Positions 1-64,000 of a stretch of 64,000 bases of DNA are shown here, in pieces. The DNA comes from Nitrospira lenta (GTDB lineage: Bacteria > Nitrospirota > Nitrospiria > Nitrospirales > Nitrospiraceae): positions 1 through 64,000 of the forward strand of contig CAMDPZ010000003.1 in the NCBI GenBank assembly GCA_945905765.1, in the 5' to 3' direction. The position numbers and the translations under genes are program-made. The notes beneath the pieces are model-generated. The model saw only the letters and a list, made by a program, of their open reading frames with translations, had not been told where the DNA came from and did not search any database. The first letter of the stretch is position 1; each line of letters begins with the position of its first letter.

Positions 1-399
1 TTCCGGTTGCCCATTAAGACTGAGCATGATGATGTCATCCAGGGTCAGGATCGACACCAGTTTGCCCGCTTCGTCGATGATCGGTAAACGACGGATGCCA
101 TGATGGCTCATGAGCGCGATGGCTGTGCTGACCTCCTCGTTTCGGGGGATCGTCACAGGCGGGGCCGACATGATGTCCCGTGCCAGCAGGGTTGTGCCAT
201 CCAATCCTGCCGCCATGACCCGAGTGACAAGATCTCGGTCCGTCAGGATTCCGACTGGTTTCCCCTCTTCCATCACGATCGCGTCGCCCACCCCATGCGT
301 CACCATGAGACTGGCCACGTCGCCGACCAAGGCATCCGGCGCGACCGTGTAAACCGTTATCGTCAACCCTTGGTCGTTAATGTTCATGTGTGAATCCAT
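1..399 (-). CDS. CBS-domain protein (partial, truncated by window edge)
   Basis: Reverse-strand translation MDSHMNINDQGLTITVYTVAPDALVGDVASLMVTHGVGDAIVMEEGKPVGILTDRDLVTRVMAAGLDG..IMSAPPVTIPRNEEVSTAIALMSHHGIRRLPIIDEAGKLVSILTLDDI; two CBS repeats. Confidence 0.85.
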   Translation of the reverse strand, partial: MDSHMNINDQGLTITVYTVAPDALVGDVASLMVTHGVGDAIVMEEGKPVGILTDRDLVTRVMAAGLDGTTLLARDIMSAPPVTIPRNEEVSTAIALMSHHGIRRLPIIDEAGKLVSILTLDDIIMLSLNGQPE

Positions 400-452
400 G
401 TTGGAGCGCCTGGCAAGGAGAAGCGGTTAGGCGTTACGTTGCTACAGGGCCT

Positions 453-758
453 CTAGGGCAGGCGCACCCAATTGTAGGTGACGATCTTTCCCGGAGGAAG
501 GTCGAAGGACCGCGTGCCTGACAGCGTGAATGAACTGCCAAATGATACGGTTCGAGGGGCGTCAAGCACTGCCGTTGGTCGCTGATTGTCGATCACGATG
601 ACCTCCGCAAGGGCGGGCTCTGATTGGTTACCAGAGTCGTCGACGACGATGAGCTGAAATCTGTGGCGCCCAGGAGGTAAGGGGGCGGTTGGGGTGACCG
701 TGACTTCAACTGTAGGGGCTTGGGTGCTAATAGGCTGGCCGGGAATGAATGTAGCCAT
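453..758 (-). CDS. Small Ig/PKD-like repeat protein
   Basis: MATFIPGQPISTQAPTVEVTVTPTAPLPPGRHRFQLIVVDDSGNQSEP...TAVLDAPRTVSFGSSFTLSGTRSFD; PKD/Ig-like pattern. Confidence 0.55.
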   Translation of the reverse strand: MATFIPGQPISTQAPTVEVTVTPTAPLPPGRHRFQLIVVDDSGNQSEPALAEVIVIDNQRPTAVLDAPRTVSFGSSFTLSGTRSFDLPPGKIVTYNWVRLP

Positions 759-888
759 AGGGTGCTCCTTTGCGATGGGGCTCCGTATCCGGATGGCACG
801 AGTCGTAAGCCGCTGGATGTGAGTGCTACGATATCCTGCCAGGATTGGCGATTGAAGTCCAAGAGTGTTTTTGTTGATTTTATGACGA

Positions 889-1530
889 TTAGGAGCGGGG
901 CTTCGCGAAGCCATCCATCCGGAGTATCTCCGCGACATTCTGCCCATCTACGAAGACATCGGCGACGAGGCGGTTGTAGACATCTCGCCCATGCGGGACG
1001 ATGTGGACCAGCCCGTTTCGTAGCAATTCTTGCAGCCGCAGCTTGGCGGCCGGTCCGCCCGGCTCGCTCATCTCGGGTGTGTCGATGCCTTTGAGCCTGA
1101 TGCGCTCGGCTCCATAGTGAAAGGTGTCGCCATCGACCACGTAGATTTGCCGTCCGTCGACCGTGCGCTCTGTTCCGCCGAGTCGCGCGAAGGTTTGCCG
1201 CCTGAGCAGCGCTTGGAAGCTTCGGCTAGTGGATCGGCGCAATCCGTTGCGTCTTTTGTGTGGGTGGAGTCCTTTTTCACGGTGAGGCCGGTGGGGATGG
1301 ATGGCGCTTCCTCCTTGCGGGGCCGGCTTCCAGCAGAGATCGCAGGAGGAGCGGGCGGGGGCATTGGGTGACAACGGAGCAGTGGGCAGGGAGGAAGGCT
1401 GTGTTGTGGTTGATTGAGTCAGCCCCTCAGAAGGCAGCGCCCATACGCACGAGAGGGTCCAGAGGATAATGAGCAGATATCTTTTCGAGATTCCGCCACG
1501 GAGGCTGGATATTTGTCGTAAGCATTCCAT
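889..1530 (-). CDS. Thermonuclease (SNase-like) family protein, probably secreted
   Basis: VVDGDTFHYGAERIRLKGIDTPEM and GRDVYNRLVADVFVDGQNVAEILRMDGFA motifs; hydrophobic N-terminus. Confidence 0.75.
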   Translation of the reverse strand: MECLRQISSLRGGISKRYLLIILWTLSCVWALPSEGLTQSTTTQPSSLPTAPLSPNAPARSSCDLCWKPAPQGGSAIHPHRPHREKGLHPHKRRNGLRRSTSRSFQALLRRQTFARLGGTERTVDGRQIYVVDGDTFHYGAERIRLKGIDTPEMSEPGGPAAKLRLQELLRNGLVHIVPHGRDVYNRLVADVFVDGQNVAEILRMDGFAKPRS

Positions 1531-1646
1531 ACAATGGGCGGAGCAGCAGGGTTCGTGCCAGATTTATTGACAATGAAGAAATTCGCATGCTGAAATGATC
1601 GGCATGTCGGGTGGTAAGACGTGAAGCTCATAGAGGGGGCCGTAAT

Positions 1647-1877
1647 ATGGATATGATGGGACGTGTGGGTTTGATCGAGGTGCCGATCTTGATCGCGCCG
1701 GATCAAAAGGTCTGGATGGATCGGATGATTAAGGAAGGCAAGATTGCCATTCCTCCGGGCGGGACGCTGGAAAAGGGTTCACTCTATTCGATGTTCGTCC
1801 GCATGCTTTTGCATAACGCGATGGAAGAGCAGAAGCGGCAGGAAGTGTTGGATATGGAGGACGAGGACGACGAATAG
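1647..1877 (+). CDS. Hypothetical protein
   Basis: 76-aa ORF MDMMGRVGLIEVPILIAPDQKVWMDRMIKEGKIAIPPGGTLEKGSLYSMFVRMLLHN...EDEDDE. Confidence 0.6.
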   Translation: MDMMGRVGLIEVPILIAPDQKVWMDRMIKEGKIAIPPGGTLEKGSLYSMFVRMLLHNAMEEQKRQEVLDMEDEDDE

Positions 1878-1879
1878 CC

Positions 1880-2000
1880 AGGATGCTGAAAACGGCTTCC
1901 TGCGTCGTTCTCGCTTCGCTCAAGCCCTCAACGTACTACGAAAGTACGCCTCGGGCTCTCGCTCGCTGCGGCCTTGCAGGGAAACCGTTTTGAGCATCCT
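1880..2000 (+). repeat. Intergenic palindromic repeat, copy R1
   Basis: Ends AGGATGCTGAAAACGG / CCGTTTTGAGCATCCT form a 16-bp terminal inverted repeat (1 mismatch); centre shares TCGTTCTCGC..CTCAACGTA..TACGCCTCGGG..CTGCGGCCTTGC with other copies. Confidence 0.85.
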
Positions 2001-2009
2001 GCAAGCTGT

Positions 2010-2110
2010 TGCAGCACCCGCCAGCATCATTTTCGCCTTGAAAGCATCCTCAATGTAGCTAGGGGTTTCGTTTCGCTCAAGGGCTCAACGTATGTAACGT
2101 ACGTTGAGCC
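2010..2110 (+). repeat. Degenerate second copy of the intergenic repeat (R1b) ending in a perfect 11-bp hairpin
   Basis: cgccagcatcattttcgccttgaaagcatcctcaatgtagc closely matches R2; GGCTCAACGTA (2082-2092) pairs with TACGTTGAGCC (2100-2110). Confidence 0.6.
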
Positions 2111-2195
2111 TTTGGGCTATCTGAGACCTTGCTGTATCTGAGCAATGAAAATTTGTATCTCGCGAGATACGAGAGGCGCTTCACGAACGACGCGA

Positions 2196-3479
2196 CTAGA
2201 GACTCTTGAATGCGGCGTGCGCGGCCTTGATCGTTTTTTCGATGTCGCTGGTTGAGTGAGCGGTCGAGAGAAAGGCTGCTTCGAATTGTGAGGGGGCGAG
2301 GTAGATGCCCTGTTCCAGCATCTTGTGGAAGAACTGCCCGTAGCGCTTCGTGTCCGAGAGTTTCGCGGTATTCCAGTCCACCACTGCGCTTGAGGTAAAG
2401 AAGGCGCCCAGCATCGAACCGACTCTGGTTTGCGTGAGCGGGATGCCGGCTTTCTTGGCCGCCTGACCGATCCCTTCGGCCAGGGCTGCGGATTTTTCCT
2501 CCAGCTTCTTATAGACCCCGCGGACCTTGAGCTGCTTGAGGGTTTCAATGCCGGCGGAGACGGCCAGCGGATTGCCCGACAGGGTTCCCGCCTGGTAGAC
2601 CGGCCCGGAGGGCGCGATCAGGTCCATGATTTCTTTCCGTCCCCCGTAGGCACCGACCGGCAAACCTCCGCCGATGATTTTCCCCAGCACCGTCAGGTCC
2701 GGCGTAATGCCGTAGAGCGTTTGGGCGCCGCCGTAGGTGACGCGGAAGCCGGAGATCACTTCGTCGAAAATCAGGAGGATGCCGTTTTCCGCCGTGAGCC
2801 GGCGGAGCGTCCTGAGGAAGTCCTGCGCCGGCGGCACGACACCCATGTTTCCTGCGATCGGCTCGAGAATGATGCAGGCCAGCGTGTTCCGTTGTTCTTT
2901 GATGATTTGCTGGACCGCCCGGATGTCGTTGTAGGGGACGGTCAAGGTGTGCTTCGCAAAGTCCGCCGGGACTCCGAGCGAGTCGGGAATTCCCAAGGTG
3001 GCCAAGCCGGATCCGGCTTTCGCCAGCAAGTAGTCGCTGTGACCGTGGTAGCAGCCGTCGAATTTGAGAATGTTGTCGCGCTTCGTAAAACCGCGGGCCA
3101 CGCGAATCGCGCTCATGACCGCTTCGGTGCCGGAACTGACCAGCCGGACCTTTTCCATCGAGGGGAAGGCCTGGTTGATCATGCGGGCGAGGGTGACTTC
3201 CAGCTCGGTCGGCGCGCCGTAACTCGTGCCGTTCGCGGCGGCCTTCTTGATGGTGCGGATGATGGCCGGGGCGGCGTGGCCCAAAATCATCGGGCCCCAT
3301 GAGAGGATATAGTCGATGTAGCTGTTCCCGTCGACGTCGTAGAGGCGGGCGCCTTTGGCTCGTTTGATAAATCGCGGCTGGCCTCCGACGGAGCGGAAGG
3401 CGCGCACCGGACTATTCACGCCACCGGGGATTAGCTGCTGCGCGTCGGCGAATAATTTAGCGGAGCGAGTCGTTTTCAT
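2196..3479 (-). CDS. hemL: Glutamate-1-semialdehyde 2,1-aminomutase
   Basis: SAKLFADAQQLIPGGVNSPVRAFRSVGGQPRFIKRAKGARLYDVDGNSYIDYILSWGPMILGH; class III aminotransferase motif LLIFDEVISGFRV. Confidence 0.95.
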   Translation of the reverse strand: MKTTRSAKLFADAQQLIPGGVNSPVRAFRSVGGQPRFIKRAKGARLYDVDGNSYIDYILSWGPMILGHAAPAIIRTIKKAAANGTSYGAPTELEVTLARMINQAFPSMEKVRLVSSGTEAVMSAIRVARGFTKRDNILKFDGCYHGHSDYLLAKAGSGLATLGIPDSLGVPADFAKHTLTVPYNDIRAVQQIIKEQRNTLACIILEPIAGNMGVVPPAQDFLRTLRRLTAENGILLIFDEVISGFRVTYGGAQTLYGITPDLTVLGKIIGGGLPVGAYGGRKEIMDLIAPSGPVYQAGTLSGNPLAVSAGIETLKQLKVRGVYKKLEEKSAALAEGIGQAAKKAGIPLTQTRVGSMLGAFFTSSAVVDWNTAKLSDTKRYGQFFHKMLEQGIYLAPSQFEAAFLSTAHSTSDIEKTIKAAHAAFKSL

Positions 3480-3541
3480 AGTTTTCATAATGGGGGCGCA
3501 CAGTACCATGCAGCGGGTTGTCGGTCAAGAAACCATAGCGG

Positions 3542-3665
3542 TAGGCTGCTGAAAAAGCCTGCCAGCATCGTTCTCGCCTTGAACGCATCCTCAACGTAGC
3601 CAGGGGCTTCGCCTCCGGTGTGTTCATCGGCTGCGGCCTTGCTGGCAGACTTTTTGAGCAGCCTA
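3542..3665 (+). repeat. Intergenic palindromic repeat, copy R2 (best-preserved ends)
   Basis: TAGGCTGCTGAAAAAGCCTGCCAGC at left versus GCTGGCAGACTTTTTGAGCAGCCTA at right: 25-bp inverted repeat with 2 mismatches. Confidence 0.9.
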
Positions 3666-3666
3666 T

Positions 3667-4194
3667 TTAGGTTCGCTTTGCGGGAGCTTTAGGTTTGGCC
3701 GGTTCCGCGCTGATCTCGCTCATCTCCCAGCGGGTCCGTTTTGATTTCTCCCGCTCCGATACGGCGAACAGCACGTGAAAGGGCGTTACGCGTTTCGCGC
3801 CCATGCCAGCCTGTCCGCTTCCCCAGGCCTCTCCCGCATCGCTCAAGACCTCCAGAAATGTTTCATACTCGTCTTCGTCGTCTGGCAACAGTTGCGCCGC
3901 ATCGGTGATCAGCAAAATATAGCCCTTGGCCGGCAGCCATTCCAGGTCGGCTAGACATTCTTCCAGGGCGTCCCAGTTATGGCCGAAGTAGTCCGGGAAA
4001 TCCAAGGCGCGGGCAAACTCGTTCAAGAGGCCAGCGGTAGTCTGACACTTGGCTCCCTTGATAATCTTCAACTTATAACCGTCCGGCACAGGTACGAGGG
4101 AGTCGGCTCGCTGTCCGGCTTTCACGACCAGTAAAGAAGACCAGGGAGCTTGGGTCGATTGCAGATAAGCAGGCAAGGTGAGTTTGGGCATCAT
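3667..4194 (-). CDS. Barstar-family (barnase inhibitor) protein
   Basis: KIIKGAKCQTTAGLLNEFARALDFPDYFGHNWDALEECLADLEWLP; barstar signature; start codon overlaps the stop of the upstream RNase gene. Confidence 0.8.
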   Translation of the reverse strand: MMPKLTLPAYLQSTQAPWSSLLVVKAGQRADSLVPVPDGYKLKIIKGAKCQTTAGLLNEFARALDFPDYFGHNWDALEECLADLEWLPAKGYILLITDAAQLLPDDEDEYETFLEVLSDAGEAWGSGQAGMGAKRVTPFHVLFAVSEREKSKRTRWEMSEISAEPAKPKAPAKRT

Positions 4195-4592
4195 GGTGTT
4201 GTACTCAATGGAGTGAACGTTCGATAGTGATCGCCGCTGTAGTAGGCCTTGCCCGTGTCCTGTTCGACGACGATCCGTTCCGCATCCCGCGAGCGGCCTC
4301 GTATTTTCGGATTCACATCGTACTCGTGATAGTGGCCCGGGGGAAGGCGATGTTCGCGATTCTGAAACTCACGCCCTCCAATATAGCCTGGCAGGGGGTC
4401 GCCATGCCTGGCCTGGAGTTGCGCCAGGAGGTCTTGCGCCTTTTGAGGCGCGGTTGTTGTGGGAGCGACAGATTCCGCTGCCTCGGCCCGTTCGATGAGC
4501 CAGGTGGCGGAGGGGCCCTTCCATGGCCCAAGGGGAAGCGAGGCCAGGAGGCTCAAGAAGACCAGGAGGCTGACGATCCACCGTCGATTCAT
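4191..4592 (-). CDS. Secreted barnase/RNase N1-T1-like ribonuclease
   Basis: Signal-like N-terminus MNRRWIVSLLVFLSLLASLPLG; C-terminal LPGYIGGREFQNREHRLPPGHYHEYDVNPKIRGRSRDAERIVVEQDTGKAYYSGDHYRTF. Confidence 0.8.
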   Translation of the reverse strand: MNRRWIVSLLVFLSLLASLPLGPWKGPSATWLIERAEAAESVAPTTTAPQKAQDLLAQLQARHGDPLPGYIGGREFQNREHRLPPGHYHEYDVNPKIRGRSRDAERIVVEQDTGKAYYSGDHYRTFTPLSTTP

Positions 4593-4810
4593 GACGCGAT
4601 CCTTTGCCGGGCAAGATCCGAGTCGAAGGAGAGTGCACGACCGTAGCATGGGGTTTTCAAACAGGTCAACGTGAGACGAGCAGAGAGGCTTTGCGGCGCC
4701 GGAACCCGTTTGCTAGAATGAGACACGCGATCGTCATCAGGCGCACGAACCGTGAGTTCCACGAGAGTTATGTGCAGTCCGCAGCCTGTCCACTGGTGAT
4801 TTCTTCTTTC

Positions 4811-6271
4811 ATGCGAAAAGCAAAAATTGTATGCACGATCGGTCCGGCCAGCGCCGAACCTTCTATGCTCGAACAGCTGATTACGAGCGGGATGAACGTG
4901 GCTCGGCTCAATTTCTCTCATGGCACGCACGAGTCGCACCGCGCAGCGATTGCCTCGATCCGCGCCGTGGCGGAGCGCCTGCAGCTGCCGGTTGCGATTT
5001 TACAGGATTTGCAGGGGCCTCGAATCAGGGTGGGCGCGCTCGACGGAGATGGAATCGAGGTGCTGGCAACACAGAGCATCAGGCTCGTCGGAGGTCTGTT
5101 GCGGTCGGGCGGGCAGATCGGCAGCCAGGTCGTGGCCCCTTCGAATCTCACGGAGATCCCGGTCGTCTATCCGCAACTGGCGCGCGACGTGCGGCCTGGG
5201 GCTAGAATCTTGATCGACGACGGACTGATCGAATTGCTCGTGACATCGGTGACTGGCGGGGCGGTCGAGTGCCAGGTGAAGACCGGCGGGCGGATCAGGT
5301 CGCACAAGGGGATCAATCTGCCAGGCACCACGATCAGCGCGCCCACGCTGACGGACAAGGACCGGCAGGACATTCGGTTCGGCGTCGCGGAAGGCGTGGA
5401 CTATATGGCCCTTTCGTTCGTGCGGGGACCGGAAGATGTGCAAGCGGCGCGGCGTCTGGTGGCGGAGTGCGGAGGCGATCAGCCGATTATCGCCAAGATC
5501 GAACGGGCTGAAGCCATTGCGTCGCTGGATGCCTTGTTGGAGGAAGCGGATGGGGTCATGATTGCGCGGGGCGATCTGGGCGTGGAGATGGGGCCGGAAG
5601 TCGTACCGATCCTCCAGAAGCGGATCATTACGAAGGCGAATCAGCATCGCCGCTTGGTCATTACGGCCACGCAAATGCTCGAGTCCATGACACAGAATCC
5701 CAGCCCGACCAGGGCGGAAGCGTCCGATGTGGCCAACGCAATTTTTGACGGCACCGATGCCGTTATGCTCTCGGCGGAAACCGCTCGCGGGCAATATCCG
5801 GTCGAATCGGTGCAGGTGATGGACCGGATTGTGCGTGTGGCGGAAGGCGAGACCCTGTTTCTGACCGCTGGCCCGGGCAAACGGTCGTCCGGCCATGAGC
5901 ATCGCGCGATTCCTGAGGCGATGTGCGAAGCAGCCGCATCGGCGGCAGCCGCGACAGAGGCGACGGCGATTGCCACGTTCAGCGAGTCCGGCACAACGGC
6001 CCGGCTCCTCTCGAAGCAACGGCCTGCCGCTCCCATTGTGGCCTTCACTCCGCACGAGCCCGTGCGCCGGAGGATGGCGCTCTATTGGGGCGTGCTGCCC
6101 AGGCTGATGGCCAGAGTCCAGGATCCGGATGAGCGCGTCCGCGCGGTCGAGCAACGATTAATGGAGGAGACGTTGGCAAAAACGGGAGATTGCGTCGTGC
6201 TGTTATCCGGGACTGTGACGGGACAATTGGGAGGTACGAATGCCATGAAGCTCCATAGGATTGTGTCATGA
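4811..6271 (+). CDS. pyk: Pyruvate kinase
   Basis: MRKAKIVCTIGPASAEPSMLEQLITSGMNVARLNFSHGTHESH..; MIARGDLGVEMGPEVVPILQKRII; ITATQMLESMTQNPSPTRAEASDVANAIFDGTDAVMLSAETA. Confidence 0.95.
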   Translation: MRKAKIVCTIGPASAEPSMLEQLITSGMNVARLNFSHGTHESHRAAIASIRAVAERLQLPVAILQDLQGPRIRVGALDGDGIEVLATQSIRLVGGLLRSGGQIGSQVVAPSNLTEIPVVYPQLARDVRPGARILIDDGLIELLVTSVTGGAVECQVKTGGRIRSHKGINLPGTTISAPTLTDKDRQDIRFGVAEGVDYMALSFVRGPEDVQAARRLVAECGGDQPIIAKIERAEAIASLDALLEEADGVMIARGDLGVEMGPEVVPILQKRIITKANQHRRLVITATQMLESMTQNPSPTRAEASDVANAIFDGTDAVMLSAETARGQYPVESVQVMDRIVRVAEGETLFLTAGPGKRSSGHEHRAIPEAMCEAAASAAAATEATAIATFSESGTTARLLSKQRPAAPIVAFTPHEPVRRRMALYWGVLPRLMARVQDPDERVRAVEQRLMEETLAKTGDCVVLLSGTVTGQLGGTNAMKLHRIVS

Positions 6272-6825
6272 GCCGCCGTCTGTTCGGTCCGCTGGCCGTA
6301 TTGCTGGCTCTGATCGGCTGGCTCTTTGCCGCGAATATCGTGTCGGCGCAGACCGGCTCCCTCGATCATTCTCCAGCCGAGGTGGTGAAACGATATTTGG
6401 GGCTTGATTATAAGGGAGCCAGGCTCGATGTGATGTCGATCGATACGGTCTCTTCTTACACGAATTGGCATGAAGAGCCGACGTGGGGGCAGGTCGTCGT
6501 GATTCGGGGTTTCACGGTGGCGGAGCATTACCGTCAATGGGAGGTGATCGATCAATTCGAACTGATCATCCCGGTCACCTTTCAGGTCCTCGGTTCGGTG
6601 AATCTGGAGACCGCCAGCTTTACCCAGGAGGTGAAGACGGAAGAGGTGCGGGTTCATGTGAAAGCCGTCAACAATCGATGGAGAATTATCGAGCCGATGC
6701 TGCCGCCTCACGTGGGGCAGAAGCGGATGGTGAATGTCGTGCGTGAAGCGTGGATGAAGGAAACCGACCAGGCGAAGCGAGATCTGCTCGATTCGTTGCG
6801 GGACGAGTTGCGAAAGGCCAAATGA
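6268..6825 (+). CDS. Hypothetical exported protein
   Basis: 185-aa ORF with N-terminal hydrophobic segment; overlaps pyk stop (ATGA). Confidence 0.65.
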   Translation: MSRRLFGPLAVLLALIGWLFAANIVSAQTGSLDHSPAEVVKRYLGLDYKGARLDVMSIDTVSSYTNWHEEPTWGQVVVIRGFTVAEHYRQWEVIDQFELIIPVTFQVLGSVNLETASFTQEVKTEEVRVHVKAVNNRWRIIEPMLPPHVGQKRMVNVVREAWMKETDQAKRDLLDSLRDELRKAK

Positions 6826-7472
6826 TGGGGAAGACGTCGGTTGAGTTGTTGATTTTCGATCTGGACGGGACGTTGATCGAGTCCAAGTGGGATATTGCCG
6901 CGTCGGTGAACCTCACGTTAGCCGAGCTGGGATTGCCGGAGCGGCCATTGGAGGAAATCTTCGGGTTTGTGGGCGACGGAGTGAAGCAACTGTTGCGCTT
7001 GTCGGTCGGCGAGAGCACTCGGGTCACCTACGACGAGATCTTGCGGGTGTTCAGAGGGCAATACCTGGCCCATTGTCTCGATCGCACCACGTTTTATCCA
7101 GGTATCGGAGAAATGTTGACGCATTTTTCCGCCAAACGGAAGGCCGTGGCCACCAATAAAGCGATCGAGTACACGAATGTGATTCTCCAGGGGTTGGGGG
7201 CGGATCATTTTGAGTATGTCGTCGGTGGCGACCATGGATTCGGATTGAAACCGGAGCCTGGCATGCTGTTGCATGTGATGAAAGAATTGAATGTCTCGCC
7301 CGAACGTACCGTCCTCATCGGGGACAGTACCAACGATATCAACGGCGGGCATAACGCCGGGATTCGTGTCTGCGCGGTCGGCTATGGCATGGGGAACCGC
7401 GCCAAGATGGAAGCCTGTCAACCGGACTGGTTTATCGAACGGCCGGAAGAATTAATGGAGCTTTTTATATGA
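6822..7472 (+). CDS. gph: HAD-family phosphatase, phosphoglycolate phosphatase-like
   Basis: ELLIFDLDGTLIESK; GLKPEPGMLLHVMKELNVSPERTVLIGDSTNDINGGHNAGIRVCAVGYG. Confidence 0.85.
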   Translation: MMGKTSVELLIFDLDGTLIESKWDIAASVNLTLAELGLPERPLEEIFGFVGDGVKQLLRLSVGESTRVTYDEILRVFRGQYLAHCLDRTTFYPGIGEMLTHFSAKRKAVATNKAIEYTNVILQGLGADHFEYVVGGDHGFGLKPEPGMLLHVMKELNVSPERTVLIGDSTNDINGGHNAGIRVCAVGYGMGNRAKMEACQPDWFIERPEELMELFI

Positions 7473-9136
7473 CGATTCAAGCGTCGTTCGTATCTCGTGA
7501 AGCGTATCTCGTGAAAAGACCGGACGAGGTTCTCGGCGTTCAATCCTTATTCCTTCCTGCGCTTCACGCGTCACGCCTCACGGCTCTGATCGTTGCTATG
7601 GCTCTCAGCCTCAGTTTCGACCTCAATCCGACATTTGCGGCCTCGCCCAGCTTGGCGGATCGTGTGGTGGAACAGAAGCTAGCGAATGGCCTAACCGTAC
7701 TCATGGTCGAGCGGCATCAGACTCCGGTGGTCTCCCTCAACATGACCTTCCGGGTCGGAGGGGTGAACGAGCAGATCGGCCAGACAGGTTTGGCGCACCT
7801 CTATGAACATATGGCCTTCAAGGGTACGAGGACGGTGGGGACGAAGAGTTACGAGAAGGAGCGGCCCCTACTCGAAGAACTGTTTCGCGTGGGAACTGAG
7901 TTGGAACAGCGGCAACGGGACCTCACAAAGAGGAATCAGGAGAAACCGGCTAGCCCAGAAGAACATGGAGTCATTGAGCGCCTCCAGAAACGATTCACGG
8001 AGCTACAGGAACAAGCAGGACAGTTTGTGGCAGGCAATGAGATGGCCTTGCTCTACCAGCGACATGGCGGGGTCGGCCTCAATGCCTCGACCGGCAAGGA
8101 CCTGACCCGCTACATGATCAGTCTCCCGGCCAATCGCCTGCCCCTGTGGGCTGCGCTCGAAGCCGACCGCATGGCCCACCCGGTCCTTCGCGAATTCTAT
8201 AAGGAGCGAGGCGTGGTTATGGAGGAACGGCGGTTGCGGAACGACGACAGCCCCAACGGCCTGTTGTTCGAAACCTTCACCTCGGCCGCCTTTCGCGCTC
8301 ATCAGTACGGCATTCCGACGATTGGCTGGGAGTCGGATATTTTGTCGCTCACGCCGGCCGACACGGAAGCTTTCTTCAAATCCCATTACGGTCCAGACAA
8401 TGCGACGATTGCCATCGTCGGCGATATCAATCCGAAGGAAGTGATGGCCCTGATCGAACAAACTTTCGGCAAGATCCCGGCTGCGCCTCGGCAGCCTCAG
8501 ATCGTGACGGTCGAGCCACCGCAACGGGGGGAGCGCCGCGTGGAAGTGGAGTTTGATGCCGAACCCTCTGTGGCCATCGGGTTCCACAAGCCGGCCTTGG
8601 GCTATCCGGACGACTATGTTTTCGACGTGATCGACGCGGTGCTGACCGAGGGCCTCACCTCCCGGCTCTATGCCAATCTGGTTCGCGACCAACGGATCGC
8701 CGCCTCAGTCAATTCCGATTCGAATTATCCAGGGGTCCGTTCCCCGAACCTGTTCGTGTTCAGCGCTACACCGCTCGCGCCCCATACGACAGCGGAAGTC
8801 GAAGCAGCCATCTATGCCGAGCTCGAACGGCTCAAGACGGAACCAGTCTCCGCCAAGGAGCTGGAAAAGGTGTTGAACAATCTCGACGCAGATTTAGTGC
8901 GGGCGCTCCGGTCCAACGGAGGCCTCGCCTCTCAGTTGGCCCTCTATCAGACGGTGGCCGAAGATTGGCGTTATGCGCTGAAGGCTCGGGATAAAATTGC
9001 GGCTGTCACGCCGGCAGATATCCAGCGGGTGGCGGTTGAATATTTTACAAAAACGAACCGGACTGTGGCGACATTGGTGAAGAAGGCTGGAGAGAAAAAG
9101 GTTGCGACGGCGCCGAAGCAAGAGGTGGCGCGATGA
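7469..9136 (+). CDS. M16 (pitrilysin) family zinc protease, catalytic subunit
   Basis: HLYEHMAFKGT (HxxEH zinc motif), signal-like region, downstream M16 domain. Confidence 0.88.
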   Translation: MTIQASFVSREAYLVKRPDEVLGVQSLFLPALHASRLTALIVAMALSLSFDLNPTFAASPSLADRVVEQKLANGLTVLMVERHQTPVVSLNMTFRVGGVNEQIGQTGLAHLYEHMAFKGTRTVGTKSYEKERPLLEELFRVGTELEQRQRDLTKRNQEKPASPEEHGVIERLQKRFTELQEQAGQFVAGNEMALLYQRHGGVGLNASTGKDLTRYMISLPANRLPLWAALEADRMAHPVLREFYKERGVVMEERRLRNDDSPNGLLFETFTSAAFRAHQYGIPTIGWESDILSLTPADTEAFFKSHYGPDNATIAIVGDINPKEVMALIEQTFGKIPAAPRQPQIVTVEPPQRGERRVEVEFDAEPSVAIGFHKPALGYPDDYVFDVIDAVLTEGLTSRLYANLVRDQRIAASVNSDSNYPGVRSPNLFVFSATPLAPHTTAEVEAAIYAELERLKTEPVSAKELEKVLNNLDADLVRALRSNGGLASQLALYQTVAEDWRYALKARDKIAAVTPADIQRVAVEYFTKTNRTVATLVKKAGEKKVATAPKQEVAR

Positions 9137-10605
9137 GGAACGTGAAACGGGAAACGAAAAATGTGAAACGATGGAGCTTCGTGCTTTGCGCGATGGTCCT
9201 GGCCCTGACGGCTCAGGTGCTGAGTGCCTGTGCCGAGAATCTGGCGTTGGGCGATCCCAGGCAGATGGCTTTCAAGCCGGTTGAGTTTACTCCGCCAGAG
9301 CCAGATCGCGTGGTGCTGGAGAACGGGGTTATCGTCTATCTGTTAGAGGACCATGAGCTGCCCCTAGTCAGCGTCACTGCCACCATGAAAACGGGAGGCT
9401 GGCTCGATCCGGCCGATAAGGTCGGTCTGGCGTCCCTGACCGGTTCCCTTATGAGGACCGGCGGCGGAGGTGGTCTGTCGGCGGAACGAGTGGATGCAGA
9501 GCTCGAACAGTTCGCCGGGGATGTCGGCATTTCGATTGGCCGTAAATCTGGCTCTGCCTCGCTTGACGTCCTTAGCAAGGATTTGAAGCGGGGGCTCCAG
9601 ATTTTTGCGGGGCTGATCCGAACTCCGGCGTTTGAATTGGCGCGGGTTGAATTGGCCAAGCTTCAGTCTATCGAAGGAATTCGTCGCAGGCAGGATAATC
9701 CTGGCTCGATCGTGAGCCGCGAGTTTGTGAAGCTCCTCTATGGAGCGGCGCACCCGACGGCTCGTGAAAGCAGCGTCGAGTCTATTGCTCGTATCACCAG
9801 CGAGGATCTGGTCGCATTTCACAGGAAGACCATCCAGCCGAACGGCATGATGCTGGGGGTCACAGGAGACTTTGACAAACCCGCGATGGTGGCCTTGTTG
9901 CGCGAAACGTTTGGCGATTGGAAGCCAGGCGAAGTTCCGGCCCTGACGATCGCGGATGCGCCACAGAATCAGACGGGAAAGCCCATCGTCCGGTTCGTGG
10001 ACAAGGATACCTCGCAAACGCATCTTCGCGTCGGTCATCTGTCGATCAAGGAAAGCGATCCTGATTATGTGCCCCTCGCGATTGCGAACGATATTTTAGG
10101 AGGCAGCTCCTTCCGCAGCCGCCTCTTCAACGATGTGCGGACCAAGCGGGGCTTGGCCTACTCGGTCGGTAGCAGATTGAACACAGGAGTGCATGATCAA
10201 GGGGTCTGGCTGATGAGAGCGGAGACGAAACTCCCTTCGACGCAAGAGGTCATTGCCCGGTTCATTGCGAACATGGAGCGGATGAGGACCGAGCTGGTCA
10301 CGGACAGTGAGTTAGCGGAAGCGAAAGAGGCTTATGTGAATTCGTTTGTCTTCTCTTTCGCCAGTTCGTCGGCGATCGTAGGGCGGTTGGTCGAGCTGGA
10401 ACATGACGGTCTTCCCCCTGATTTCCTCCAGCAATTGCGGACGCAAGTCGTCGCCTTGACCAAGGAAGAAATCTTGGTTGCGGCGAAGAAACATTTCAAT
10501 CCGGAGCGATTAACCATCGTTGCAGTTGGGGCAGGGGAGGCTTTGCCGAAGTTGCTGGGGGGATTCGGAGCCGTTCAAGAAATTAAGTTGGCTCCGGAGC
10601 ATTGA
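9133..10605 (+). CDS. M16 family peptidase, non-catalytic-type subunit
   Basis: M16 fold motifs (LGGSSFRSRLFNDVRTKRGLAYSVGS) but no HxxEH in the N-domain; overlaps the upstream M16 gene. Confidence 0.85.
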   Translation: MRNVKRETKNVKRWSFVLCAMVLALTAQVLSACAENLALGDPRQMAFKPVEFTPPEPDRVVLENGVIVYLLEDHELPLVSVTATMKTGGWLDPADKVGLASLTGSLMRTGGGGGLSAERVDAELEQFAGDVGISIGRKSGSASLDVLSKDLKRGLQIFAGLIRTPAFELARVELAKLQSIEGIRRRQDNPGSIVSREFVKLLYGAAHPTARESSVESIARITSEDLVAFHRKTIQPNGMMLGVTGDFDKPAMVALLRETFGDWKPGEVPALTIADAPQNQTGKPIVRFVDKDTSQTHLRVGHLSIKESDPDYVPLAIANDILGGSSFRSRLFNDVRTKRGLAYSVGSRLNTGVHDQGVWLMRAETKLPSTQEVIARFIANMERMRTELVTDSELAEAKEAYVNSFVFSFASSSAIVGRLVELEHDGLPPDFLQQLRTQVVALTKEEILVAAKKHFNPERLTIVAVGAGEALPKLLGGFGAVQEIKLAPEH

Positions 10606-10725
10606 AAAGGGGAGAGAGGTAGCCAGGCCATCCCCTCACAGAGAAAACCCAAGCTCAGGAGCTGTGGGTGAGGGGGGAGGAAAGAACGGATAGTCCAGTC
10701 GGAGCTGATAGCTGAAAGCTAACCC

Positions 10726-11568
10726 GTGCCCCTTGAAGACAATTTCTGCGACATCATCAAGAAGGCCCGCATCGGGCAGGCTTGGTCCGTGGAGGAGGTG
10801 GCTCGTTTCACTGGTCTTTCAGGAGCTTCTATCACGGCGCTTGAACGGGGTGATCAACCGCGTGACAAGGGTGACGTGCACGCCCTGGCTGCCACGCTCA
10901 AGCTTCGCCCTGTGCCCTTGGAGCAGATTGTGTTTGAGCAGTGGATGCCCCAACCGATTCCCTTGCTCCCGGAGATTGCCACTATCCGTGGCGAGATCAA
11001 CGGCTACGGAGTCAACGGCTACATCGTGCAGGACTCGGGTGAGGCGCTCCTCGTCGATACAGCCTACAACGCTCCTGCTATGATCGCTTGGTTCGAATCC
11101 CATCGAGTCCGGTTGATCGGCATCTGTCTCACTCATGGTCATGCGGACCATGCAGAAGGGATTCAACAACTTCTGGCGCGATGGCCTGTGCCGGTCTATT
11201 TGGGAGCTGAGGATGTCAGTCTGTTATGGTGGAAGCCTTCTGAGGATCGTCTTGTGGCGCCGCAGGATGGTGACGCCATTCCGGTTGGACGTCTCACAGC
11301 CCATTGTCTTGTTACGCCGGGGCATACGCAGGGCGGCATCTGTTATCGGGTGGATTTCGGGCGACAGCTTGTCTGTTTTGTCGGCGACACTCTCTTTGCC
11401 GGATCGATCGGAAAATCCGTCCCACCCAGCCTCTTTCCGATTCATCTGAATTCCGTGAGACAGGGCCTACTGAAACTGCCGCACGATTGTCTCCTCTTGC
11501 CTGGTCATGGTCCTGCCACGACGGTACGAGAAGAGCTCGACCATAATCCCTTCGGTCTAGATCACTGA
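10726..11568 (+). CDS. MBL-fold metallo-hydrolase with N-terminal XRE-type HTH domain (GTG start)
   Basis: N-term IIKKARIGQAWSVEEVARFTGLSGASITALERGDQPRDKGDVHALAATLKL (HTH_XRE-like); C-term THGHADHAEG and LVTPGHTQGGICYRV. Confidence 0.8.
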   Translation: MPLEDNFCDIIKKARIGQAWSVEEVARFTGLSGASITALERGDQPRDKGDVHALAATLKLRPVPLEQIVFEQWMPQPIPLLPEIATIRGEINGYGVNGYIVQDSGEALLVDTAYNAPAMIAWFESHRVRLIGICLTHGHADHAEGIQQLLARWPVPVYLGAEDVSLLWWKPSEDRLVAPQDGDAIPVGRLTAHCLVTPGHTQGGICYRVDFGRQLVCFVGDTLFAGSIGKSVPPSLFPIHLNSVRQGLLKLPHDCLLLPGHGPATTVREELDHNPFGLDH

Positions 11569-11578
11569 GACAAGCGCT

Positions 11579-12513
11579 ATGAACCTTGATCAACGCCCCG
11601 ACGAGCTGCCGATTATCGTGGAGGAACCGTTCGAGGAGGAGTTCGAGGAGACGCCCTTTTCGAAATGGACCCTGCCTATTTGCCTTTTTGTGGCGACGGT
11701 CTTCACGACTTTGTGGGCCGGGGCCTATCAGGTCTACAACGGACCGATTGGCGGGCCGGGGGACTTTTTGCTGGAGCATCCAGATCTGCTCGGTCGCGGG
11801 GTTCCCTTCGCCTCCACGCTATTACTGATTCTGATGACCATGAGTGCGGGCATTATGTGCTTTCCCGAATCCATCGCGTGCCCGCGTCCTTACCTCTGTT
11901 CATTCCTGGTCCTCCCTATTTCATCGGTACGTTTGGTGCGATCATTCGTCTGCGAGGACCGATCTTGAACCGGCGCGCCCTCTTCGATATCGGCGTGGCC
12001 GGTCCGCTGGCAGGGTTTGTCGTGGCAGTGGTGGCCTTGGTCATAGGGCTGAATCTCTCAACGGTCGTTGATCGGACCGCGACCGTCGGATTACAGTTGG
12101 GCGAGCCGTTACTCTTGCAGCTTATCTCCTGGCTGGTTGTCGGGTCCCTTCCTCCTCAAGCAGACATTGTCTTGCATCCTATCGGGTTCGCCGCCTGGTT
12201 TGGGCTGTTTGTCACGTCGTTGAATCTCATTCCCATCGGCCAACTCGACGGAGGCCATGTGGCCTATGCCCTGTGGGGCTCACGTCAACGGACGTTGGCC
12301 TTTGCCATGGTGCCTTTGTTGATTGTGCTGGGACTCGCTGGCTGGCACGGCTGGCTTCTCTGGGCCTTTATGGCGGGGCTCTGGGGCTTCGGGCATCCGC
12401 CCGTGTGCGACCCTCACGTCCCACTAGGCCGGGGCCGAGTTGTGGTCGGATGGATTGCGCTGGCGGTGTTTGTGGTGACGTTTGCTCCCGTCCCCTTCTC
12501 CTTCCATCAATAG
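11579..12513 (+). pseudogene. Site-2 protease (M50) family membrane protease with a frameshift
   Basis: Frame 1 (11579..11968) encodes the N-terminus through ..FASTLLLILMT; another frame (within 11665..12513) resumes HECGHYVLSRIHRVPASLPLFIPGPPYFIGTFGAIIRLRGPILNRRALFDIGVAGPLAGF..NLIPIGQLDGGHV. One inserted base near 11837-11840 would restore LLILMTHECGHY. Confidence 0.8.
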
Positions 12514-12634
12514 GCTGCTGAAACAGACGCGCCAGCTTCGTTCTCGCATCGTTCAGACCCTCAACGTACCCCTGAGGGTACGCCTCGGGCCTTCACTCGC
12601 TGCGGCCTTGCTGGACGGCCTTTTTGAGCATCCT
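12511..12634 (+). repeat. Intergenic palindromic repeat, copy R3
   Basis: TAGGCTGCTGAAAC..CGCCAGCTTCGTTCTCGC..CTCAACGTACCCCTGAGGGTACGCCTCGGG..CTGCGGCCTTGCTGGACGGCCTTTTTGAGCATCCT; first 3 bases are the stop codon of the preceding gene. Confidence 0.88.
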
Positions 12635-12640
12635 GCTCAG

Positions 12641-12919
12641 TTAAATTGGGATGTCTCTTGTTCCATCATACGACGTCATCCCCTGGTGGGAGAATTTCAC
12701 AATGTCGCCGTCCTTAACCACCGTATCCTCCGAACTCACCTTTTTATTCACCGCAATCATCACTTCCCGGTTGACGAGAAACTGCAGCAACGGACCCATC
12801 CGATCGTAGTTCGATTCGATAAGTTTCCTGACCGTGGTCGGCTCCGCGGCCTCAATCTCGAATTCCGTTTCTCCAACGGCATCGCGAAGCGTCAATCCAA
12901 ACACCAGCACTGTGACCAT
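12641..12919 (-). CDS. MoaD/ThiS-like beta-grasp protein
   Basis: MVTVLVFGLTLRDAVGETEFEIEAAEPTTVRKLIESNYDRMGPLLQFLVNREVMIAVNKKVSSEDTVVKDGDIVKF; C-terminus lacks the canonical GG. Confidence 0.65.
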   Translation of the reverse strand: MVTVLVFGLTLRDAVGETEFEIEAAEPTTVRKLIESNYDRMGPLLQFLVNREVMIAVNKKVSSEDTVVKDGDIVKFSHQGMTSYDGTRDIPI

Positions 12920-13073
12920 GTAATCCTCGTTCCTTTACGACACAGAGCAGATAGCAGATGGCTTATGGCCGATAGTACGGACAAGGAAAAATTCGCCCGC
13001 TTGCACCCAACGCAATTTGCCATCGGCTTTTGTTCCCTACCATCTGCCATACGCTATCAGCCATTAGCTCTTT

Positions 13074-13313
13074 TCATCCTTGCCGCGCATGGCAACGGAA
13101 GCAATCCTGCCGTCTGGGATGCCTCTCAGGAAGAGGCTTACTGCCAGCGGGCACATGACATTGCAGACAGTCCTTTTCCACCGTGATCGGCTGATGCACC
13201 GCATCGGCCGGGATCATAGGGTTCCGGTCTTTCGGAGTCGGCAGCAGCGACACCCCGACGATGACGGCCAAGGCAAACAGAACAAAGAGGCCATCGACCT
13301 TGCGCAACTTCAT
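13074..13313 (-). CDS. Small membrane-anchored di-heme c-type cytochrome
   Basis: MKLRKVDGLFVLFALAVIVGVSLLP.. then two CXXCH motifs CLQCH and CFRCH. Confidence 0.8.
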   Translation of the reverse strand: MKLRKVDGLFVLFALAVIVGVSLLPTPKDRNPMIPADAVHQPITVEKDCLQCHVPAGSKPLPERHPRRQDCFRCHARQG

Positions 13314-16153
13314 GCTATGCCTCCATCCCTCTGTCGGTCCGCTGCTTCGTAGGCTTCCTGAATCATCTGCGCCACGTGTTTCACCTCCGCTGCCCCCTGC
13401 AATCCGGTCTGCAATTGAATCATACAAGCGGGACAACTGGTGGCCACCACCTCTGCTCCGCTCTGTTCAACGGCCTGCCGCTTTCGCTCGACAATGCGCT
13501 GAGACGTTTCGAAATCCTTCACCAGATAGGTCCCGGCTCCGCCGGCGCAACGGTCTGCGTCCGGCATCTCGACATACTCGACGCCCGGCAGCCCTGCCAG
13601 AATCGCACGAGGCTCCTTGGTCACTCCCGCCGCTCGCAGATGGCAGGAGGAATGGTAGGCCACCTTACAGGGCTTGGGCTGGGAACTGGCCATGGCCGGC
13701 TTCACAGGCGATTGTGACACAAACTCCGAAATATGGGTGACCCGTTTGGCCAAGGCCTGGGCCGCTGCCTGCTCCGGCTCACCGGCGAACAAAGTCGGGT
13801 AATCCTTCAGCATCAGGGTACAGGAGGCGCAGCCGGTCACGACCTTCTCGTACCCAGCCATGGAGGCGAGATTGACCCGCGCCCCCTCTTTGGCCAGTTC
13901 ACGATGTCCGTAAGTTTCAATCGGCGTTCCAGAACAACGTTGCATCGGCAGATCCGGCTCGACATCGTGTTTCCTCAACACGGCAATCACCGCATCCCCC
14001 ACCCCATCATCGAAGTAGTTGGCCGCACAGCCATGGAAATAGGCCACCGGAGAGCGAGCCGCTTGTCCTGCCTGAGGAATCAATTCCGGATACCGGTCGC
14101 GGAGATGTCGTGTGGCCAGTCGAGGCAAGGCCAGTTGAGGCGACAAGCGCGCCGTCGCAGCCAGGCCACGCAGGATGGGTCTCGTCAGACGATCGAGCAG
14201 CCGCCGCATCAAAGGCCGGCCCCAGAGAAACTGGCCACGAGCAAGCAACTTCAAGAGCGGCTCAAACAGCCATGCACGCGCGTGGAGGTGAAAAATAAAA
14301 CCGGCCATCTTGTTTGGATGCTCGGCTCGCCGGTCCAGGATGAGTTGCGATACGTCGACTCCGGCGGGACAGGCAGTCCGGCAGGACTTACAATTGAGGC
14401 AGGCTTCCACGACTCGCTTCGAATTGAGATAGCTGTAGTTCTTGTCCGTGACGATCTCGAACCAGCCCCGCGAACTCATATCTTCGGACTGAAAGACATC
14501 GTAGATCGGGCAAACGGAATTACACTTAGCGCAAGTCGCGCAAGGCTTCGACAATCGCACATAATCGATATGATCGGTGAAGGGCCGGTCGCTGATCTTG
14601 ATGCCGGGGTTGAGCATTCCGGCAGGATCGAAGCTCTGCTTTACTTTCACGAACAGGTCGTACAGCTCCTGGCCAAACATCGTCTTCACATATTCAGCCC
14701 GCACCCGGCCATCCCCATGTTCCCCGCAGATCGAGCCGCCGAAGCGGCCTAACACCGTCTGGTGAATTTCGTGATAGGCCTGCACCATCTTCTCGAAGTC
14801 GCCTGAGTCGTTCACATCGAGCAAGGGAATGATATGGGCGTTCCCGTTCCCGATATGGCCAAAGATCGCGACCGGCACATGCTGCCCGACAAAGAATTCT
14901 TCCAGATAGCGGATGAGTTCGCTGATCCGCTCAGCCGGCACCACCACATCATCCACAAAGTTGATGGGCTTCTTCCTGGGATCGAATCGATAGAGCGTGG
15001 GATAGAGGGCCTTGCGAGCCTTCCATAACTGGTCCCGCTGCTCGGGATCGAAGGCAATAACCGGATCGGAAGTGAGGCGATAGCGTCGGCAGATCGTCGT
15101 CATCCGCTCGGCCTGCTCACGGAGGTCGGCCCCCACTCCGTCAGCATCTAACTCGATCAACAGCGTGGCTGCCGCATCCGCCGGAATGCCATGCTTCGCC
15201 CTGCCGATCAGATTGAGCGTGTTGGCATCCATCACTTCCAACGCGCTCGGATGCAACTCCAGCAGCTTCGGCACAGCCTCGCCGACTTCTTCCAACCGGT
15301 GAAAATGGATGAGCGCCGTGAGGGTCGCGGTGGGTTTCTCGACCAGCGTAATCGTGGCTTCGCTAAAAAGACCAAGCGTCCCCTCGCTACCGACGAAGAG
15401 TTTGGGAAGATCGAACCGGCCTTGCGTAAGCCCGTCGGCAAGACCAAAGAGATTGTAGCCGCAGCTATTCTTGCTGACGGTCGGGCGTTTCTGTTCGATC
15501 AAGGTTGCGTGATCTTGCAGGAGCGACCGCAAATCCCGAAGTGGCCGGTTCGCTGTCAGCAAATCGACATAAGCAGGATCGTCGAGCCCGTAGGATTTGG
15601 CATCCAGCCATTCGCCGGACTGCAGACAGACGCGGAGCGCCGCCACATTATCCTTCACGGCACCGTACCGCAGCGTATGGGGGCCGGATGAGTTGTTCGC
15701 CAACATCCCGCCCAGCTTGCACATGTCGCCGCTGGAGGGATCGGGCCCAAACATGAGTCCCTGCCGCCCCAGCTGTTTGTTCAACTCCGCCAGCACGATC
15801 CCAGGCTGCACCCGCGCCCAGCGCTCGTCGCGGTTCAGCTCCAGCACCCGATTCAAGCGCGAGACGTCCAGGATGATCCCGGATCCGATCGCCGAGCCAG
15901 TCAAATTTGTCCCGGCAGCGCGAGGCGTGAGCGGAATGCCTCGCTGCACAGCGTATCGAACCGTGGTGGCGATATCCTCCTCGGACTCGACCAGCACGAC
16001 CGCCTGAGGGGCCATCCGATAGATGCTCGCATCCACCGCATAGGCGGTGAGCGTCGAATAGTCGTCTTTGACCTTGTCTCTACCGAGCGAAGCCCGGAGG
16101 TCGGACGCGATGGCGTGGGAGCGTTCTGGCAGAATGAGAGTTGGTGCAGTCAT
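13310..16153 (-). CDS. FAD-linked oxidase / Fe-S fusion (GlcD-GlcF-like glycolate or D-lactate dehydrogenase)
   Basis: FAD_binding_4 region TPRAAGTNLTGSAIGSGIILDVSRLNRVLEL; ferredoxin motifs CATCAKCNSVCP and CLNCKSCRTACP; CCG domains CHSSCHLRAAG and CPACMIQL. Confidence 0.88.
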   Translation of the reverse strand: MTAPTLILPERSHAIASDLRASLGRDKVKDDYSTLTAYAVDASIYRMAPQAVVLVESEEDIATTVRYAVQRGIPLTPRAAGTNLTGSAIGSGIILDVSRLNRVLELNRDERWARVQPGIVLAELNKQLGRQGLMFGPDPSSGDMCKLGGMLANNSSGPHTLRYGAVKDNVAALRVCLQSGEWLDAKSYGLDDPAYVDLLTANRPLRDLRSLLQDHATLIEQKRPTVSKNSCGYNLFGLADGLTQGRFDLPKLFVGSEGTLGLFSEATITLVEKPTATLTALIHFHRLEEVGEAVPKLLELHPSALEVMDANTLNLIGRAKHGIPADAAATLLIELDADGVGADLREQAERMTTICRRYRLTSDPVIAFDPEQRDQLWKARKALYPTLYRFDPRKKPINFVDDVVVPAERISELIRYLEEFFVGQHVPVAIFGHIGNGNAHIIPLLDVNDSGDFEKMVQAYHEIHQTVLGRFGGSICGEHGDGRVRAEYVKTMFGQELYDLFVKVKQSFDPAGMLNPGIKISDRPFTDHIDYVRLSKPCATCAKCNSVCPIYDVFQSEDMSSRGWFEIVTDKNYSYLNSKRVVEACLNCKSCRTACPAGVDVSQLILDRRAEHPNKMAGFIFHLHARAWLFEPLLKLLARGQFLWGRPLMRRLLDRLTRPILRGLAATARLSPQLALPRLATRHLRDRYPELIPQAGQAARSPVAYFHGCAANYFDDGVGDAVIAVLRKHDVEPDLPMQRCSGTPIETYGHRELAKEGARVNLASMAGYEKVVTGCASCTLMLKDYPTLFAGEPEQAAAQALAKRVTHISEFVSQSPVKPAMASSQPKPCKVAYHSSCHLRAAGVTKEPRAILAGLPGVEYVEMPDADRCAGGAGTYLVKDFETSQRIVERKRQAVEQSGAEVVATSCPACMIQLQTGLQGAAEVKHVAQMIQEAYEAADRQRDGGIA

Positions 16154-16264
16154 AATTGAAGGGTCGCTCATTCTAGACGGACTCTTGAGAACAGCACAAG
16201 CCTGGTTGTTGCGCATGGCGCAAGCGGCTAAAATGCAATTCGCGAATAGGAGCAGGAACCTCTG

Positions 16265-17221
16265 ATGCGTCCCACTCTGTATATTTCACGACTGCTCCCC
16301 GAACCCGTCATGGCCATCGTGAGGGAGCGGTTTCAACTGGTGCAGGAACCGCTCGATACCCTGCCCTCGCCCTCGGCGTTGCGAGCAGGCCTCGGCCAAG
16401 CCGACGCCGCAATCGTGACCCTGGGCGATCGCATCGACGCGGCAACCATTCAGGCGGCAACCAGGCTGAAGATTCTCGCGAACTATGCTGTCGGCTACAA
16501 CAACATCGATCTCGCTGCCGCACAAGAGCGGGGTCTGATCGTCACCAATACGCCGGACGTCTTGACCGATGCCACGGCAGATCTGACCTGGGCTCTACTC
16601 CTGGCGACGGCGCGCCGCATCGTGGAAGGCGATGCCCTCGTTCGATCCGGCAGATGGACCGGCTGGAGTCCCACGCAGCTCTTGGGAGCGGATGTTTCAG
16701 GCAAGGTACTGGGCATCATCGGCATGGGACGGATCGGACAGGCGGTCGCGCAACGGGCCACGGGATTTCGCATGACGGTGCTCTATCACCAGCGCCATCC
16801 CCTGGACGCAGCCTCTCACCCTCGCGAGTGGGAATACCGATCGTTACACAACCTTCTCGCAGAGTCCGATATCGTGACGATCCATGTGCCCCTCACGCCG
16901 GACACCCGTCATCTCATCGGCGCGCGCGAATTGGGCCTGATGAAACCCACGGCTTTCCTCATCAACACGGCTCGTGGTCCGATCGTCGATGAAGGGGCCT
17001 TGGTCGAGGCCCTCGCGAATCGCACGATTGCCGGAGCCGGCCTCGACGTATATGAAGAGGAGCCGGCGCTTCACCAGACGCTGGCTCGCTTGCAGCAAGT
17101 CGTGCTGCTTCCCCACATCGGCTCCGCCACCCTGCAGGCCAGGGTAAGCATGGGACTAATCTGTGTGGACAATATCCTGGCGATCTTGGACGGACGTCCT
17201 GCCCTGAATCGAATTCACTAG
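16265..17221 (+). CDS. D-isomer 2-hydroxyacid dehydrogenase (glyoxylate/hydroxypyruvate reductase-like)
   Basis: LGIIGMGRIGQAVAQRATGF; NTARGPIVDEGALVEAL; GLDVYEEEPALH. Confidence 0.88.
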   Translation: MRPTLYISRLLPEPVMAIVRERFQLVQEPLDTLPSPSALRAGLGQADAAIVTLGDRIDAATIQAATRLKILANYAVGYNNIDLAAAQERGLIVTNTPDVLTDATADLTWALLLATARRIVEGDALVRSGRWTGWSPTQLLGADVSGKVLGIIGMGRIGQAVAQRATGFRMTVLYHQRHPLDAASHPREWEYRSLHNLLAESDIVTIHVPLTPDTRHLIGARELGLMKPTAFLINTARGPIVDEGALVEALANRTIAGAGLDVYEEEPALHQTLARLQQVVLLPHIGSATLQARVSMGLICVDNILAILDGRPALNRIH

Positions 17222-17238
17222 CAGAATGGCTGTTGTGC

Positions 17239-18501
17239 CTACGCTGGACTGGATGAGATCGAGGCTGAGGAAAACAGAGGAGCTCCGGAGAGAGTCGGAG
17301 CAGATGGACCAGCCGCTGCCGTGCCCTGCATAAGGGCCGTCAGCTTCTTCACTGCCAGACTATCAGGCGCCAAGGCGGCAACCTTCTCGAATAGCTCCTG
17401 CGGCAAAGTCGGCATCCCCGGCTCGGGATGGACCAATAAGAGCTCAATCGCCTTCTCATACTGGAGCACCGCGTTGGTCGCATCGCCTCGCGCGTCGTAG
17501 AGTTCTCCATAGAGTTCGCGCATCGCCGCCGACTGCGGTTCGATCGCCAGAAACTCTGCAATCAGCGTTTCAGCTTGCCCATAGTCCTGCGCCCGCAAGG
17601 CCGCCCCTGCCAGGTAGCGATATTCGCCGAGCGCCACCCGAAGATCGCCTCGGTGCAGATGGACCTTCGCCAGCAATTGGCAGACGGCCTGATTCCCCGG
17701 ATCAACGGTCAACAGTTGATGGAGGATGGCCTCAGCTCCGGCAAATTGCTTGGCCTCGATCCGGCGGGTCGCCTCCGCCAACAGATCGACCGGCTCAGAA
17801 CTTCTCGCCTGGCCTCCCGCACGGCCCACTCCCGCCTTCACTGGCTGTTCTGGGGTTGCGTCGGTCTTCTCCACATGCTCAATGAACTGGATCGCCTCAC
17901 TGTTGCCCGGCTCGATGCGCAACACGGCCTGATAGGCCTCCTTGGCCTCCGCATAACCCAGTTGCGCCGACCACTCACGCCCCAACTGCAAATAGACTTT
18001 CAGGGCTTCGTCCGGCATGTTTTCTTGCAGGCACAACTCCGCCACTTGCCGTTGCGCATCCAGATTCGAGGGATCCCGACTGACAATCCTCCGATAGATG
18101 TCCAACGCGCCCTGACTGTTGCCCTCTTTGAGGTAATGGGTTCCGAGAACGAGATAATCTTGCACCGCGCTGTTCAGCAAACCCCGCTCAGCATTGAGGT
18201 CCCCCAGATGCCGGTACACATCGTACTGCGAGGGATCGACCTTCAAGATTTTCTTGAGCGTAGCAATCGCCTTCAACGTGGCCCCTTCCGCACGGAAGGC
18301 GGTGGCGGCCTGCATAAAAGAGGTCACGGCATCCTGCGTCGCATTGCGCTTGAGGTGCAAGTCACCGATCGAATTGAAGATGCTGCCATCGCCAGGCGAT
18401 TCAACCGAAAGCCTCTTCCACTCACTGATGGCTTCGTCGAATTGTCCCCGTGACGCCAGGAGCTGTGCGTTATGCAAAACCTTACTGCGGTCGATCGCCA
18501 A
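17239..18501 (-). CDS. TPR-repeat protein
   Basis: Repeated TPR-like units (SIFNSIGDLHLKRNATQDAVTSFMQAATAF; YDVYRHLGDLNAERGLLNSAVQDYLVLG); probable TTG start. Confidence 0.8.
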   Translation of the reverse strand: MAIDRSKVLHNAQLLASRGQFDEAISEWKRLSVESPGDGSIFNSIGDLHLKRNATQDAVTSFMQAATAFRAEGATLKAIATLKKILKVDPSQYDVYRHLGDLNAERGLLNSAVQDYLVLGTHYLKEGNSQGALDIYRRIVSRDPSNLDAQRQVAELCLQENMPDEALKVYLQLGREWSAQLGYAEAKEAYQAVLRIEPGNSEAIQFIEHVEKTDATPEQPVKAGVGRAGGQARSSEPVDLLAEATRRIEAKQFAGAEAILHQLLTVDPGNQAVCQLLAKVHLHRGDLRVALGEYRYLAGAALRAQDYGQAETLIAEFLAIEPQSAAMRELYGELYDARGDATNAVLQYEKAIELLLVHPEPGMPTLPQELFEKVAALAPDSLAVKKLTALMQGTAAAGPSAPTLSGAPLFSSASISSSPA

Positions 18502-18580
18502 AGTAGACCTCCACACCGTATAAACGCTAACAGTGGCCCTGATTCTTGTCAACGAAATGGGCATACGGTGCAGGCACAAA

Positions 18581-18622
18581 AGCAAAGGCCTGTCCCGCCA
18601 TGTTGCGGGGCAGGCCTTTGCT
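18581..18622 (-). terminator. Strong hairpin, likely transcription terminator downstream of the cold-shock gene
   Basis: AGCAAAGGCCTGtCCCGC..GCGGGgCAGGCCTTTGCT near-perfect inverted repeat. Confidence 0.7.
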
Positions 18623-18645
18623 GCACAATCGCGCGCGTGGAACCG

Positions 18646-18891
18646 TTAGGAGCCGGCGACGGCAGCCTTCAATACATTCGACGCCTGCGGCCCCTTGGCG
18701 CCTTGCACCACATCGAACTCGACATTCTCGCCCTCTTTCAGCGTCTTAAATCCTTCTCCCTGCAAAGCGGAATAATGCACGAACACATCATCCCCGCTCT
18801 CAAGACGAATAAATCCGAACCCCTTGCGGTCGTTAAACCACTTTACCGTCCCTTTTTCCTTCACGAAAATACTCCTTTCCTCAACGGCCAC
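18646..18891 (-). CDS. Cold-shock domain protein
   Basis: [61 protein letters not shown]. Confidence 0.93.
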
Positions 18892-19168
18892 GCCAAGTTA
18901 CGTGGCCGGCTCCTGAACCGGTTGGCGACACAGATGATAAAGAGAAAAAACAGAAAGAAGCGCGGGCTGGACTGACTGGCTCATGGAAGAGACAAAATCG
19001 ATCACGAGACCCATCTTGGTTATAAATCGCGCAGCATGTACCATGGCATTTCAAACCTTGTCAAGCCATTGCTGGGCCAGGGGCACACCAGCCCAGCCGC
19101 GCGCGAGGTGGACAAGCCTCGCCCGGTCGCCTATAGTGTCGCACCGTGCGAGGAGCGGGATTCTTCGA

Positions 19169-20260
19169 ATGTTTTTACGAACGCTGCTAGACCGTTACAT
19201 CTTCTCCGAACTCCTGTCCCCGTTTAGCTTAAGCCTCGGAGCCCTCTGCTTCGTCATGCTCACGCGGGAACTCCTGCGCCTGGTGGAACTGCTGGTCACC
19301 AAGGGCGTCGGGATCGTGGCCGTGCTGCAAGTCTTTGCCCATTTGATGCCCTCATTCCTCGTGTTGACCCTCCCCATCGCCGGGATTATCGCCTCCATTA
19401 CCGCCTTCGGACGGCTATCCTTCGATAAAGAACTAGTGGCGATGCAGGCGGCGGGAATGAGCCTCATGCGATTGACCCGACCCGTGCTGCTCTTTGCCCT
19501 GCTCGTATTCGGACTGACCCTCTGTTTGGCTCAATGGGGGCAACCCTGGAGCTCCATTAACCTCAAGAAGGTGGCGCTGAACCTCCTGAAGGATCAGTTG
19601 GTGCTGGCGCTGGAACGGGGCACATTTAACGAGCCCATCCCCAATCTGACGATCTATGTCCCGGATGGAACGCCAGGGCAGGCCACGACCGGCATCTTCA
19701 TCTCCGATGCGCGCAATGCCGACAATCCCCGCATCATCGTGGCGCAACAGTACGAAGTCCTGATGGACGCCTCCAGCAATCAAGTTGCGCTCCATCTGCA
19801 ACAGGGCGTCATTCACAACCGGCCGAATCAGAGCGATCAATACGAACAGACCGTCTTTACCAGTTACGATCTGAAGCTCTCGCTCAACCAGAGCGGCTAT
19901 GCGGCCACGGAGGAACGGCCTTCCTACCACGCGATTATCGCCCTGCTCACCGAGTCCCAATGGCGCGACCCCTCCGCGCTCCGACGATTGATGGAATACT
20001 ATAAGGATCTGGCCTTCCCCACCGCCTCGCTGGTGTTTTGCCTGCTGGGGGTGCCGGTCGGCATCGTCTCAAAACGGTCCGGACGTATGGGCGGATTTGC
20101 GGTCGGCGTATTAATCGTCGTCATGTACTACATGCTGAACGTCGCCTGCGAATTCCTGGTCACAACGGCGGTCCTGCCGCCCTTTGCCGGAGCCTGGCTG
20201 CCGAACGGCATCTTCACGCTCGCGACCATCGTATCGCTGTACATCATGAATCGCCGGTAA
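19169..20260 (+). CDS. lptF: LPS export permease LptF
   Basis: MFLRTLLDRYIFSELLSPFSLSLGALCFVMLTRELLRLVELLVTKGV; LptF/G permease; followed by lptG. Confidence 0.88.
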   Translation: MFLRTLLDRYIFSELLSPFSLSLGALCFVMLTRELLRLVELLVTKGVGIVAVLQVFAHLMPSFLVLTLPIAGIIASITAFGRLSFDKELVAMQAAGMSLMRLTRPVLLFALLVFGLTLCLAQWGQPWSSINLKKVALNLLKDQLVLALERGTFNEPIPNLTIYVPDGTPGQATTGIFISDARNADNPRIIVAQQYEVLMDASSNQVALHLQQGVIHNRPNQSDQYEQTVFTSYDLKLSLNQSGYAATEERPSYHAIIALLTESQWRDPSALRRLMEYYKDLAFPTASLVFCLLGVPVGIVSKRSGRMGGFAVGVLIVVMYYMLNVACEFLVTTAVLPPFAGAWLPNGIFTLATIVSLYIMNRR

Positions 20261-20264
20261 CTCT

Positions 20265-21356
20265 ATGCCTATTCTCTTTCGCTATCTCCTTCGCGAATAC
20301 AGCAAAATCTTCATGATGTGCTTCAGCGGCCTGATGACGATTTACCTCGTCATCGACTTCTTCGAGAAGGTGCGCCGATTCTTGCGTCACGACGCCAACT
20401 GGCTCGACGTCCTGACCTATTTCCTGCTCAAAACGCCGGCGATTTTCTTCCAGATTGCGCCGTTGGCCATCCTCATGGCCACCCTCCTCACATTTGGGCT
20501 GCTCATGCGCGGCCATGAAATCACGGCCATGCGCAGTTGCGGCATCAGCCTCCCCTGGATCACCGCCCCCTTCATTGCCTTCGCCGCAGGCCTGTCCCTC
20601 GTACTCTTATTATTCAGCTCCACCGTCATTCCTTTAGCCGCCGGCAAGTCCGAAGAAATCAGGACCACGCGCATCGAAAAAAAACCGCAGGCCGCAGCCT
20701 TGGTCCTCCAGCAGCCCTGGATGCGAATCAGCGCCGACAGCCTCATGCAGGTCACCAGCGTCTCCGTCGACGGGAAACGCTTAGGCCAGGTGCACCTCTT
20801 TCAGTTCGATCAGAATTTCCAACTCGTCGATATCGCCGAAGCCAAGGAAGCCCGCTACGATGGGTCAGCCTGGACGCTTTATCAAGGCCAGCACCGGCGG
20901 TTTGCTCAAGACGGAGCCGTCACCATCACAGGATTCCACCGTGAAGCCTTCCCGCTAACCCTCATCCCGGACGACTTCACCGTCTGGCTCACCGGCGATT
21001 CTGAATTGATGACGTTCCACGATATCCGCGCCTATACCAGTCGGCGACACCAGGAAGGCACCCAAACCTCGCGCTTCCAAACGGACTATTACAGCCGCAT
21101 CGCCTTTCCCTTCGTCACGGTGATCATGGTCCTGGTCGGCATTGCGCTGAGCCTGCGCCGGAGCGGCGCCCGAGGAGGCAGCATGGCAGTAGGCATCGGA
21201 CAGGCGCTCGCCGTCGGTTTCTGTTACTGGACGACCCATTCCATCGCCATCGCGCTCGGCCGCGGCGGAGTCTTAACGCCTCTGCTCGCAGGCTGGATGG
21301 CCAATCTCCTCTTCATGAGCTTTGGGCTCTATCTCATGCTCAAGGTACGGTATTAG
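20265..21356 (+). CDS. lptG: LPS export permease LptG
   Basis: MPILFRYLLREYSKIFMMCFSGLMTIYLVIDFFEKVRRFLRH. Confidence 0.88.
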   Translation: MPILFRYLLREYSKIFMMCFSGLMTIYLVIDFFEKVRRFLRHDANWLDVLTYFLLKTPAIFFQIAPLAILMATLLTFGLLMRGHEITAMRSCGISLPWITAPFIAFAAGLSLVLLLFSSTVIPLAAGKSEEIRTTRIEKKPQAAALVLQQPWMRISADSLMQVTSVSVDGKRLGQVHLFQFDQNFQLVDIAEAKEARYDGSAWTLYQGQHRRFAQDGAVTITGFHREAFPLTLIPDDFTVWLTGDSELMTFHDIRAYTSRRHQEGTQTSRFQTDYYSRIAFPFVTVIMVLVGIALSLRRSGARGGSMAVGIGQALAVGFCYWTTHSIAIALGRGGVLTPLLAGWMANLLFMSFGLYLMLKVRY

Positions 21357-21489
21357 AATGAGACAGGCTGAAGGCTGAAGTATTCGGACTCCGAGCTTCA
21401 GCCTGCCTCACCTAATCCCACGGCGGTTGACTGCTCCCGGCGCTTCCGGTAAGTAAAGACAGGATCGTTACGAAAAGGATTTCACAAAC

Positions 21490-22746
21490 ATGCGGGCACG
21501 GGTCGTCGTCACAGGGCTGGGAGTGGTCTCTCCGATCGGCATCGGGATTAGTGAATTCTGGAAAGCCGCCCTCGCCGGCCAATCCGGCATCTCGGCCATT
21601 ACCTCGTTCGCTCCCTTTGCCATGGACGGGTACCGCTCCAAGGTGGCAGGCCAGGTGCGCGATTTTTCGGTCGAACGGTTTCTCGACAGTGCCCACGGCG
21701 AACGAGTCGATCGCTACGCCCAGTTCGCCCTGGTCTCCACGAAAGAAGCGCTGGCCGACTCGGGCCTCCAGATGGCGAAGGAAGACCCCCACCGGGTCGG
21801 AGTCATCGTAGGAGCCGGCATGGGTGGCATGGTCATGGGCGAACGTGAAGTCACGCAGCTCTATGAGCAGCAGAAACCCCATCGCGTCCATCCGAATTTC
21901 ATTCCCACCATCACGCTTAACTCCGCCTCCGGCATCATCGCGATGGCCTACGGGGCCAAGGGGCCCAATCTGACCATCTCGACCGCCTGCTCCTCCAGCG
22001 CCCATGCGCTCGGGCAAGCGCTCCACTGCATTCGCGAAGGCCGCGCCGATGTCGTGATTGTCGTAGGAGCCGACGCCAGCATCACCCCCCTCGTCTTTGC
22101 AGGATTTTGTTCCCTGCGCGCCCTCTCCTCCAAGTTCAACGATCAACCGGAAAAGGCCTCGCGCCCGTTCGAGCGGTCGCGCGACGGCTTCGTCATGGGA
22201 GAAGGGGCCGGCACCCTCATCTTGGAATCGGCTTCCCATGCCAAGAAACGCAAGGCCCGAATCTATGCAGAAGTGGCAGGCTACGCCGCCACCAGCGAGG
22301 CCTATCACATGGTCATCCCGCGCGAGGATGGGCTGGAAGTCGCGCACACGATGAAGCTGGCGCTTGCGGATGCAGGACTGACCCCGTCACAGGTGGATTA
22401 CATCAATGCCCATGCCACCTCGACGACGATCGGCGATGCAGTCGAAGCCAAGGCGATCCGACTGCTCTTTAAATCGCGCGCCGACAAGATCGCCATCAGC
22501 GCCACCAAGTCTCTGATCGGCCATACCCTGGGCGCAGCCGGAGCCATCGGAGGCATCGCTTCGGTGCTGGCCCTCCAGACTGGCCAGATCCATCCGACGG
22601 CCAATTACGAGGATCCGGACCCGGCCTGCGCCCTGGCAGGGCTCTCCCGCTCAGCACAGGAACGCCGCGTGAAAGTCGCCCTGCTGAACGCCTTTGGATT
22701 TGGCAGCAACAACGCCGCTGTGGTATTGAAACAAGCAACCACGTAA
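21490..22746 (+). CDS. Beta-ketoacyl-ACP synthase (FabF-like)
   Basis: RVVVTGLGVVSPIGIGISEFWKAALAG; active site STACSSSAHALGQA; NAHATSTTIGDAVE; KSLIGHTLGAAGAIG. Confidence 0.92.
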   Translation: MRARVVVTGLGVVSPIGIGISEFWKAALAGQSGISAITSFAPFAMDGYRSKVAGQVRDFSVERFLDSAHGERVDRYAQFALVSTKEALADSGLQMAKEDPHRVGVIVGAGMGGMVMGEREVTQLYEQQKPHRVHPNFIPTITLNSASGIIAMAYGAKGPNLTISTACSSSAHALGQALHCIREGRADVVIVVGADASITPLVFAGFCSLRALSSKFNDQPEKASRPFERSRDGFVMGEGAGTLILESASHAKKRKARIYAEVAGYAATSEAYHMVIPREDGLEVAHTMKLALADAGLTPSQVDYINAHATSTTIGDAVEAKAIRLLFKSRADKIAISATKSLIGHTLGAAGAIGGIASVLALQTGQIHPTANYEDPDPACALAGLSRSAQERRVKVALLNAFGFGSNNAAVVLKQATT

Positions 22747-22769
22747 CGAACTAACGAGAGAATCCATCG

Positions 22770-23084
22770 ATGGCAACAGATCCCACCATATCCCTGAAGA
22801 TCCGCACCTCCTTGGGCGACTACCTCAAACAAGATCCCGCGACGATACTGGTCACCCATCATCTGCGCGACGACTTAGGGCTCGACTCGATGGCGGTCAT
22901 CGAATTGCTCTATCGCATCGAGGAAGCCTTCGATCTCCAGATCCCGGACCAGGATCTGGTGGGACTGACGACGGTCGGCCATGTCGTGAACTATGTTGAA
23001 AAACGGTTGGGGAAAACTGCCGCTGCAGCCCCGACGAAAAAACCAGCGACGCCTAAAAAACCGACGAGCAAACAGAAGCCCTAA
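22770..23084 (+). CDS. Acyl carrier protein with basic C-terminal extension
   Basis: HHLRDDLGLDSMAVIELLYRIEEAFDLQIPDQDLVGLTTVGHVVNYVEKRL then TAAAAPTKKPATPKKPTSKQKP; DSM phosphopantetheine site. Confidence 0.88.
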   Translation: MATDPTISLKIRTSLGDYLKQDPATILVTHHLRDDLGLDSMAVIELLYRIEEAFDLQIPDQDLVGLTTVGHVVNYVEKRLGKTAAAAPTKKPATPKKPTSKQKP

Positions 23085-23087
23085 CCC

Positions 23088-24176
23088 ATGGCCACTCGTC
23101 CACGCAGCCCCATTACCCTGGCACAGATCCACAGCATCGTCGGAGGAGAACTGGTCGGCTCGCCACAAGCCAGCGTCACCAGTCTGGCTGGCTTTGAAGA
23201 AGCAGGCCCGAACGATCTGACCTTCATCACAGGGGATCGGATGCTCAAGACGAGCGGACCGAGCAGAGCCGGCATACTCCTCGCACACCGACGCCTGACC
23301 GAGCTTCCCAATCCTCACATCGTCGTGGCTAATCCAGGCTTAGCTTTTGCGCAGACTGCCACCGCCTTCTTCTGCCCGGTCGCGCCTCCGCGCGGCATCG
23401 ATCAGAGGGTGGTCCGTGGCCAGGACACAGAGATCGGCTTAGATGTCTCGATCTGGCCGGGAGTGACTCTGGGAGACCGGGTGACCATCGGCGCGCGCGT
23501 GATTCTCTATCCCGGCGTGTTCATCGGCAACGATACGACCATCGGAGACGATACCCTCCTCTATCCCAACGTCGTCGTCAGGGAAGGCTGCACCATCGGC
23601 GCTCGTGTCATCGTGCATAGTGGCACGGTCATCGGAAGCGACGGATTCGGCTATGTGCAAGATCAAGGACGGCATTACAAGATTCCCCAACTTGGCGGGG
23701 TTACAATTGAAGACGATGTCGAGCTCGGCGCGAATGTGACGGTCGATCGCGCCACATTGGGCCAGACAATCATCCAGCAAGGCACCAAGGTCGACAACCT
23801 GGTCCAAATCGCCCATAACGTCACGATCGGCGCCCATTCCATCATCGTCTCGCAGGTCGGGATCGCCGGCAGCACTCGCGTGGGCCATCACGTCATGATC
23901 GGGGGACAGGCAGGACTGGCGGATCACCTCGTGATCGGCGATCAAGTCATGATTGCCGCGCGCGCCGGCGTCAATCGCAATCTCGAACCGAACCAAATCG
24001 TTTCGGGAGCTCCCGTCATGCCCCATGAAGTCTGGATCAAGGCTCAGGCCGTGATTCCACGGCTTCCTGAGCTCCGACAGACCGTGCGTGTATTGGAAGA
24101 AAAGATGAAGCAGTTGGAAGCCAGCCCCAAAGCGCCTCGCGCCTCGAAGACGAAACCGAAGAAGCGGACCAGATAG
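23088..24176 (+). CDS. lpxD: UDP-3-O-(3-hydroxymyristoyl)glucosamine N-acyltransferase
   Basis: Left-handed beta-helix hexapeptide repeats; GSDGFGYVQDQGRHYKIPQLGGVTIEDDVELGANVTVDRATLGQTII. Confidence 0.93.
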   Translation: MATRPRSPITLAQIHSIVGGELVGSPQASVTSLAGFEEAGPNDLTFITGDRMLKTSGPSRAGILLAHRRLTELPNPHIVVANPGLAFAQTATAFFCPVAPPRGIDQRVVRGQDTEIGLDVSIWPGVTLGDRVTIGARVILYPGVFIGNDTTIGDDTLLYPNVVVREGCTIGARVIVHSGTVIGSDGFGYVQDQGRHYKIPQLGGVTIEDDVELGANVTVDRATLGQTIIQQGTKVDNLVQIAHNVTIGAHSIIVSQVGIAGSTRVGHHVMIGGQAGLADHLVIGDQVMIAARAGVNRNLEPNQIVSGAPVMPHEVWIKAQAVIPRLPELRQTVRVLEEKMKQLEASPKAPRASKTKPKKRTR

Positions 24177-24194
24177 CAAAGAGATCTGCGGCCC

Positions 24195-24716
24195 CTACCC
24201 GATAATCCCTCGCCAGCCGAACAGCTTCGCCCAGTAGAACCCGGCCCAGGGCATCAAAACAGCAGGGACAGGATCAAGATCGCCCTGCATCATGGCGAAA
24301 GCCCCGGCGCCGAAAATCAACGATGCTCCGGCAAGCGTCATCAGCGGAACGAATCGCCGCCCCGCATGAGCGATGGTCGGCACCTCCGGTTCAAGCTTGG
24401 CTTTCTTGTTATGCCGAGTAACCGCGCTTCGCATGCGAGCGGCATAGACCTCGGGAAAATTCGCCAGCAGATAACGGTGATAGCGGGTCTGCCCCCACCC
24501 GCACAACGCGCCGACCACGATCAAACCTGAACTGGCCAAAAACGTCACCCAAGTATAGGTATGGTTCGCCAGCAGCTGATAGCCCAGCGATCCCACTCCG
24601 CCGACCATACAGACCAGCCCGACCACTCCGGCCGGCATGAGGATATAGGACCGGACATAGAAACGAGCCTGTTCCTCAATCTTTTCCGGTCGCAACATTG
24701 TCACAAGTTTTGGCAT
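24195..24716 (-). CDS. Hypothetical membrane protein
   Basis: Several hydrophobic segments (YILMPAGVVGLVCMVGGVGSLGYQLLA; WVTFLASSGLIVVGALCG). Confidence 0.6.
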   Translation of the reverse strand: MPKLVTMLRPEKIEEQARFYVRSYILMPAGVVGLVCMVGGVGSLGYQLLANHTYTWVTFLASSGLIVVGALCGWGQTRYHRYLLANFPEVYAARMRSAVTRHNKKAKLEPEVPTIAHAGRRFVPLMTLAGASLIFGAGAFAMMQGDLDPVPAVLMPWAGFYWAKLFGWRGIIG

Positions 24717-25313
24717 CGACGTTCTCCCACCCCATGAGGCTGCAAGCTGTCATCCTTCTCGATGAAGGAAGGCAACAAACCGCGGCATCATACCATCCTT
24801 CTCTCGCTTGTTACATGGACATGAAGTGGCAAAGAAGCCTCTTCTGCCTCACCCGATTGAAGCGAACGCGCCATCTCCAGGCCCAGACGCGAAATTGTGG
24901 ATGACCGGCGCTAAACAGTAGGTAGCATAACCGGTTTTTCCATGAGACGCCATCCCCAGCTGACTCCATCGCCTACAGACAGGCCTCTGCACGAAAATAC
25001 CGCTCCCTGACTGAGGATTTTCCATCATCACCCTGAAAATCTGCGTAAAAAAAGGCGACAAGAACTGACGCCATGAGCCCCCCTCATGTCTATGTCCACA
25101 AAATATGTGCACGGCTTGGGGATAACCATGTGGATGAGTCGCCAACTGCCTACCACACGACAGAGCCTTGCAGATTGCCCAATCAGTAGGCAGTGCAACC
25201 TGTGAGATTTCAGCAAGATGTGATGGCAGACAAAAAACGATCTTCAGAAAAAGAGCGCGAATGACTCTCGCGAAAGAAAATTATTTTAATTGAACGTACA
25301 GAACTGGACAGAC

Positions 25314-26405
25314 TTATCGCTTATTTTTCAGGCTGGCACCGAGGGCTGCCAGCAACTGTCGATTTTCTTTCGCAGTCTTGATGGCAAGACGAATCATCTG
25401 GCTGGTCAGGCCTGGCAGGGTCGAACAATCGCGGACCAGTAGCCTCTCAGCAGCCAGCCGATCCGTCACCTCGCCAGCGCTCGTCGTCGCAGGCAACTCG
25501 ATCAGCACAAAATTCGCCGCTGATGGGTAGACCCTCAGCCCGGACAGGGAACGAAGCCCCTGCATGAATCGTGACCGCTCACCCTTCATGAAAGTGCGGC
25601 TTTTGGTCGCATAGGCCTGGTCCTGCAACACCGCCAAGGAGACCTCCTGCGCCAGTGTGTTGACCGACCAGGGAGGCTGACGATCTTTCAGCCGCGCAAC
25701 GACCTGACTCGCGCCAACCAGATAACCGATTCGCAACCCCGGCATGGCATAGAACTTTGTCAGACTGCGCAGGACGATCAGACGAGGATATTCGCTCACC
25801 AGCGAGACCACCGACTGAGCCGGACAATAGTCGATGAAGGCCTCGTCCACGATCAGCCAGCCCTGCTGCCGTTCAGTGGCCTCAGCCAGCTCGCGCAGAG
25901 CCTGCCGCTCCAGCACCTGACCGGTCGGATTGTTGGGGTTACACAAAAAGAGGGCATCGAATTTCGACCGTGGGGCCGAGAACCTTCGCAGCAAGTCTTT
26001 CACGGGAGGGAGAAACCGTTCCTCCCGCCTGGCATGCAGATACTGGAACGAACTCCCTGCATCGGTCAAGGCGCTCGCATATTCCTCAAACGTGGGACCA
26101 GCAATGAGCGCCGACTTGATCCCCAGCGCGCGGGGCAGCAGATGGATCAGCTCCGTCGAGCCGTTGCCGACGAGGATCATGTCAGAATCGACGTCGCACT
26201 GTTGCGCCAATTCCTGTCGAAGCTGCCAGCAGTCCGGGTCCGGATAATGGACGATCTGCTTGAGCGCCGTGCGAATGGCACGAAGCCCTGCTGCCGGGAA
26301 GCCCAATGGATTGATGCTGGCGCTAAAGTCCACGATCCGATCGACGGGAACCCGTTGCTCCCGCGCGACCTTGTAGACATTCCCTCCGTGAATCGGCTGT
26401 GTCAT
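25314..26405 (-). CDS. cobD: L-threonine-O-3-phosphate decarboxylase / HisC-type aminotransferase of cobalamin biosynthesis
   Basis: MTQPIHGGNVYKVAREQRVPVDRIVDFSASINPLGFPAAGLRAI; LRSLTKFYAMPGLRIGYLVG; cobalamin cluster context. Confidence 0.85.
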   Translation of the reverse strand: MTQPIHGGNVYKVAREQRVPVDRIVDFSASINPLGFPAAGLRAIRTALKQIVHYPDPDCWQLRQELAQQCDVDSDMILVGNGSTELIHLLPRALGIKSALIAGPTFEEYASALTDAGSSFQYLHARREERFLPPVKDLLRRFSAPRSKFDALFLCNPNNPTGQVLERQALRELAEATERQQGWLIVDEAFIDYCPAQSVVSLVSEYPRLIVLRSLTKFYAMPGLRIGYLVGASQVVARLKDRQPPWSVNTLAQEVSLAVLQDQAYATKSRTFMKGERSRFMQGLRSLSGLRVYPSAANFVLIELPATTSAGEVTDRLAAERLLVRDCSTLPGLTSQMIRLAIKTAKENRQLLAALGASLKNKR

Positions 26406-27364
26406 TCCCTCACCATCAACAGCCACCCCACGCCCCACAAGACGCCCAGTAGACTGGCCCACAACATAAGCCGGAGTGCTCGACCGATATGCTCACTCGT
26501 CAGGGGTTGATCCGGATCGCCAAGACAAGGCCGTTCAACAAGCAGGCCGTCATAACGATTGCTCCCGCCCAACTGCACGCCGAGCGCGCCGGCCATCGCT
26601 GCCTCCGGATGGCCGCTGTTCGGGCTGGGATGGGCTCCCCCGTCCCGCAAGAGGATCTGCCAGGCCCTCTGCATGGCAGGCCAGGATCGAGCCACAATTC
26701 CCTCTGACAAGACCAACAAGAGCGCGGTAATGCGAGCCGGAATAAAATTCACCACGTCATCCAATCGGGCCGACGCCCAGCCGAACCACCGGTATCGCTC
26801 GTCCATATGGCCGATCATCGAATCCAATGTGCTGATCGCCTTATAGGCCAGGGCCAAGGGCGCGCCCCCTATCACCAGATAGAAGAGGGGCGCAATGATT
26901 CCGTCCGCCGTGCTTTCCGCAATCGTTTCCACCGAGGCTCGCACGATATCGGCTTCAGCCATCTCCCCCGTATCGCGTCCGACAATCTTCGCGAGGGAGG
27001 CTCTCGCTTCCGTCAACGAGGAGGTGTGAAGCGCCCTCTGTACGGAGCGGATATGGTCGATCAGATCGCGGACCGCAAGCGTGGTCCAAGCCAGCAGCAC
27101 CGTGGCCACACTGCCCCATAACGCATCGATCGAACCGGCAAACTGGATGAGTCCCGTGCCAGCTACATAGGCCGCACTTGGCAACCCGACGGCCAGCAGC
27201 AGGCCGGCCATCCGTTGCTTGGCGGGAGACAGGAGGAGCTGATGGACGCACCGGTCACACCAAGTGATGATAAATCCCATCCAACGCACCGGATGGGGAA
27301 ACCAGCGGGGATCTCCCACAGCCGCGTCCAAGGCACAGGCCAATGCCAATTCGCCTCCGGTCAT
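26402..27364 (-). CDS. cbiB: Adenosylcobinamide-phosphate synthase
   Basis: ALDAAVGDPRWFPHPVRWMGFII; SVETIAESTADGIIAPLFYLVIGGAPLALAYKAISTLDSMIGHMDERYRWFGWASARLDDVVNFIPARITA. Confidence 0.92.
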   Translation of the reverse strand: MTGGELALACALDAAVGDPRWFPHPVRWMGFIITWCDRCVHQLLLSPAKQRMAGLLLAVGLPSAAYVAGTGLIQFAGSIDALWGSVATVLLAWTTLAVRDLIDHIRSVQRALHTSSLTEARASLAKIVGRDTGEMAEADIVRASVETIAESTADGIIAPLFYLVIGGAPLALAYKAISTLDSMIGHMDERYRWFGWASARLDDVVNFIPARITALLLVLSEGIVARSWPAMQRAWQILLRDGGAHPSPNSGHPEAAMAGALGVQLGGSNRYDGLLVERPCLGDPDQPLTSEHIGRALRLMLWASLLGVLWGVGWLLMVRE

Positions 27365-28113
27365 CGAAATAGCACCAGGGGCACGATCAGGATAAAGAGG
27401 ATCTCTGCCATTTCGTTCGTCGCACCCAACAAATCACCGGTAACGCCGCCGAACATCCGGTGAAACCACACGGTCGAAAGCCGGACGAGAACCGTGCCGA
27501 CAAGGAGGCAACCCAAGGCTAACCAGGGGCCCAACAAGAAAGATAAAATCAATCCTGCCGTGAGGGTTGCTACCGTGAGATGTCGCCAGGATAAATGGGC
27601 GAGAAACGATTGAGCCAATCCTCCCTCCGCCCTGGCATAGGTCACATGGAAGGATCCCATGACCATGGCCCAGCGGCCGACCACCGGCATGCCAAGCAGC
27701 AAGGCAAGATGCTCGTCGATCGGCATGTCATTGAGCCCGGCATAGCGGAGACCGAGCGAAAGAAAGAGCCCAGTCGCACCGATCGCCCCGATTCGTCCAT
27801 CCTTCATAATCGCCAGACGAGCCTGTGGAGTTCGCCCTCCGGCCAACCCGTCCACCATATCGGCTAAGCCGTCCTGATGGAGCCCGCGCGTGATGCCAAT
27901 GAGGAGCAGCATCAAGAGCAGACTCGTGACTTCTGCAGAAAAAATCTGCGCCAGAAACAGATCCGCCGTGACTAACAACAGGCCAAGAAGACAGCCCACA
28001 AAGGGATACCAACTCATGGAGGCAGCCAACTCCTCAGGCTTGGCATCATGCGTCGAACGGCTAAGAGGAACAGCAGTGAGAAACTGCCAAGCAAAAATAA
28101 ATGAACGTGCCAT
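27361..28113 (-). CDS. cobS: Adenosylcobinamide-GDP ribazoletransferase
   Basis: FLTAVPLSRS; HQDGLADMVDGLAGGRTPQARLAIMKDGRIGAIGATGLFLSLGLRYAGL. Confidence 0.92.
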   Translation of the reverse strand: MARSFIFAWQFLTAVPLSRSTHDAKPEELAASMSWYPFVGCLLGLLLVTADLFLAQIFSAEVTSLLLMLLLIGITRGLHQDGLADMVDGLAGGRTPQARLAIMKDGRIGAIGATGLFLSLGLRYAGLNDMPIDEHLALLLGMPVVGRWAMVMGSFHVTYARAEGGLAQSFLAHLSWRHLTVATLTAGLILSFLLGPWLALGCLLVGTVLVRLSTVWFHRMFGGVTGDLLGATNEMAEILFILIVPLVLFR

Positions 28114-28181
28114 GACAAATGGGGTAGCGGGATACGGGGGTAACGGGATAGAAGACGCGTGCGCGTCTATCCCTCTGCCCC

Positions 28182-29258
28182 TCATCCCTTTATCCCCTTA
28201 CCCCCTTCCGTTCGTTCCGACACCCCGGCCTCGTCGAACGTAGCCATCTCCGTGAGAATCTTGATTGCGGCAAAGACCAGACTTATCCCAAGACAAGCGC
28301 CGGTGCCTTCCCCTAAACGAAGGTCCAAATCGAATAGAGGCTTCAACCCAAGATGCTCCAATATCGCCTGATGACCTCGCTCGACCGACCGATGGGACGC
28401 AATCAGATAGTCTTTGCAGCGAGGTTGCAGACCCACGGCAATCAAAGCGGCCGCGCCTGCGATAAATCCGTCCAGCACGACCGGAATGCGAGCCGCTGCT
28501 GCGCCCAACATCAAGCCAGTCAACCCGGCGATTTCCAGCCCTCCCACCTTGGCGAGCACCTGCATCGCGTCCGCCTGATTGAGCCGATGGAGAGCGAGCG
28601 CCCGTTGAATCACCTCGATCTTATGAGCATGACTGGTATCGTCGATCCCGGTCCCTCGTCCTGTCACCTCGAAAACCGGACGACCCGTCATCACCGCGGC
28701 GATCGCCGAACTGGCGGTGGTGTTGCCGATCCCCATCTCCCCTGTCCCGATCAGGCCGATCCCCTGTTGCGCGGCTTCCCTGGCCAGCTCGATCCCGACT
28801 TGCAGCGCCTGCTCCGCCTGCGCGGGACTCATGGCAGGCTCCACCAGCAGATTGTTCGTGCCGGGCATGACCTTCTTATGGATCAGTCCGGGAGCCGCGT
28901 CGAAGTCGAAATTCACCCCGATATCCACGACGCGAACCTCGATGCCGGCATGACGAGCCAGCACATTGACTGCGGCACCCCCACGCAAAAAGTTCAGGAC
29001 CATCTGAGGCGTCACGGCGGAGGGATAAGCGCTTACCCCTTCGGCCGTCACTCCATGATCGGCCGCGAAGGTAAAGACGGCTCCGCGCGGAAGCTGAGGT
29101 TTCAGCTCCCCTGTAATCATGACGTAGCGCGCCGCCAGTTCTTCGAGCCGGCCCAGACTGCCGACCGGCTTCGTCAATCGATCGAGCCTCGCCTGCGCCT
29201 GTACCAACAGACGAGGGTCGGTCGGCTGAATCCGGTCGATGGTTTCACGCAACAACAT
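28182..29258 (-). CDS. cobT: Nicotinate-nucleotide-dimethylbenzimidazole phosphoribosyltransferase
   Basis: LTKPVGSLGRLEELAARYVMITGE; ADHGVTAEGVSAYPSAVTPQMVLNFLRGGAAVNVLAR; GTGEMGIGNTTASSAIAAVMTG. Confidence 0.94.
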   Translation of the reverse strand: MLLRETIDRIQPTDPRLLVQAQARLDRLTKPVGSLGRLEELAARYVMITGELKPQLPRGAVFTFAADHGVTAEGVSAYPSAVTPQMVLNFLRGGAAVNVLARHAGIEVRVVDIGVNFDFDAAPGLIHKKVMPGTNNLLVEPAMSPAQAEQALQVGIELAREAAQQGIGLIGTGEMGIGNTTASSAIAAVMTGRPVFEVTGRGTGIDDTSHAHKIEVIQRALALHRLNQADAMQVLAKVGGLEIAGLTGLMLGAAAARIPVVLDGFIAGAAALIAVGLQPRCKDYLIASHRSVERGHQAILEHLGLKPLFDLDLRLGEGTGACLGISLVFAAIKILTEMATFDEAGVSERTEGGKGIKG

Positions 29259-29272
29259 CCTCGAAACCCCTC

Positions 29273-29809
29273 CTACTTCAATCGCAGCGGAAGGCCGCTG
29301 ACCGTCAGGTAGACTTCATCTGCTTCTGCCGCCACCTGTTGATTGACCCGTCCTGCCAGATCGCGAAAGGCCCTGACATTTTTCGTCGCGGGCACAAGCC
29401 CCAGACCCAATTCGTTGCTCACGATCACGACGCGAGCCTTCGTCTGCCTGATCGCCTGCAGCAAATCATCTGTCGCCTGAGACACGGCTACATCGTTCAA
29501 CTTCCGCCCCTTTAAATTATTCAACCACAACGTGAGACAATCAAGCACAATCGTTTGATAACTATTACAATTATCACTGAACCAATCGGCGAGACCAGCC
29601 GGCACTTCTGCCGTTTGCCAGTCAGATGCACGAGTGGCTTGATGCCGCTCGATCCGCACTTGCATCTCTCGGTCCAATGCCTGACCAGTCGCCACGAAGG
29701 CTCTCGGTCCCGCCTCCCCCGCCAGATCGAGCGCCACCTGGCTCTTGCCTGACGCAGCGCCTCCCAACACCAGAATGAGCTTCGACCGTCCCTTGCGTGC
29801 CTTCTTCAT
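29273..29809 (-). CDS. cobU: Adenosylcobinamide kinase/guanylyltransferase
   Basis: LILVLGGAASGKSQVALDLA; FVATGQALDREMQVRIERHQATRASDWQTAEVP; VIVSNELGLGLVP. Confidence 0.92.
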   Translation of the reverse strand: MKKARKGRSKLILVLGGAASGKSQVALDLAGEAGPRAFVATGQALDREMQVRIERHQATRASDWQTAEVPAGLADWFSDNCNSYQTIVLDCLTLWLNNLKGRKLNDVAVSQATDDLLQAIRQTKARVVIVSNELGLGLVPATKNVRAFRDLAGRVNQQVAAEADEVYLTVSGLPLRLK

Positions 29810-29813
29810 CGGG

Positions 29814-30410
29814 TCATCTCGCCGCCTTCTTCACATCACGCTGCCAGAGAAACTCAGGCTCCCCCTGTGTCTTAGCTGCCCATCTAGCCAGAACGAACAG
29901 GGCGTCGCTCAGCCGATTCACGAACTTGATAGAGACCACATCGACCAGCTCTTCCCGCGAGAGCTGCACACAGAGCCGTTCCGCCCTGCGGCAGACCGTT
30001 CGCGCCTGATGCAAAAAGGCCGAAACCCTTCCCCCGCCAGGGAGGATGAATTCTTTAAGCGGAGGCAGATCTTTCTGGCAACGATCGATCATCTTCTCCA
30101 ACTTCGTCACATCTTTCCCCGTCACCTGCGGCATGTTCTTGAATGCTTGCCCGGGAACCGTCGCAAGGATCCCCCCGAGATCGAACAATTTATTCTGAAT
30201 CCAGAGGAGATCCTCGTCCAGCTGTTCAACCTGGATAGGATTACAGGCCACCTCGCCATTCATCGCCCGCACCACCCCGACTACCGCATTCAACTCATCC
30301 AGAGTCCCATAGGCCTCGACTCGAAGACTATCCTTCCAAACCTGCTGCCCGCCGGCCAAACGTGTCTTACCCGCGTCACCGGTCCTGGTATACACTTTTG
30401 TAATGCGCAT
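29814..30410 (-). CDS. PduO-type cob(I)alamin adenosyltransferase
   Basis: MRITKVYTRTGDAGKTRLAGGQQVWKDSLRVEAYGTLDELNAVVGVVRA; FILPGGGRVSAFLHQARTVCRRAERLCVQL. Confidence 0.92.
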   Translation of the reverse strand: MRITKVYTRTGDAGKTRLAGGQQVWKDSLRVEAYGTLDELNAVVGVVRAMNGEVACNPIQVEQLDEDLLWIQNKLFDLGGILATVPGQAFKNMPQVTGKDVTKLEKMIDRCQKDLPPLKEFILPGGGRVSAFLHQARTVCRRAERLCVQLSREELVDVVSIKFVNRLSDALFVLARWAAKTQGEPEFLWQRDVKKAAR

Positions 30411-30422
30411 GGTTCTGACTCC

Positions 30423-30629
30423 CTATTCCGCAGAGGGGGCAACGGAAGACCCCAGTTCACCAGAAACCACCTGCTTCAAACAGGCAGGACAAAGGCAATC
30501 CTCGAAGCGAGCTGTAATCCAATCCAAATGTTGATCGGTCACACCCATCTGTCCGCACCAGCAGCCGTACTGCCCGCATTCAAAGGTCTGGCTGCATTGC
30601 TCGCACGTTTTGGTGACCGGTCCTCTCAT
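30423..30629 (-). CDS. Small cysteine-rich (CWC-type) protein
   Basis: KTCEQCSQTFECGQYGCWCGQMG...CLCPACLKQ; 8 Cys in 68 aa. Confidence 0.7.
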   Translation of the reverse strand: MRGPVTKTCEQCSQTFECGQYGCWCGQMGVTDQHLDWITARFEDCLCPACLKQVVSGELGSSVAPSAE

Positions 30630-30633
30630 CCTG

Positions 30634-31233
30634 CTAAAATTCCACTCCTGGCTGCGCCTTGATTCCCTTCCGGAAGGGATGCTTCACCTGCTTCATCTCC
30701 GTCACCAAATCGGCCTCCTCGATCAAGGCTTCTGTTGCGCCGCGCCCCGTGATGACCACATGTTGCATGGGAGGCCTAGCCCGAAGAGCCGGCAACACAT
30801 CTTCGAGTCTGACATAATCGTACTTCAGGGCGATATTGAATTCATCGAGGATTACCATTGCATAGGAGGAATCGCGCAGGAACCCGCAGGCCTCAGCCCA
30901 GGCCTGCTGGGCGCACTGCGCATCCCGCTCACGGTCTTGCGTTTCCCAGGTATAGCCCTCGCCCATGCGCAAAAAAGTCACCCGGTCACCGAAGGATTTG
31001 AGCGCCCGCTCCTCCGCCGTATCGATCGCCCCCTTGATGAACTGCACCACCGCCACCTTTAAGCCGTGGCCGATGCAGCGCAGCGCCATCCCCAACGCGG
31101 CGGTCGTCTTCCCCTTACCGGCGCCAGTATAGACAATCAAGAGACCTCGCTCTTCTTGCGCCGCGTCGATGCGCCGATCCACCGACGCCTTCAACCGCTC
31201 CATCTTCGCCTTATGGTCGTCCTGTTCCATCAC
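30634..31233 (-). CDS. cobO: CobA/CobO/BtuR-type cob(I)yrinic acid a,c-diamide adenosyltransferase
   Basis: GLLIVYTGAGKGKTTAALGMALRCIGHGLKVAVVQFIKG; MVILDEFNIALKYDYV; HVVITGRGA. Confidence 0.93.
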   Translation of the reverse strand: MMEQDDHKAKMERLKASVDRRIDAAQEERGLLIVYTGAGKGKTTAALGMALRCIGHGLKVAVVQFIKGAIDTAEERALKSFGDRVTFLRMGEGYTWETQDRERDAQCAQQAWAEACGFLRDSSYAMVILDEFNIALKYDYVRLEDVLPALRARPPMQHVVITGRGATEALIEEADLVTEMKQVKHPFRKGIKAQPGVEF

Positions 31234-31282
31234 TACATATCTCCTGGATCACCGACAAGCCTGGAACCCCTATGCAACCCTG

Positions 31283-33292
31283 TTATTTCGCATCGTAATT
31301 CATCCTCAGCCCGGCAAAGATGGACCGTCCCATGGTGCCGTAGAACATGAGTTCTTCATATTTCTCATCGAAGATATTCTCGGCTCGAACGTAAGTCTGA
31401 ATACGGCTGGTGACATCGTAGGTCGCGGAGAGATTCCAGACATCGAACGCCCGCATCTGCTGCCGGTTATTAACGTCGTCGAATCGAGACCCGACGTATC
31501 GCCCTTCCAGGTTGACCCGGACCGGATCAATCGGCTGATAACTGACGATCAGGCTCCATTGATCCACCGGCGTCCGAGGCGCGCGGTTGCCCGGCTGCTG
31601 CGAAAGATTTCGTGTCAGCGTATTCGTATATTGGGCTTGCACATCCAGGCTCTTCACCAAGGGAAGGTCTCTCACCACGGCATACTTCACACTCGCCTCC
31701 CACCCCTTGGTCACAACCGTACCGATATTTTGCGCGCAGGAATTAACAGTCACGCCAGTGACCCCGCATACGTCTACAGTCTGCTGAGCGACAATCATGT
31801 CACGAAAGCGATTCCAAAAATATCCCCCGCTCAGGGTCACACGATTGTTGAATAGATACTGGTCTACCCCGATATCCATGCTTTGGCTTCGCTCCGGCTT
31901 GAGATTCGGATTGCCAAATCCCTGAGTAGGGGAAAAGAGCTGATTGATGGTTGGCGCGCGAAAGCCTGTGGCATAGCTGCTCCGGATCTTGGTGCCGGTT
32001 TCTTGATGGAGATAACCGCCCGTTGTGCGATAGGTCGTCGCGCTCCCGAACACATTGTACTCATCCTGCCTCACCCCGGCAGTCCCAAAAACCCGGTCCC
32101 ACAAGTTAAGTTGGGCCTGGGCAAATCCGGCATGGCTCGTGACCATGCGATTATTGATGGTCGTCGCGCCGGTACGCATGTCGAAATTCTCGCCTTGCTG
32201 GTCGCGGAACTGATAGCCGCCACTCAGCAACAATGGTTTACTGACCTGGAAATTATGTTGCCATTCAATCCGATTCGCCAACGTATTAATCCGTGAAGGA
32301 TTAGACGTCGGCCTTGAGACCGCGCCAGTGCTAACGTTCCGCCGAGTCGTTCCCGGCTCAAAGTCGAGCACCTCAGTTTGTCGAGACAGGGTCAAGTCCT
32401 GATTCCACCAGGCCGTAATCGGTTGTTTATACGAAGCGCTATACACGAACTGCTGGCTATTATTAAAGGACCCCAGCACGTCAAACCCCGGCGAAGACCC
32501 ATTATCAAGATTCACCCTGCCTTGCAAAAGACGAAAATTCAGATCGAGCCGTCCATCGTGTGGCAAGGCGACGCCAACCCTCGTCGAGGCTTGCCAATTA
32601 TGAAAGCCGTCTCTTTCTGATGCCCCTCGTCGATAGTTGACGGTGGAAAAACCGGTATAGTCCCAACGAGAGAGGGCCGCGCTGACATCGAAAGGTCCCT
32701 TTTTGCCTAAAACCTGGCCCCCTTCTCGAACGGATGAGAAGGATCCGTACTCGGAGAACGCGCTGACCGATGGAGCACCGGTGCCCTTCTTCGTCGTGAT
32801 ATTGATCACGCCCCCCATCGCGTCAGCCCCCCACAACATGCTCTGGGCGCCGCGGAGGATCTCGATGCGTTCGATATTGTCGGTCGTGAGATTGGCGAAG
32901 TTGAAAACGCCAGACGTTGCACTGTTCATAACCGCACCGTCGATGAGCACCAGGACTTGATCGGCGTTACTACCCCGGATCCGCACCGTCGCGTTCGTGC
33001 CAGGCCCTCCATTCGAGAATACGGTAAGCCCCTGACTGAGCCGAAGCGCATCCACCACCGTCCTGATTTGCCGGCGCTTCAGATCTTCTTCGGTAATGAC
33101 CTCGACCGCACTCGTTACCTGACTGACTGGCACCGGCGTCTTCGTAGCCGAGACGACCACCTCCCTGGTTTCAATCACTGGTTCCGCTTCGGCCGGCTCT
33201 TCAGCCAATACGGGCGACAACCATGCAGCGGGACTGAAAAGGACTGTCACCGCAGAGAACAGGACATATCGAGACCAACGACCAGACGACAT
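31283..33292 (-). CDS. btuB: TonB-dependent receptor, BtuB-like
   Basis: VVVSATKTPVPVSQVTSAVEVITEEDLKRRQIRTVVDALRLSQGLTVFSNGGPGTNATVRIRGSNADQVLVLIDG; beta-barrel ending F; preceded by cobalamin riboswitch. Confidence 0.85.
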   Translation of the reverse strand: MSSGRWSRYVLFSAVTVLFSPAAWLSPVLAEEPAEAEPVIETREVVVSATKTPVPVSQVTSAVEVITEEDLKRRQIRTVVDALRLSQGLTVFSNGGPGTNATVRIRGSNADQVLVLIDGAVMNSATSGVFNFANLTTDNIERIEILRGAQSMLWGADAMGGVINITTKKGTGAPSVSAFSEYGSFSSVREGGQVLGKKGPFDVSAALSRWDYTGFSTVNYRRGASERDGFHNWQASTRVGVALPHDGRLDLNFRLLQGRVNLDNGSSPGFDVLGSFNNSQQFVYSASYKQPITAWWNQDLTLSRQTEVLDFEPGTTRRNVSTGAVSRPTSNPSRINTLANRIEWQHNFQVSKPLLLSGGYQFRDQQGENFDMRTGATTINNRMVTSHAGFAQAQLNLWDRVFGTAGVRQDEYNVFGSATTYRTTGGYLHQETGTKIRSSYATGFRAPTINQLFSPTQGFGNPNLKPERSQSMDIGVDQYLFNNRVTLSGGYFWNRFRDMIVAQQTVDVCGVTGVTVNSCAQNIGTVVTKGWEASVKYAVVRDLPLVKSLDVQAQYTNTLTRNLSQQPGNRAPRTPVDQWSLIVSYQPIDPVRVNLEGRYVGSRFDDVNNRQQMRAFDVWNLSATYDVTSRIQTYVRAENIFDEKYEELMFYGTMGRSIFAGLRMNYDAK

Positions 33293-33329
33293 GCAAAAAC
33301 CTCCCTTTGACTCGAAGGGCTGTGTAGAA

Positions 33330-33595
33330 ACATCGGTCAGCTGGGTTTCCTGACTTGCGGATCGTCGTTCCCCTGCGCCTTCCCATCTCACTGTGATGAG
33401 TGATGTGTGAAGAGTGATCGGTTCGAAATAGGCTGACCTACTCCCACCCATGACTCATCACTGATCACTCATCACCGTCTCGAGACAGTGGCTCTATGCA
33501 GGATCACTCCCCGCTTACAGTGGCGGCACCGTGATGGCTTTACACCATCTTCCCCGTCGCTGATGATGACTTTCTGGGCACTCCTCCTGATTGAA
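33330..33595 (-). promoter_or_regulatory. Cobalamin riboswitch upstream of btuB
   Basis: Reverse strand reads GGGGAAGATGGTGTAAAGCCATCACGGTGCCGCCACTGTAAGC..AGAGCCACTG..GGGAAGGCGC..AAGTCAGGAAACCCAGCTGACC, matching the conserved cobalamin-riboswitch core. Confidence 0.88.
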
Positions 33596-33644
33596 CCGAC
33601 CGCGCCCTGACAAAACACGGGAGGACCGGGCATAATCCTTCCTG

Positions 33645-34556
33645 CTACAAACGATCTCCGAGATTCTTCGTGGCCCGATACTGCGGCAAGGTGACCCTGG
33701 GCACGCCCGATTCCGGATGACGATCGATCAAGACGTCACAGCCATAGACGGCTTTCAACACTTCCACATCGATCACGTCATGCGGCGTACCGAGGCGGAA
33801 GAGGGCTCCGGCCTTCAGCATCAGAATGCGATCACAGTATTGGCTCGCCAAATTCAGGTCGTGGGAGACGAGCACCACGGTCAGGCCCCGCTCTTCTTTC
33901 AGCCGGCGCACAATCGCGCAGATTTCCATCTGGTGCTGGAGATCCAGAAACGCGGTGGGCTCATCCAGCAAAAGGACCTGGGGCGCTTGCGCCAAGGCCC
34001 TGGCAATCATGCAGCGCTGGCGTTCACCGCCCGAAAGATCCATCACCGAGCGGCCAGCCAGATGAGTGAGATCCGTATATTGCAAGGCCTGTTCGGCAAT
34101 CGACAGATCCTCGGCGCTTTCCCAGCCAAAACCCGCGCTCCAGGTCGCGCCCTGATGATGCGGAAACCGGCCCATCAGGACCGTTTCCATCACGGTAAAG
34201 GAAAAGACCTGGGGGCTCTCTTGCGGCACAAAGGCAACGGTCCTGGCCACCTCCACTTGCGGCATCGCCCAAAGATCGCGCTCGAACAGGGCCATGGCGC
34301 CATCGTGCGGCCGCAAGACCTTCGCCAACAGTTTGAGGAGCGACGTCTTTCCCGATCCGTTCGGGCCCACGATGCCAAGAATCTCTCCGGCCTGAATATC
34401 AAAGGTCACTCCGTCGAGCACCCAATTGGCGGCGCCCCGACTGAGCGGATGGTAGCGAAATCGCAGAGACCGCACCTCATAGGCTCTGCGTGGGGCACCG
34501 GCGCCTGGCCCGGCTTGATCGATCATCAAATCTTCGTTCTTTGGAAACTGGCTCAT
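33645..34556 (-). CDS. btuD: ABC transporter ATP-binding protein (cobalamin/siderophore type)
   Basis: GEILGIVGPNGSGKTSLLKLLAKVLRPHDG; DLSGGERQRCMIARALAQAPQVLLLDEPTAFLDLQHQ. Confidence 0.85.
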   Translation of the reverse strand: MSQFPKNEDLMIDQAGPGAGAPRRAYEVRSLRFRYHPLSRGAANWVLDGVTFDIQAGEILGIVGPNGSGKTSLLKLLAKVLRPHDGAMALFERDLWAMPQVEVARTVAFVPQESPQVFSFTVMETVLMGRFPHHQGATWSAGFGWESAEDLSIAEQALQYTDLTHLAGRSVMDLSGGERQRCMIARALAQAPQVLLLDEPTAFLDLQHQMEICAIVRRLKEERGLTVVLVSHDLNLASQYCDRILMLKAGALFRLGTPHDVIDVEVLKAVYGCDVLIDRHPESGVPRVTLPQYRATKNLGDRL

Positions 34557-35695
34557 GCGAACCGATCCTTCCGCCACACCAGGAGGTAGATGAAGAAGGG
34601 GCCGCCTGCCAGCGCCGTGATGATGCCGACCGGGATCTCCGCCGGACTCAGCAACGTGCGGGCCAAGGTGTCGGCAACCATCAAATACATTCCCCCGACA
34701 AGCGCCGACGCAGGCAGGAGCAACCGGTGATCCGCTCCGAGCATCAGCCGAACCGCATGGGGAATCACCATGCCGACGAAGCCGATCATCCCGCTCACCG
34801 ACACGACCGCCCCGGTGATCAGGGCAGAGAGGAGATAGACCTGCCGTTTGACCCGCTCCGTCTCGATCCCCAAGGACCGCGCGGACTCCTCACCCAAGGT
34901 CAACACGTTTAACTTCCGTGCCTGCTTAAGCAGAAGGAACAGCCCGCCCAGCAGATAACAGGTCAGAATGGCTAAGGCCGGATAGGACGGCGCGGTCAAG
35001 GTCCCCATCAGCCAGGTCATCGTGCCGGCAGAGCGATTCGGCTCCATGATCGAAGTGATGAACATGATCAAGGCCGAAAAAATCGAATTCAGGATCACCC
35101 CTGCGAGCAGGAGGCTGTGAATCGGCAACCGTCCATAGGAGACCGCCATCCGATAGACAACCACGAGAGACAGGAGCCCTCCGGCAAATCCGCAGAGCGG
35201 CAAGACCGACAGAGCTAGAAACGTCGAGCCGATCCCCAGCAGAATCGCCAGGGCCACGCCAAGGGCCGCCCCGCTCGACACGCCGAGCACATAGGGGTCA
35301 GCCAAGGGATTGCGCAACAGGGCTTGCAGCACGACGCCGACAGAGGCCAAACAGGCGCCAACGAGAAGCCCCAACAAGAGACGCGGCAATCGCACTTGCA
35401 TGAGGATCACGCCGGTCGTCCCCACCTGTTCACTATCGACCGACCCTTCGCGCAGGACGTGACTCACAATATCGATCACCTGACCCAGCCCGATCCATTG
35501 CGACCCGAACTGCAAACAGATTAAAACCCCGATGGTGGACAGCAGCGCAAGCGGCGCCATCACAGAGCTCCAGCGCCTGGCGGTCAGCACGGCGCCGCTC
35601 AACGGGGGAGAGGTAATTGGATACTTCAGAACGGTCGATTGTTTGGAGGGGAAGGCAGATTGCGGCGGATCGCTGGTGGCCTTCATGTCAGTCAC
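34553..35695 (-). CDS. btuC: FecCD/BtuC family ABC permease
   Basis: RLPRLLLGLLVGACLASVGVVLQALLRNPLADPYVLGVSSGAALG; GMIGFVGMVIPHAVRLMLGADHRLLLPASALVGG. Confidence 0.88.
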   Translation of the reverse strand: MTDMKATSDPPQSAFPSKQSTVLKYPITSPPLSGAVLTARRWSSVMAPLALLSTIGVLICLQFGSQWIGLGQVIDIVSHVLREGSVDSEQVGTTGVILMQVRLPRLLLGLLVGACLASVGVVLQALLRNPLADPYVLGVSSGAALGVALAILLGIGSTFLALSVLPLCGFAGGLLSLVVVYRMAVSYGRLPIHSLLLAGVILNSIFSALIMFITSIMEPNRSAGTMTWLMGTLTAPSYPALAILTCYLLGGLFLLLKQARKLNVLTLGEESARSLGIETERVKRQVYLLSALITGAVVSVSGMIGFVGMVIPHAVRLMLGADHRLLLPASALVGGMYLMVADTLARTLLSPAEIPVGIITALAGGPFFIYLLVWRKDRFA

Positions 35696-36786
35696 GGCGC
35701 GACGCTCGCCGCGAAGGCTTCAGGATGGAGAATGATCGCCAGCCGTTCCAACCCCTCGACGATCCGAGGCCCAGGACGGTTCAGAATATCGGAAGGGATC
35801 TGATGGAGCCGTCCCCGTTTCACCGCCGAGAGCGACGGCCATTGCTGCCAGAGCTGTTGATCGCCCGATGGCACTCCATCGGCCTTCCCAACGGGAAAGA
35901 CGATGATCTCGGGATCTTCCTTCAGGACCACTTCCATGTTGAGGCGTGGATAGGGCACGGAAGCCTGGCCCGCAATGTTGACGCCTCCCGCAAGCCCGAT
36001 CACGTGATGGATGAAGCTTCCAGGACCGACGGTAATCAGCGGCTGACTGTTGAGCACGTAGAGCAGGCGGACCCGCGGCAAGCCCTCCGTTTTGCTTCGG
36101 ATCGCCGCGATCCGTTCCTTCATCGCCTTCGCCACCGCGTCGGCCGAGGCAGAGCGATTTGCCATGCGTCCGATCAACTGAATGCGACTGGGAATCTCCT
36201 CGAACGACTCCGGGTCGACGATGAAGGTCGGAATTTTCAATTGCTCCAGCTTCACCAGAAGGTCGGCCCGGAGAAAGGAGCGAGGCGCCAAGACTAAATC
36301 CGGTTGCAACGAAACGATGACTTCAATGTTCGGATGGGTGTAGCCGACCTTAGGCTTCTGCTTGGCTTCCGGCGGATAGTCGCAAAACTCGGTGACGCCG
36401 ACGATCTGCGGCTCTAATCCGATGGCAAAAAGAATTTCCGTAATACTGGGCGCGAGGGAGACGATCCGCGTGGGTGCCTTCGCCAAATACAATTTACGGC
36501 CGAGATCGTCGACGAACGTCCGCGGGGTGATATTCGCCATGAAAGGCATCCCGGTCAGAATGCCTTGCTGTCGACGTGCCATGTTCGATCCCTCATCACC
36601 GGCAAAAACAGCGCCAACGTTCAACCACAGAAGACACAGAAAAACCCCGAATACCCAATTGCGCTCCCCGGCACGTTCAACACAGCTTTTCAGCAAGGCC
36701 GCAGCACGCGAACCGCCGAGACGTACTCGCTCCCGTACGTCGCAGGCGTTGCGCGAAGCGAGAACAAAGCGTGAAACCGTTTTCAA
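35692..36786 (-). CDS. btuF: Cobalamin ABC transporter substrate-binding protein (start uncertain)
   Basis: RIVSLAPSITEILFAIGLEPQIVGVTEFCDYPPEAKQKPKVGYTHPNIEVIVSLQPDLVLA; signal WVFGVFLCLLWLNVGAVFA begins near codon 44; first ~39 codons of the ORF lie in repeat R4. Confidence 0.82.
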   Translation of the reverse strand: MKTVSRFVLASRNACDVRERVRLGGSRAAALLKSCVERAGERNWVFGVFLCLLWLNVGAVFAGDEGSNMARRQQGILTGMPFMANITPRTFVDDLGRKLYLAKAPTRIVSLAPSITEILFAIGLEPQIVGVTEFCDYPPEAKQKPKVGYTHPNIEVIVSLQPDLVLAPRSFLRADLLVKLEQLKIPTFIVDPESFEEIPSRIQLIGRMANRSASADAVAKAMKERIAAIRSKTEGLPRVRLLYVLNSQPLITVGPGSFIHHVIGLAGGVNIAGQASVPYPRLNMEVVLKEDPEIIVFPVGKADGVPSGDQQLWQQWPSLSAVKRGRLHQIPSDILNRPGPRIVEGLERLAIILHPEAFAASVAP

Positions 36787-36794
36787 CGTGCTGG
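36669..36794 (-). repeat. Intergenic palindromic repeat, copy R4, overlapping the 5' end of the btuF ORF
   Basis: GGCACGTTCAACACAGCTTTTCAGCAAGGCCGCAG..GCGAAGCGAGAAC..AACCGTTTTCAACGTGCTGG; inverted orientation relative to R1. Confidence 0.75.
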
Positions 36795-36797
36795 AAA

Positions 36798-36835
36798 TAA
36801 AAAATCCCCAAGGCCGTGGTAAGACCCTGAGGATT
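36798..36835 (-). terminator. Intrinsic terminator of the btuF-leader riboswitch (expression platform)
   Basis: Reverse strand AATCCTCAGGGtcttaccacggCCTTGGGGATTTTTTA: 11-bp stem with 2 mismatches/wobbles, followed by T-run. Confidence 0.75.
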
Positions 36836-36889
36836 GCACCCGCAACTCATCCTCGCCAATTCCCCAGCCCACGAGGGAATCTCGGTCAA

Positions 36890-37146
36890 CGATCCTGGGA
36901 GGTCTTCTGGCTCATGGTTCACTCTACTCCCCGCGCCTTCCCAGGATTGCGTGATGAGTGATGCGTTAGGGGTGATGGGTACAAGGCAGCTACGTAGCCG
37001 CGCGCGACTCATCACTCGTCACTCATCACCGATCACTGCATCCCAGTGGCATCTACGGGTTTCGTCCCCATTTACAGCGGCGGGACCGCGAGGGACTTGC
37101 ACCCTCTTCCCTGACCCAGGAATCACAATGTGCAGGCACTCTAGGA
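36890..37146 (-). promoter_or_regulatory. Cobalamin riboswitch upstream of btuF-btuC-btuD
   Basis: Reverse strand GGGAAGAGGGTGCAAGTCCCTCGCGGTCCCGCCGCTGTAAATGGGGACGAAACCCGTAGATGCCACTGGGATGC..GGGAAGGCGCGG..GAGCCAGAAGACCTCCCAGG. Confidence 0.92.
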
Positions 37147-37184
37147 GAGGAGGGAAAAGTTGTCAAGATCAATAATGAACAGCC

Positions 37185-37442
37185 CTAACGGCGGTAGTGC
37201 AGCTTCAGCACAAGAATCGCCCCCGTCAATAGCAGCGTCACGGCATTGGTCAAAATGATCGGCCAGGCCTGGAGGACCAATCCATAGAGAAACCAGAGAC
37301 AGACACCGGCTGAGAAGATGGCCAGCATGCCCATTGAGACATCACCGGCAGACTTCGACGTCCAGGTCTTCTGCAACTGGGGCCAAAAGGCGCAGGTGGT
37401 CAATGTCCCTGCCGCAAACCCTAATAGATCGATTCCCGTCAT
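37185..37442 (-). CDS. SemiSWEET-type small transporter
   Basis: [87 protein letters not shown]-loop. Confidence 0.85.
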
Positions 37443-37577
37443 TATCCATCACCCTTTCCTGCTGTCGCCCCCTTGGTCGCCAACCAACCATCAAACCTGC
37501 TTGTCAAAACCGATGGCCCTGTGGTACATTTTCCCTTCGCAATCTTCTATCGATTCGACCAGATGAAGGAGTGTACC

Positions 37578-37769
37578 GTGGCCTTTACATGTGATCTCTG
37601 CAGCAAACGCCGCCAATCCGGCAATAACATCAGTCACGCCAATAACAAGACCAAGCGGATTTTCAAACCGAATCTCCAACCAGTCCGGGCTCTAATCGAT
37701 GGGCAGCCGAAGCGTATCAGGGTCTGCACCCGTTGCTTGCGCAGCGGCAAAGTCGAAAAAGCCGTTTAG
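37578..37769 (+). CDS. rpmB: 50S ribosomal protein L28 (GTG start)
   Basis: [63 protein letters not shown]; upstream GAAGGAG. Confidence 0.93.
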
Positions 37770-37771
37770 TC

Positions 37772-37893
37772 GCCTGTCCCAAAAGTCCGCCAGCTTCGTT
37801 CTCGCCTCGACAGCATCCTCAACGTAGCCTAAAGGCTACGCCTCCGGTGCCGTCATCGGCTGCGGCCTTGCTGGACAGCCTTTTGAAACAGGC
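37772..37893 (+). repeat. Intergenic palindromic repeat, copy R5
   Basis: GCCTGTCCCAAAAGTCCGCCAGCTTCGTTCTCGCCTCGACAGCATCCTCAACGTAGCCTAAAGGCTACGCCTCCGG..GGCTGCGGCCTTGCTGGACAGCCTTTTGAAACAGGC. Confidence 0.88.
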
Positions 37894-37954
37894 TCCAGAT
37901 TCACCCGAACTACCTCAGATTTTACCCAACCCAATATTTTTTGGTCGGCCTCTG

Positions 37955-38290
37955 CTACGGGGCCGACCAGATGACCCGCCCGTTCTGATCAGATAGCTTC
38001 ACGGCAAATCGGTCGTCGGGAGACAGAGCCAGCTTCCGACTCCCATCACGACTCGTCAGCACCAGACCCACCTCCCCATTTTGATCGAGTCCCAATCCGG
38101 CTCGCGCCTTGCCATTCGCATCCAACAACAGAAACTCTTCGGCATTCACCCCATTGGCCTTCTGCGCCCCCACGAGCGCCGGAGCCAGCCACCACCCGCT
38201 GACGGCTCCGCCCATGAGGCTTCCAATGAACGTCACAACGATCAGAAATCCAAACTGTTTTCGGCTCACAATAGATCCTTTCTGCGACAC
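37955..38290 (-). CDS. Hypothetical membrane-anchored protein
   Basis: N-terminal TM (FGFLIVVTFIGSLMGGAVSGWWLA) then NAEEFLLLDANGKARAGLGLDQNGEVGLVLTSRDGSRKLALSPDDRF. Confidence 0.7.
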   Translation of the reverse strand: MSQKGSIVSRKQFGFLIVVTFIGSLMGGAVSGWWLAPALVGAQKANGVNAEEFLLLDANGKARAGLGLDQNGEVGLVLTSRDGSRKLALSPDDRFAVKLSDQNGRVIWSAP

Positions 38291-38341
38291 ACAGGCTATC
38301 GCCCGTGATCGCCCGCGTCATGACTCAACCGCATAAGGTAC

Positions 38342-38380
38342 AAAAAAAAGGACTTGAAAGCGCATGCCTCTCAAGTCCTT
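38342..38380 (-). terminator. Intrinsic terminator, probably the original terminator of tRNA-Gly
   Basis: Reverse strand AAGGACTTGAgaggcatgcgctTTCAAGTCCTTTTTTTT; lies just beyond the left att repeat. Confidence 0.75.
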
Positions 38381-38405
38381 CACCTCGTACGTGTGACGTC
38401 TGTGT

Positions 38406-38453
38406 TTGGAGCGGGCGAGGGGATTTGAACCCCTGACAACTTGCTTGGGAAGC
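38406..38453. repeat. Left attachment repeat: 48-bp duplication of the 3' half of tRNA-Gly(CCC)
   Basis: ttggagcgggcgaggggatttgaacccctgacaacttgcttgggaagc identical to 45976-46023. Confidence 0.95.
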
Positions 38454-38785
38454 GCATTAGGTAATTTTCCCATGTGATACGCTACGACACAGTAGACCAC
38501 ATCATACACCGGCAGGCTCACGCCCATCAAGGGTTTGGGCCTGCGGTTGTGTCCTGCCGTTGCTTCCCCTCCCCTCCTGTGCTATCCCCTCATCGTGACT
38601 CTTTTCGGACCGGAACCGTGACTGGAACCGTGACGCGTATGGTCTTCGCCATCAGGTGGTTATCCCCGTGCAGGACGTAGCATGCCTTCCAGACCAATAT
38701 GCAGCGGCAGTGCCCTTGCGATAGTCCTGCCCCACCCAAATTGGGCTTTCCTTCATCCCAACAGTAGAACGCTGCCGGAGGGGCT

Positions 38786-39478
38786 ATGACCACGAAGAAG
38801 AAAATTTTGGATAGTGAAATTGCCACAAGATTTAATATAGGCGATGAAGAATTTAACCCGTTTTCCTTAGAGGGACTGCCAGCCGAAGCGTGGAAAGGTT
38901 TTTGTGTTGTCGCGTGGATGCGATTAGAGCGCAGCAATCCCCGTTGGGCTGAAATAATACTTGATGAGTTTGGGGAGTTCGAGTGGACATGGTGCTCAAA
39001 GGCATTTAGTAAGAAGTACGGCGGAGGTGACGTTGGCGAGAAATGGATGAGGGAAGCATTCCAACACATGCTCCGGACGAAGCCGAAGAAAGGACAGAAA
39101 TCTCTCGATAGGCCTAGGCACCTTTTACAGTACTACACTCAATTCTTGCGTGACATCTCCAGACTCAGGGAAGACAATCCTGGACTTAGGAGTAAGCCGG
39201 GCCATGTGAGAAAAACGTTTTGGAAGGAGAAACTACAAGGCCTTCTCAATCGACATCCATACCATGATGAGACCCGCACGCATGCTCGGGTGACCGCTGA
39301 AATGATTGAAACAGCATGCTCAGCACCTCCTTCCGAAATAGCGTTGGACATGCTCAAACATCTCTACGGCATTAGCCCATCTCGACTGAAGAAAATTATC
39401 TTTCCGAAGCTCAGAACCAGCCCCCTTTCCCCCCTCGAATTATGGCGCGAAAAAATCTTTAAGTCTAACCGCAAGTAG
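38786..39478 (+). CDS. Hypothetical protein (element cargo)
   Basis: 230-aa ORF, MTTKKKILDSEIATRFNIGDEEFNPFSLEGLPAEAWKGFCVVAWMRLERSNPRWAEIILDEFGEFEWTWCSKAF..; lower GC than flanks. Confidence 0.75.
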   Translation: MTTKKKILDSEIATRFNIGDEEFNPFSLEGLPAEAWKGFCVVAWMRLERSNPRWAEIILDEFGEFEWTWCSKAFSKKYGGGDVGEKWMREAFQHMLRTKPKKGQKSLDRPRHLLQYYTQFLRDISRLREDNPGLRSKPGHVRKTFWKEKLQGLLNRHPYHDETRTHARVTAEMIETACSAPPSEIALDMLKHLYGISPSRLKKIIFPKLRTSPLSPLELWREKIFKSNRK

Positions 39479-39590
39479 CTCTCCCAGTTCCACCCATAAC
39501 GGGTCTATGGGTGGAATTGCAGATTTCATATTCCCTGTTACTTTCCATGCTCCAGCACACTGCATTGTGCAGCGTGGAACACGGGGAGGT

Positions 39591-39809
39591 ATGACGATGA
39601 GCGATCAGTGCCTTGTGAGTGTCGATGAAGCAGCACGACAGCTAGGAATGGCAAAGTCGAGCCTGTATCGAATGGCAGTGCTGAATCTGATTCCGTCTTA
39701 CAAAGTCGGGCAGAAGAAGCGCGGAGTAAGGTTTTCGATGCCTGAAGTCCTGGCGGCGCTACGGCGACCACTAGCTGACGAGTTGACGCAGCAGGCTGTG
39801 ACGAAATGA
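39591..39809 (+). CDS. HTH DNA-binding protein, excisionase/AlpA-like
   Basis: MTMSDQCLVSVDEAARQLGMAKSSLYRMAVLNLIPSYKVGQKKRGVRFSMPEVLAALRRP; winged-HTH excisionase pattern. Confidence 0.8.
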   Translation: MTMSDQCLVSVDEAARQLGMAKSSLYRMAVLNLIPSYKVGQKKRGVRFSMPEVLAALRRPLADELTQQAVTK

Positions 39810-41656
39810 CAGGAACCCGACTGGAGGCCTTCCGCCAGGCAGCGGAGAGGGACGCGCTGGCATTGCCGGAGAACATTGTGCCGGGTCGAATCGTTCGATT
39901 CCCTGGTATCGGAAAATCTCACGGCAACAAATCCGGCTGGGCCTGGATATCGGAGGACGGACAAGGCGGTGCCTATGGCGATTGGGCCAGCGGGCTGTCG
40001 GAGACCTGGTACGCACAACACGATCACGCCATGACGGCAGCAGAGCGGGCCGCACACACGCGGCGAGTTGCTGAACTCCGGCGTATTCGCGAAGAGGAAG
40101 AAGCCAAGCAGCATGCGGAAGCCGCACAGAGGGCACAAGCGATCTTGGACGCGGCGCCAGCGGCACCGGCAGACCATCCCTACCTCACGAAAAAGCAGAT
40201 CCAACCTCACGGCCTGCGAGTCGATAACGAGAATCGTCTGATCGTGCCGGTGATGATCGGCGGCATCCTATGCAGCCTGCAATTCATCTCTCCAGATCCA
40301 GACGTCCCGAAGAAGTTCCTTCCTGGGGGGCAGGTCAAAGGCGGCTCCTGCCTTATCGGTGATCTGACCGAGGCCGATACCATTCTTGTATCCGAAGGCT
40401 TTGCGACCGGCGCGAGCTTGCACGAGGCCACTGGCCTTCCGGTCGTGGTGGCCTTTTCTGCGAACATCTTGACACTCGTAGCCGAACAACTGCGGCGACA
40501 GTATCCGACGGCCATGATCGTTCTATGCGGTGACAACGATCTGACCGGCACCGGGCAGCAAGCGGCCCAGAAGGCAGCGGAGGCGATCGGCGGCTTGACA
40601 TGCCTTCCCGAAACGGAGGGCCACGACTTTAACGATCTGCACACAAGGCAAGGCCTCGATGCCGTGAAAATGGCGATTGAGGGGGCAATAAAAAAGGCAC
40701 AGGAGAATCAGGCGATGATAGATGTAGACGAGGCTCCCCAGAAGGTGGCGCGCGATCTCTCGACGGCACTAGTCAGTTACACCGACCTCCTCTCGCTCGA
40801 AATTCCCGAACGCCCCCGCTACCTGCCGTGGCTCCCGGAGGGTGGCAACGTCATGGCCTATGGCCCTCGCGGCGTCGGCAAGACGTTCTTTCAACTGGCG
40901 ATTGCGACAAGTCTCACGACAGGCAAACCCCTCTGGAAGTGGGACTGTACCAAGCCCGTAGGGGTCCTCTATGTCGATGGCGAGATGCAGCTCGATGAGC
41001 TGAGGCAGCGGACTACGGCCTTGATGGAGACGCCTCCAATTGCGCCGTTGGAGTTTCTTACCGGGCAACTCGTCTATCAACGATGCGGCGGTAAGGACCT
41101 CATCTTGACCTCAGACGCCATGCGGCAAGAGGTGGTCAAGATCCTCGATGCTCGTCCTGAAATTCGCGTGATGATCCTCGACAATATCTCCTGTCTGTTC
41201 AGTGGGATTAACGAAGATTCAAAACAGGATTGGGAACCGATCAATGCCTGGCTGATTCGCCTACGGCACCGGGGGCTGGCGACCATCCTTGTCCACCATG
41301 CGGGGAAAGGCGGGCAGCAACGAGGAACCAGCGGACGAGAAGATTCATTAGATACGGTGATTCAACTGGCGAAGCCAACGGGCGGCGATGCGCGGGAAGG
41401 GTGTCACTTTGAATTAAGCTTCACCAAATGCCGAAGTGTCACGGGCGATGACGTAGGGCCGCTCGATGTGCGCCTCAATACCGTCAATGACCGGCTGCAA
41501 TGGTCCTGGGTACCAATGGAGGTGTCCACCTTAGATAAAGCCCGCAAGCTCGTCGCTGAAGGGGTGAATGGGCCTACCGAATTGAGCGAGGAATTAGGGA
41601 TCAATAAAGGCTATGCCTCACGGATCTTAAAGAAGCTCAGAGCGGAGGTTGCATGA
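39806..41656 (+). CDS. Toprim primase-like / RepA-type AAA ATPase fusion (replication protein)
   Basis: Toprim-like ADTILVSEGFATGASLHEATGLPVVVAFSANIL..AMIVLCGDND; Walker A GNVMAYGPRGVGKTFFQLAIA; VGVLYVDGEM; VMILDNISCLFSG; ATILVHHAGKGGQQRGTSGREDSLDTVI. Confidence 0.88.
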   Translation: MTGTRLEAFRQAAERDALALPENIVPGRIVRFPGIGKSHGNKSGWAWISEDGQGGAYGDWASGLSETWYAQHDHAMTAAERAAHTRRVAELRRIREEEEAKQHAEAAQRAQAILDAAPAAPADHPYLTKKQIQPHGLRVDNENRLIVPVMIGGILCSLQFISPDPDVPKKFLPGGQVKGGSCLIGDLTEADTILVSEGFATGASLHEATGLPVVVAFSANILTLVAEQLRRQYPTAMIVLCGDNDLTGTGQQAAQKAAEAIGGLTCLPETEGHDFNDLHTRQGLDAVKMAIEGAIKKAQENQAMIDVDEAPQKVARDLSTALVSYTDLLSLEIPERPRYLPWLPEGGNVMAYGPRGVGKTFFQLAIATSLTTGKPLWKWDCTKPVGVLYVDGEMQLDELRQRTTALMETPPIAPLEFLTGQLVYQRCGGKDLILTSDAMRQEVVKILDARPEIRVMILDNISCLFSGINEDSKQDWEPINAWLIRLRHRGLATILVHHAGKGGQQRGTSGREDSLDTVIQLAKPTGGDAREGCHFELSFTKCRSVTGDDVGPLDVRLNTVNDRLQWSWVPMEVSTLDKARKLVAEGVNGPTELSEELGINKGYASRILKKLRAEVA

Positions 41657-41845
41657 TTGGGTTGCCTGGGGGTTGCCTGCAAAGTTGCCGGTGCATCCAA
41701 AAGGTTGCCTGTTTCCCGTGTGCAGAATCTCACAAAGAATTTAGGCAACATTCGGAGAAACCATGTGCCAACACTGGAGTTGCAGGGTTGCTAACCGTGG
41801 CAACATTTCCAGGCCAGGCAACATTGAGTTGCCTAGAGAGTTGCC
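41648..41845. repeat. Iteron-like cluster of GTTGCC/GGCAAC motifs (candidate element replication origin)
   Basis: GTTGCC at 41661, 41672, 41684, 41704, 41828, 41840 and GGCAAC at 41744, 41799, 41817; hairpin AGGCAACattgaGTTGCCT at 41816-41834. Confidence 0.6.
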
Positions 41846-41864
41846 AGCCAAAAGGGGGCGCACG

Positions 41865-42197
41865 ATGAGCTCGACCGCGGTAGGACATTGCCCAAACTGT
41901 GCCGCGATGATTAATCGCCACTGGCAGGAGTGCCTCGTCTGTCACACCAGCATCGCGCATACGACCGAGACAGGATGCACCGGCCTGGGCGGCTCCCCCT
42001 CCACGATTCAACACGGCTCCCTGATCGCCTGGACGCGAGCAGGGCAGGTGCAGGTCGGTACGGTGGATTTTATCTATGTCGATGCGGAGGGGGCGACGTG
42101 GGCCTTCACCGTTGGGAAGGACTGGTCGGCGCTCAATACCAAGTTCGTGCGGTTAGCGACGAATGAGGATTTGACGGACCAGGCTTCGACGCCGTAA
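41865..42197 (+). CDS. Small zinc-ribbon protein (element cargo)
   Basis: MSSTAVGHCPNCAAMINRHWQECLVCHTSIAHTTE..; CPxC..CLVC motif. Confidence 0.65.
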   Translation: MSSTAVGHCPNCAAMINRHWQECLVCHTSIAHTTETGCTGLGGSPSTIQHGSLIAWTRAGQVQVGTVDFIYVDAEGATWAFTVGKDWSALNTKFVRLATNEDLTDQASTP

Positions 42198-42612
42198 AGA
42201 AGGTGAGGGGCTGGGTACGATAACGTCCGGCATATCCTCTCAGCGGGTTATGGACCAGCCAAGAGAGCTAAGCCCGTGTGGCCCTCCTGACCTCTCGCAC
42301 CCCCTGTGGTCTGTCTAGTCCCCTCGCCTGGTGAGTCCGGGAGGTGCGTAGAGGGAGCTGTGCAGGGTGAAATCGTGAGAGGGCGTGGGTGACAGGTCGC
42401 GTACCCTCGCCGCTCATCATTACCGCCCTTACCGTGTTCCCCTCATGCCGAGGCATACCCAGGCCTCTCGATCCCACTCCCGCATACGACCTGAGATGCC
42501 TACGTTGCCGTAGGGACGCTCAAGTCTCTATCTTGTCACCGTACCCGTTCGGTGCTTGCGCCCTCATCGCACCCCGCCTACAATGAACCTTCAATTTCCC
42601 TGCGAGGCCCCT

Positions 42613-43317
42613 ATGTACTGCCGTGCTCCCTTCCAAAGTCTACTATTCTGTTTTCTAATTCTCTCTCTTGTGGGGTGCGACCAGAATTCTCAACGGGAGG
42701 CACGCGAACTTCCAAAAGAGGGTCGGAAGGAAGCCGCGAAGGAGTTGGAAGAACGGAGAAATCAGGTGTTCATGGAATTCGAGAAAAAGTATAACGCAGA
42801 TGGCAGTTGGCAAGGGTCATTCAAGCGCAATCCCGTATGGACTATGGAAGTGCAGGATCGGCTGATTCCACCAGACGGACGCCCTATTCTATCAAGTGGG
42901 TCATTGTATGATGTGACGCGCAAGGGTGATGAGTACAGGCTTCACTTTCGGAAAGGGTATTTGCAAGGGACTCTTGAGAAATATAGATTGGGCGTTGTTG
43001 ATATAGATTTTGTCTTCAATTGTAGCTTGCCCGAAGACAAGAGAGCTGAAGCGAAGAGCTTTGGTGATCAAATCACTGCACGTACCATCGGGACGCTTCA
43101 CGACGACTATGTCTTTGTGGCCAAGATAAAAGCGGTAGAGCGACGCGACAAACTAATCGGAAAGGTCGCGGTTGATAATTTCCCGCACTTTATTGCCACG
43201 GGGGAATGCCTGGCGGTGAAATATATCGGTGAGAGCCAAAACGCCTCATCGAAGAGTTCCGTGCTCCATCGCCCAGGTGAGACCCCCGAGCAGTACCTCA
43301 ACCGAATAAACCATTGA
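42613..43317 (+). CDS. Hypothetical lipoprotein (element cargo)
   Basis: MYCRAPFQSLLFCFLILSLVGCDQNSQREA.. lipobox LSLVGC. Confidence 0.7.
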   Translation: MYCRAPFQSLLFCFLILSLVGCDQNSQREARELPKEGRKEAAKELEERRNQVFMEFEKKYNADGSWQGSFKRNPVWTMEVQDRLIPPDGRPILSSGSLYDVTRKGDEYRLHFRKGYLQGTLEKYRLGVVDIDFVFNCSLPEDKRAEAKSFGDQITARTIGTLHDDYVFVAKIKAVERRDKLIGKVAVDNFPHFIATGECLAVKYIGESQNASSKSSVLHRPGETPEQYLNRINH

Positions 43318-43644
43318 ATTGGGAGGCAGACAGTTCGGGGTGGAGTTTCTGCAAGTGCCGGATGAGGAGCGAGTCCGCTTACAATAGTATCTATCGAAGT
43401 TTCCCGCGTCACAGAATTAGATGTGGGCATGGAACCCCACAAGGCCGACACGCCACCCCTAAGCATGACCGCACCACTCCCCCCACTCCCTCAACCTTGA
43501 CACCTTCCCACGGATAGCCTAGCTTTGCGGCGAAACGGCTGGCGACGGCGTATCAACCCTCTCACAATCCGACTAGTCTACCTGGGCATATTCCGTGGTT
43601 AGGCTAAATAATTTGCAGATCTGAGAAATATCAAAGGGGAAGAA

Positions 43645-44031
43645 ATGAGCAAATTGATCACGTGTATTGCCGGTATGGCTTTGCTGCTCTTGGTCGGTTG
43701 TGCCCAACGGCACTATTTAAAAAGTAACTTGAATCAGATTGCGCTTGGCCAAACCAAAGGAACCGTCTTGTCAAAGTTTCCTGGGGAGCGGTCTGTATGG
43801 GGCGGGGGTGCCCCTGGCATGGAGATACGTGCCGCACACCGCTCCAGCACCGGTAAGCTGCTGGAGGTTGGCGAAGTGTGGCTCACGGACGGAGTAACAC
43901 CCACGGTTTTGCATTGGTTCATGTTTGAGGACGGAATCCTCGTGCAGTGGGGGCGTCCCGAAGACTGGAACAAAGCCGCAGCGCGGTACGACATTATCGT
44001 TAATCCATCGCCCGGCGTTCCCCAAAACTAA
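43645..44031 (+). CDS. Hypothetical lipoprotein (element cargo)
   Basis: MSKLITCIAGMALLLLVGCAQRHYLKSNLNQIALGQTKGTVLSKFPG; lipobox LLLVGC, SmpA/OmlA-like turn pattern. Confidence 0.7.
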   Translation: MSKLITCIAGMALLLLVGCAQRHYLKSNLNQIALGQTKGTVLSKFPGERSVWGGGAPGMEIRAAHRSSTGKLLEVGEVWLTDGVTPTVLHWFMFEDGILVQWGRPEDWNKAAARYDIIVNPSPGVPQN

Positions 44032-44246
44032 CAGTGGACTTGGCAGATTGATACGAACATTTCGTCTCGACGCGCACGAAAGGGCCAAGTTTTAGAAATC
44101 CCCCAAAACTCGTGCGCCGGGTGAAGGTCTAGACGCACATCTCGCCTTGCCTGTTTTTCCCCCTCCCCCCCCATGTTATTTTTGCCGGAGGTGACGAGCG
44201 CGTAAGCGAGGTCACGGTTCTATCCACAGTTCTGAATCTGACACAG

Positions 44247-44273
44247 CCACACTCCCTCATCATGCGGGAGTGG
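44247..44273. terminator. Hairpin, possible terminator
   Basis: CCACACTCCCtcatcatgcGGGAGTGGcg: CACTCCC/GGGAGTG stem. Confidence 0.4.
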
Positions 44274-44336
44274 CGAGACACAGCACTAGCAGCAAGGCGT
44301 AGACGGTTGGGCGGACAGTCTGCGACCTCAGCATGA

Positions 44337-44537
44337 TCACTTCCCCTTCGGCAGACTCAAGGTAATCCCCTTACGCTCCAATTCCTTCAGGTGAGTTTCG
44401 AGCACAGTCAGGATGTAGTCTTTCATCGGGGTCCGGTGAAGGGATGCGGCGACTTTCAACTTCTCAGCCACGTCAAGGGGAAGGTCGCGGAGGAGGAAAT
44501 CGCGGGTGGTCTGATTCGTTTTCGGCTTCGTCATAGG
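44337..44537 (-). CDS. Ribbon-helix-helix-type small DNA-binding protein
   Basis: MTKPKTNQTTRDFLLRDLPLDVAEKLKVAASLHRTPMKDYILTVLETHLKELERKG; Arc/CopG-like pattern. Confidence 0.65.
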   Translation of the reverse strand, partial: PMTKPKTNQTTRDFLLRDLPLDVAEKLKVAASLHRTPMKDYILTVLETHLKELERKGITLSLPKGK

Positions 44538-44561
44538 CCGGGAGTGTAGCAGAGCGTCCAC

Positions 44562-44610
44562 TTGACATCAAATGATATATAGGCATATCATGATATCATA
44601 TAGTATCAAT
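44562..44610. promoter_or_regulatory. Palindromic operator/promoter between divergent RHH genes
   Basis: ATATCATGATAT perfect 12-bp palindrome at 44585-44596, overlapping ATGATATCAT (44590-44599); plus-strand TTGACA (44562-44567) about 18 bp before TATCAT. Confidence 0.6.
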
Positions 44611-44627
44611 GAGAGGAGGTGACGGGG

Positions 44628-44783
44628 ATGAAGATGATTCGGTTATTGATCCAAGTGCCGGAGCCGGTCAAGGCGAGGTTGGACGGCTTGCGAGAGCAGG
44701 GCACCACGGCCAGCGGGTTTATTCGGTACTTGCTGGAGGAACATTTTAAGCAGGCCCCCGTGATGGGCCGGAAAGGACGGTGA
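44628..44783 (+). CDS. 51-aa ribbon-helix-helix-like protein, not in supplied ORF track
   Basis: GGAGGTGACGGGG RBS then MKMIRLLIQVPEPVKARLDGLREQGTTASGFIRYLLEEHFKQAPVMGRKGR*. Confidence 0.7.
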   Translation: MKMIRLLIQVPEPVKARLDGLREQGTTASGFIRYLLEEHFKQAPVMGRKGR

Positions 44784-44786
44784 GCG

Positions 44787-45998
44787 ATGGCGCGAGCAGG
44801 AAGAAAGGATCGGGGCTTGCTGGCGAGGAAAGATTCGACCGGCAAGACGGTATGGCATGTGCGGCTCTATCACGACGGGAAGGAACGGCGGTTCGGGGCT
44901 TTCAATAACAAGACGGAAGCCCGAGACTTTTACGAGAAGGCGAAACAGGAACAGAAGCAAGGGCGCTTCTTTCCCGAACGCTATCGGCACGGCGGGAGAG
45001 AGGCCGCTGCGGCGGTGATTGCGAGCTATCTGCTGACCCTCCCGACCAGTGGCAAGACGCCTTCGACCATCGCCGTGGAGAAGTACTATGGGCAATGGTG
45101 GACTGATCGCCTGATTGGGAAGGCCCTGCACGCCGTGACCCCTGCCCTGCTTGACCAGGCGATGGCAGACTTGAGCACGGCAAAGAAAACCCCTCAAACC
45201 ATCCTGCATTACATGAAGTTTCTCCGGCATGTATTCCGATGGGCCATCGGGAGAGGGGTGATTGAGAAAAGCCCCTTTGCCAGCGTGAAGCTCCCCACGG
45301 TGCGAGCGGGGAAAACACGATTCCTCTCGATTGAGGAGGAGGCGCAGCTGTGCAAGGCGGTAGGTCAACCCTATGACCGTTGGATTCGGCTGGCGATTCT
45401 CACGGGCATGAGAAAGTCTGAGCAGTTTGGCTTGCGATGGGCCGACATTGACCTCGAACGGGGCTTGATTACCCTCCCCCACACCAAGTCGGGAACCGTC
45501 CAATATGTGCACCTGACAGAAGAAGCCAAGGCGATCCTGGGCGGCCTCATCGCTGGCAATACGTCGGTCTGGGTGTTTCCGAGTGAGAACCCCGACACAC
45601 ACCTGGACCATCATAACTTCTACTATCGGGTCTATCAGCCCGCCATTGTGACCGCGAAGCTCCCTGGCGTGACCTGGCACACCTTGCGTCATACGTTCGC
45701 CTCACGGCTTGCGATGAACGGCCAAGCCCCTAGCACCATCGCGGCCTTGCTACGGCACAGTGGAACGGACTTAGTGGCGCGGTATGCCCACCTCAGCCCT
45801 ACCCACCTGCAAGGGGCGCTGGAGGGAGTCTCAGGGTTTGGGAAGGGAACGATCAAGAAGACGCAGATCGTGACGGAATCGAGGGGCGAGGAGGAGAATT
45901 CAAACCCAACCGTGACGGGAACCGGAACCGAGCAGGAGAGGCCGCACGATGAAGAGACACAAGCGGTTGAAAGTATTGGAGCGGGCGAGGGGATTTGA
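44787..45998 (+). CDS. int: Tyrosine recombinase / integrase
   Basis: LTGMRKSEQFGLRW, HTLRHTFASRLAMNG, LRHSGTDLVARYAHLS: catalytic R..HxLR..H..Y; adjacent to tRNA att site. Confidence 0.95.
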   Translation: MARAGRKDRGLLARKDSTGKTVWHVRLYHDGKERRFGAFNNKTEARDFYEKAKQEQKQGRFFPERYRHGGREAAAAVIASYLLTLPTSGKTPSTIAVEKYYGQWWTDRLIGKALHAVTPALLDQAMADLSTAKKTPQTILHYMKFLRHVFRWAIGRGVIEKSPFASVKLPTVRAGKTRFLSIEEEAQLCKAVGQPYDRWIRLAILTGMRKSEQFGLRWADIDLERGLITLPHTKSGTVQYVHLTEEAKAILGGLIAGNTSVWVFPSENPDTHLDHHNFYYRVYQPAIVTAKLPGVTWHTLRHTFASRLAMNGQAPSTIAALLRHSGTDLVARYAHLSPTHLQGALEGVSGFGKGTIKKTQIVTESRGEEENSNPTVTGTGTEQERPHDEETQAVESIGAGEGI

Positions 45999-46023
45999 AC
46001 CCCTGACAACTTGCTTGGGAAGC
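45976..46023. repeat. Right attachment repeat (within tRNA-Gly)
   Basis: 48 bp identical to 38406-38453. Confidence 0.95.
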
Positions 46024-46051
46024 AAGGACTCTACCACTGAGCTACGCCCGC
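45977..46051 (-). tRNA. tRNA-Gly (anticodon CCC)
   Basis: Reverse strand GCGGGCGTAGCTCAGTGGTAGAGTCCTTGCTTCCCAAGCAAGTTGTCAGGGGTTCAAATCCCCTCGCCCGCTCCA; acceptor GCGGGCG/CGCCCGC, anticodon loop TTCCCAA, encoded CCA. Confidence 0.95.
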
Positions 46052-46104
46052 TCACTGAACCGAATCCTACGACGGGCCTCTAGGCCAAGTCAAGAAACTC
46101 TTGG

Positions 46105-47319
46105 TCACGAGCCCGGCAATTCAACTAACGCAAACTTTCGCCGACCGATCTTCAAGCGATACACCCTCCCAGTCACGATCGATACGACCGCCGTGGCATC
46201 GCCCTGTTTCAGCTCATCGACTTCTAACCCACCCTGAATAATCAGCCGCCGGGCCTCGCTCTTACTCGGCACCAGCCCCGTCTTGGCTACCAAATCGACC
46301 AGACTGATCGTCTGACCCTCTCGCAGATCTGCCTGAGTCAAGGTCAAACGGACATCCGGCTCCGCGGGAAACTCTCGCTCGGAAAACTTCTGCTGAAAGG
46401 CCGCCTTCGCCTGCTGGCCCGCTTCCGCCCCGTGATACCTCGCCACGATCAGGGCCGCGAGCGCTTGCTTCGCCTCCATCGGATGCGCGGCCTTCACGCC
46501 AGCTAAATCCTCCGTCGTCAGCAGCTCATAGTACCGGAGCATCAACAGATCGCTGATCGACATGAGCTTCCCGAACATTTCGTTCGGACTGTCTTCCAGC
46601 GCGATATAGTTCCCGACGCTCTTGCTCATCTTCTTCACGCCGTCCGTCCCCTCGAGCAACGGCATCGTGATCACCACTTGCGGTTCCTGACCATAGTCCC
46701 GTTGCAGCTCACGCCCCATCAACAGATTGAATTTCTGGTCGGTGCCGCCCAGCTCGACATCGGACTTGAGCGCCACGGAATCGTAGCCCTGCACAAGGGG
46801 ATACATGAACTCATGGATACTGATTGGCTTTTGCTCATGGTACCGCTTGTGAAAATCGTCCCGTTCGAGCATCCGCGCGACACTGCTATGAGCGCTCAGA
46901 TGGATCAACCCCTCCGCCGTCATCGTGCTCATCCAGCGGCTATTGAATTCCACCAGGGTCTTGGCCGGATCGAGGATCTTGAAGATCTGCCGTTCGTAGG
47001 TCTTGGCATTCTCCAAAACTTTTTCCTTCGACAGGGCGACGCGTGTTTCCGACTGGCCGGTCGGATCGCCAATCATGCCGGTAAAATCGCCGATCAAGAA
47101 GATCACTTGATGGCCCAGCTCCTGAAAGTGTTTGAGCTTGTGAATCAAGACCGTATGGCCCAGATGCAGATCCGGCGCAGTCGGATCGAAACCGGCCTTC
47201 ACGCGCAGCGGCCGGTTCTCCTTCAAGGACCTGGTCAGCTTCGACTCAAGTTCGGCCCGTTGAATGACCTCCACGACTCCACGGAGGATCAGATCGAGTT
47301 GACGGGAGAGTTCACTCAT
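46105..47319 (-). CDS. tyrS: Tyrosyl-tRNA synthetase
   Basis: [73 protein letters not shown]-terminal S4. Confidence 0.95.
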
Positions 47320-47819
47320 GTCGTCTTCTTCCCCTTCGCGATAGAACTGCCATCCGGCGTCACCGTAACCAGTGGACGAATCCGCTCAAACTTCTTTTTG
47401 CCGATCCCTTTGACCTCTCGCAATTCATCGAGCGCATGAAAGGCCCCCACCGATTGCCGATACTCCATAATCCGTTCAGCCAACTTCGGGCCGATCCCAG
47501 GCAACGCGTCAAAATCCTGCTCCGTCGCCCGATTCAAATCGAGGAGGCCATCGTGAGATCGTTTCGGAACAATAGGAAGCGACGGCGCTGGCAACGAAGC
47601 GGCAGGGGCTGGACTCACCGCCGCAACCTGTCCAGGGTCCGGCCCCCTCTCAACTTTCACCCCTTCAGACGATGAGGCTTCACGCTCGTATATTCGGTCG
47701 AATGAGGTTGGCAAGGTCCAGCCAATCCAGAAAACGACTCCCAGGGTCACAACAAACATGCCAAGCTTCATGAAGAGAGAGTAGAGCATAGTCGTCACGG
47801 TGAACGTCGAACGTCGCAT
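47316..47819 (-). CDS. ComEA-like helix-hairpin-helix protein (start uncertain)
   Basis: [60 protein letters not shown] after N-terminal TM. Confidence 0.85.
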
Positions 47820-47887
47820 CCAAAGTCAAACGTCGAACGTCTCAAGTCAAAAGTCCGACGACTTGATGACCTGATGACTTGATGACT

Positions 47888-49312
47888 TTAAGACCTCTTG
47901 CTTCTGATTTGATGAATCGCTTTCCCCTCGACGTCTTCCGCCGCTTCCATCAGGCCCTCTGACAATGTCGGATGGGCATGGATCATCTCCGCCATTTGCG
48001 TCACCGTCGCGCCGACCTGCATCGCCAAGGCCGCTTCATGCACCAGGTCGGCTGAGTGAGCTCCGATGATATGGACACCCAGGATTTTCCCGCCAGGCGA
48101 CTCGGCAATGACTTTGAACAGGCCCGTCGTGTCCCCCGTCGCTTGCGCCTTCCCCAAGCCTGCATAGCGAAAACGCCCTACCGTAACTGAGCTGTCTGGG
48201 TTCTGCCCGGCAGCCTGGGCTCGCTCTCGGGCCTGCTGTTCCGTGATACCCACACGACCGATCTCAGGCAGGGTAAAGATTCCTGCAGGGATGACGTCGT
48301 AACGGACCTGCGCCTCATGCCCCATAATATTCTCGACCGCCACCTTGCCCTGAGCCGAGGCCACATGCGCCAACATGACCTTGCCAACCACGTCACCGAT
48401 CGCATAGATCCCTGGCACGGTAGTTTCCATCCGCTCATTGACGAGGATCTCCCCCCGCCTGCCCGTCTGTACCCCCACCGGCTCCAGCCCGAGTCCTGCG
48501 CTATTCAATCCGCGACCCACGGACACCAACAGCTTCTCAGCCGTAACCTGCGTGCCATCTTTGAGATGAGCGGCGATACCAGTCGGTGATCGGTCAAATT
48601 TCTCAACACTGTTCCCGGTCAACACCGTCACGCCGCGCTTCTTCAGCTCCCGCTCCATCGTCGAGGAAATATCCTCATCCTCCAAGGGGAGCACGCGCGG
48701 CAGCAATTCAACAATCGTGACCTCCGTCCCCAGCCCACTGTAGAGCGCCGCGAACTCGCAGCCTTCGACTCCCCCCCCGACGATCAAGAGGCTAACAGGA
48801 ATCCGATCGAGCTCCAGAAGATGTTGGCTGGTGAGGACCTGCTGCCCGTCGATGGGAAACTGCGGCAGATTCGGCCAGGACGACCCGGTAGCAATCACGA
48901 TCGCGTCAGCCTGAATGTCCCGCGTCGCGCCATCGGCTGAAGTCACCGTGACCGTCTGCCGATCCCGCAACGATCCGCGCCCCTGCACCTGTTCGATGTT
49001 CCAAGTCTTGAACAGGGTCGCAATGCCCTTCACGAGCATCGCGACGACCTTGTTCTTTCTGGCGACCATCTTGGCGAGATCGTACGTGACCGGCCCTTGG
49101 ACGAGCAGCCCCATGTCTTCTGATTTTTTGACCTTGTCGCCGAGCTCGACAACCGAGAGGAGGGCCTTACTGGGGATGCAGCCCCAATTCAAACAGACGC
49201 CACCCAACGCATGGGACTCGATGACGGTGACGCGGGCGCCCAGTTGGGCCGCCCGAATCGCCGCGACATACCCACCAGGTCCCGCGCCGACAATGGCGAT
49301 GTGTTTAGACAT
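47888..49312 (-). CDS. lpdA: Dihydrolipoyl dehydrogenase
   Basis: IAIVGAGPGGYVAAIRAAQLGARVTVIESHALGGVCLNWGCIPSKALL; IYAIGDVVGKVMLAHVASAQGKVAVENI; HAHPTLSEGLMEA. Confidence 0.94.
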   Translation of the reverse strand: MSKHIAIVGAGPGGYVAAIRAAQLGARVTVIESHALGGVCLNWGCIPSKALLSVVELGDKVKKSEDMGLLVQGPVTYDLAKMVARKNKVVAMLVKGIATLFKTWNIEQVQGRGSLRDRQTVTVTSADGATRDIQADAIVIATGSSWPNLPQFPIDGQQVLTSQHLLELDRIPVSLLIVGGGVEGCEFAALYSGLGTEVTIVELLPRVLPLEDEDISSTMERELKKRGVTVLTGNSVEKFDRSPTGIAAHLKDGTQVTAEKLLVSVGRGLNSAGLGLEPVGVQTGRRGEILVNERMETTVPGIYAIGDVVGKVMLAHVASAQGKVAVENIMGHEAQVRYDVIPAGIFTLPEIGRVGITEQQARERAQAAGQNPDSSVTVGRFRYAGLGKAQATGDTTGLFKVIAESPGGKILGVHIIGAHSADLVHEAALAMQVGATVTQMAEMIHAHPTLSEGLMEAAEDVEGKAIHQIRSKRS

Positions 49313-49321
49313 GGGAGCGAA

Positions 49322-49708
49322 TCAATGCTTTTGTGTGGAGAGAAAGTCCTCGTACTGCGCTGCCGTCATCAGCTGCTCGACTTCACCGGCATTGGAGAGA
49401 TCGATCGTCACCATCCAGCCCTTGCCGTAGGGATCGGAGTTCACCACCTCCGGATGATCTTTCAAATCGGCATTGATCTTCACGATCGTACCGCTCACGG
49501 GCGTGTAGATCGTGGAGGTGGTCTTGGTCGATTCGACCTCACCGATCTGCTGCCCCGCCTTGACGACAGCGCCTGGCTTCGGCATGTCGATAAAGACGAT
49601 GTCGCCCAACGCATCCTGGGCGAAATGACTGATGCCGACCGTCGCCTGCTGGCCGCTCACGCGCACCCATTCATGCTCTTGGTGGTACCGGAGATCTTTC
49701 GGAATCAT
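49322..49708 (-). CDS. gcvH: Glycine cleavage system H protein
   Basis: MIPKDLRYHQEHEWVRVSGQQATVGISHFAQDALGDIVFIDMPKPGAVVKAGQQIGEVESTKTTSTIYTPVSGTIVKIN. Confidence 0.94.
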   Translation of the reverse strand: MIPKDLRYHQEHEWVRVSGQQATVGISHFAQDALGDIVFIDMPKPGAVVKAGQQIGEVESTKTTSTIYTPVSGTIVKINADLKDHPEVVNSDPYGKGWMVTIDLSNAGEVEQLMTAAQYEDFLSTQKH

Positions 49709-49772
49709 GCACACTCCTTATGAAGAAGACCCTGGTCACGAGACGCAGTCGCTCACGCCGATCGGCAGATGC

Positions 49773-50192
49773 CTATCCGACGATTTCCATCGAGGGAAAG
49801 AAATAGGCGATCTCGAACTGGGCGGTCTCCGGAGAATCGGACCCATGCACCGCGTTGAACTCGATGTTCGCCCCATGCGCCTTGCGGATCGTGCCCGCTT
49901 CCGCCTTGGCCGGATCGGTCGCGCCCATCAGCTCACGGTTCTTCTTGATCGCGTTGTCGCCTTGCAGGACCAGCACCACGACCGGACCGGACGACATGAA
50001 CGTGCAGAGGCTATCGAAGAATGGACGGGCCTTATGCACGGAGTAAAATCCCTCGGCGGTGGATTTCGAAAACTGCATCATGCGCATGGCCACCGGCTTC
50101 AACCCGGCTTTTTCGTAGCTGGCAATAATGTCGCCAATCGCGTTCTTTTTGACTGCATCCGGCTTGATAATCGCTAATGTTCGTTCACTCAT
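49773..50192 (-). CDS. ndk: Nucleoside diphosphate kinase
   Basis: [59 protein letters not shown]. Confidence 0.95.
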
Positions 50193-50367
50193 CGCTTGAA
50201 CTCTTCCTCCACGCTAATGATAGAAAATGTCGAAATTGACCGGCCCATTATAAGGAGGGGCTGCCAGCCTTGCAAGGGAGCGCAGCCTCAGGCGGCTGCG
50301 GAAAAACTCGCCTCATACAGGAAATAGCGCAAACGTATTCCGAATGGTGCGGGGGCCGAATAACCTC

Positions 50368-50488
50368 AGGATGCTCAAAAAGTCTGTCAGCAAGGCCGCA
50401 GGCGAGTCGAAACCGGAGGCGTGCCCTCGGGGTACGTTGAGGATTTCGACGAGCCGAGCACGCCGCTGGCGGACTTTTTCAGCATCCT
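50368..50488 (-). repeat. Intergenic palindromic repeat, copy R6
   Basis: AGGATGCTCAAAAAGTCTGTCAGCAAGGCCGCAG..GGTACGTTGAGGAT..GCCGCTGGCGGACTTTTTCAGCATCCT; inverted orientation; ends next to the mtnA stop codon. Confidence 0.88.
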
Positions 50489-50489
50489 G

Positions 50490-51521
50490 TTAGGAAGAGA
50501 ATTGCGCCGCCAGATCTTGGGGGCGAAACACGCCCCGTTCGGTGATGATGCCGGTGATCAATTCAGCCGGCGTCACGTCGAAGGCTGGATTGTAGACCGC
50601 GACTCCGGCTGGAGCGATCGCGTGGCTGCCGTGGATGGTCGTGACCTCTAACGGGTTCCGCTCTTCGATCGGAATCTCCGCTCCTGTTTTCGTCTTCAAA
50701 TCGATCGTGGAATAGGGAGCCGCCACGTAAAAGGGAATCCCGTGAGCCTTCGCCAGCACGGCAACCGAATAGGTCCCGATTTTATTCGCCACATCCCCGT
50801 TGGCGGCGATCCGGTCAGCTCCCACGACACAGAGTTGAATCTTCCCCTGTCTCATGAGCGCGCCAGCCATATTGTCCGTGATGAGCGTCACGGGAATCTT
50901 GTCCTGCATCAACTCCCAGGCCGTGAGCCTCGCTCCCTGCAGCACCGGTCTGGTCTCATCTGCGATAACCTGAATCTTCTTCCCCTGCTCCCAAGCTGCG
51001 CGAATCACGCCGAGCGCCGTGCCGTAACCAGCCGTCGCCAATGCGCCGGCATTGCAATGGGTCAGGACTGTTTGGCCGCTGGCAATAAGCTTCGCGCCGT
51101 GCTGCCCCATCGCCTTGCAAAGCGCGATGTCCTCATCCAGGATCCGTTGCGACTCCTCCACGAGCAGCCGCTTAATGTCCGATACAGGCCGTTCCCGTAA
51201 TTCCGATAACTTTCGCTTCATCCGCTCTATCGCCCAGAAGAGATTGACGGCGGTCGGCCTGGTCGCAGCCAGGCAGTCGCAGATCTCAAGCATCGCATTC
51301 ATAAATTCATCGTAAGATACTGCTTTAATTGATTGCGCGCCGAGCGCCACGCCCATCGCTGCAGTCACGCCAATCGCAGGCGCCCCGCGAACAACCAGCT
51401 CCTTGATCGCCCGAGCCACCGTCAGATAGTCCCGGCAATCCAGGAACACAACCTTCCCAGGAAGCTGACTTTGATCGAGCAATCGAACTGCTCCGTCTTT
51501 CCATTCAACAGTAGGAACCAT
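50490..51521 (-). CDS. mtnA: S-methyl-5-thioribose-1-phosphate isomerase
   Basis: [106 protein letters not shown]. Confidence 0.94.
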
Positions 51522-51571
51522 AGAAGAATCTTGTAGCGGGAACTGCGACGCAGTGCAAGGGGCTAATACTT

Positions 51572-54112
51572 TTAAAAATCGTGCCACTGCTGCCACAGCC
51601 TGATCCAATTCGCCCTCTCGCAAGCCCAAAGGCAGGAGGTTCTATTCGTCGGTTGCAGCAACCATTCTTTCGTTCGATGGACTTCGAGCGCCTTGCCAGA
51701 GACTCCTCCGGCAAACCACACTCCCCCATCGCGGTCGGTTCGCAACGTGGCAATCCCTTCCGCCTCGTATACATCGAGCACGGCCTGAGCCGGGTGCCTG
51801 TAGGGATTATGCCGCCCGGCTGAAAAGACCGCATAGGTCGGATGCACCGATGCCAGCCAATCGCGGTTCAACGAACTGACCGCTCCATGATGCGGCGCCT
51901 TCAGGACTTCGACCGTATCGTGAGGCGTCGCTCGCATCATCCTCGCCAAGCCATCCCGCTCGACATCCGCAGCAAAGAGGATCACATGGTGACCACACGT
52001 AAGCCTCGTCACCACCGAACGATTGTTCAGACCATGTCCACTCCCGTGACGATCACGAATCGACGCACCAACAGACTCATCCGCCGGAGGATTGAGGACC
52101 ATCATCCGGCAGGGACCGGACGAGAGGATCCCCTGCCCCTCTCTCGCCACCTGCTCGGATAATCCTCGATCGGCCAATGACTGCTGCAGCCGCTGATAGA
52201 ACAGCTCCTCCCTGGGCTCACCCAGTCCCCAATAGTTTTTCACAGTAAAATGACGGACCACCCAGGCCAGGCCTCCGACATGATCCAGTTGCGGATGCGT
52301 ACCGATCACCTGGTCGATGGTACGGATGCCTCTGTTCCAGAGAAAGGGGGCCACCACTCCGCGACCCATGTCGAATCGTTCATAGGTCGCCCCTCCGTCG
52401 ATCAACAGGACCTGACCATCAGGCAGTTCAACAACCGCACTATCCCCTTGGCCGACATCCAGAAACGTGACGCGGAAATGCTCTCCATCGGGAAACATCC
52501 TGGGAGACCAAGCCCACCAGAGCAAGACCGCGACCAATCCGGCTCCTGCAACCAACCGAAGCCCCACACGACCCACTCGCAGCCATATCAATCCGAGGCA
52601 GACATAGAACAGCCCCATGGTGAGTGCCGAAGGGGCCGCGACATGCCATTCCCCTCCCGGCAAGGTCGAGAGCAGACGGACCGACGCCACAAAATGCTCA
52701 AGCAACCACTGATTCCATGACGCCAATGGCAGCAGGCTTGCCCCTGTCATAATCTGCCAGACTCCGGCCGCCAGTCCGATCGGAACCAGCAAAACTCCCA
52801 TCGCAGGGACGGCCACCACATTGGTGAACAGACCGAGCCAGGGCAATTGATTGAAATAGTGAGCCACCAACGGGAGGGTCACCATTGTCACGACCCCGCT
52901 CATGAGTACCGAGTCTCTCCCCCACCCGGCACATGTTTTCAGGAGCGACGGCTCGCTCGGAAACTTTTCCACATCAGCAGCAGTCCTCCAGGCCAGCCAC
53001 CCGGCAATGGCAAGGACTGACAGAAACGAAAGCTGGAAGGAGATATCGAACAGGGCTTGAGGATCGTGCAAGAGAATCACCAACGCAGCGGCCGAGAGAG
53101 CATGGAACAGACGCCGCTCCTGGCCGAGCCAGATCGCCATCAGCCCTACAGCCACCATCAGCAACGAGCGCATCGTCGCCAATTCCGCCCCGGCCAGGCA
53201 GGCATAGCCAGTGACCGGCACAATCGTACAGGCAACAGCGATGCGAGTCGGCGTAATCCTCCTGGACAAGAACAGCAGCCAATCGGCTGGCAGCAGAATC
53301 ATCATCCATCTGACCACCGCAAAGATGAGCAGCGCGACGAGGCCCAAGTGGCTTCCTGAAATGGACAGGAGATGGACCGTTCCCGTCACCATGAATTGAT
53401 CGCGCAGGTCCTGATCGAGATATCCGCGATCGCCGAGAATGATGCCCAGATAAAGCCCCAGCGCCGGCTGAGCAATACTTTGTATCGCGGCGAGACGGAT
53501 GCTGCTCCGCCAGCGATCAACTTGATTCCAGATCGCCCACCAGACATGCGCACGACCGGACTCAAGCAACTGCACCGCTTCGGCCCCTGTCACCGTGGCG
53601 ACTGAGTCAATTCCTTGCCGCTCAAGATAGGCCGCATAGTCGAATCCGCCTGGATTCAACGACCCGCTCGGACGGCGCAAGGGCGCCAGAAAGCGGACCA
53701 CATCGCCCTGAAAAAATATTCGCTGAGGGGTCCGCCAAGTCAGTCGAACCAATCTGGCAACTCCCGGCGATGCGGAAGGGTCATCCGGTCTGACAATCAT
53801 GACCAGCCGATCAGGCGCCAGCTGCACCGGCGCGACGATGCGGCCAGTCATCTCGATTGCCCGATCAGATGGCGGATCGGCCAGCGTGCTATGGCCTGGC
53901 AGACTGACGGCCAGAGCCCAATAGACCACTCCCGCCAGGAGCGTCCCGTAAAGCCACGAGGCCTGACGGAGGGACAATCGATCAACTTGTTCAAGGAAGA
54001 CAGCACCGATAGCCGTGAGGAAGAGCAGGAAGAACGAGGACAGGGGGAAATAGGGAATCTGCGATCCGACGAAAAGCCCGGAGATAAAGGCAATAGTCAG
54101 GGACGGCAGCAT
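51572..54112 (-). CDS. comEC: ComEC/Rec2 DNA internalisation protein
   Basis: [45 protein letters not shown] domain [27 protein letters not shown]. Confidence 0.92.
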
Positions 54113-54142
54113 AGGCCTCCCTCAAGAGGATGCTACTGAAGC

Positions 54143-55492
54143 TTACTCGATATGGGCCTTAACGACCTCGACCAGTCGATTGGCCACGTCGCGAATCTGG
54201 TCATCGCGCTCCCCTTCAACCATCACCCTTAAAAGAGGCTCGGTTCCGGAGTACCGCACCAAAACACGTCCGCTGCCATTGAGGCGCTGTTCACTGTCAC
54301 GAATGGCTTGTTGCAGAGCTGGGACCGTATCGAGGTCCGGCTTCTTCGCCACCTTCACATTGAGCAAGACTTGCGGGACTGCCGTCATGGCCTGGGCCAA
54401 GTCCAACAGGGATTTATCCGTCCGTTTCATCAGCGACAACACTTGGAGCGCCGAGAGTAGCCCGTCACCGGTCGTATTGTGATCCAGGAAGATGAAATGA
54501 CCCGACTGTTCCCCCCCGAAGTTATACCCGTCAGCCGACATCCGTTCGAGCAAATATCGGTCACCGACGGCAGTCCGCACCAGCGTGATGCCGGCCTTCG
54601 TCATGGCGCGTTCCAGCCCGAAGTTGCTCATGACGGTCCCCACCACCGTCTGCTTGGCCAACTGTCCCTGCCGATGCAGATCCAGCGCCAGCATCGCCAT
54701 GATAGGATCTCCGTCCAGGACTCGTCCCTGTTCGCAGACGAAGATCGCGCGATCGGCATCCCCGTCCAGCGCCACACCGAGATGGGCCCCCCGCTCACGC
54801 ACCGCCTGTTGCAGCAATTCAGGGTGAACCGCCCCGCAGCCGGCATTGATATTCATCCCGTTCGGCTTATCGCCGATCACCTCGACCGTCGCCCCGAGCT
54901 CGCGCAGGACTTTCGGCGCGACTTTGTAGGCTGCGCCATTGGCGCAATCGACTACGACCTTGAGTCCCTTGAAATCCATGGTCTTCGGCAGAGACCGTTT
55001 GACGAACTCGATATAGCGCCCCTCGGCATCGTCGATGCGATAGGCCTTGCCGATGGCATCGGCCGTGGGCCTCAGGTGGGCAATCCCGTTCGAGACGATG
55101 AGTTCCTCGATGCGCTGCTCCATCTCATCGGGCAGCTTGAACCCGTCGTTGGAGAAAAACTTGATGCCGTTATCCTGATAAGGATTATGTGAGGCCGAAA
55201 TCATCACCCCCGCATCGGCCCGGAGGCTTCTGGTCAAAAATGCAATCGCCGGAGTCGGCATCGGACCGACCAGCAACACATCCACGCCCATCGAACAGAT
55301 TCCGGAGGTCAAGGCCGACTCCAACATATAGCCGGAGATGCGGGTATCCTTGCCGATCACGATCTGGTGTCGTCCGGCCCGGCGCATAAACAGATGCGCA
55401 GCGGCCCGTCCCAACTGCATCGCCATTTCACTGGTCATCGGATCGAGATTGGCAACCCCGCGAACCCCGTCCGTGCCGAACAATTTACGCAT
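54143..55492 (-). CDS. glmM: Phosphoglucosamine mutase
   Basis: [64 protein letters not shown]. Confidence 0.95.
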
Positions 55493-56369
55493 GTTGTGCT
55501 TTCATGGGTCGGGCCGTCGCTTGACTGATTGCCATTGTCACCTGCATCACTTCTCGCATCGCGCGCACATCGTGCACGCGAAGGATTCCGGCGCCCCGCT
55601 CGACCGCCATCGCCACCGCCGCCGCCGTCGCCCACTGCCGCTCCTGCACCGGCCGGTCCACCAGCTGTCCGAGAAACGCCTTGCGCGAGACCCCCACCAG
55701 CAAGGGACAACCCAACCCTGCAAACCGGTCCAGTTGCGCTAAGAGCGTCAGGTTATGTTCGAGCAGCTTACCAAATCCGATGCCCGGATCAAGCACGATT
55801 TGTGTTTGCACCAGGCCGCGCGACAGGGCGAAACGGATTCGCTCTTCGAAAAATACGGAGACCTCGCCCACCACATCCTCGTAGGAGGGTTGCTGCTGCA
55901 TCGTGCGCGGCGTCCCGCTCATATGCATCAGGACGATCCCGGCTCCCATACGGACGATGACCTCCACCATCGCGGAATCGCCTCGCAAGGCCGTGACATC
56001 GTTCACCAGCACCGCTCCCGCGTCGAGAGCCGCCTGTGCCACCGAGGCTTTCGAGGTATCGATGGAAATCGGAACCCGGACGGCTTTGGCCACTGCGGCC
56101 ACGACGGGAATCGCGCGACGACGTTCTTCCGCCTCCTCGACAGGATCCGCGCCGGGACGAGTCGACTCTGCGCCGATGTCCAAAAGATCCGCCCCTTCCT
56201 CCACCAGGCGAAGGGCATGGGCCACAGCGGCGTCAGGGTCCAGGTAACGGCCACCGTCAGAAAATGAATCGGGCGTGACGTTCACCACGCCCATCATGAG
56301 CGGTCGGCCAGGAAACTCGATCAGCCGATCCGTGGCCCGTCTCGTCAATGTTGTGTAATCTACCAGCAA
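55485..56369 (-). CDS. folP: Dihydropteroate synthase
   Basis: [86 protein letters not shown]. Confidence 0.95.
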
Positions 56370-56388
56370 AGGACGGCGCCTCCCTGCA

Positions 56389-56430
56389 GCAGGATACTGA
56401 AAATCCGCCAGCGGCCTTCTCGTCTATGGC
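56389..56430 (+). repeat. Truncated copy of the intergenic repeat (R7, half-element)
   Basis: AGGATACTGAAAATCCGCCAGCGGCCTTCTCG resembles one end of R1/R6. Confidence 0.4.
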
Positions 56431-56445
56431 AACTCGGCTGTACTG

Positions 56446-56471
56446 CCGGGACGCCCAGACAGGCGTCCCGG
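56446..56471 (-). terminator. Hairpin downstream of ftsH
   Basis: CCGGGACGCCcagacaGGCGTCCCGG perfect 10-bp stem, 15 bp past the ftsH stop. Confidence 0.5.
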
Positions 56472-56485
56472 ATCAGTGCATGCAA

Positions 56486-58297
56486 TTAGGCAGGAACTGT
56501 TTGAGATGTGGATTGCAAAATAATCTGGTCGATATCAGCTGAATCCAGCACTTCTTTTTCCAGGAGCGCTTCCGCCAAGCCCTTCAAGCTGGCCATGTGC
56601 TCCGTGAGCAGGCGCTTCGCCCGCTCATAGTTTTCCGTCACCAGCCGTTTGACTTCCTGGTCGATTTCCAACGCGATTTGCTCGCTGAAATCGCGCCGGC
56701 TCCCCATCTCTCTCCCAAGAAACACTTCTTCTTCTTTTTTGCCGAACGTCAGAGGACCCAACTTTTCGCTCATGCCCCATTCGCAAACCATCTTCCGCGC
56801 GAGATCCGTGGCCCGTTCGAGATCGTTCCCCGCTCCGGTTGTCATGTGCTTCAAGACCAGCTCTTCCGCCACACGCCCGCCCATGAGGATGGCCAGGTTG
56901 TTGTACAAGAACTCCTTCGAGTAGTTGTGCCGGTCATCGGTGGGAAGCTGCATCGTCACGCCCAAGGCGCGGCCGCGAGGAATGATCGTGACTTTATGGA
57001 CCGGGTCCGTTCCAGGAATCAGCTTGGCAATCAACGCATGGCCTGCTTCATGATAGGCCGTCGTCCGCTTCTCATCGTCGCTCAAGATTAAACTCTTGCG
57101 CTCGGCCCCCATCAAGACTTTGTCTTTGGCCATCTCGAAGTCGACAACTTCCACTTCTTTTTTGTTCTGTCTCGCAGCCCAGAGGGCCGCTTCGTTGACC
57201 AGGTTCTCCAGATCGGCTCCGGAGAAGCCTGGCGTGCCTCGCGCAATTTTCTCCAACTCCACATCCGTGGCGATCGGCACCTTCTTCGTATGGACCTTGA
57301 GAATTTCCGTCCGCCCCCGCAAGTCCGGTCGATTGACGACGACTTGCCGGTCGAAACGCCCAGGTCTGAGCAGGGCTGGATCGAGGACGTCAGGCCGATT
57401 GGTCGCCGCGACCAGGATCACGCCTTCTGTCGTATCGAATCCATCCATCTCGACGAGCAATTGATTCAGCGTCTGTTCGCGCTCGTCATTCCCTCCGCCC
57501 AATCCTGCGCCGCGAAGTCGGCCGACTGCATCGATTTCATCGATGAAAATGATGCAGGGCGCATGCTTTTTCCCCTGCTCGAAGAGATCGCGCACACGGG
57601 AAGCGCCGACGCCGACAAACATTTCCACAAAGTCCGATCCGCTGATACTGAAGAACGGCACGCTGGCTTCACCGGCAATGGCCTTAGCCAAAAGAGTCTT
57701 GCCGGTCCCGGGAGGTCCGACGATCAAGACGCCCTTGGGAATGCGGCCACCCAGCTTTTGGAACTTGCGAGGGTCCCGGAGAAACTCGATGATCTCCAGC
57801 ACTTCTTCTTTCGCTTCATCGACGCCTGCCACGTCGGAGAACATCACTTTTTTGCGGTCCTCCGTCAACATGCGGGCGCGGCTCTTCCCGAATGAGAGGG
57901 CCTTATTGCCCCCCATCTGCATTTGCCGCATCAGGAAAAACCACAGGCCCAGGAAGAGCACAAAGGGCCCCCAGGTCACTAAGAAAGTAATGTACCAAGG
58001 GCTCTCGTCCGGTGGCTTGGCTTCGATCTGAACACCACGCTCCCGCAAGACCTTCACCAATTCAGGATACTCCACCGAATAGGTCCTGATACGGGTCTTG
58101 TCTTTCAGCACGGCGCTGATGTGGCTGGATTTGATAATGACCCGTTCAACCTCGCCCTTGTCGAGCTTGGCCATAAACTCGCTGAAAATCACATCTTCTT
58201 CAGGCGCATGGGTCGGCACACTGAACAGGTTGAACAGTAAAATCATGAAGAGGCCGACGACGACCCAGAAAAGCAGATTCTTTGCCCTGGAATTCAT
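56486..58297 (-). CDS. ftsH: ATP-dependent zinc metalloprotease FtsH
   Basis: [82 protein letters not shown]. Confidence 0.96.
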
Positions 58298-58394
58298 CCA
58301 GATCTCCTTGTGGATTGACGCTTAAATGAGGAAAACCACGCAGTTCCGTGATGCTACCACAGCCCATTCCTACTGACAACCGTGGGGCACGAAC

Positions 58395-58934
58395 CTATTC
58401 TTGGTCCTCTGCCACATCCAGGACAGCCAGATAAGGCAGGTTACGATACTTCTGTTGATAGTCGAGTCCGTACCCGACCACATACTTGTTCGGAATTCTA
58501 AATCCCTCGTAATCGATGGTCACGTCGATCGTCCGTCGTTCCGGCTTGCTTAAGAGGGTGCAGACCTTAATCGACTTGGGCTTCTTTTTCCCCAAGGCCT
58601 TGACCAAATATTGGACTGTCAACCCTGAGTCGACGATGTCTTCCACCAGCAAGACATCTTTACCTTTGATCTCCTCGGTCAGCTCGGTCACCATCTTGAC
58701 CTTGCCGGATGTTTTTGCCCGGGACCCGTAACTCGTCACCATGAGAAAATCCACACGGATGGGAATTCTGATCGCGCGGGCCAGATCGGCATAGAAGGCA
58801 TAGGCCCCCTTCAGCACCCCGACCAACACCAGATCCTTCCCCATATAATCGGTCGTGATCTGTTTGCCCAGCTCTCGAATCCGCGCACGCATTTCTTCCT
58901 GCGTCACGATCGGTCGACCGAAAATTCGCTCCAT
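58395..58934 (-). CDS. hpt: Hypoxanthine phosphoribosyltransferase
   Basis: LVLVGVLKGAYAFYADLARAIRIPIRVDFLMVTSYGSRAKTSGKVKMVTELTEEIKGKDVLLVEDIVDSGLTVQYLVKAL. Confidence 0.94.
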   Translation of the reverse strand: MERIFGRPIVTQEEMRARIRELGKQITTDYMGKDLVLVGVLKGAYAFYADLARAIRIPIRVDFLMVTSYGSRAKTSGKVKMVTELTEEIKGKDVLLVEDIVDSGLTVQYLVKALGKKKPKSIKVCTLLSKPERRTIDVTIDYEGFRIPNKYVVGYGLDYQQKYRNLPYLAVLDVAEDQE

Positions 58935-58940
58935 GCTCCC

Positions 58941-60422
58941 CTACTCCTTCTCTGAAACCCTGTGATTCACCGACACCACTAGACAGTTCGCCGTCTCACT
59001 GCGAACGGCGAATCGTTCATCCTGTCTCATGCCCACCACCCACAGAATCCCTTCCGGGGCCACCAACAAGGGAAGCGCCTCACGCCGCTGGCGAGGGACC
59101 TTCCGGTCGGTAAAGAAATCTTGTAACTTTTTGCTGTTCCCCTTCATTCCCTGAGGAACGAATCGATCGCCGGCTCGCCAGGACCGAACCACCAAGGGCT
59201 CCGAACAACGGTCGGCGTCGAATACAGCCCGATGCGCAGACGGAGCCGCGCCTCCCTGCTCCGCCTCGCGACGAGCCATACGTTGTACCTGAATTTGTTG
59301 ATTCGTTCCAGCCCAATAGACCGTTGAAGGCACGGACAGACGCAGGCTCTCGCTCTGTCCATGCCCGGAACCGGTTGCATCCTTGCAAGCCCCACTCAGG
59401 GGGCAGAATCGCACTGAGTCCTGCTCCAGAACCACGAAGACCTGCTTCAACGAGAGCTGAGCCCCGCTCTTTCCCTTCAGAAAAACCTGACGGACTGACT
59501 CCACCAGGCGAAGGCTGCTGGCTCGACCCTCTTCGTCGTAGGTCCGTAAAATGGCCCGAACGAGACGCCGTTGCAGGGCAACCGGCAATTCAATGAAGGC
59601 CTGGCGCTCGACTTGCTGCTCGCCTCCGGAAGCCCGGCTCACGAACCTGCGCACCAGGTCACTCGTCACCTGCTCCAGATATCGCTCGTCCTCGCGCAAG
59701 ACATCCGCCTGCCTCTGCAACAGACGAACGGCAGCCGGCGCCAACTTCATAACGACAGGCAGGAGTTCCCGCCTAATCCGATTGCGATGGTACAGCGGTT
59801 TCTCGTTACTCGAATCCCGGCGATAGCTCAACCCTTCCTGATCCAAATAGGCCAGCACTTCCTCGCGGGTGGAGGATAGGAGCGGACGAATGACCCGGTC
59901 TTTTCGCACATAGGGCATCCCGGCCAACCCGGCCATGCCGGCCCCTCGCAACATCCACATGAGCACTGTTTCCGCCTGGTCATTGGCGGTATGACCGACC
60001 ACAATCCGGTCTGCCTCCACTTCATGAGCCAGTTGCCTCATAAAGGCATAACGCGCCTCGCGGGCCATGGCTTGAAGCGAGGAGCGCTGCCTCCGTTTGA
60101 CGAGCAGAGGCCGATGGATGACCAGAGGCAGGTGCCGTTCCTGACAAAAATCGCGAACAAAGGACTCGTCTCCGTCTGACTCCGCTCCCCGCAATCCATA
60201 GTTGCAATGGACGACCGTCAGGGTGAGCCGCCAGGACTGAACTAAGCGATGGAGGAGCGACAGCAGGGCCATCGAATCTGGCCCGCCTGACACTGCCACG
60301 AGCAAATGCTGGCCCGGGACGAACAGCTCATGCTGCCGCACCGTTCGAATAAGCTGGGCCAACAGGGCCGGTCGTGCGGTCGATCTGGAGGACGGCCCCG
60401 CCATAGGCGTCTCAACTGGCAT
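58941..60422 (-). CDS. tilS: tRNA(Ile)-lysidine synthase
   Basis: LLVAVSGGPDSMALLSLLHRLVQSWRLTLTVVHCNYGLRGAESDGDESFVRDFC; VVGHTANDQAETVLMWMLRGAGMAGLAGM. Confidence 0.94.
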   Translation of the reverse strand: MPVETPMAGPSSRSTARPALLAQLIRTVRQHELFVPGQHLLVAVSGGPDSMALLSLLHRLVQSWRLTLTVVHCNYGLRGAESDGDESFVRDFCQERHLPLVIHRPLLVKRRQRSSLQAMAREARYAFMRQLAHEVEADRIVVGHTANDQAETVLMWMLRGAGMAGLAGMPYVRKDRVIRPLLSSTREEVLAYLDQEGLSYRRDSSNEKPLYHRNRIRRELLPVVMKLAPAAVRLLQRQADVLREDERYLEQVTSDLVRRFVSRASGGEQQVERQAFIELPVALQRRLVRAILRTYDEEGRASSLRLVESVRQVFLKGKSGAQLSLKQVFVVLEQDSVRFCPLSGACKDATGSGHGQSESLRLSVPSTVYWAGTNQQIQVQRMARREAEQGGAAPSAHRAVFDADRCSEPLVVRSWRAGDRFVPQGMKGNSKKLQDFFTDRKVPRQRREALPLLVAPEGILWVVGMRQDERFAVRSETANCLVVSVNHRVSEKE

Positions 60423-60424
60423 GG

Positions 60425-61378
60425 TTACGGAACTCCCTGCGGAATATTGCGCAAGCTGACACGAGCCTGTTCCACATCACGGGCAATTTGCTTCGACAAC
60501 TCCTCGGCAGAGGCAAAGGTATGGTCGCCCCGCACCCGCGACACAAACTGCACGGTAATCTCCTGGCCATAGAGATCGCAGGAATGATCCAGGAGGTTCA
60601 CCTCGATCAGCCGCTCGCCCGCGCCAAAGGTCGGTCTGGTCCCGATGTAGGCAATGGCATCATAGATCTCCATTCCATGCGCCGCCCGCGCGGCATACAC
60701 TCCATCGGGCGGCACGACACGCTCGGCCGGGATACGCAGATTGGCCGTGGGCCAGCCCAACGCCTGGCCTTGTTGCATCCCGTGCACCACGGGACCTCTG
60801 ATGCCGTAGGCTCGTCCAAGCAACGTAGCAGCCCGATCGACCTGCCCTGCCTGAATGAGCTGGCGAATTCTGGTCGAACTCACCACGTCCCCCTCGATCA
60901 TCACAGGCGTCACGGGATGCACGAGAAAATCGTATTGGCCGCCAAGACGCACCAGGTCATCGATATGGCCTGCCCGCCCCTTCCCAAAGGCAAAGTGATT
61001 GCCCACGAACAGTTCAGCCAGGGTGAGAGAGCGATGCAGAATCTCTGAGGCAAATTGCTCCGGGCTCATCGCCGCGAAGGTGGGAGTAAAGTCCAAGAAC
61101 ACCACTTCATCGATCCCCGCCGCTTCGAAATGCGCCAGCTTTTCCTCGGGACTGGTCAGAAAACGAAGATCGACATGAGGCGCAAGAATTTTGACAGGAT
61201 GAGGCTCGAAGGTCAGCACCAACGCGGTTCCCTGCGCCTTCCTGGCCGTCTCGACCACCGTCTGCAACAGCGCTCGGTGGCCCAGGTGGTGGCCATCGAA
61301 GTTGCCGATCGTGGCGACCGGATAGGCCCGAGGAGCACGTTCGCCGGACAGTCCACGCGTAACTTTCAGCATGGTCAT
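60425..61378 (-). CDS. ribF: Bifunctional riboflavin kinase/FAD synthetase
   Basis: VATIGNFDGHHLGHRALLQTVVETARKAQGTALVLTFEPHPVKIL; VFLDFTPTFAAMSPEQFASEIL; ALGWPTANLRI. Confidence 0.94.
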   Translation of the reverse strand: MTMLKVTRGLSGERAPRAYPVATIGNFDGHHLGHRALLQTVVETARKAQGTALVLTFEPHPVKILAPHVDLRFLTSPEEKLAHFEAAGIDEVVFLDFTPTFAAMSPEQFASEILHRSLTLAELFVGNHFAFGKGRAGHIDDLVRLGGQYDFLVHPVTPVMIEGDVVSSTRIRQLIQAGQVDRAATLLGRAYGIRGPVVHGMQQGQALGWPTANLRIPAERVVPPDGVYAARAAHGMEIYDAIAYIGTRPTFGAGERLIEVNLLDHSCDLYGQEITVQFVSRVRGDHTFASAEELSKQIARDVEQARVSLRNIPQGVP

Positions 61379-62349
61379 CAGTGGAGAAGACGCGCAGCGT
61401 CTTTGGCAAAGTAGGTCAAAATGAGATCCGCGCCGGCCCGCTTAATCGAGAGCAGCGATTCCATCATGGCGCGCGACTCATCGAGCCAGCCGGCCTTGGC
61501 GGCCGCCTTGATCATGCTGTATTCCCCGCTCACCTGATAGGCCGCCACTGGCAGCAGGATCTGCTCTCGGGCCGCGGCAATAATATCGAGGTAGGGCAGC
61601 GCCGGCTTCACCATGATGATGTCGGCCCCCTCTTCGACATCGAGGGCGATCTCACGAAGCGCTTCCCGGCGGTTGGCCGGATCCATTTGATAGGATTGCC
61701 GGTCGCCGAATTGCGGGCTAGAAAAGGCCGCATCACGAAAGGGGGCATAAAAGCAGGAAGCGAATTTGGCGGCATAGGCCATGATCGGCAGCTCGGTAAA
61801 CCCCGCCTGATCCAATTCCGATCTGATCGCTGCGACCCGCCCATCCATCATATCGGACGGGGCCACCATATCGGCCCCGGCCTGCGCATGGGTCAGGGCC
61901 ATGGCACGAAGACAGTCCAACGTTTCATCGTTGAGGATGCGTCCATCCTTCACGACCCCGCAATGGCCATGGTCGGTGTATTCGTCGATGCAGACATCGG
62001 TCACGACCATCAGGCCCGGCGCATGATCCTTCACCGCCTTGACGGCCCGCTGCACGATGCCGTTCGGATCGTAGCCGGAACTCCCCTTCGCATCTTTCCG
62101 GTCAGGAATCCCGAACAGGATGATGCCGGGAATCCCCAAGGCCGCAATCTCGCCCGCCTCCTTCACCAAGAGATCGACCGAAAGCCGGAACTGGCCCGGC
62201 ATCGACACAATCTCCTCCCGCCTATTCCGCCCTTCGACAACGAACAGCGGGTAAATGAAGTCGGCGGGGGATAGGCTCGTCTCCCGCACCATACGGCGAA
62301 AGCCCTCATGCTGCCGCAACCGCCTCAGACGCTGAATTGGAAAAGCCAT
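61378..62349 (-). CDS. hemB: Delta-aminolevulinic acid dehydratase (porphobilinogen synthase)
   Basis: [80 protein letters not shown]. Confidence 0.95.
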
Positions 62350-62353
62350 CGAA

Positions 62354-62746
62354 TTACTTCCTCGGAAGATTCGTTAAGAACACCACGAGATCGCGGACGG
62401 AAATCATGCCGACCAACTTGCCGTCCTTCGTGACGCCGAGATGCCGAAGATGGGTTTGCGCCATCAAATCGTTGGCATCCAAGAGGGTCTTGTTCTCCTC
62501 GATTGTCAAGATCGGAGCCGACATGATCTGCTCGACCGTCGTCTTGTGGGTGTCCACTCCAGCCGCCACCACCCGCCGCACCATATCGGTGTCGGTCAGG
62601 ATGCCGATGACTTCCTTCCCATTCGTCACGAAGAGGCTGCCGATCCCGCGATCCCGCATGATCCGCGCCGCCGTCTGAGCATCCGTATCCCGCTCAACCG
62701 TAATGAATTTCTCTCTCGGAACCATGAACGACTTCACTGCAACCAT
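62354..62746 (-). CDS. CBS-domain protein
   Basis: [104 protein letters not shown]. Confidence 0.92.
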
Positions 62747-62793
62747 GAGATCTCCTCCTTACTAATCAGTCCGTCACCACCGTCTGCTCTGAC

Positions 62794-64000
62794 CTATCCA
62801 TGAGTCGGAACGGCCACACGCGCCCCTTCACTGAAATGCTTCACAATGGCGTCGGCCAATGCCGGTACGGTATTTTCTGTCGGCATGATCGTGACCGTCA
62901 ACCCATATTCCTCTGCCGTGCGAGCTGTAATCGGCCCGATGCAGGCGATCACGGCTTGCCCCACGAGCCTTTTGACCGCTTCTGGCCCGCCGAAGAGCTC
63001 CACAAAATTTCGCACCGTAGAGGAACTCGTAAACGTGAGTGCCGCGATCCGGCCATCCTGAAGCTGTTGCGTCAGCGACACGACATCCACGGCCGGCACG
63101 ATCGTGCGATAGACCGGAATGACATCGACGACTGCTCCCAGCTCACGCAACTGCTCCGGCAAGATTTCGCGCGCCACTTCCGCGCGAGGAATTAAAATGC
63201 GATTGCCTCGAATTCCCACCTGGGCCAAGGCCGCGATCACCCCTTCGGCTTGGAATTCTGCCGGCACGAGATCCGCCGTCAACCCGTGGGTCTTCAGCTC
63301 CTGCGCCGTACGCGGCCCGATGGCACAGAGACGAAGGTTCGCCAAGGCCCGCGCATCTTTCCCTGCCGCCTCGAGCCGGTCCATGAAAGGCCCCACCCCA
63401 TTCACGCTCGTGAAGATCAGCCATTGATAAGTCCCAAGACGAATGATCGCGTCATCGATCGCCTGCCAGCTGGCAGGCGGCACGATCTGAATAGTCGGCA
63501 CTTCGACCGGCTCCGCTCCAGAGGCGGCCAGCAGCTGGGCAAACTCCTTCGCCTGCTCCTGAGCCCTGGTGAGCACGATCCGCTTGCCGAAGAGCGGCTT
63601 GACCTCAAACCAATTCAGCTGCCCTCGCAATCGCACGACCTCGCCCACCACGATCACCGTCGGAGGTTCAAGCTGCGCGGCTTCGGTTTTATCCACAATA
63701 TCAGCCAGGGTCCCCACAATGGTCTGTTGATCGGCTTTAGTCCCCCAACGGATCGCCGCCACCGGCTGATCGGACGCACGCCCTTCCGCCAACAAGTGGG
63801 CCACGATCGACGAGAGATTCTTCATGCCCATCATGAACACGAGGGTTCCGGACACATTCGCCAACTTCGGCCATTCCAGCAATGTCGCAGGCTTGGTCGG
63901 ATCTTCGTGGCCGGTCACAAATGTGACCGTGGAGGCCAAGGTGCGGTGGGTCACAGGAATGCCGGCATAGGCAGGCACGGCAACGGCCGCCGTCACGCCG
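62794..64000 (-). CDS. cobA-hemD: Uroporphyrinogen-III C-methyltransferase / uroporphyrinogen-III synthase fusion (partial, runs off window)
   Basis: SUMT C-terminal half (VAVPAYAGIPVTHRTLASTVTFVTGHEDP.., AAIRWGTKADQQTIVGTLADI, PPTVIVVGEVVRLR) followed by HemD (GKRIVLTRAQEQAKEFAQLLAASGAEPVEVPTIQIVPP). Confidence 0.92.
   Translation of the reverse strand, partial: GVTAAVAVPAYAGIPVTHRTLASTVTFVTGHEDPTKPATLLEWPKLANVSGTLVFMMGMKNLSSIVAHLLAEGRASDQPVAAIRWGTKADQQTIVGTLADIVDKTEAAQLEPPTVIVVGEVVRLRGQLNWFEVKPLFGKRIVLTRAQEQAKEFAQLLAASGAEPVEVPTIQIVPPASWQAIDDAIIRLGTYQWLIFTSVNGVGPFMDRLEAAGKDARALANLRLCAIGPRTAQELKTHGLTADLVPAEFQAEGVIAALAQVGIRGNRILIPRAEVAREILPEQLRELGAVVDVIPVYRTIVPAVDVVSLTQQLQDGRIAALTFTSSSTVRNFVELFGGPEAVKRLVGQAVIACIGPITARTAEEYGLTVTIMPTENTVPALADAIVKHFSEGARVAVPTHG

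Follow-up and report, generated by a model that had tools for sequence, protein, structure and literature searches.

Capsid-forming PICIs and the marine VEIME and tycheposon elements are islands that target tRNA genes with a tyrosine recombinase. These elements are named in PMC11389934 and PMC10803314. Gram-negative PICIs carry an integrase, an AlpA- or MerR-type regulator, a pri-rep gene, an iteron origin and optionally terS, with unidirectional transcription (PMC6092414). One of them, PmCI172, carries a capsid homologue, and another, EcCICFT073, is packaged without TerS through a helper cos or pac site; the criteria for this group include a size of about 12–15 kb and an att site never occupied by a prophage (PMC6092414). 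The minimalist Vibrio satellites called PICMIs are inserted at fis and rely on primases with DUF3987/DUF5906, and the model that describes them accepts PF12728 as AlpA (PMC10803314).

We analysed an element of similar layout in a 64-kb stretch of Nitrospira DNA (hereafter the window), where an insertion of 7.6 kb occupies the 3′ half of a tRNA-Gly(CCC) gene. Its features are the following (window coordinates, with the strand where there is one):

38406–38453: attL, a 48-bp copy of the 3′ part of tRNA-Gly, 100% identical to 45976–46023 and present as a single copy in the empty site of genome G026
38591–38634 (+): left attachment arm, CATCGTGAC plus two ACCGTGAC sites (38615 and 38627), putative integrase arm-type sites
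38786–39478 (+): ORF230, no family match and no homologue
39591–39809 (+): HTH regulator of the AlpA/excisionase type (HTH_17), PF12728 above cut-off and TIGR01764 just below; homologue in 12/12 core elements
39806–41656 (+): Rep, Toprim primase-like plus AAA_25 (RepA-like) helicase; PF13362 (6.6e-14), PF13481 (1.6e-28), phrog_2249 DNA primase (2.4e-69)
41661–41845: putative replication origin, nine GTTGCC/GGCAAC iterons in two groups, the first 5 bp past the Rep stop
41865–42197 (+): 110-aa protein, modelled with a zinc-ribbon-like N-terminus and a small beta-barrel C-terminus; tblastn match to L038_b (40%, E 3.5e-7)
42613–43317 (+): 234-aa predicted lipoprotein, cargo, lipobox LVGC; homologues in three other Nitrospirota genomes
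43645–44031 (+): 128-aa predicted lipoprotein, cargo, lipobox LVGC; no family match
44337–44561 (−): RHH74, divergent ribbon-helix-helix protein, weakly FitA-like; conserved partner in relatives
44619–44783 (+): RHH54, ribbon-helix-helix protein, 3 bp upstream of int
44787–45998 (+): tyrosine integrase, 403 aa, PF00589 (E 1.9e-21), 3′ end and stop codon within att
45909–45916 (+): right-arm ACCGTGAC site within the int 3′ end, putative arm-type site
45976–46023: attR, the second 48-bp copy, inside the intact tRNA gene
45977–46051 (−): tRNA-Gly(CCC), the integration target (ARAGORN; Rfam RF00005, 69.7 bits)

The two 48-bp direct repeats are identical and the tRNA gene at the right end is intact, as had been claimed in an earlier sequence-only reading of this DNA. 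An empty tRNA-Gly site, which that reading had proposed to look for in related genomes and on which it had staked its claim beforehand, is present in genome G026 of the same genus (loci L009 and L065; G and L numbers are our labels for genomes and loci). There, the left flank, one 48-bp copy and the right flank follow each other without interruption. The joined window flanks align with G026 in a single block of 1,641 bp at 93.5% identity, and the two window halves overlap in this alignment on precisely the 48 bp, which sets the length of the insertion at 7,570 bp. The tyrosyl-tRNA synthetases of G026 and of the window genome are 97% identical at the protein level. The insertion is thus subject to presence/absence variation within the genus.

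The integrase reads towards the tRNA, also as claimed earlier: it matches PF00589, its gene runs into the tRNA gene and terminates within the repeat. All catalytic residues are retained (R209, K234, H298, R301 and Y333), and they are invariant across 16 family members, and the named close matches of the protein are from Nitrospira or Nitrospirae MAGs. The 64-kb window contains eight copies of the 8-mer ACCGTGAC (both strands counted), of which four are in the element. In relatives with a known left end, except the distant L113, one to three copies are located about 150–222 bp from this end, and in the members examined, again except L113, one or two copies are found inside int, 141–168 bp from the tRNA 5′ end. 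The left copies fall in non-coding DNA, so their recurrence cannot be put down to gene homology alone. These sites look like integrase arm-type sites, and their preservation suggests that both recombination ends of the window copy are intact.

The excisionase-like HTH protein and the Toprim-AAA primase/helicase announced by the sequence-only reading were recovered by profile searches (HTH_17 in the former, Toprim_3 and AAA_25 in the latter). The Rep start overlaps the stop of the HTH gene. No solved-structure match was found for Rep, and a scan of viral contigs with this protein returned a single match, 29% identical. The iterons that follow Rep amount to nine copies of GTTGCC per 185 bp, versus about 0.1 expected; the region between the two groups is just modestly AT-rich (56–60%). 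Analogous arrays are located at the Rep 3′ end in relatives (CGCTACA in L038, GTCGGTA in L044 and GGAACAAGAA in L107), and the scan of the Rep 3′ ends gave no clear array in L043, L099 and L104. Rep proteins of different types are present in the family: Toprim-AAA_25, DUF3987 with an NrS-1-type domain, and DUF3854/DUF927. Both Rep type and iteron sequence thus vary from member to member.

Gene calls were made with a simple script. ORF230 has no homologue in the 395 other Nitrospirota genomes, and its single-sequence structure model is uninformative (pLDDT 42). The C-terminal part of the 110-aa protein is modelled with a pLDDT of about 87; the fold matches in PDB were just weakly SH3/Tudor-like (E above 0.04) and we did not adopt them as a fold identity. 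RHH54 is 72–87% identical in six relatives, a conservation that exceeds that of int. Lipobox ORFs are found only in the window element, L044, L099 and L142, and we discarded the idea that all cargo of the family consists of lipoproteins. Defence genes form part of the cargo in two larger relatives: L112 has a type III restriction-modification system and a SNF2 helicase, and L104 an HKD/SNF2 helicase. PADLOC gave weak mad1/mad8 matches to the window proteins through HTH and AAA, which were rejected as generic. Profile searches with the nine window proteins returned no significant match to virion (capsid), terminase, relaxase or conjugation families, in agreement with the earlier reading.

The integrase family is present in 23 of 396 Nitrospirota genomes, from 12 genera (E 1e-60 or better); the relatives are mostly MAGs, with some loci cut by contig ends. 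Twelve core elements, the window element and eleven relatives, share a skeleton composed of AlpA-type HTH, Rep, RHH pair and integrase. The AlpA-type HTH, RHH54 and Int are common to all of them, and RHH74 was detected in 11 of the 12. The core elements target tRNA-Gly, -Pro, -Arg and -Thr. Those delimited by repeats measure 6.7 to 16.7 kb (L105, L098/L040, L038, L099 and L104), the repeats of L101 and L107 being shorter or less certain. More distant integrases are located in tRNA-Met (L112), tRNA-Cys (L115) and tRNA-Gly (L113). The window integrase is sister to that of L038 (79% identical). As L038 occupies tRNA-Pro, even close relatives differ in their target tRNA. This family is previously undescribed, and the arm sites, the iteron origin and the twelve-element skeleton are new; the sequence-only reading had mentioned neither this origin nor the arm sites, nor the RHH pair. 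The mobility of the window element and its membership of the family are well supported.

Terminase small subunits (TerS) are encoded by at least four members, at a fixed place after Rep, with a small gene between. Those of L040 and L043 match Terminase_2 (PF03592) above the Pfam cut-off, whereas those of L038 and L107 match phrog_2538 (3.1e-5) and phrog_83 (1.1e-29), respectively; L103 and L105 encode proteins resembling the L038 TerS. L107 also carries an HK97-type capsid gene (phrog_10, 6.1e-64). Its capsid and TerS are 52% and 44% identical, respectively, to proteins of a prophage in the same-genus genome G029 that encodes TerS, TerL, portal, Clp-type protease and capsid, and the simplest reading of these similarities is that a satellite took packaging genes from a Nitrospira phage. 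No full capsid/portal set was found in the relatives examined. The C-terminal domain of the 110-aa window protein recurs in the product of the L038 gene located between Rep and TerS (40%, E 3.5e-7), and the window element therefore matches the L038 layout, minus TerS. A stretch of 415 bp separates the stop of the 110-aa gene from the first lipoprotein gene, and no TerS or TerS remnant was detected above noise in the window copy. The element's own genome, which is incomplete, gave no match to the portal family PF04860, and no helper was identified. The longest cos-like word common to the element and L141, the one available prophage, has 15 bp, within the null, and was set aside. The genome of the window element also harbours an 11.1-kb element at tRNA-Ser(CGA) (G000:C43, L062:31-11197), where 46 bp from the 5′ half of the tRNA are repeated. 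This element encodes TerL, a prohead protease and a replication protein; no portal or capsid was found in it. Its TerL-protease cassette has a counterpart, 96% identical in DNA, in G025 (L142), where the neighbouring genes are a serine recombinase and an RHH pair.

The window int is 88% identical in DNA to that of G202, from another genus of the same family and located at the same kind of tRNA, whereas the tyrS-lpd regions of these two genomes are just 71–74% identical. From this comparison, the integration module was probably transferred between genera more recently than the hosts diverged. In G009 (L058 13291-19901), phage tape-measure and tail-fibre-like genes adjoin RHH-RHH and a truncated int at tRNA-Gly, in a MAG locus that looks broken. 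This locus could possibly be a prophage using the same RHH-RHH-int module, so that the site may not be prophage-free. The same tRNA-Gly site in G030 (L057) contains an 8.3-kb metabolic-looking island (by eye, a membrane transporter, a decarboxylase and an ATP-grasp-like gene) with a leftover integrase 3′ end, which makes the site a hotspot. Two further features of the window lie outside the element: a cobalamin riboswitch (36880–37135, −) upstream of a BtuF-like gene, and a dispersed repeat of about 104 bp at 37781–37900. The latter has copies at 3553–3654, 12530–12624 and 50378–50478 (81–86% identical), several per 64 kb, and occurs in other Nitrospira loci too; its minus strand folds unusually well (z −3.2) and matches no Rfam family at gathering score.

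We consider that the element is probably a PICI-like phage satellite in integrated form, one of a Nitrospirota family of such islands, because several relatives carry TerS and one a capsid gene, and because the window proteins gave no relaxase match. Judging from the packaging genes of its relatives, it is most likely a small parasite travelling in bacterial-virus particles, and we infer packaging of the window copy by a helper phage. Several points count against this reading: the element, with 7.6 kb, is below 12–15 kb, it has no recognisable TerS, no helper was identified, and the orientation of the RHH74 gene breaks strict unidirectionality. The absence of TerS where relatives have it, together with the 415-bp gap before the first lipoprotein gene, would also fit a satellite whose packaging gene is gone but which can still excise and replicate, is only rarely transferred and now serves mainly to carry the two lipoprotein genes. 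We regard such a loss as unlikely, since the identical att copies, the intact int and arm sites, the intact Rep frame and the iterons argue for recent activity, and TerS-less PICIs using cos are known (PMC6092414).

The sequence-only reading had proposed a satellite or an integrative mobilisable element (IME), in a lineage for which few mobile elements have been described. This general category is upheld by the empty site in G026. The relatives favour the satellite, and the IME gained no positive support. As an IME, the island would be plasmid-like, with an iteron Rep, and once excised would be mobilised through a cryptic oriT by a conjugative element. Rep and iterons are plasmid-like too, and Toprim relatives occur on plasmids, but the nine window proteins lack any relaxase or conjugation family match, terminase and capsid genes occupy a fixed place in relatives, and a search of the window DNA against plasmids gave no match; this makes mobilisation by conjugation distinctly improbable. 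A phage-like Rep and the RHH-RHH-int fragment beside tail genes in G009 would be expected from the remnant of an ordinary prophage with its structural genes lost. Twelve elements nevertheless share a compact skeleton at several tRNA genes, several of them exactly delimited, and independent decay to the same layout is unlikely; the Reps are varied, yet no full virion set was found in the family. We therefore give an origin by prophage decay very little credence.

If the element is a PICI-like satellite, a helper phage, or relief of RHH/HTH control, would induce the HTH protein, and Int, with HTH and/or RHH, would excise the element between the att cores. Rep would then melt and prime the DNA at the GTTGCC iterons, amplifying the circle, and the terminase and virions of the helper would take it up by way of a cos or pac site of the helper type, required because the window copy has no TerS, unless this copy has lost its packaging gene and with it transfer. 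In a new cell, integration would proceed through the same reaction. The two lipoproteins would be cargo, possibly altering phage adsorption.

The RHH pair is also found with a serine recombinase (L142), with another integrase (L062) and with phage tail genes (L058), and these varied partners are our reason for viewing it as a possible recombinase-independent switch. We tentatively put forward, as an idea somewhat more likely to fail than to hold, that the family forms a satellite lineage of its own within Nitrospirota. Its hallmark would be the integration module (RHH pair, integrase and arm sites, with int ending inside the target tRNA), onto which different replicons, with their own iterons, and different packaging genes would be swapped. 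Such mixing and matching around a shared integration module, if true, would show how satellites arise. Nitrospira are nitrite oxidisers, some of which also oxidise ammonia, and are hard to culture. Our literature search returned no paper that uses the term phage satellite together with Nitrospira or Nitrospirota. With defined boundaries, att sites, an origin and, in the same genus, a prophage of the helper type, the family allows phage-satellite transfer in Nitrospirota to be tested directly.

P4-like satellites, like the window element, have an integrase by a tRNA gene, an AlpA-like regulator and an iteron-driven replication protein. The domains of the window Rep differ from those of P4 alpha, and no P4 helper-exploitation genes were found in the window element. 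P4, to whose relatives the sequence-only reading had likened the layout, is not the closest model; the TerS and capsid of the Nitrospirota relatives point to PICI-like elements. The window element resembles PICMIs by its small size, its integrase, AlpA and primase, a short gene in tight linkage with int and the lack of capsid genes (PMC10803314); we rejected this identity, the site being tRNA-Gly and the Rep Toprim_3/AAA_25. Some Nitrospirota relatives, with TerS and in one case a capsid gene too, recall capsid-forming PICIs, VEIMEs and tycheposons, unlike the window copy, which has no packaging or capsid gene.

The window element shares with Gram-negative PICIs (EcCICFT073, PmCI172) the integrase, the AlpA-type HTH, a primase/replicase followed by an iteron origin, a specific att, mostly one-directional genes and the absence of virion genes, TerS being optional; L107, with its capsid gene, parallels PmCI172. 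It differs from them by its Toprim-AAA_25 Rep, the RHH-RHH pair at int, an int at the far end that reads into the tRNA with its stop inside att, its size (7.6 kb versus 12–15 kb) and its phylum. The gene organisation expected of a PICI is present (integrase, replication module and master regulator, the last from HTH_17 homology), as is an iteron origin next to pri-rep. We do not file the element as a PICI, because its 7.57 kb falls short of the size range and the tail genes at the G009 locus cloud the status of the att site. As far as can be judged from sequence, it would work like a Gram-negative PICI in organisation, origin and optional TerS and capsid.
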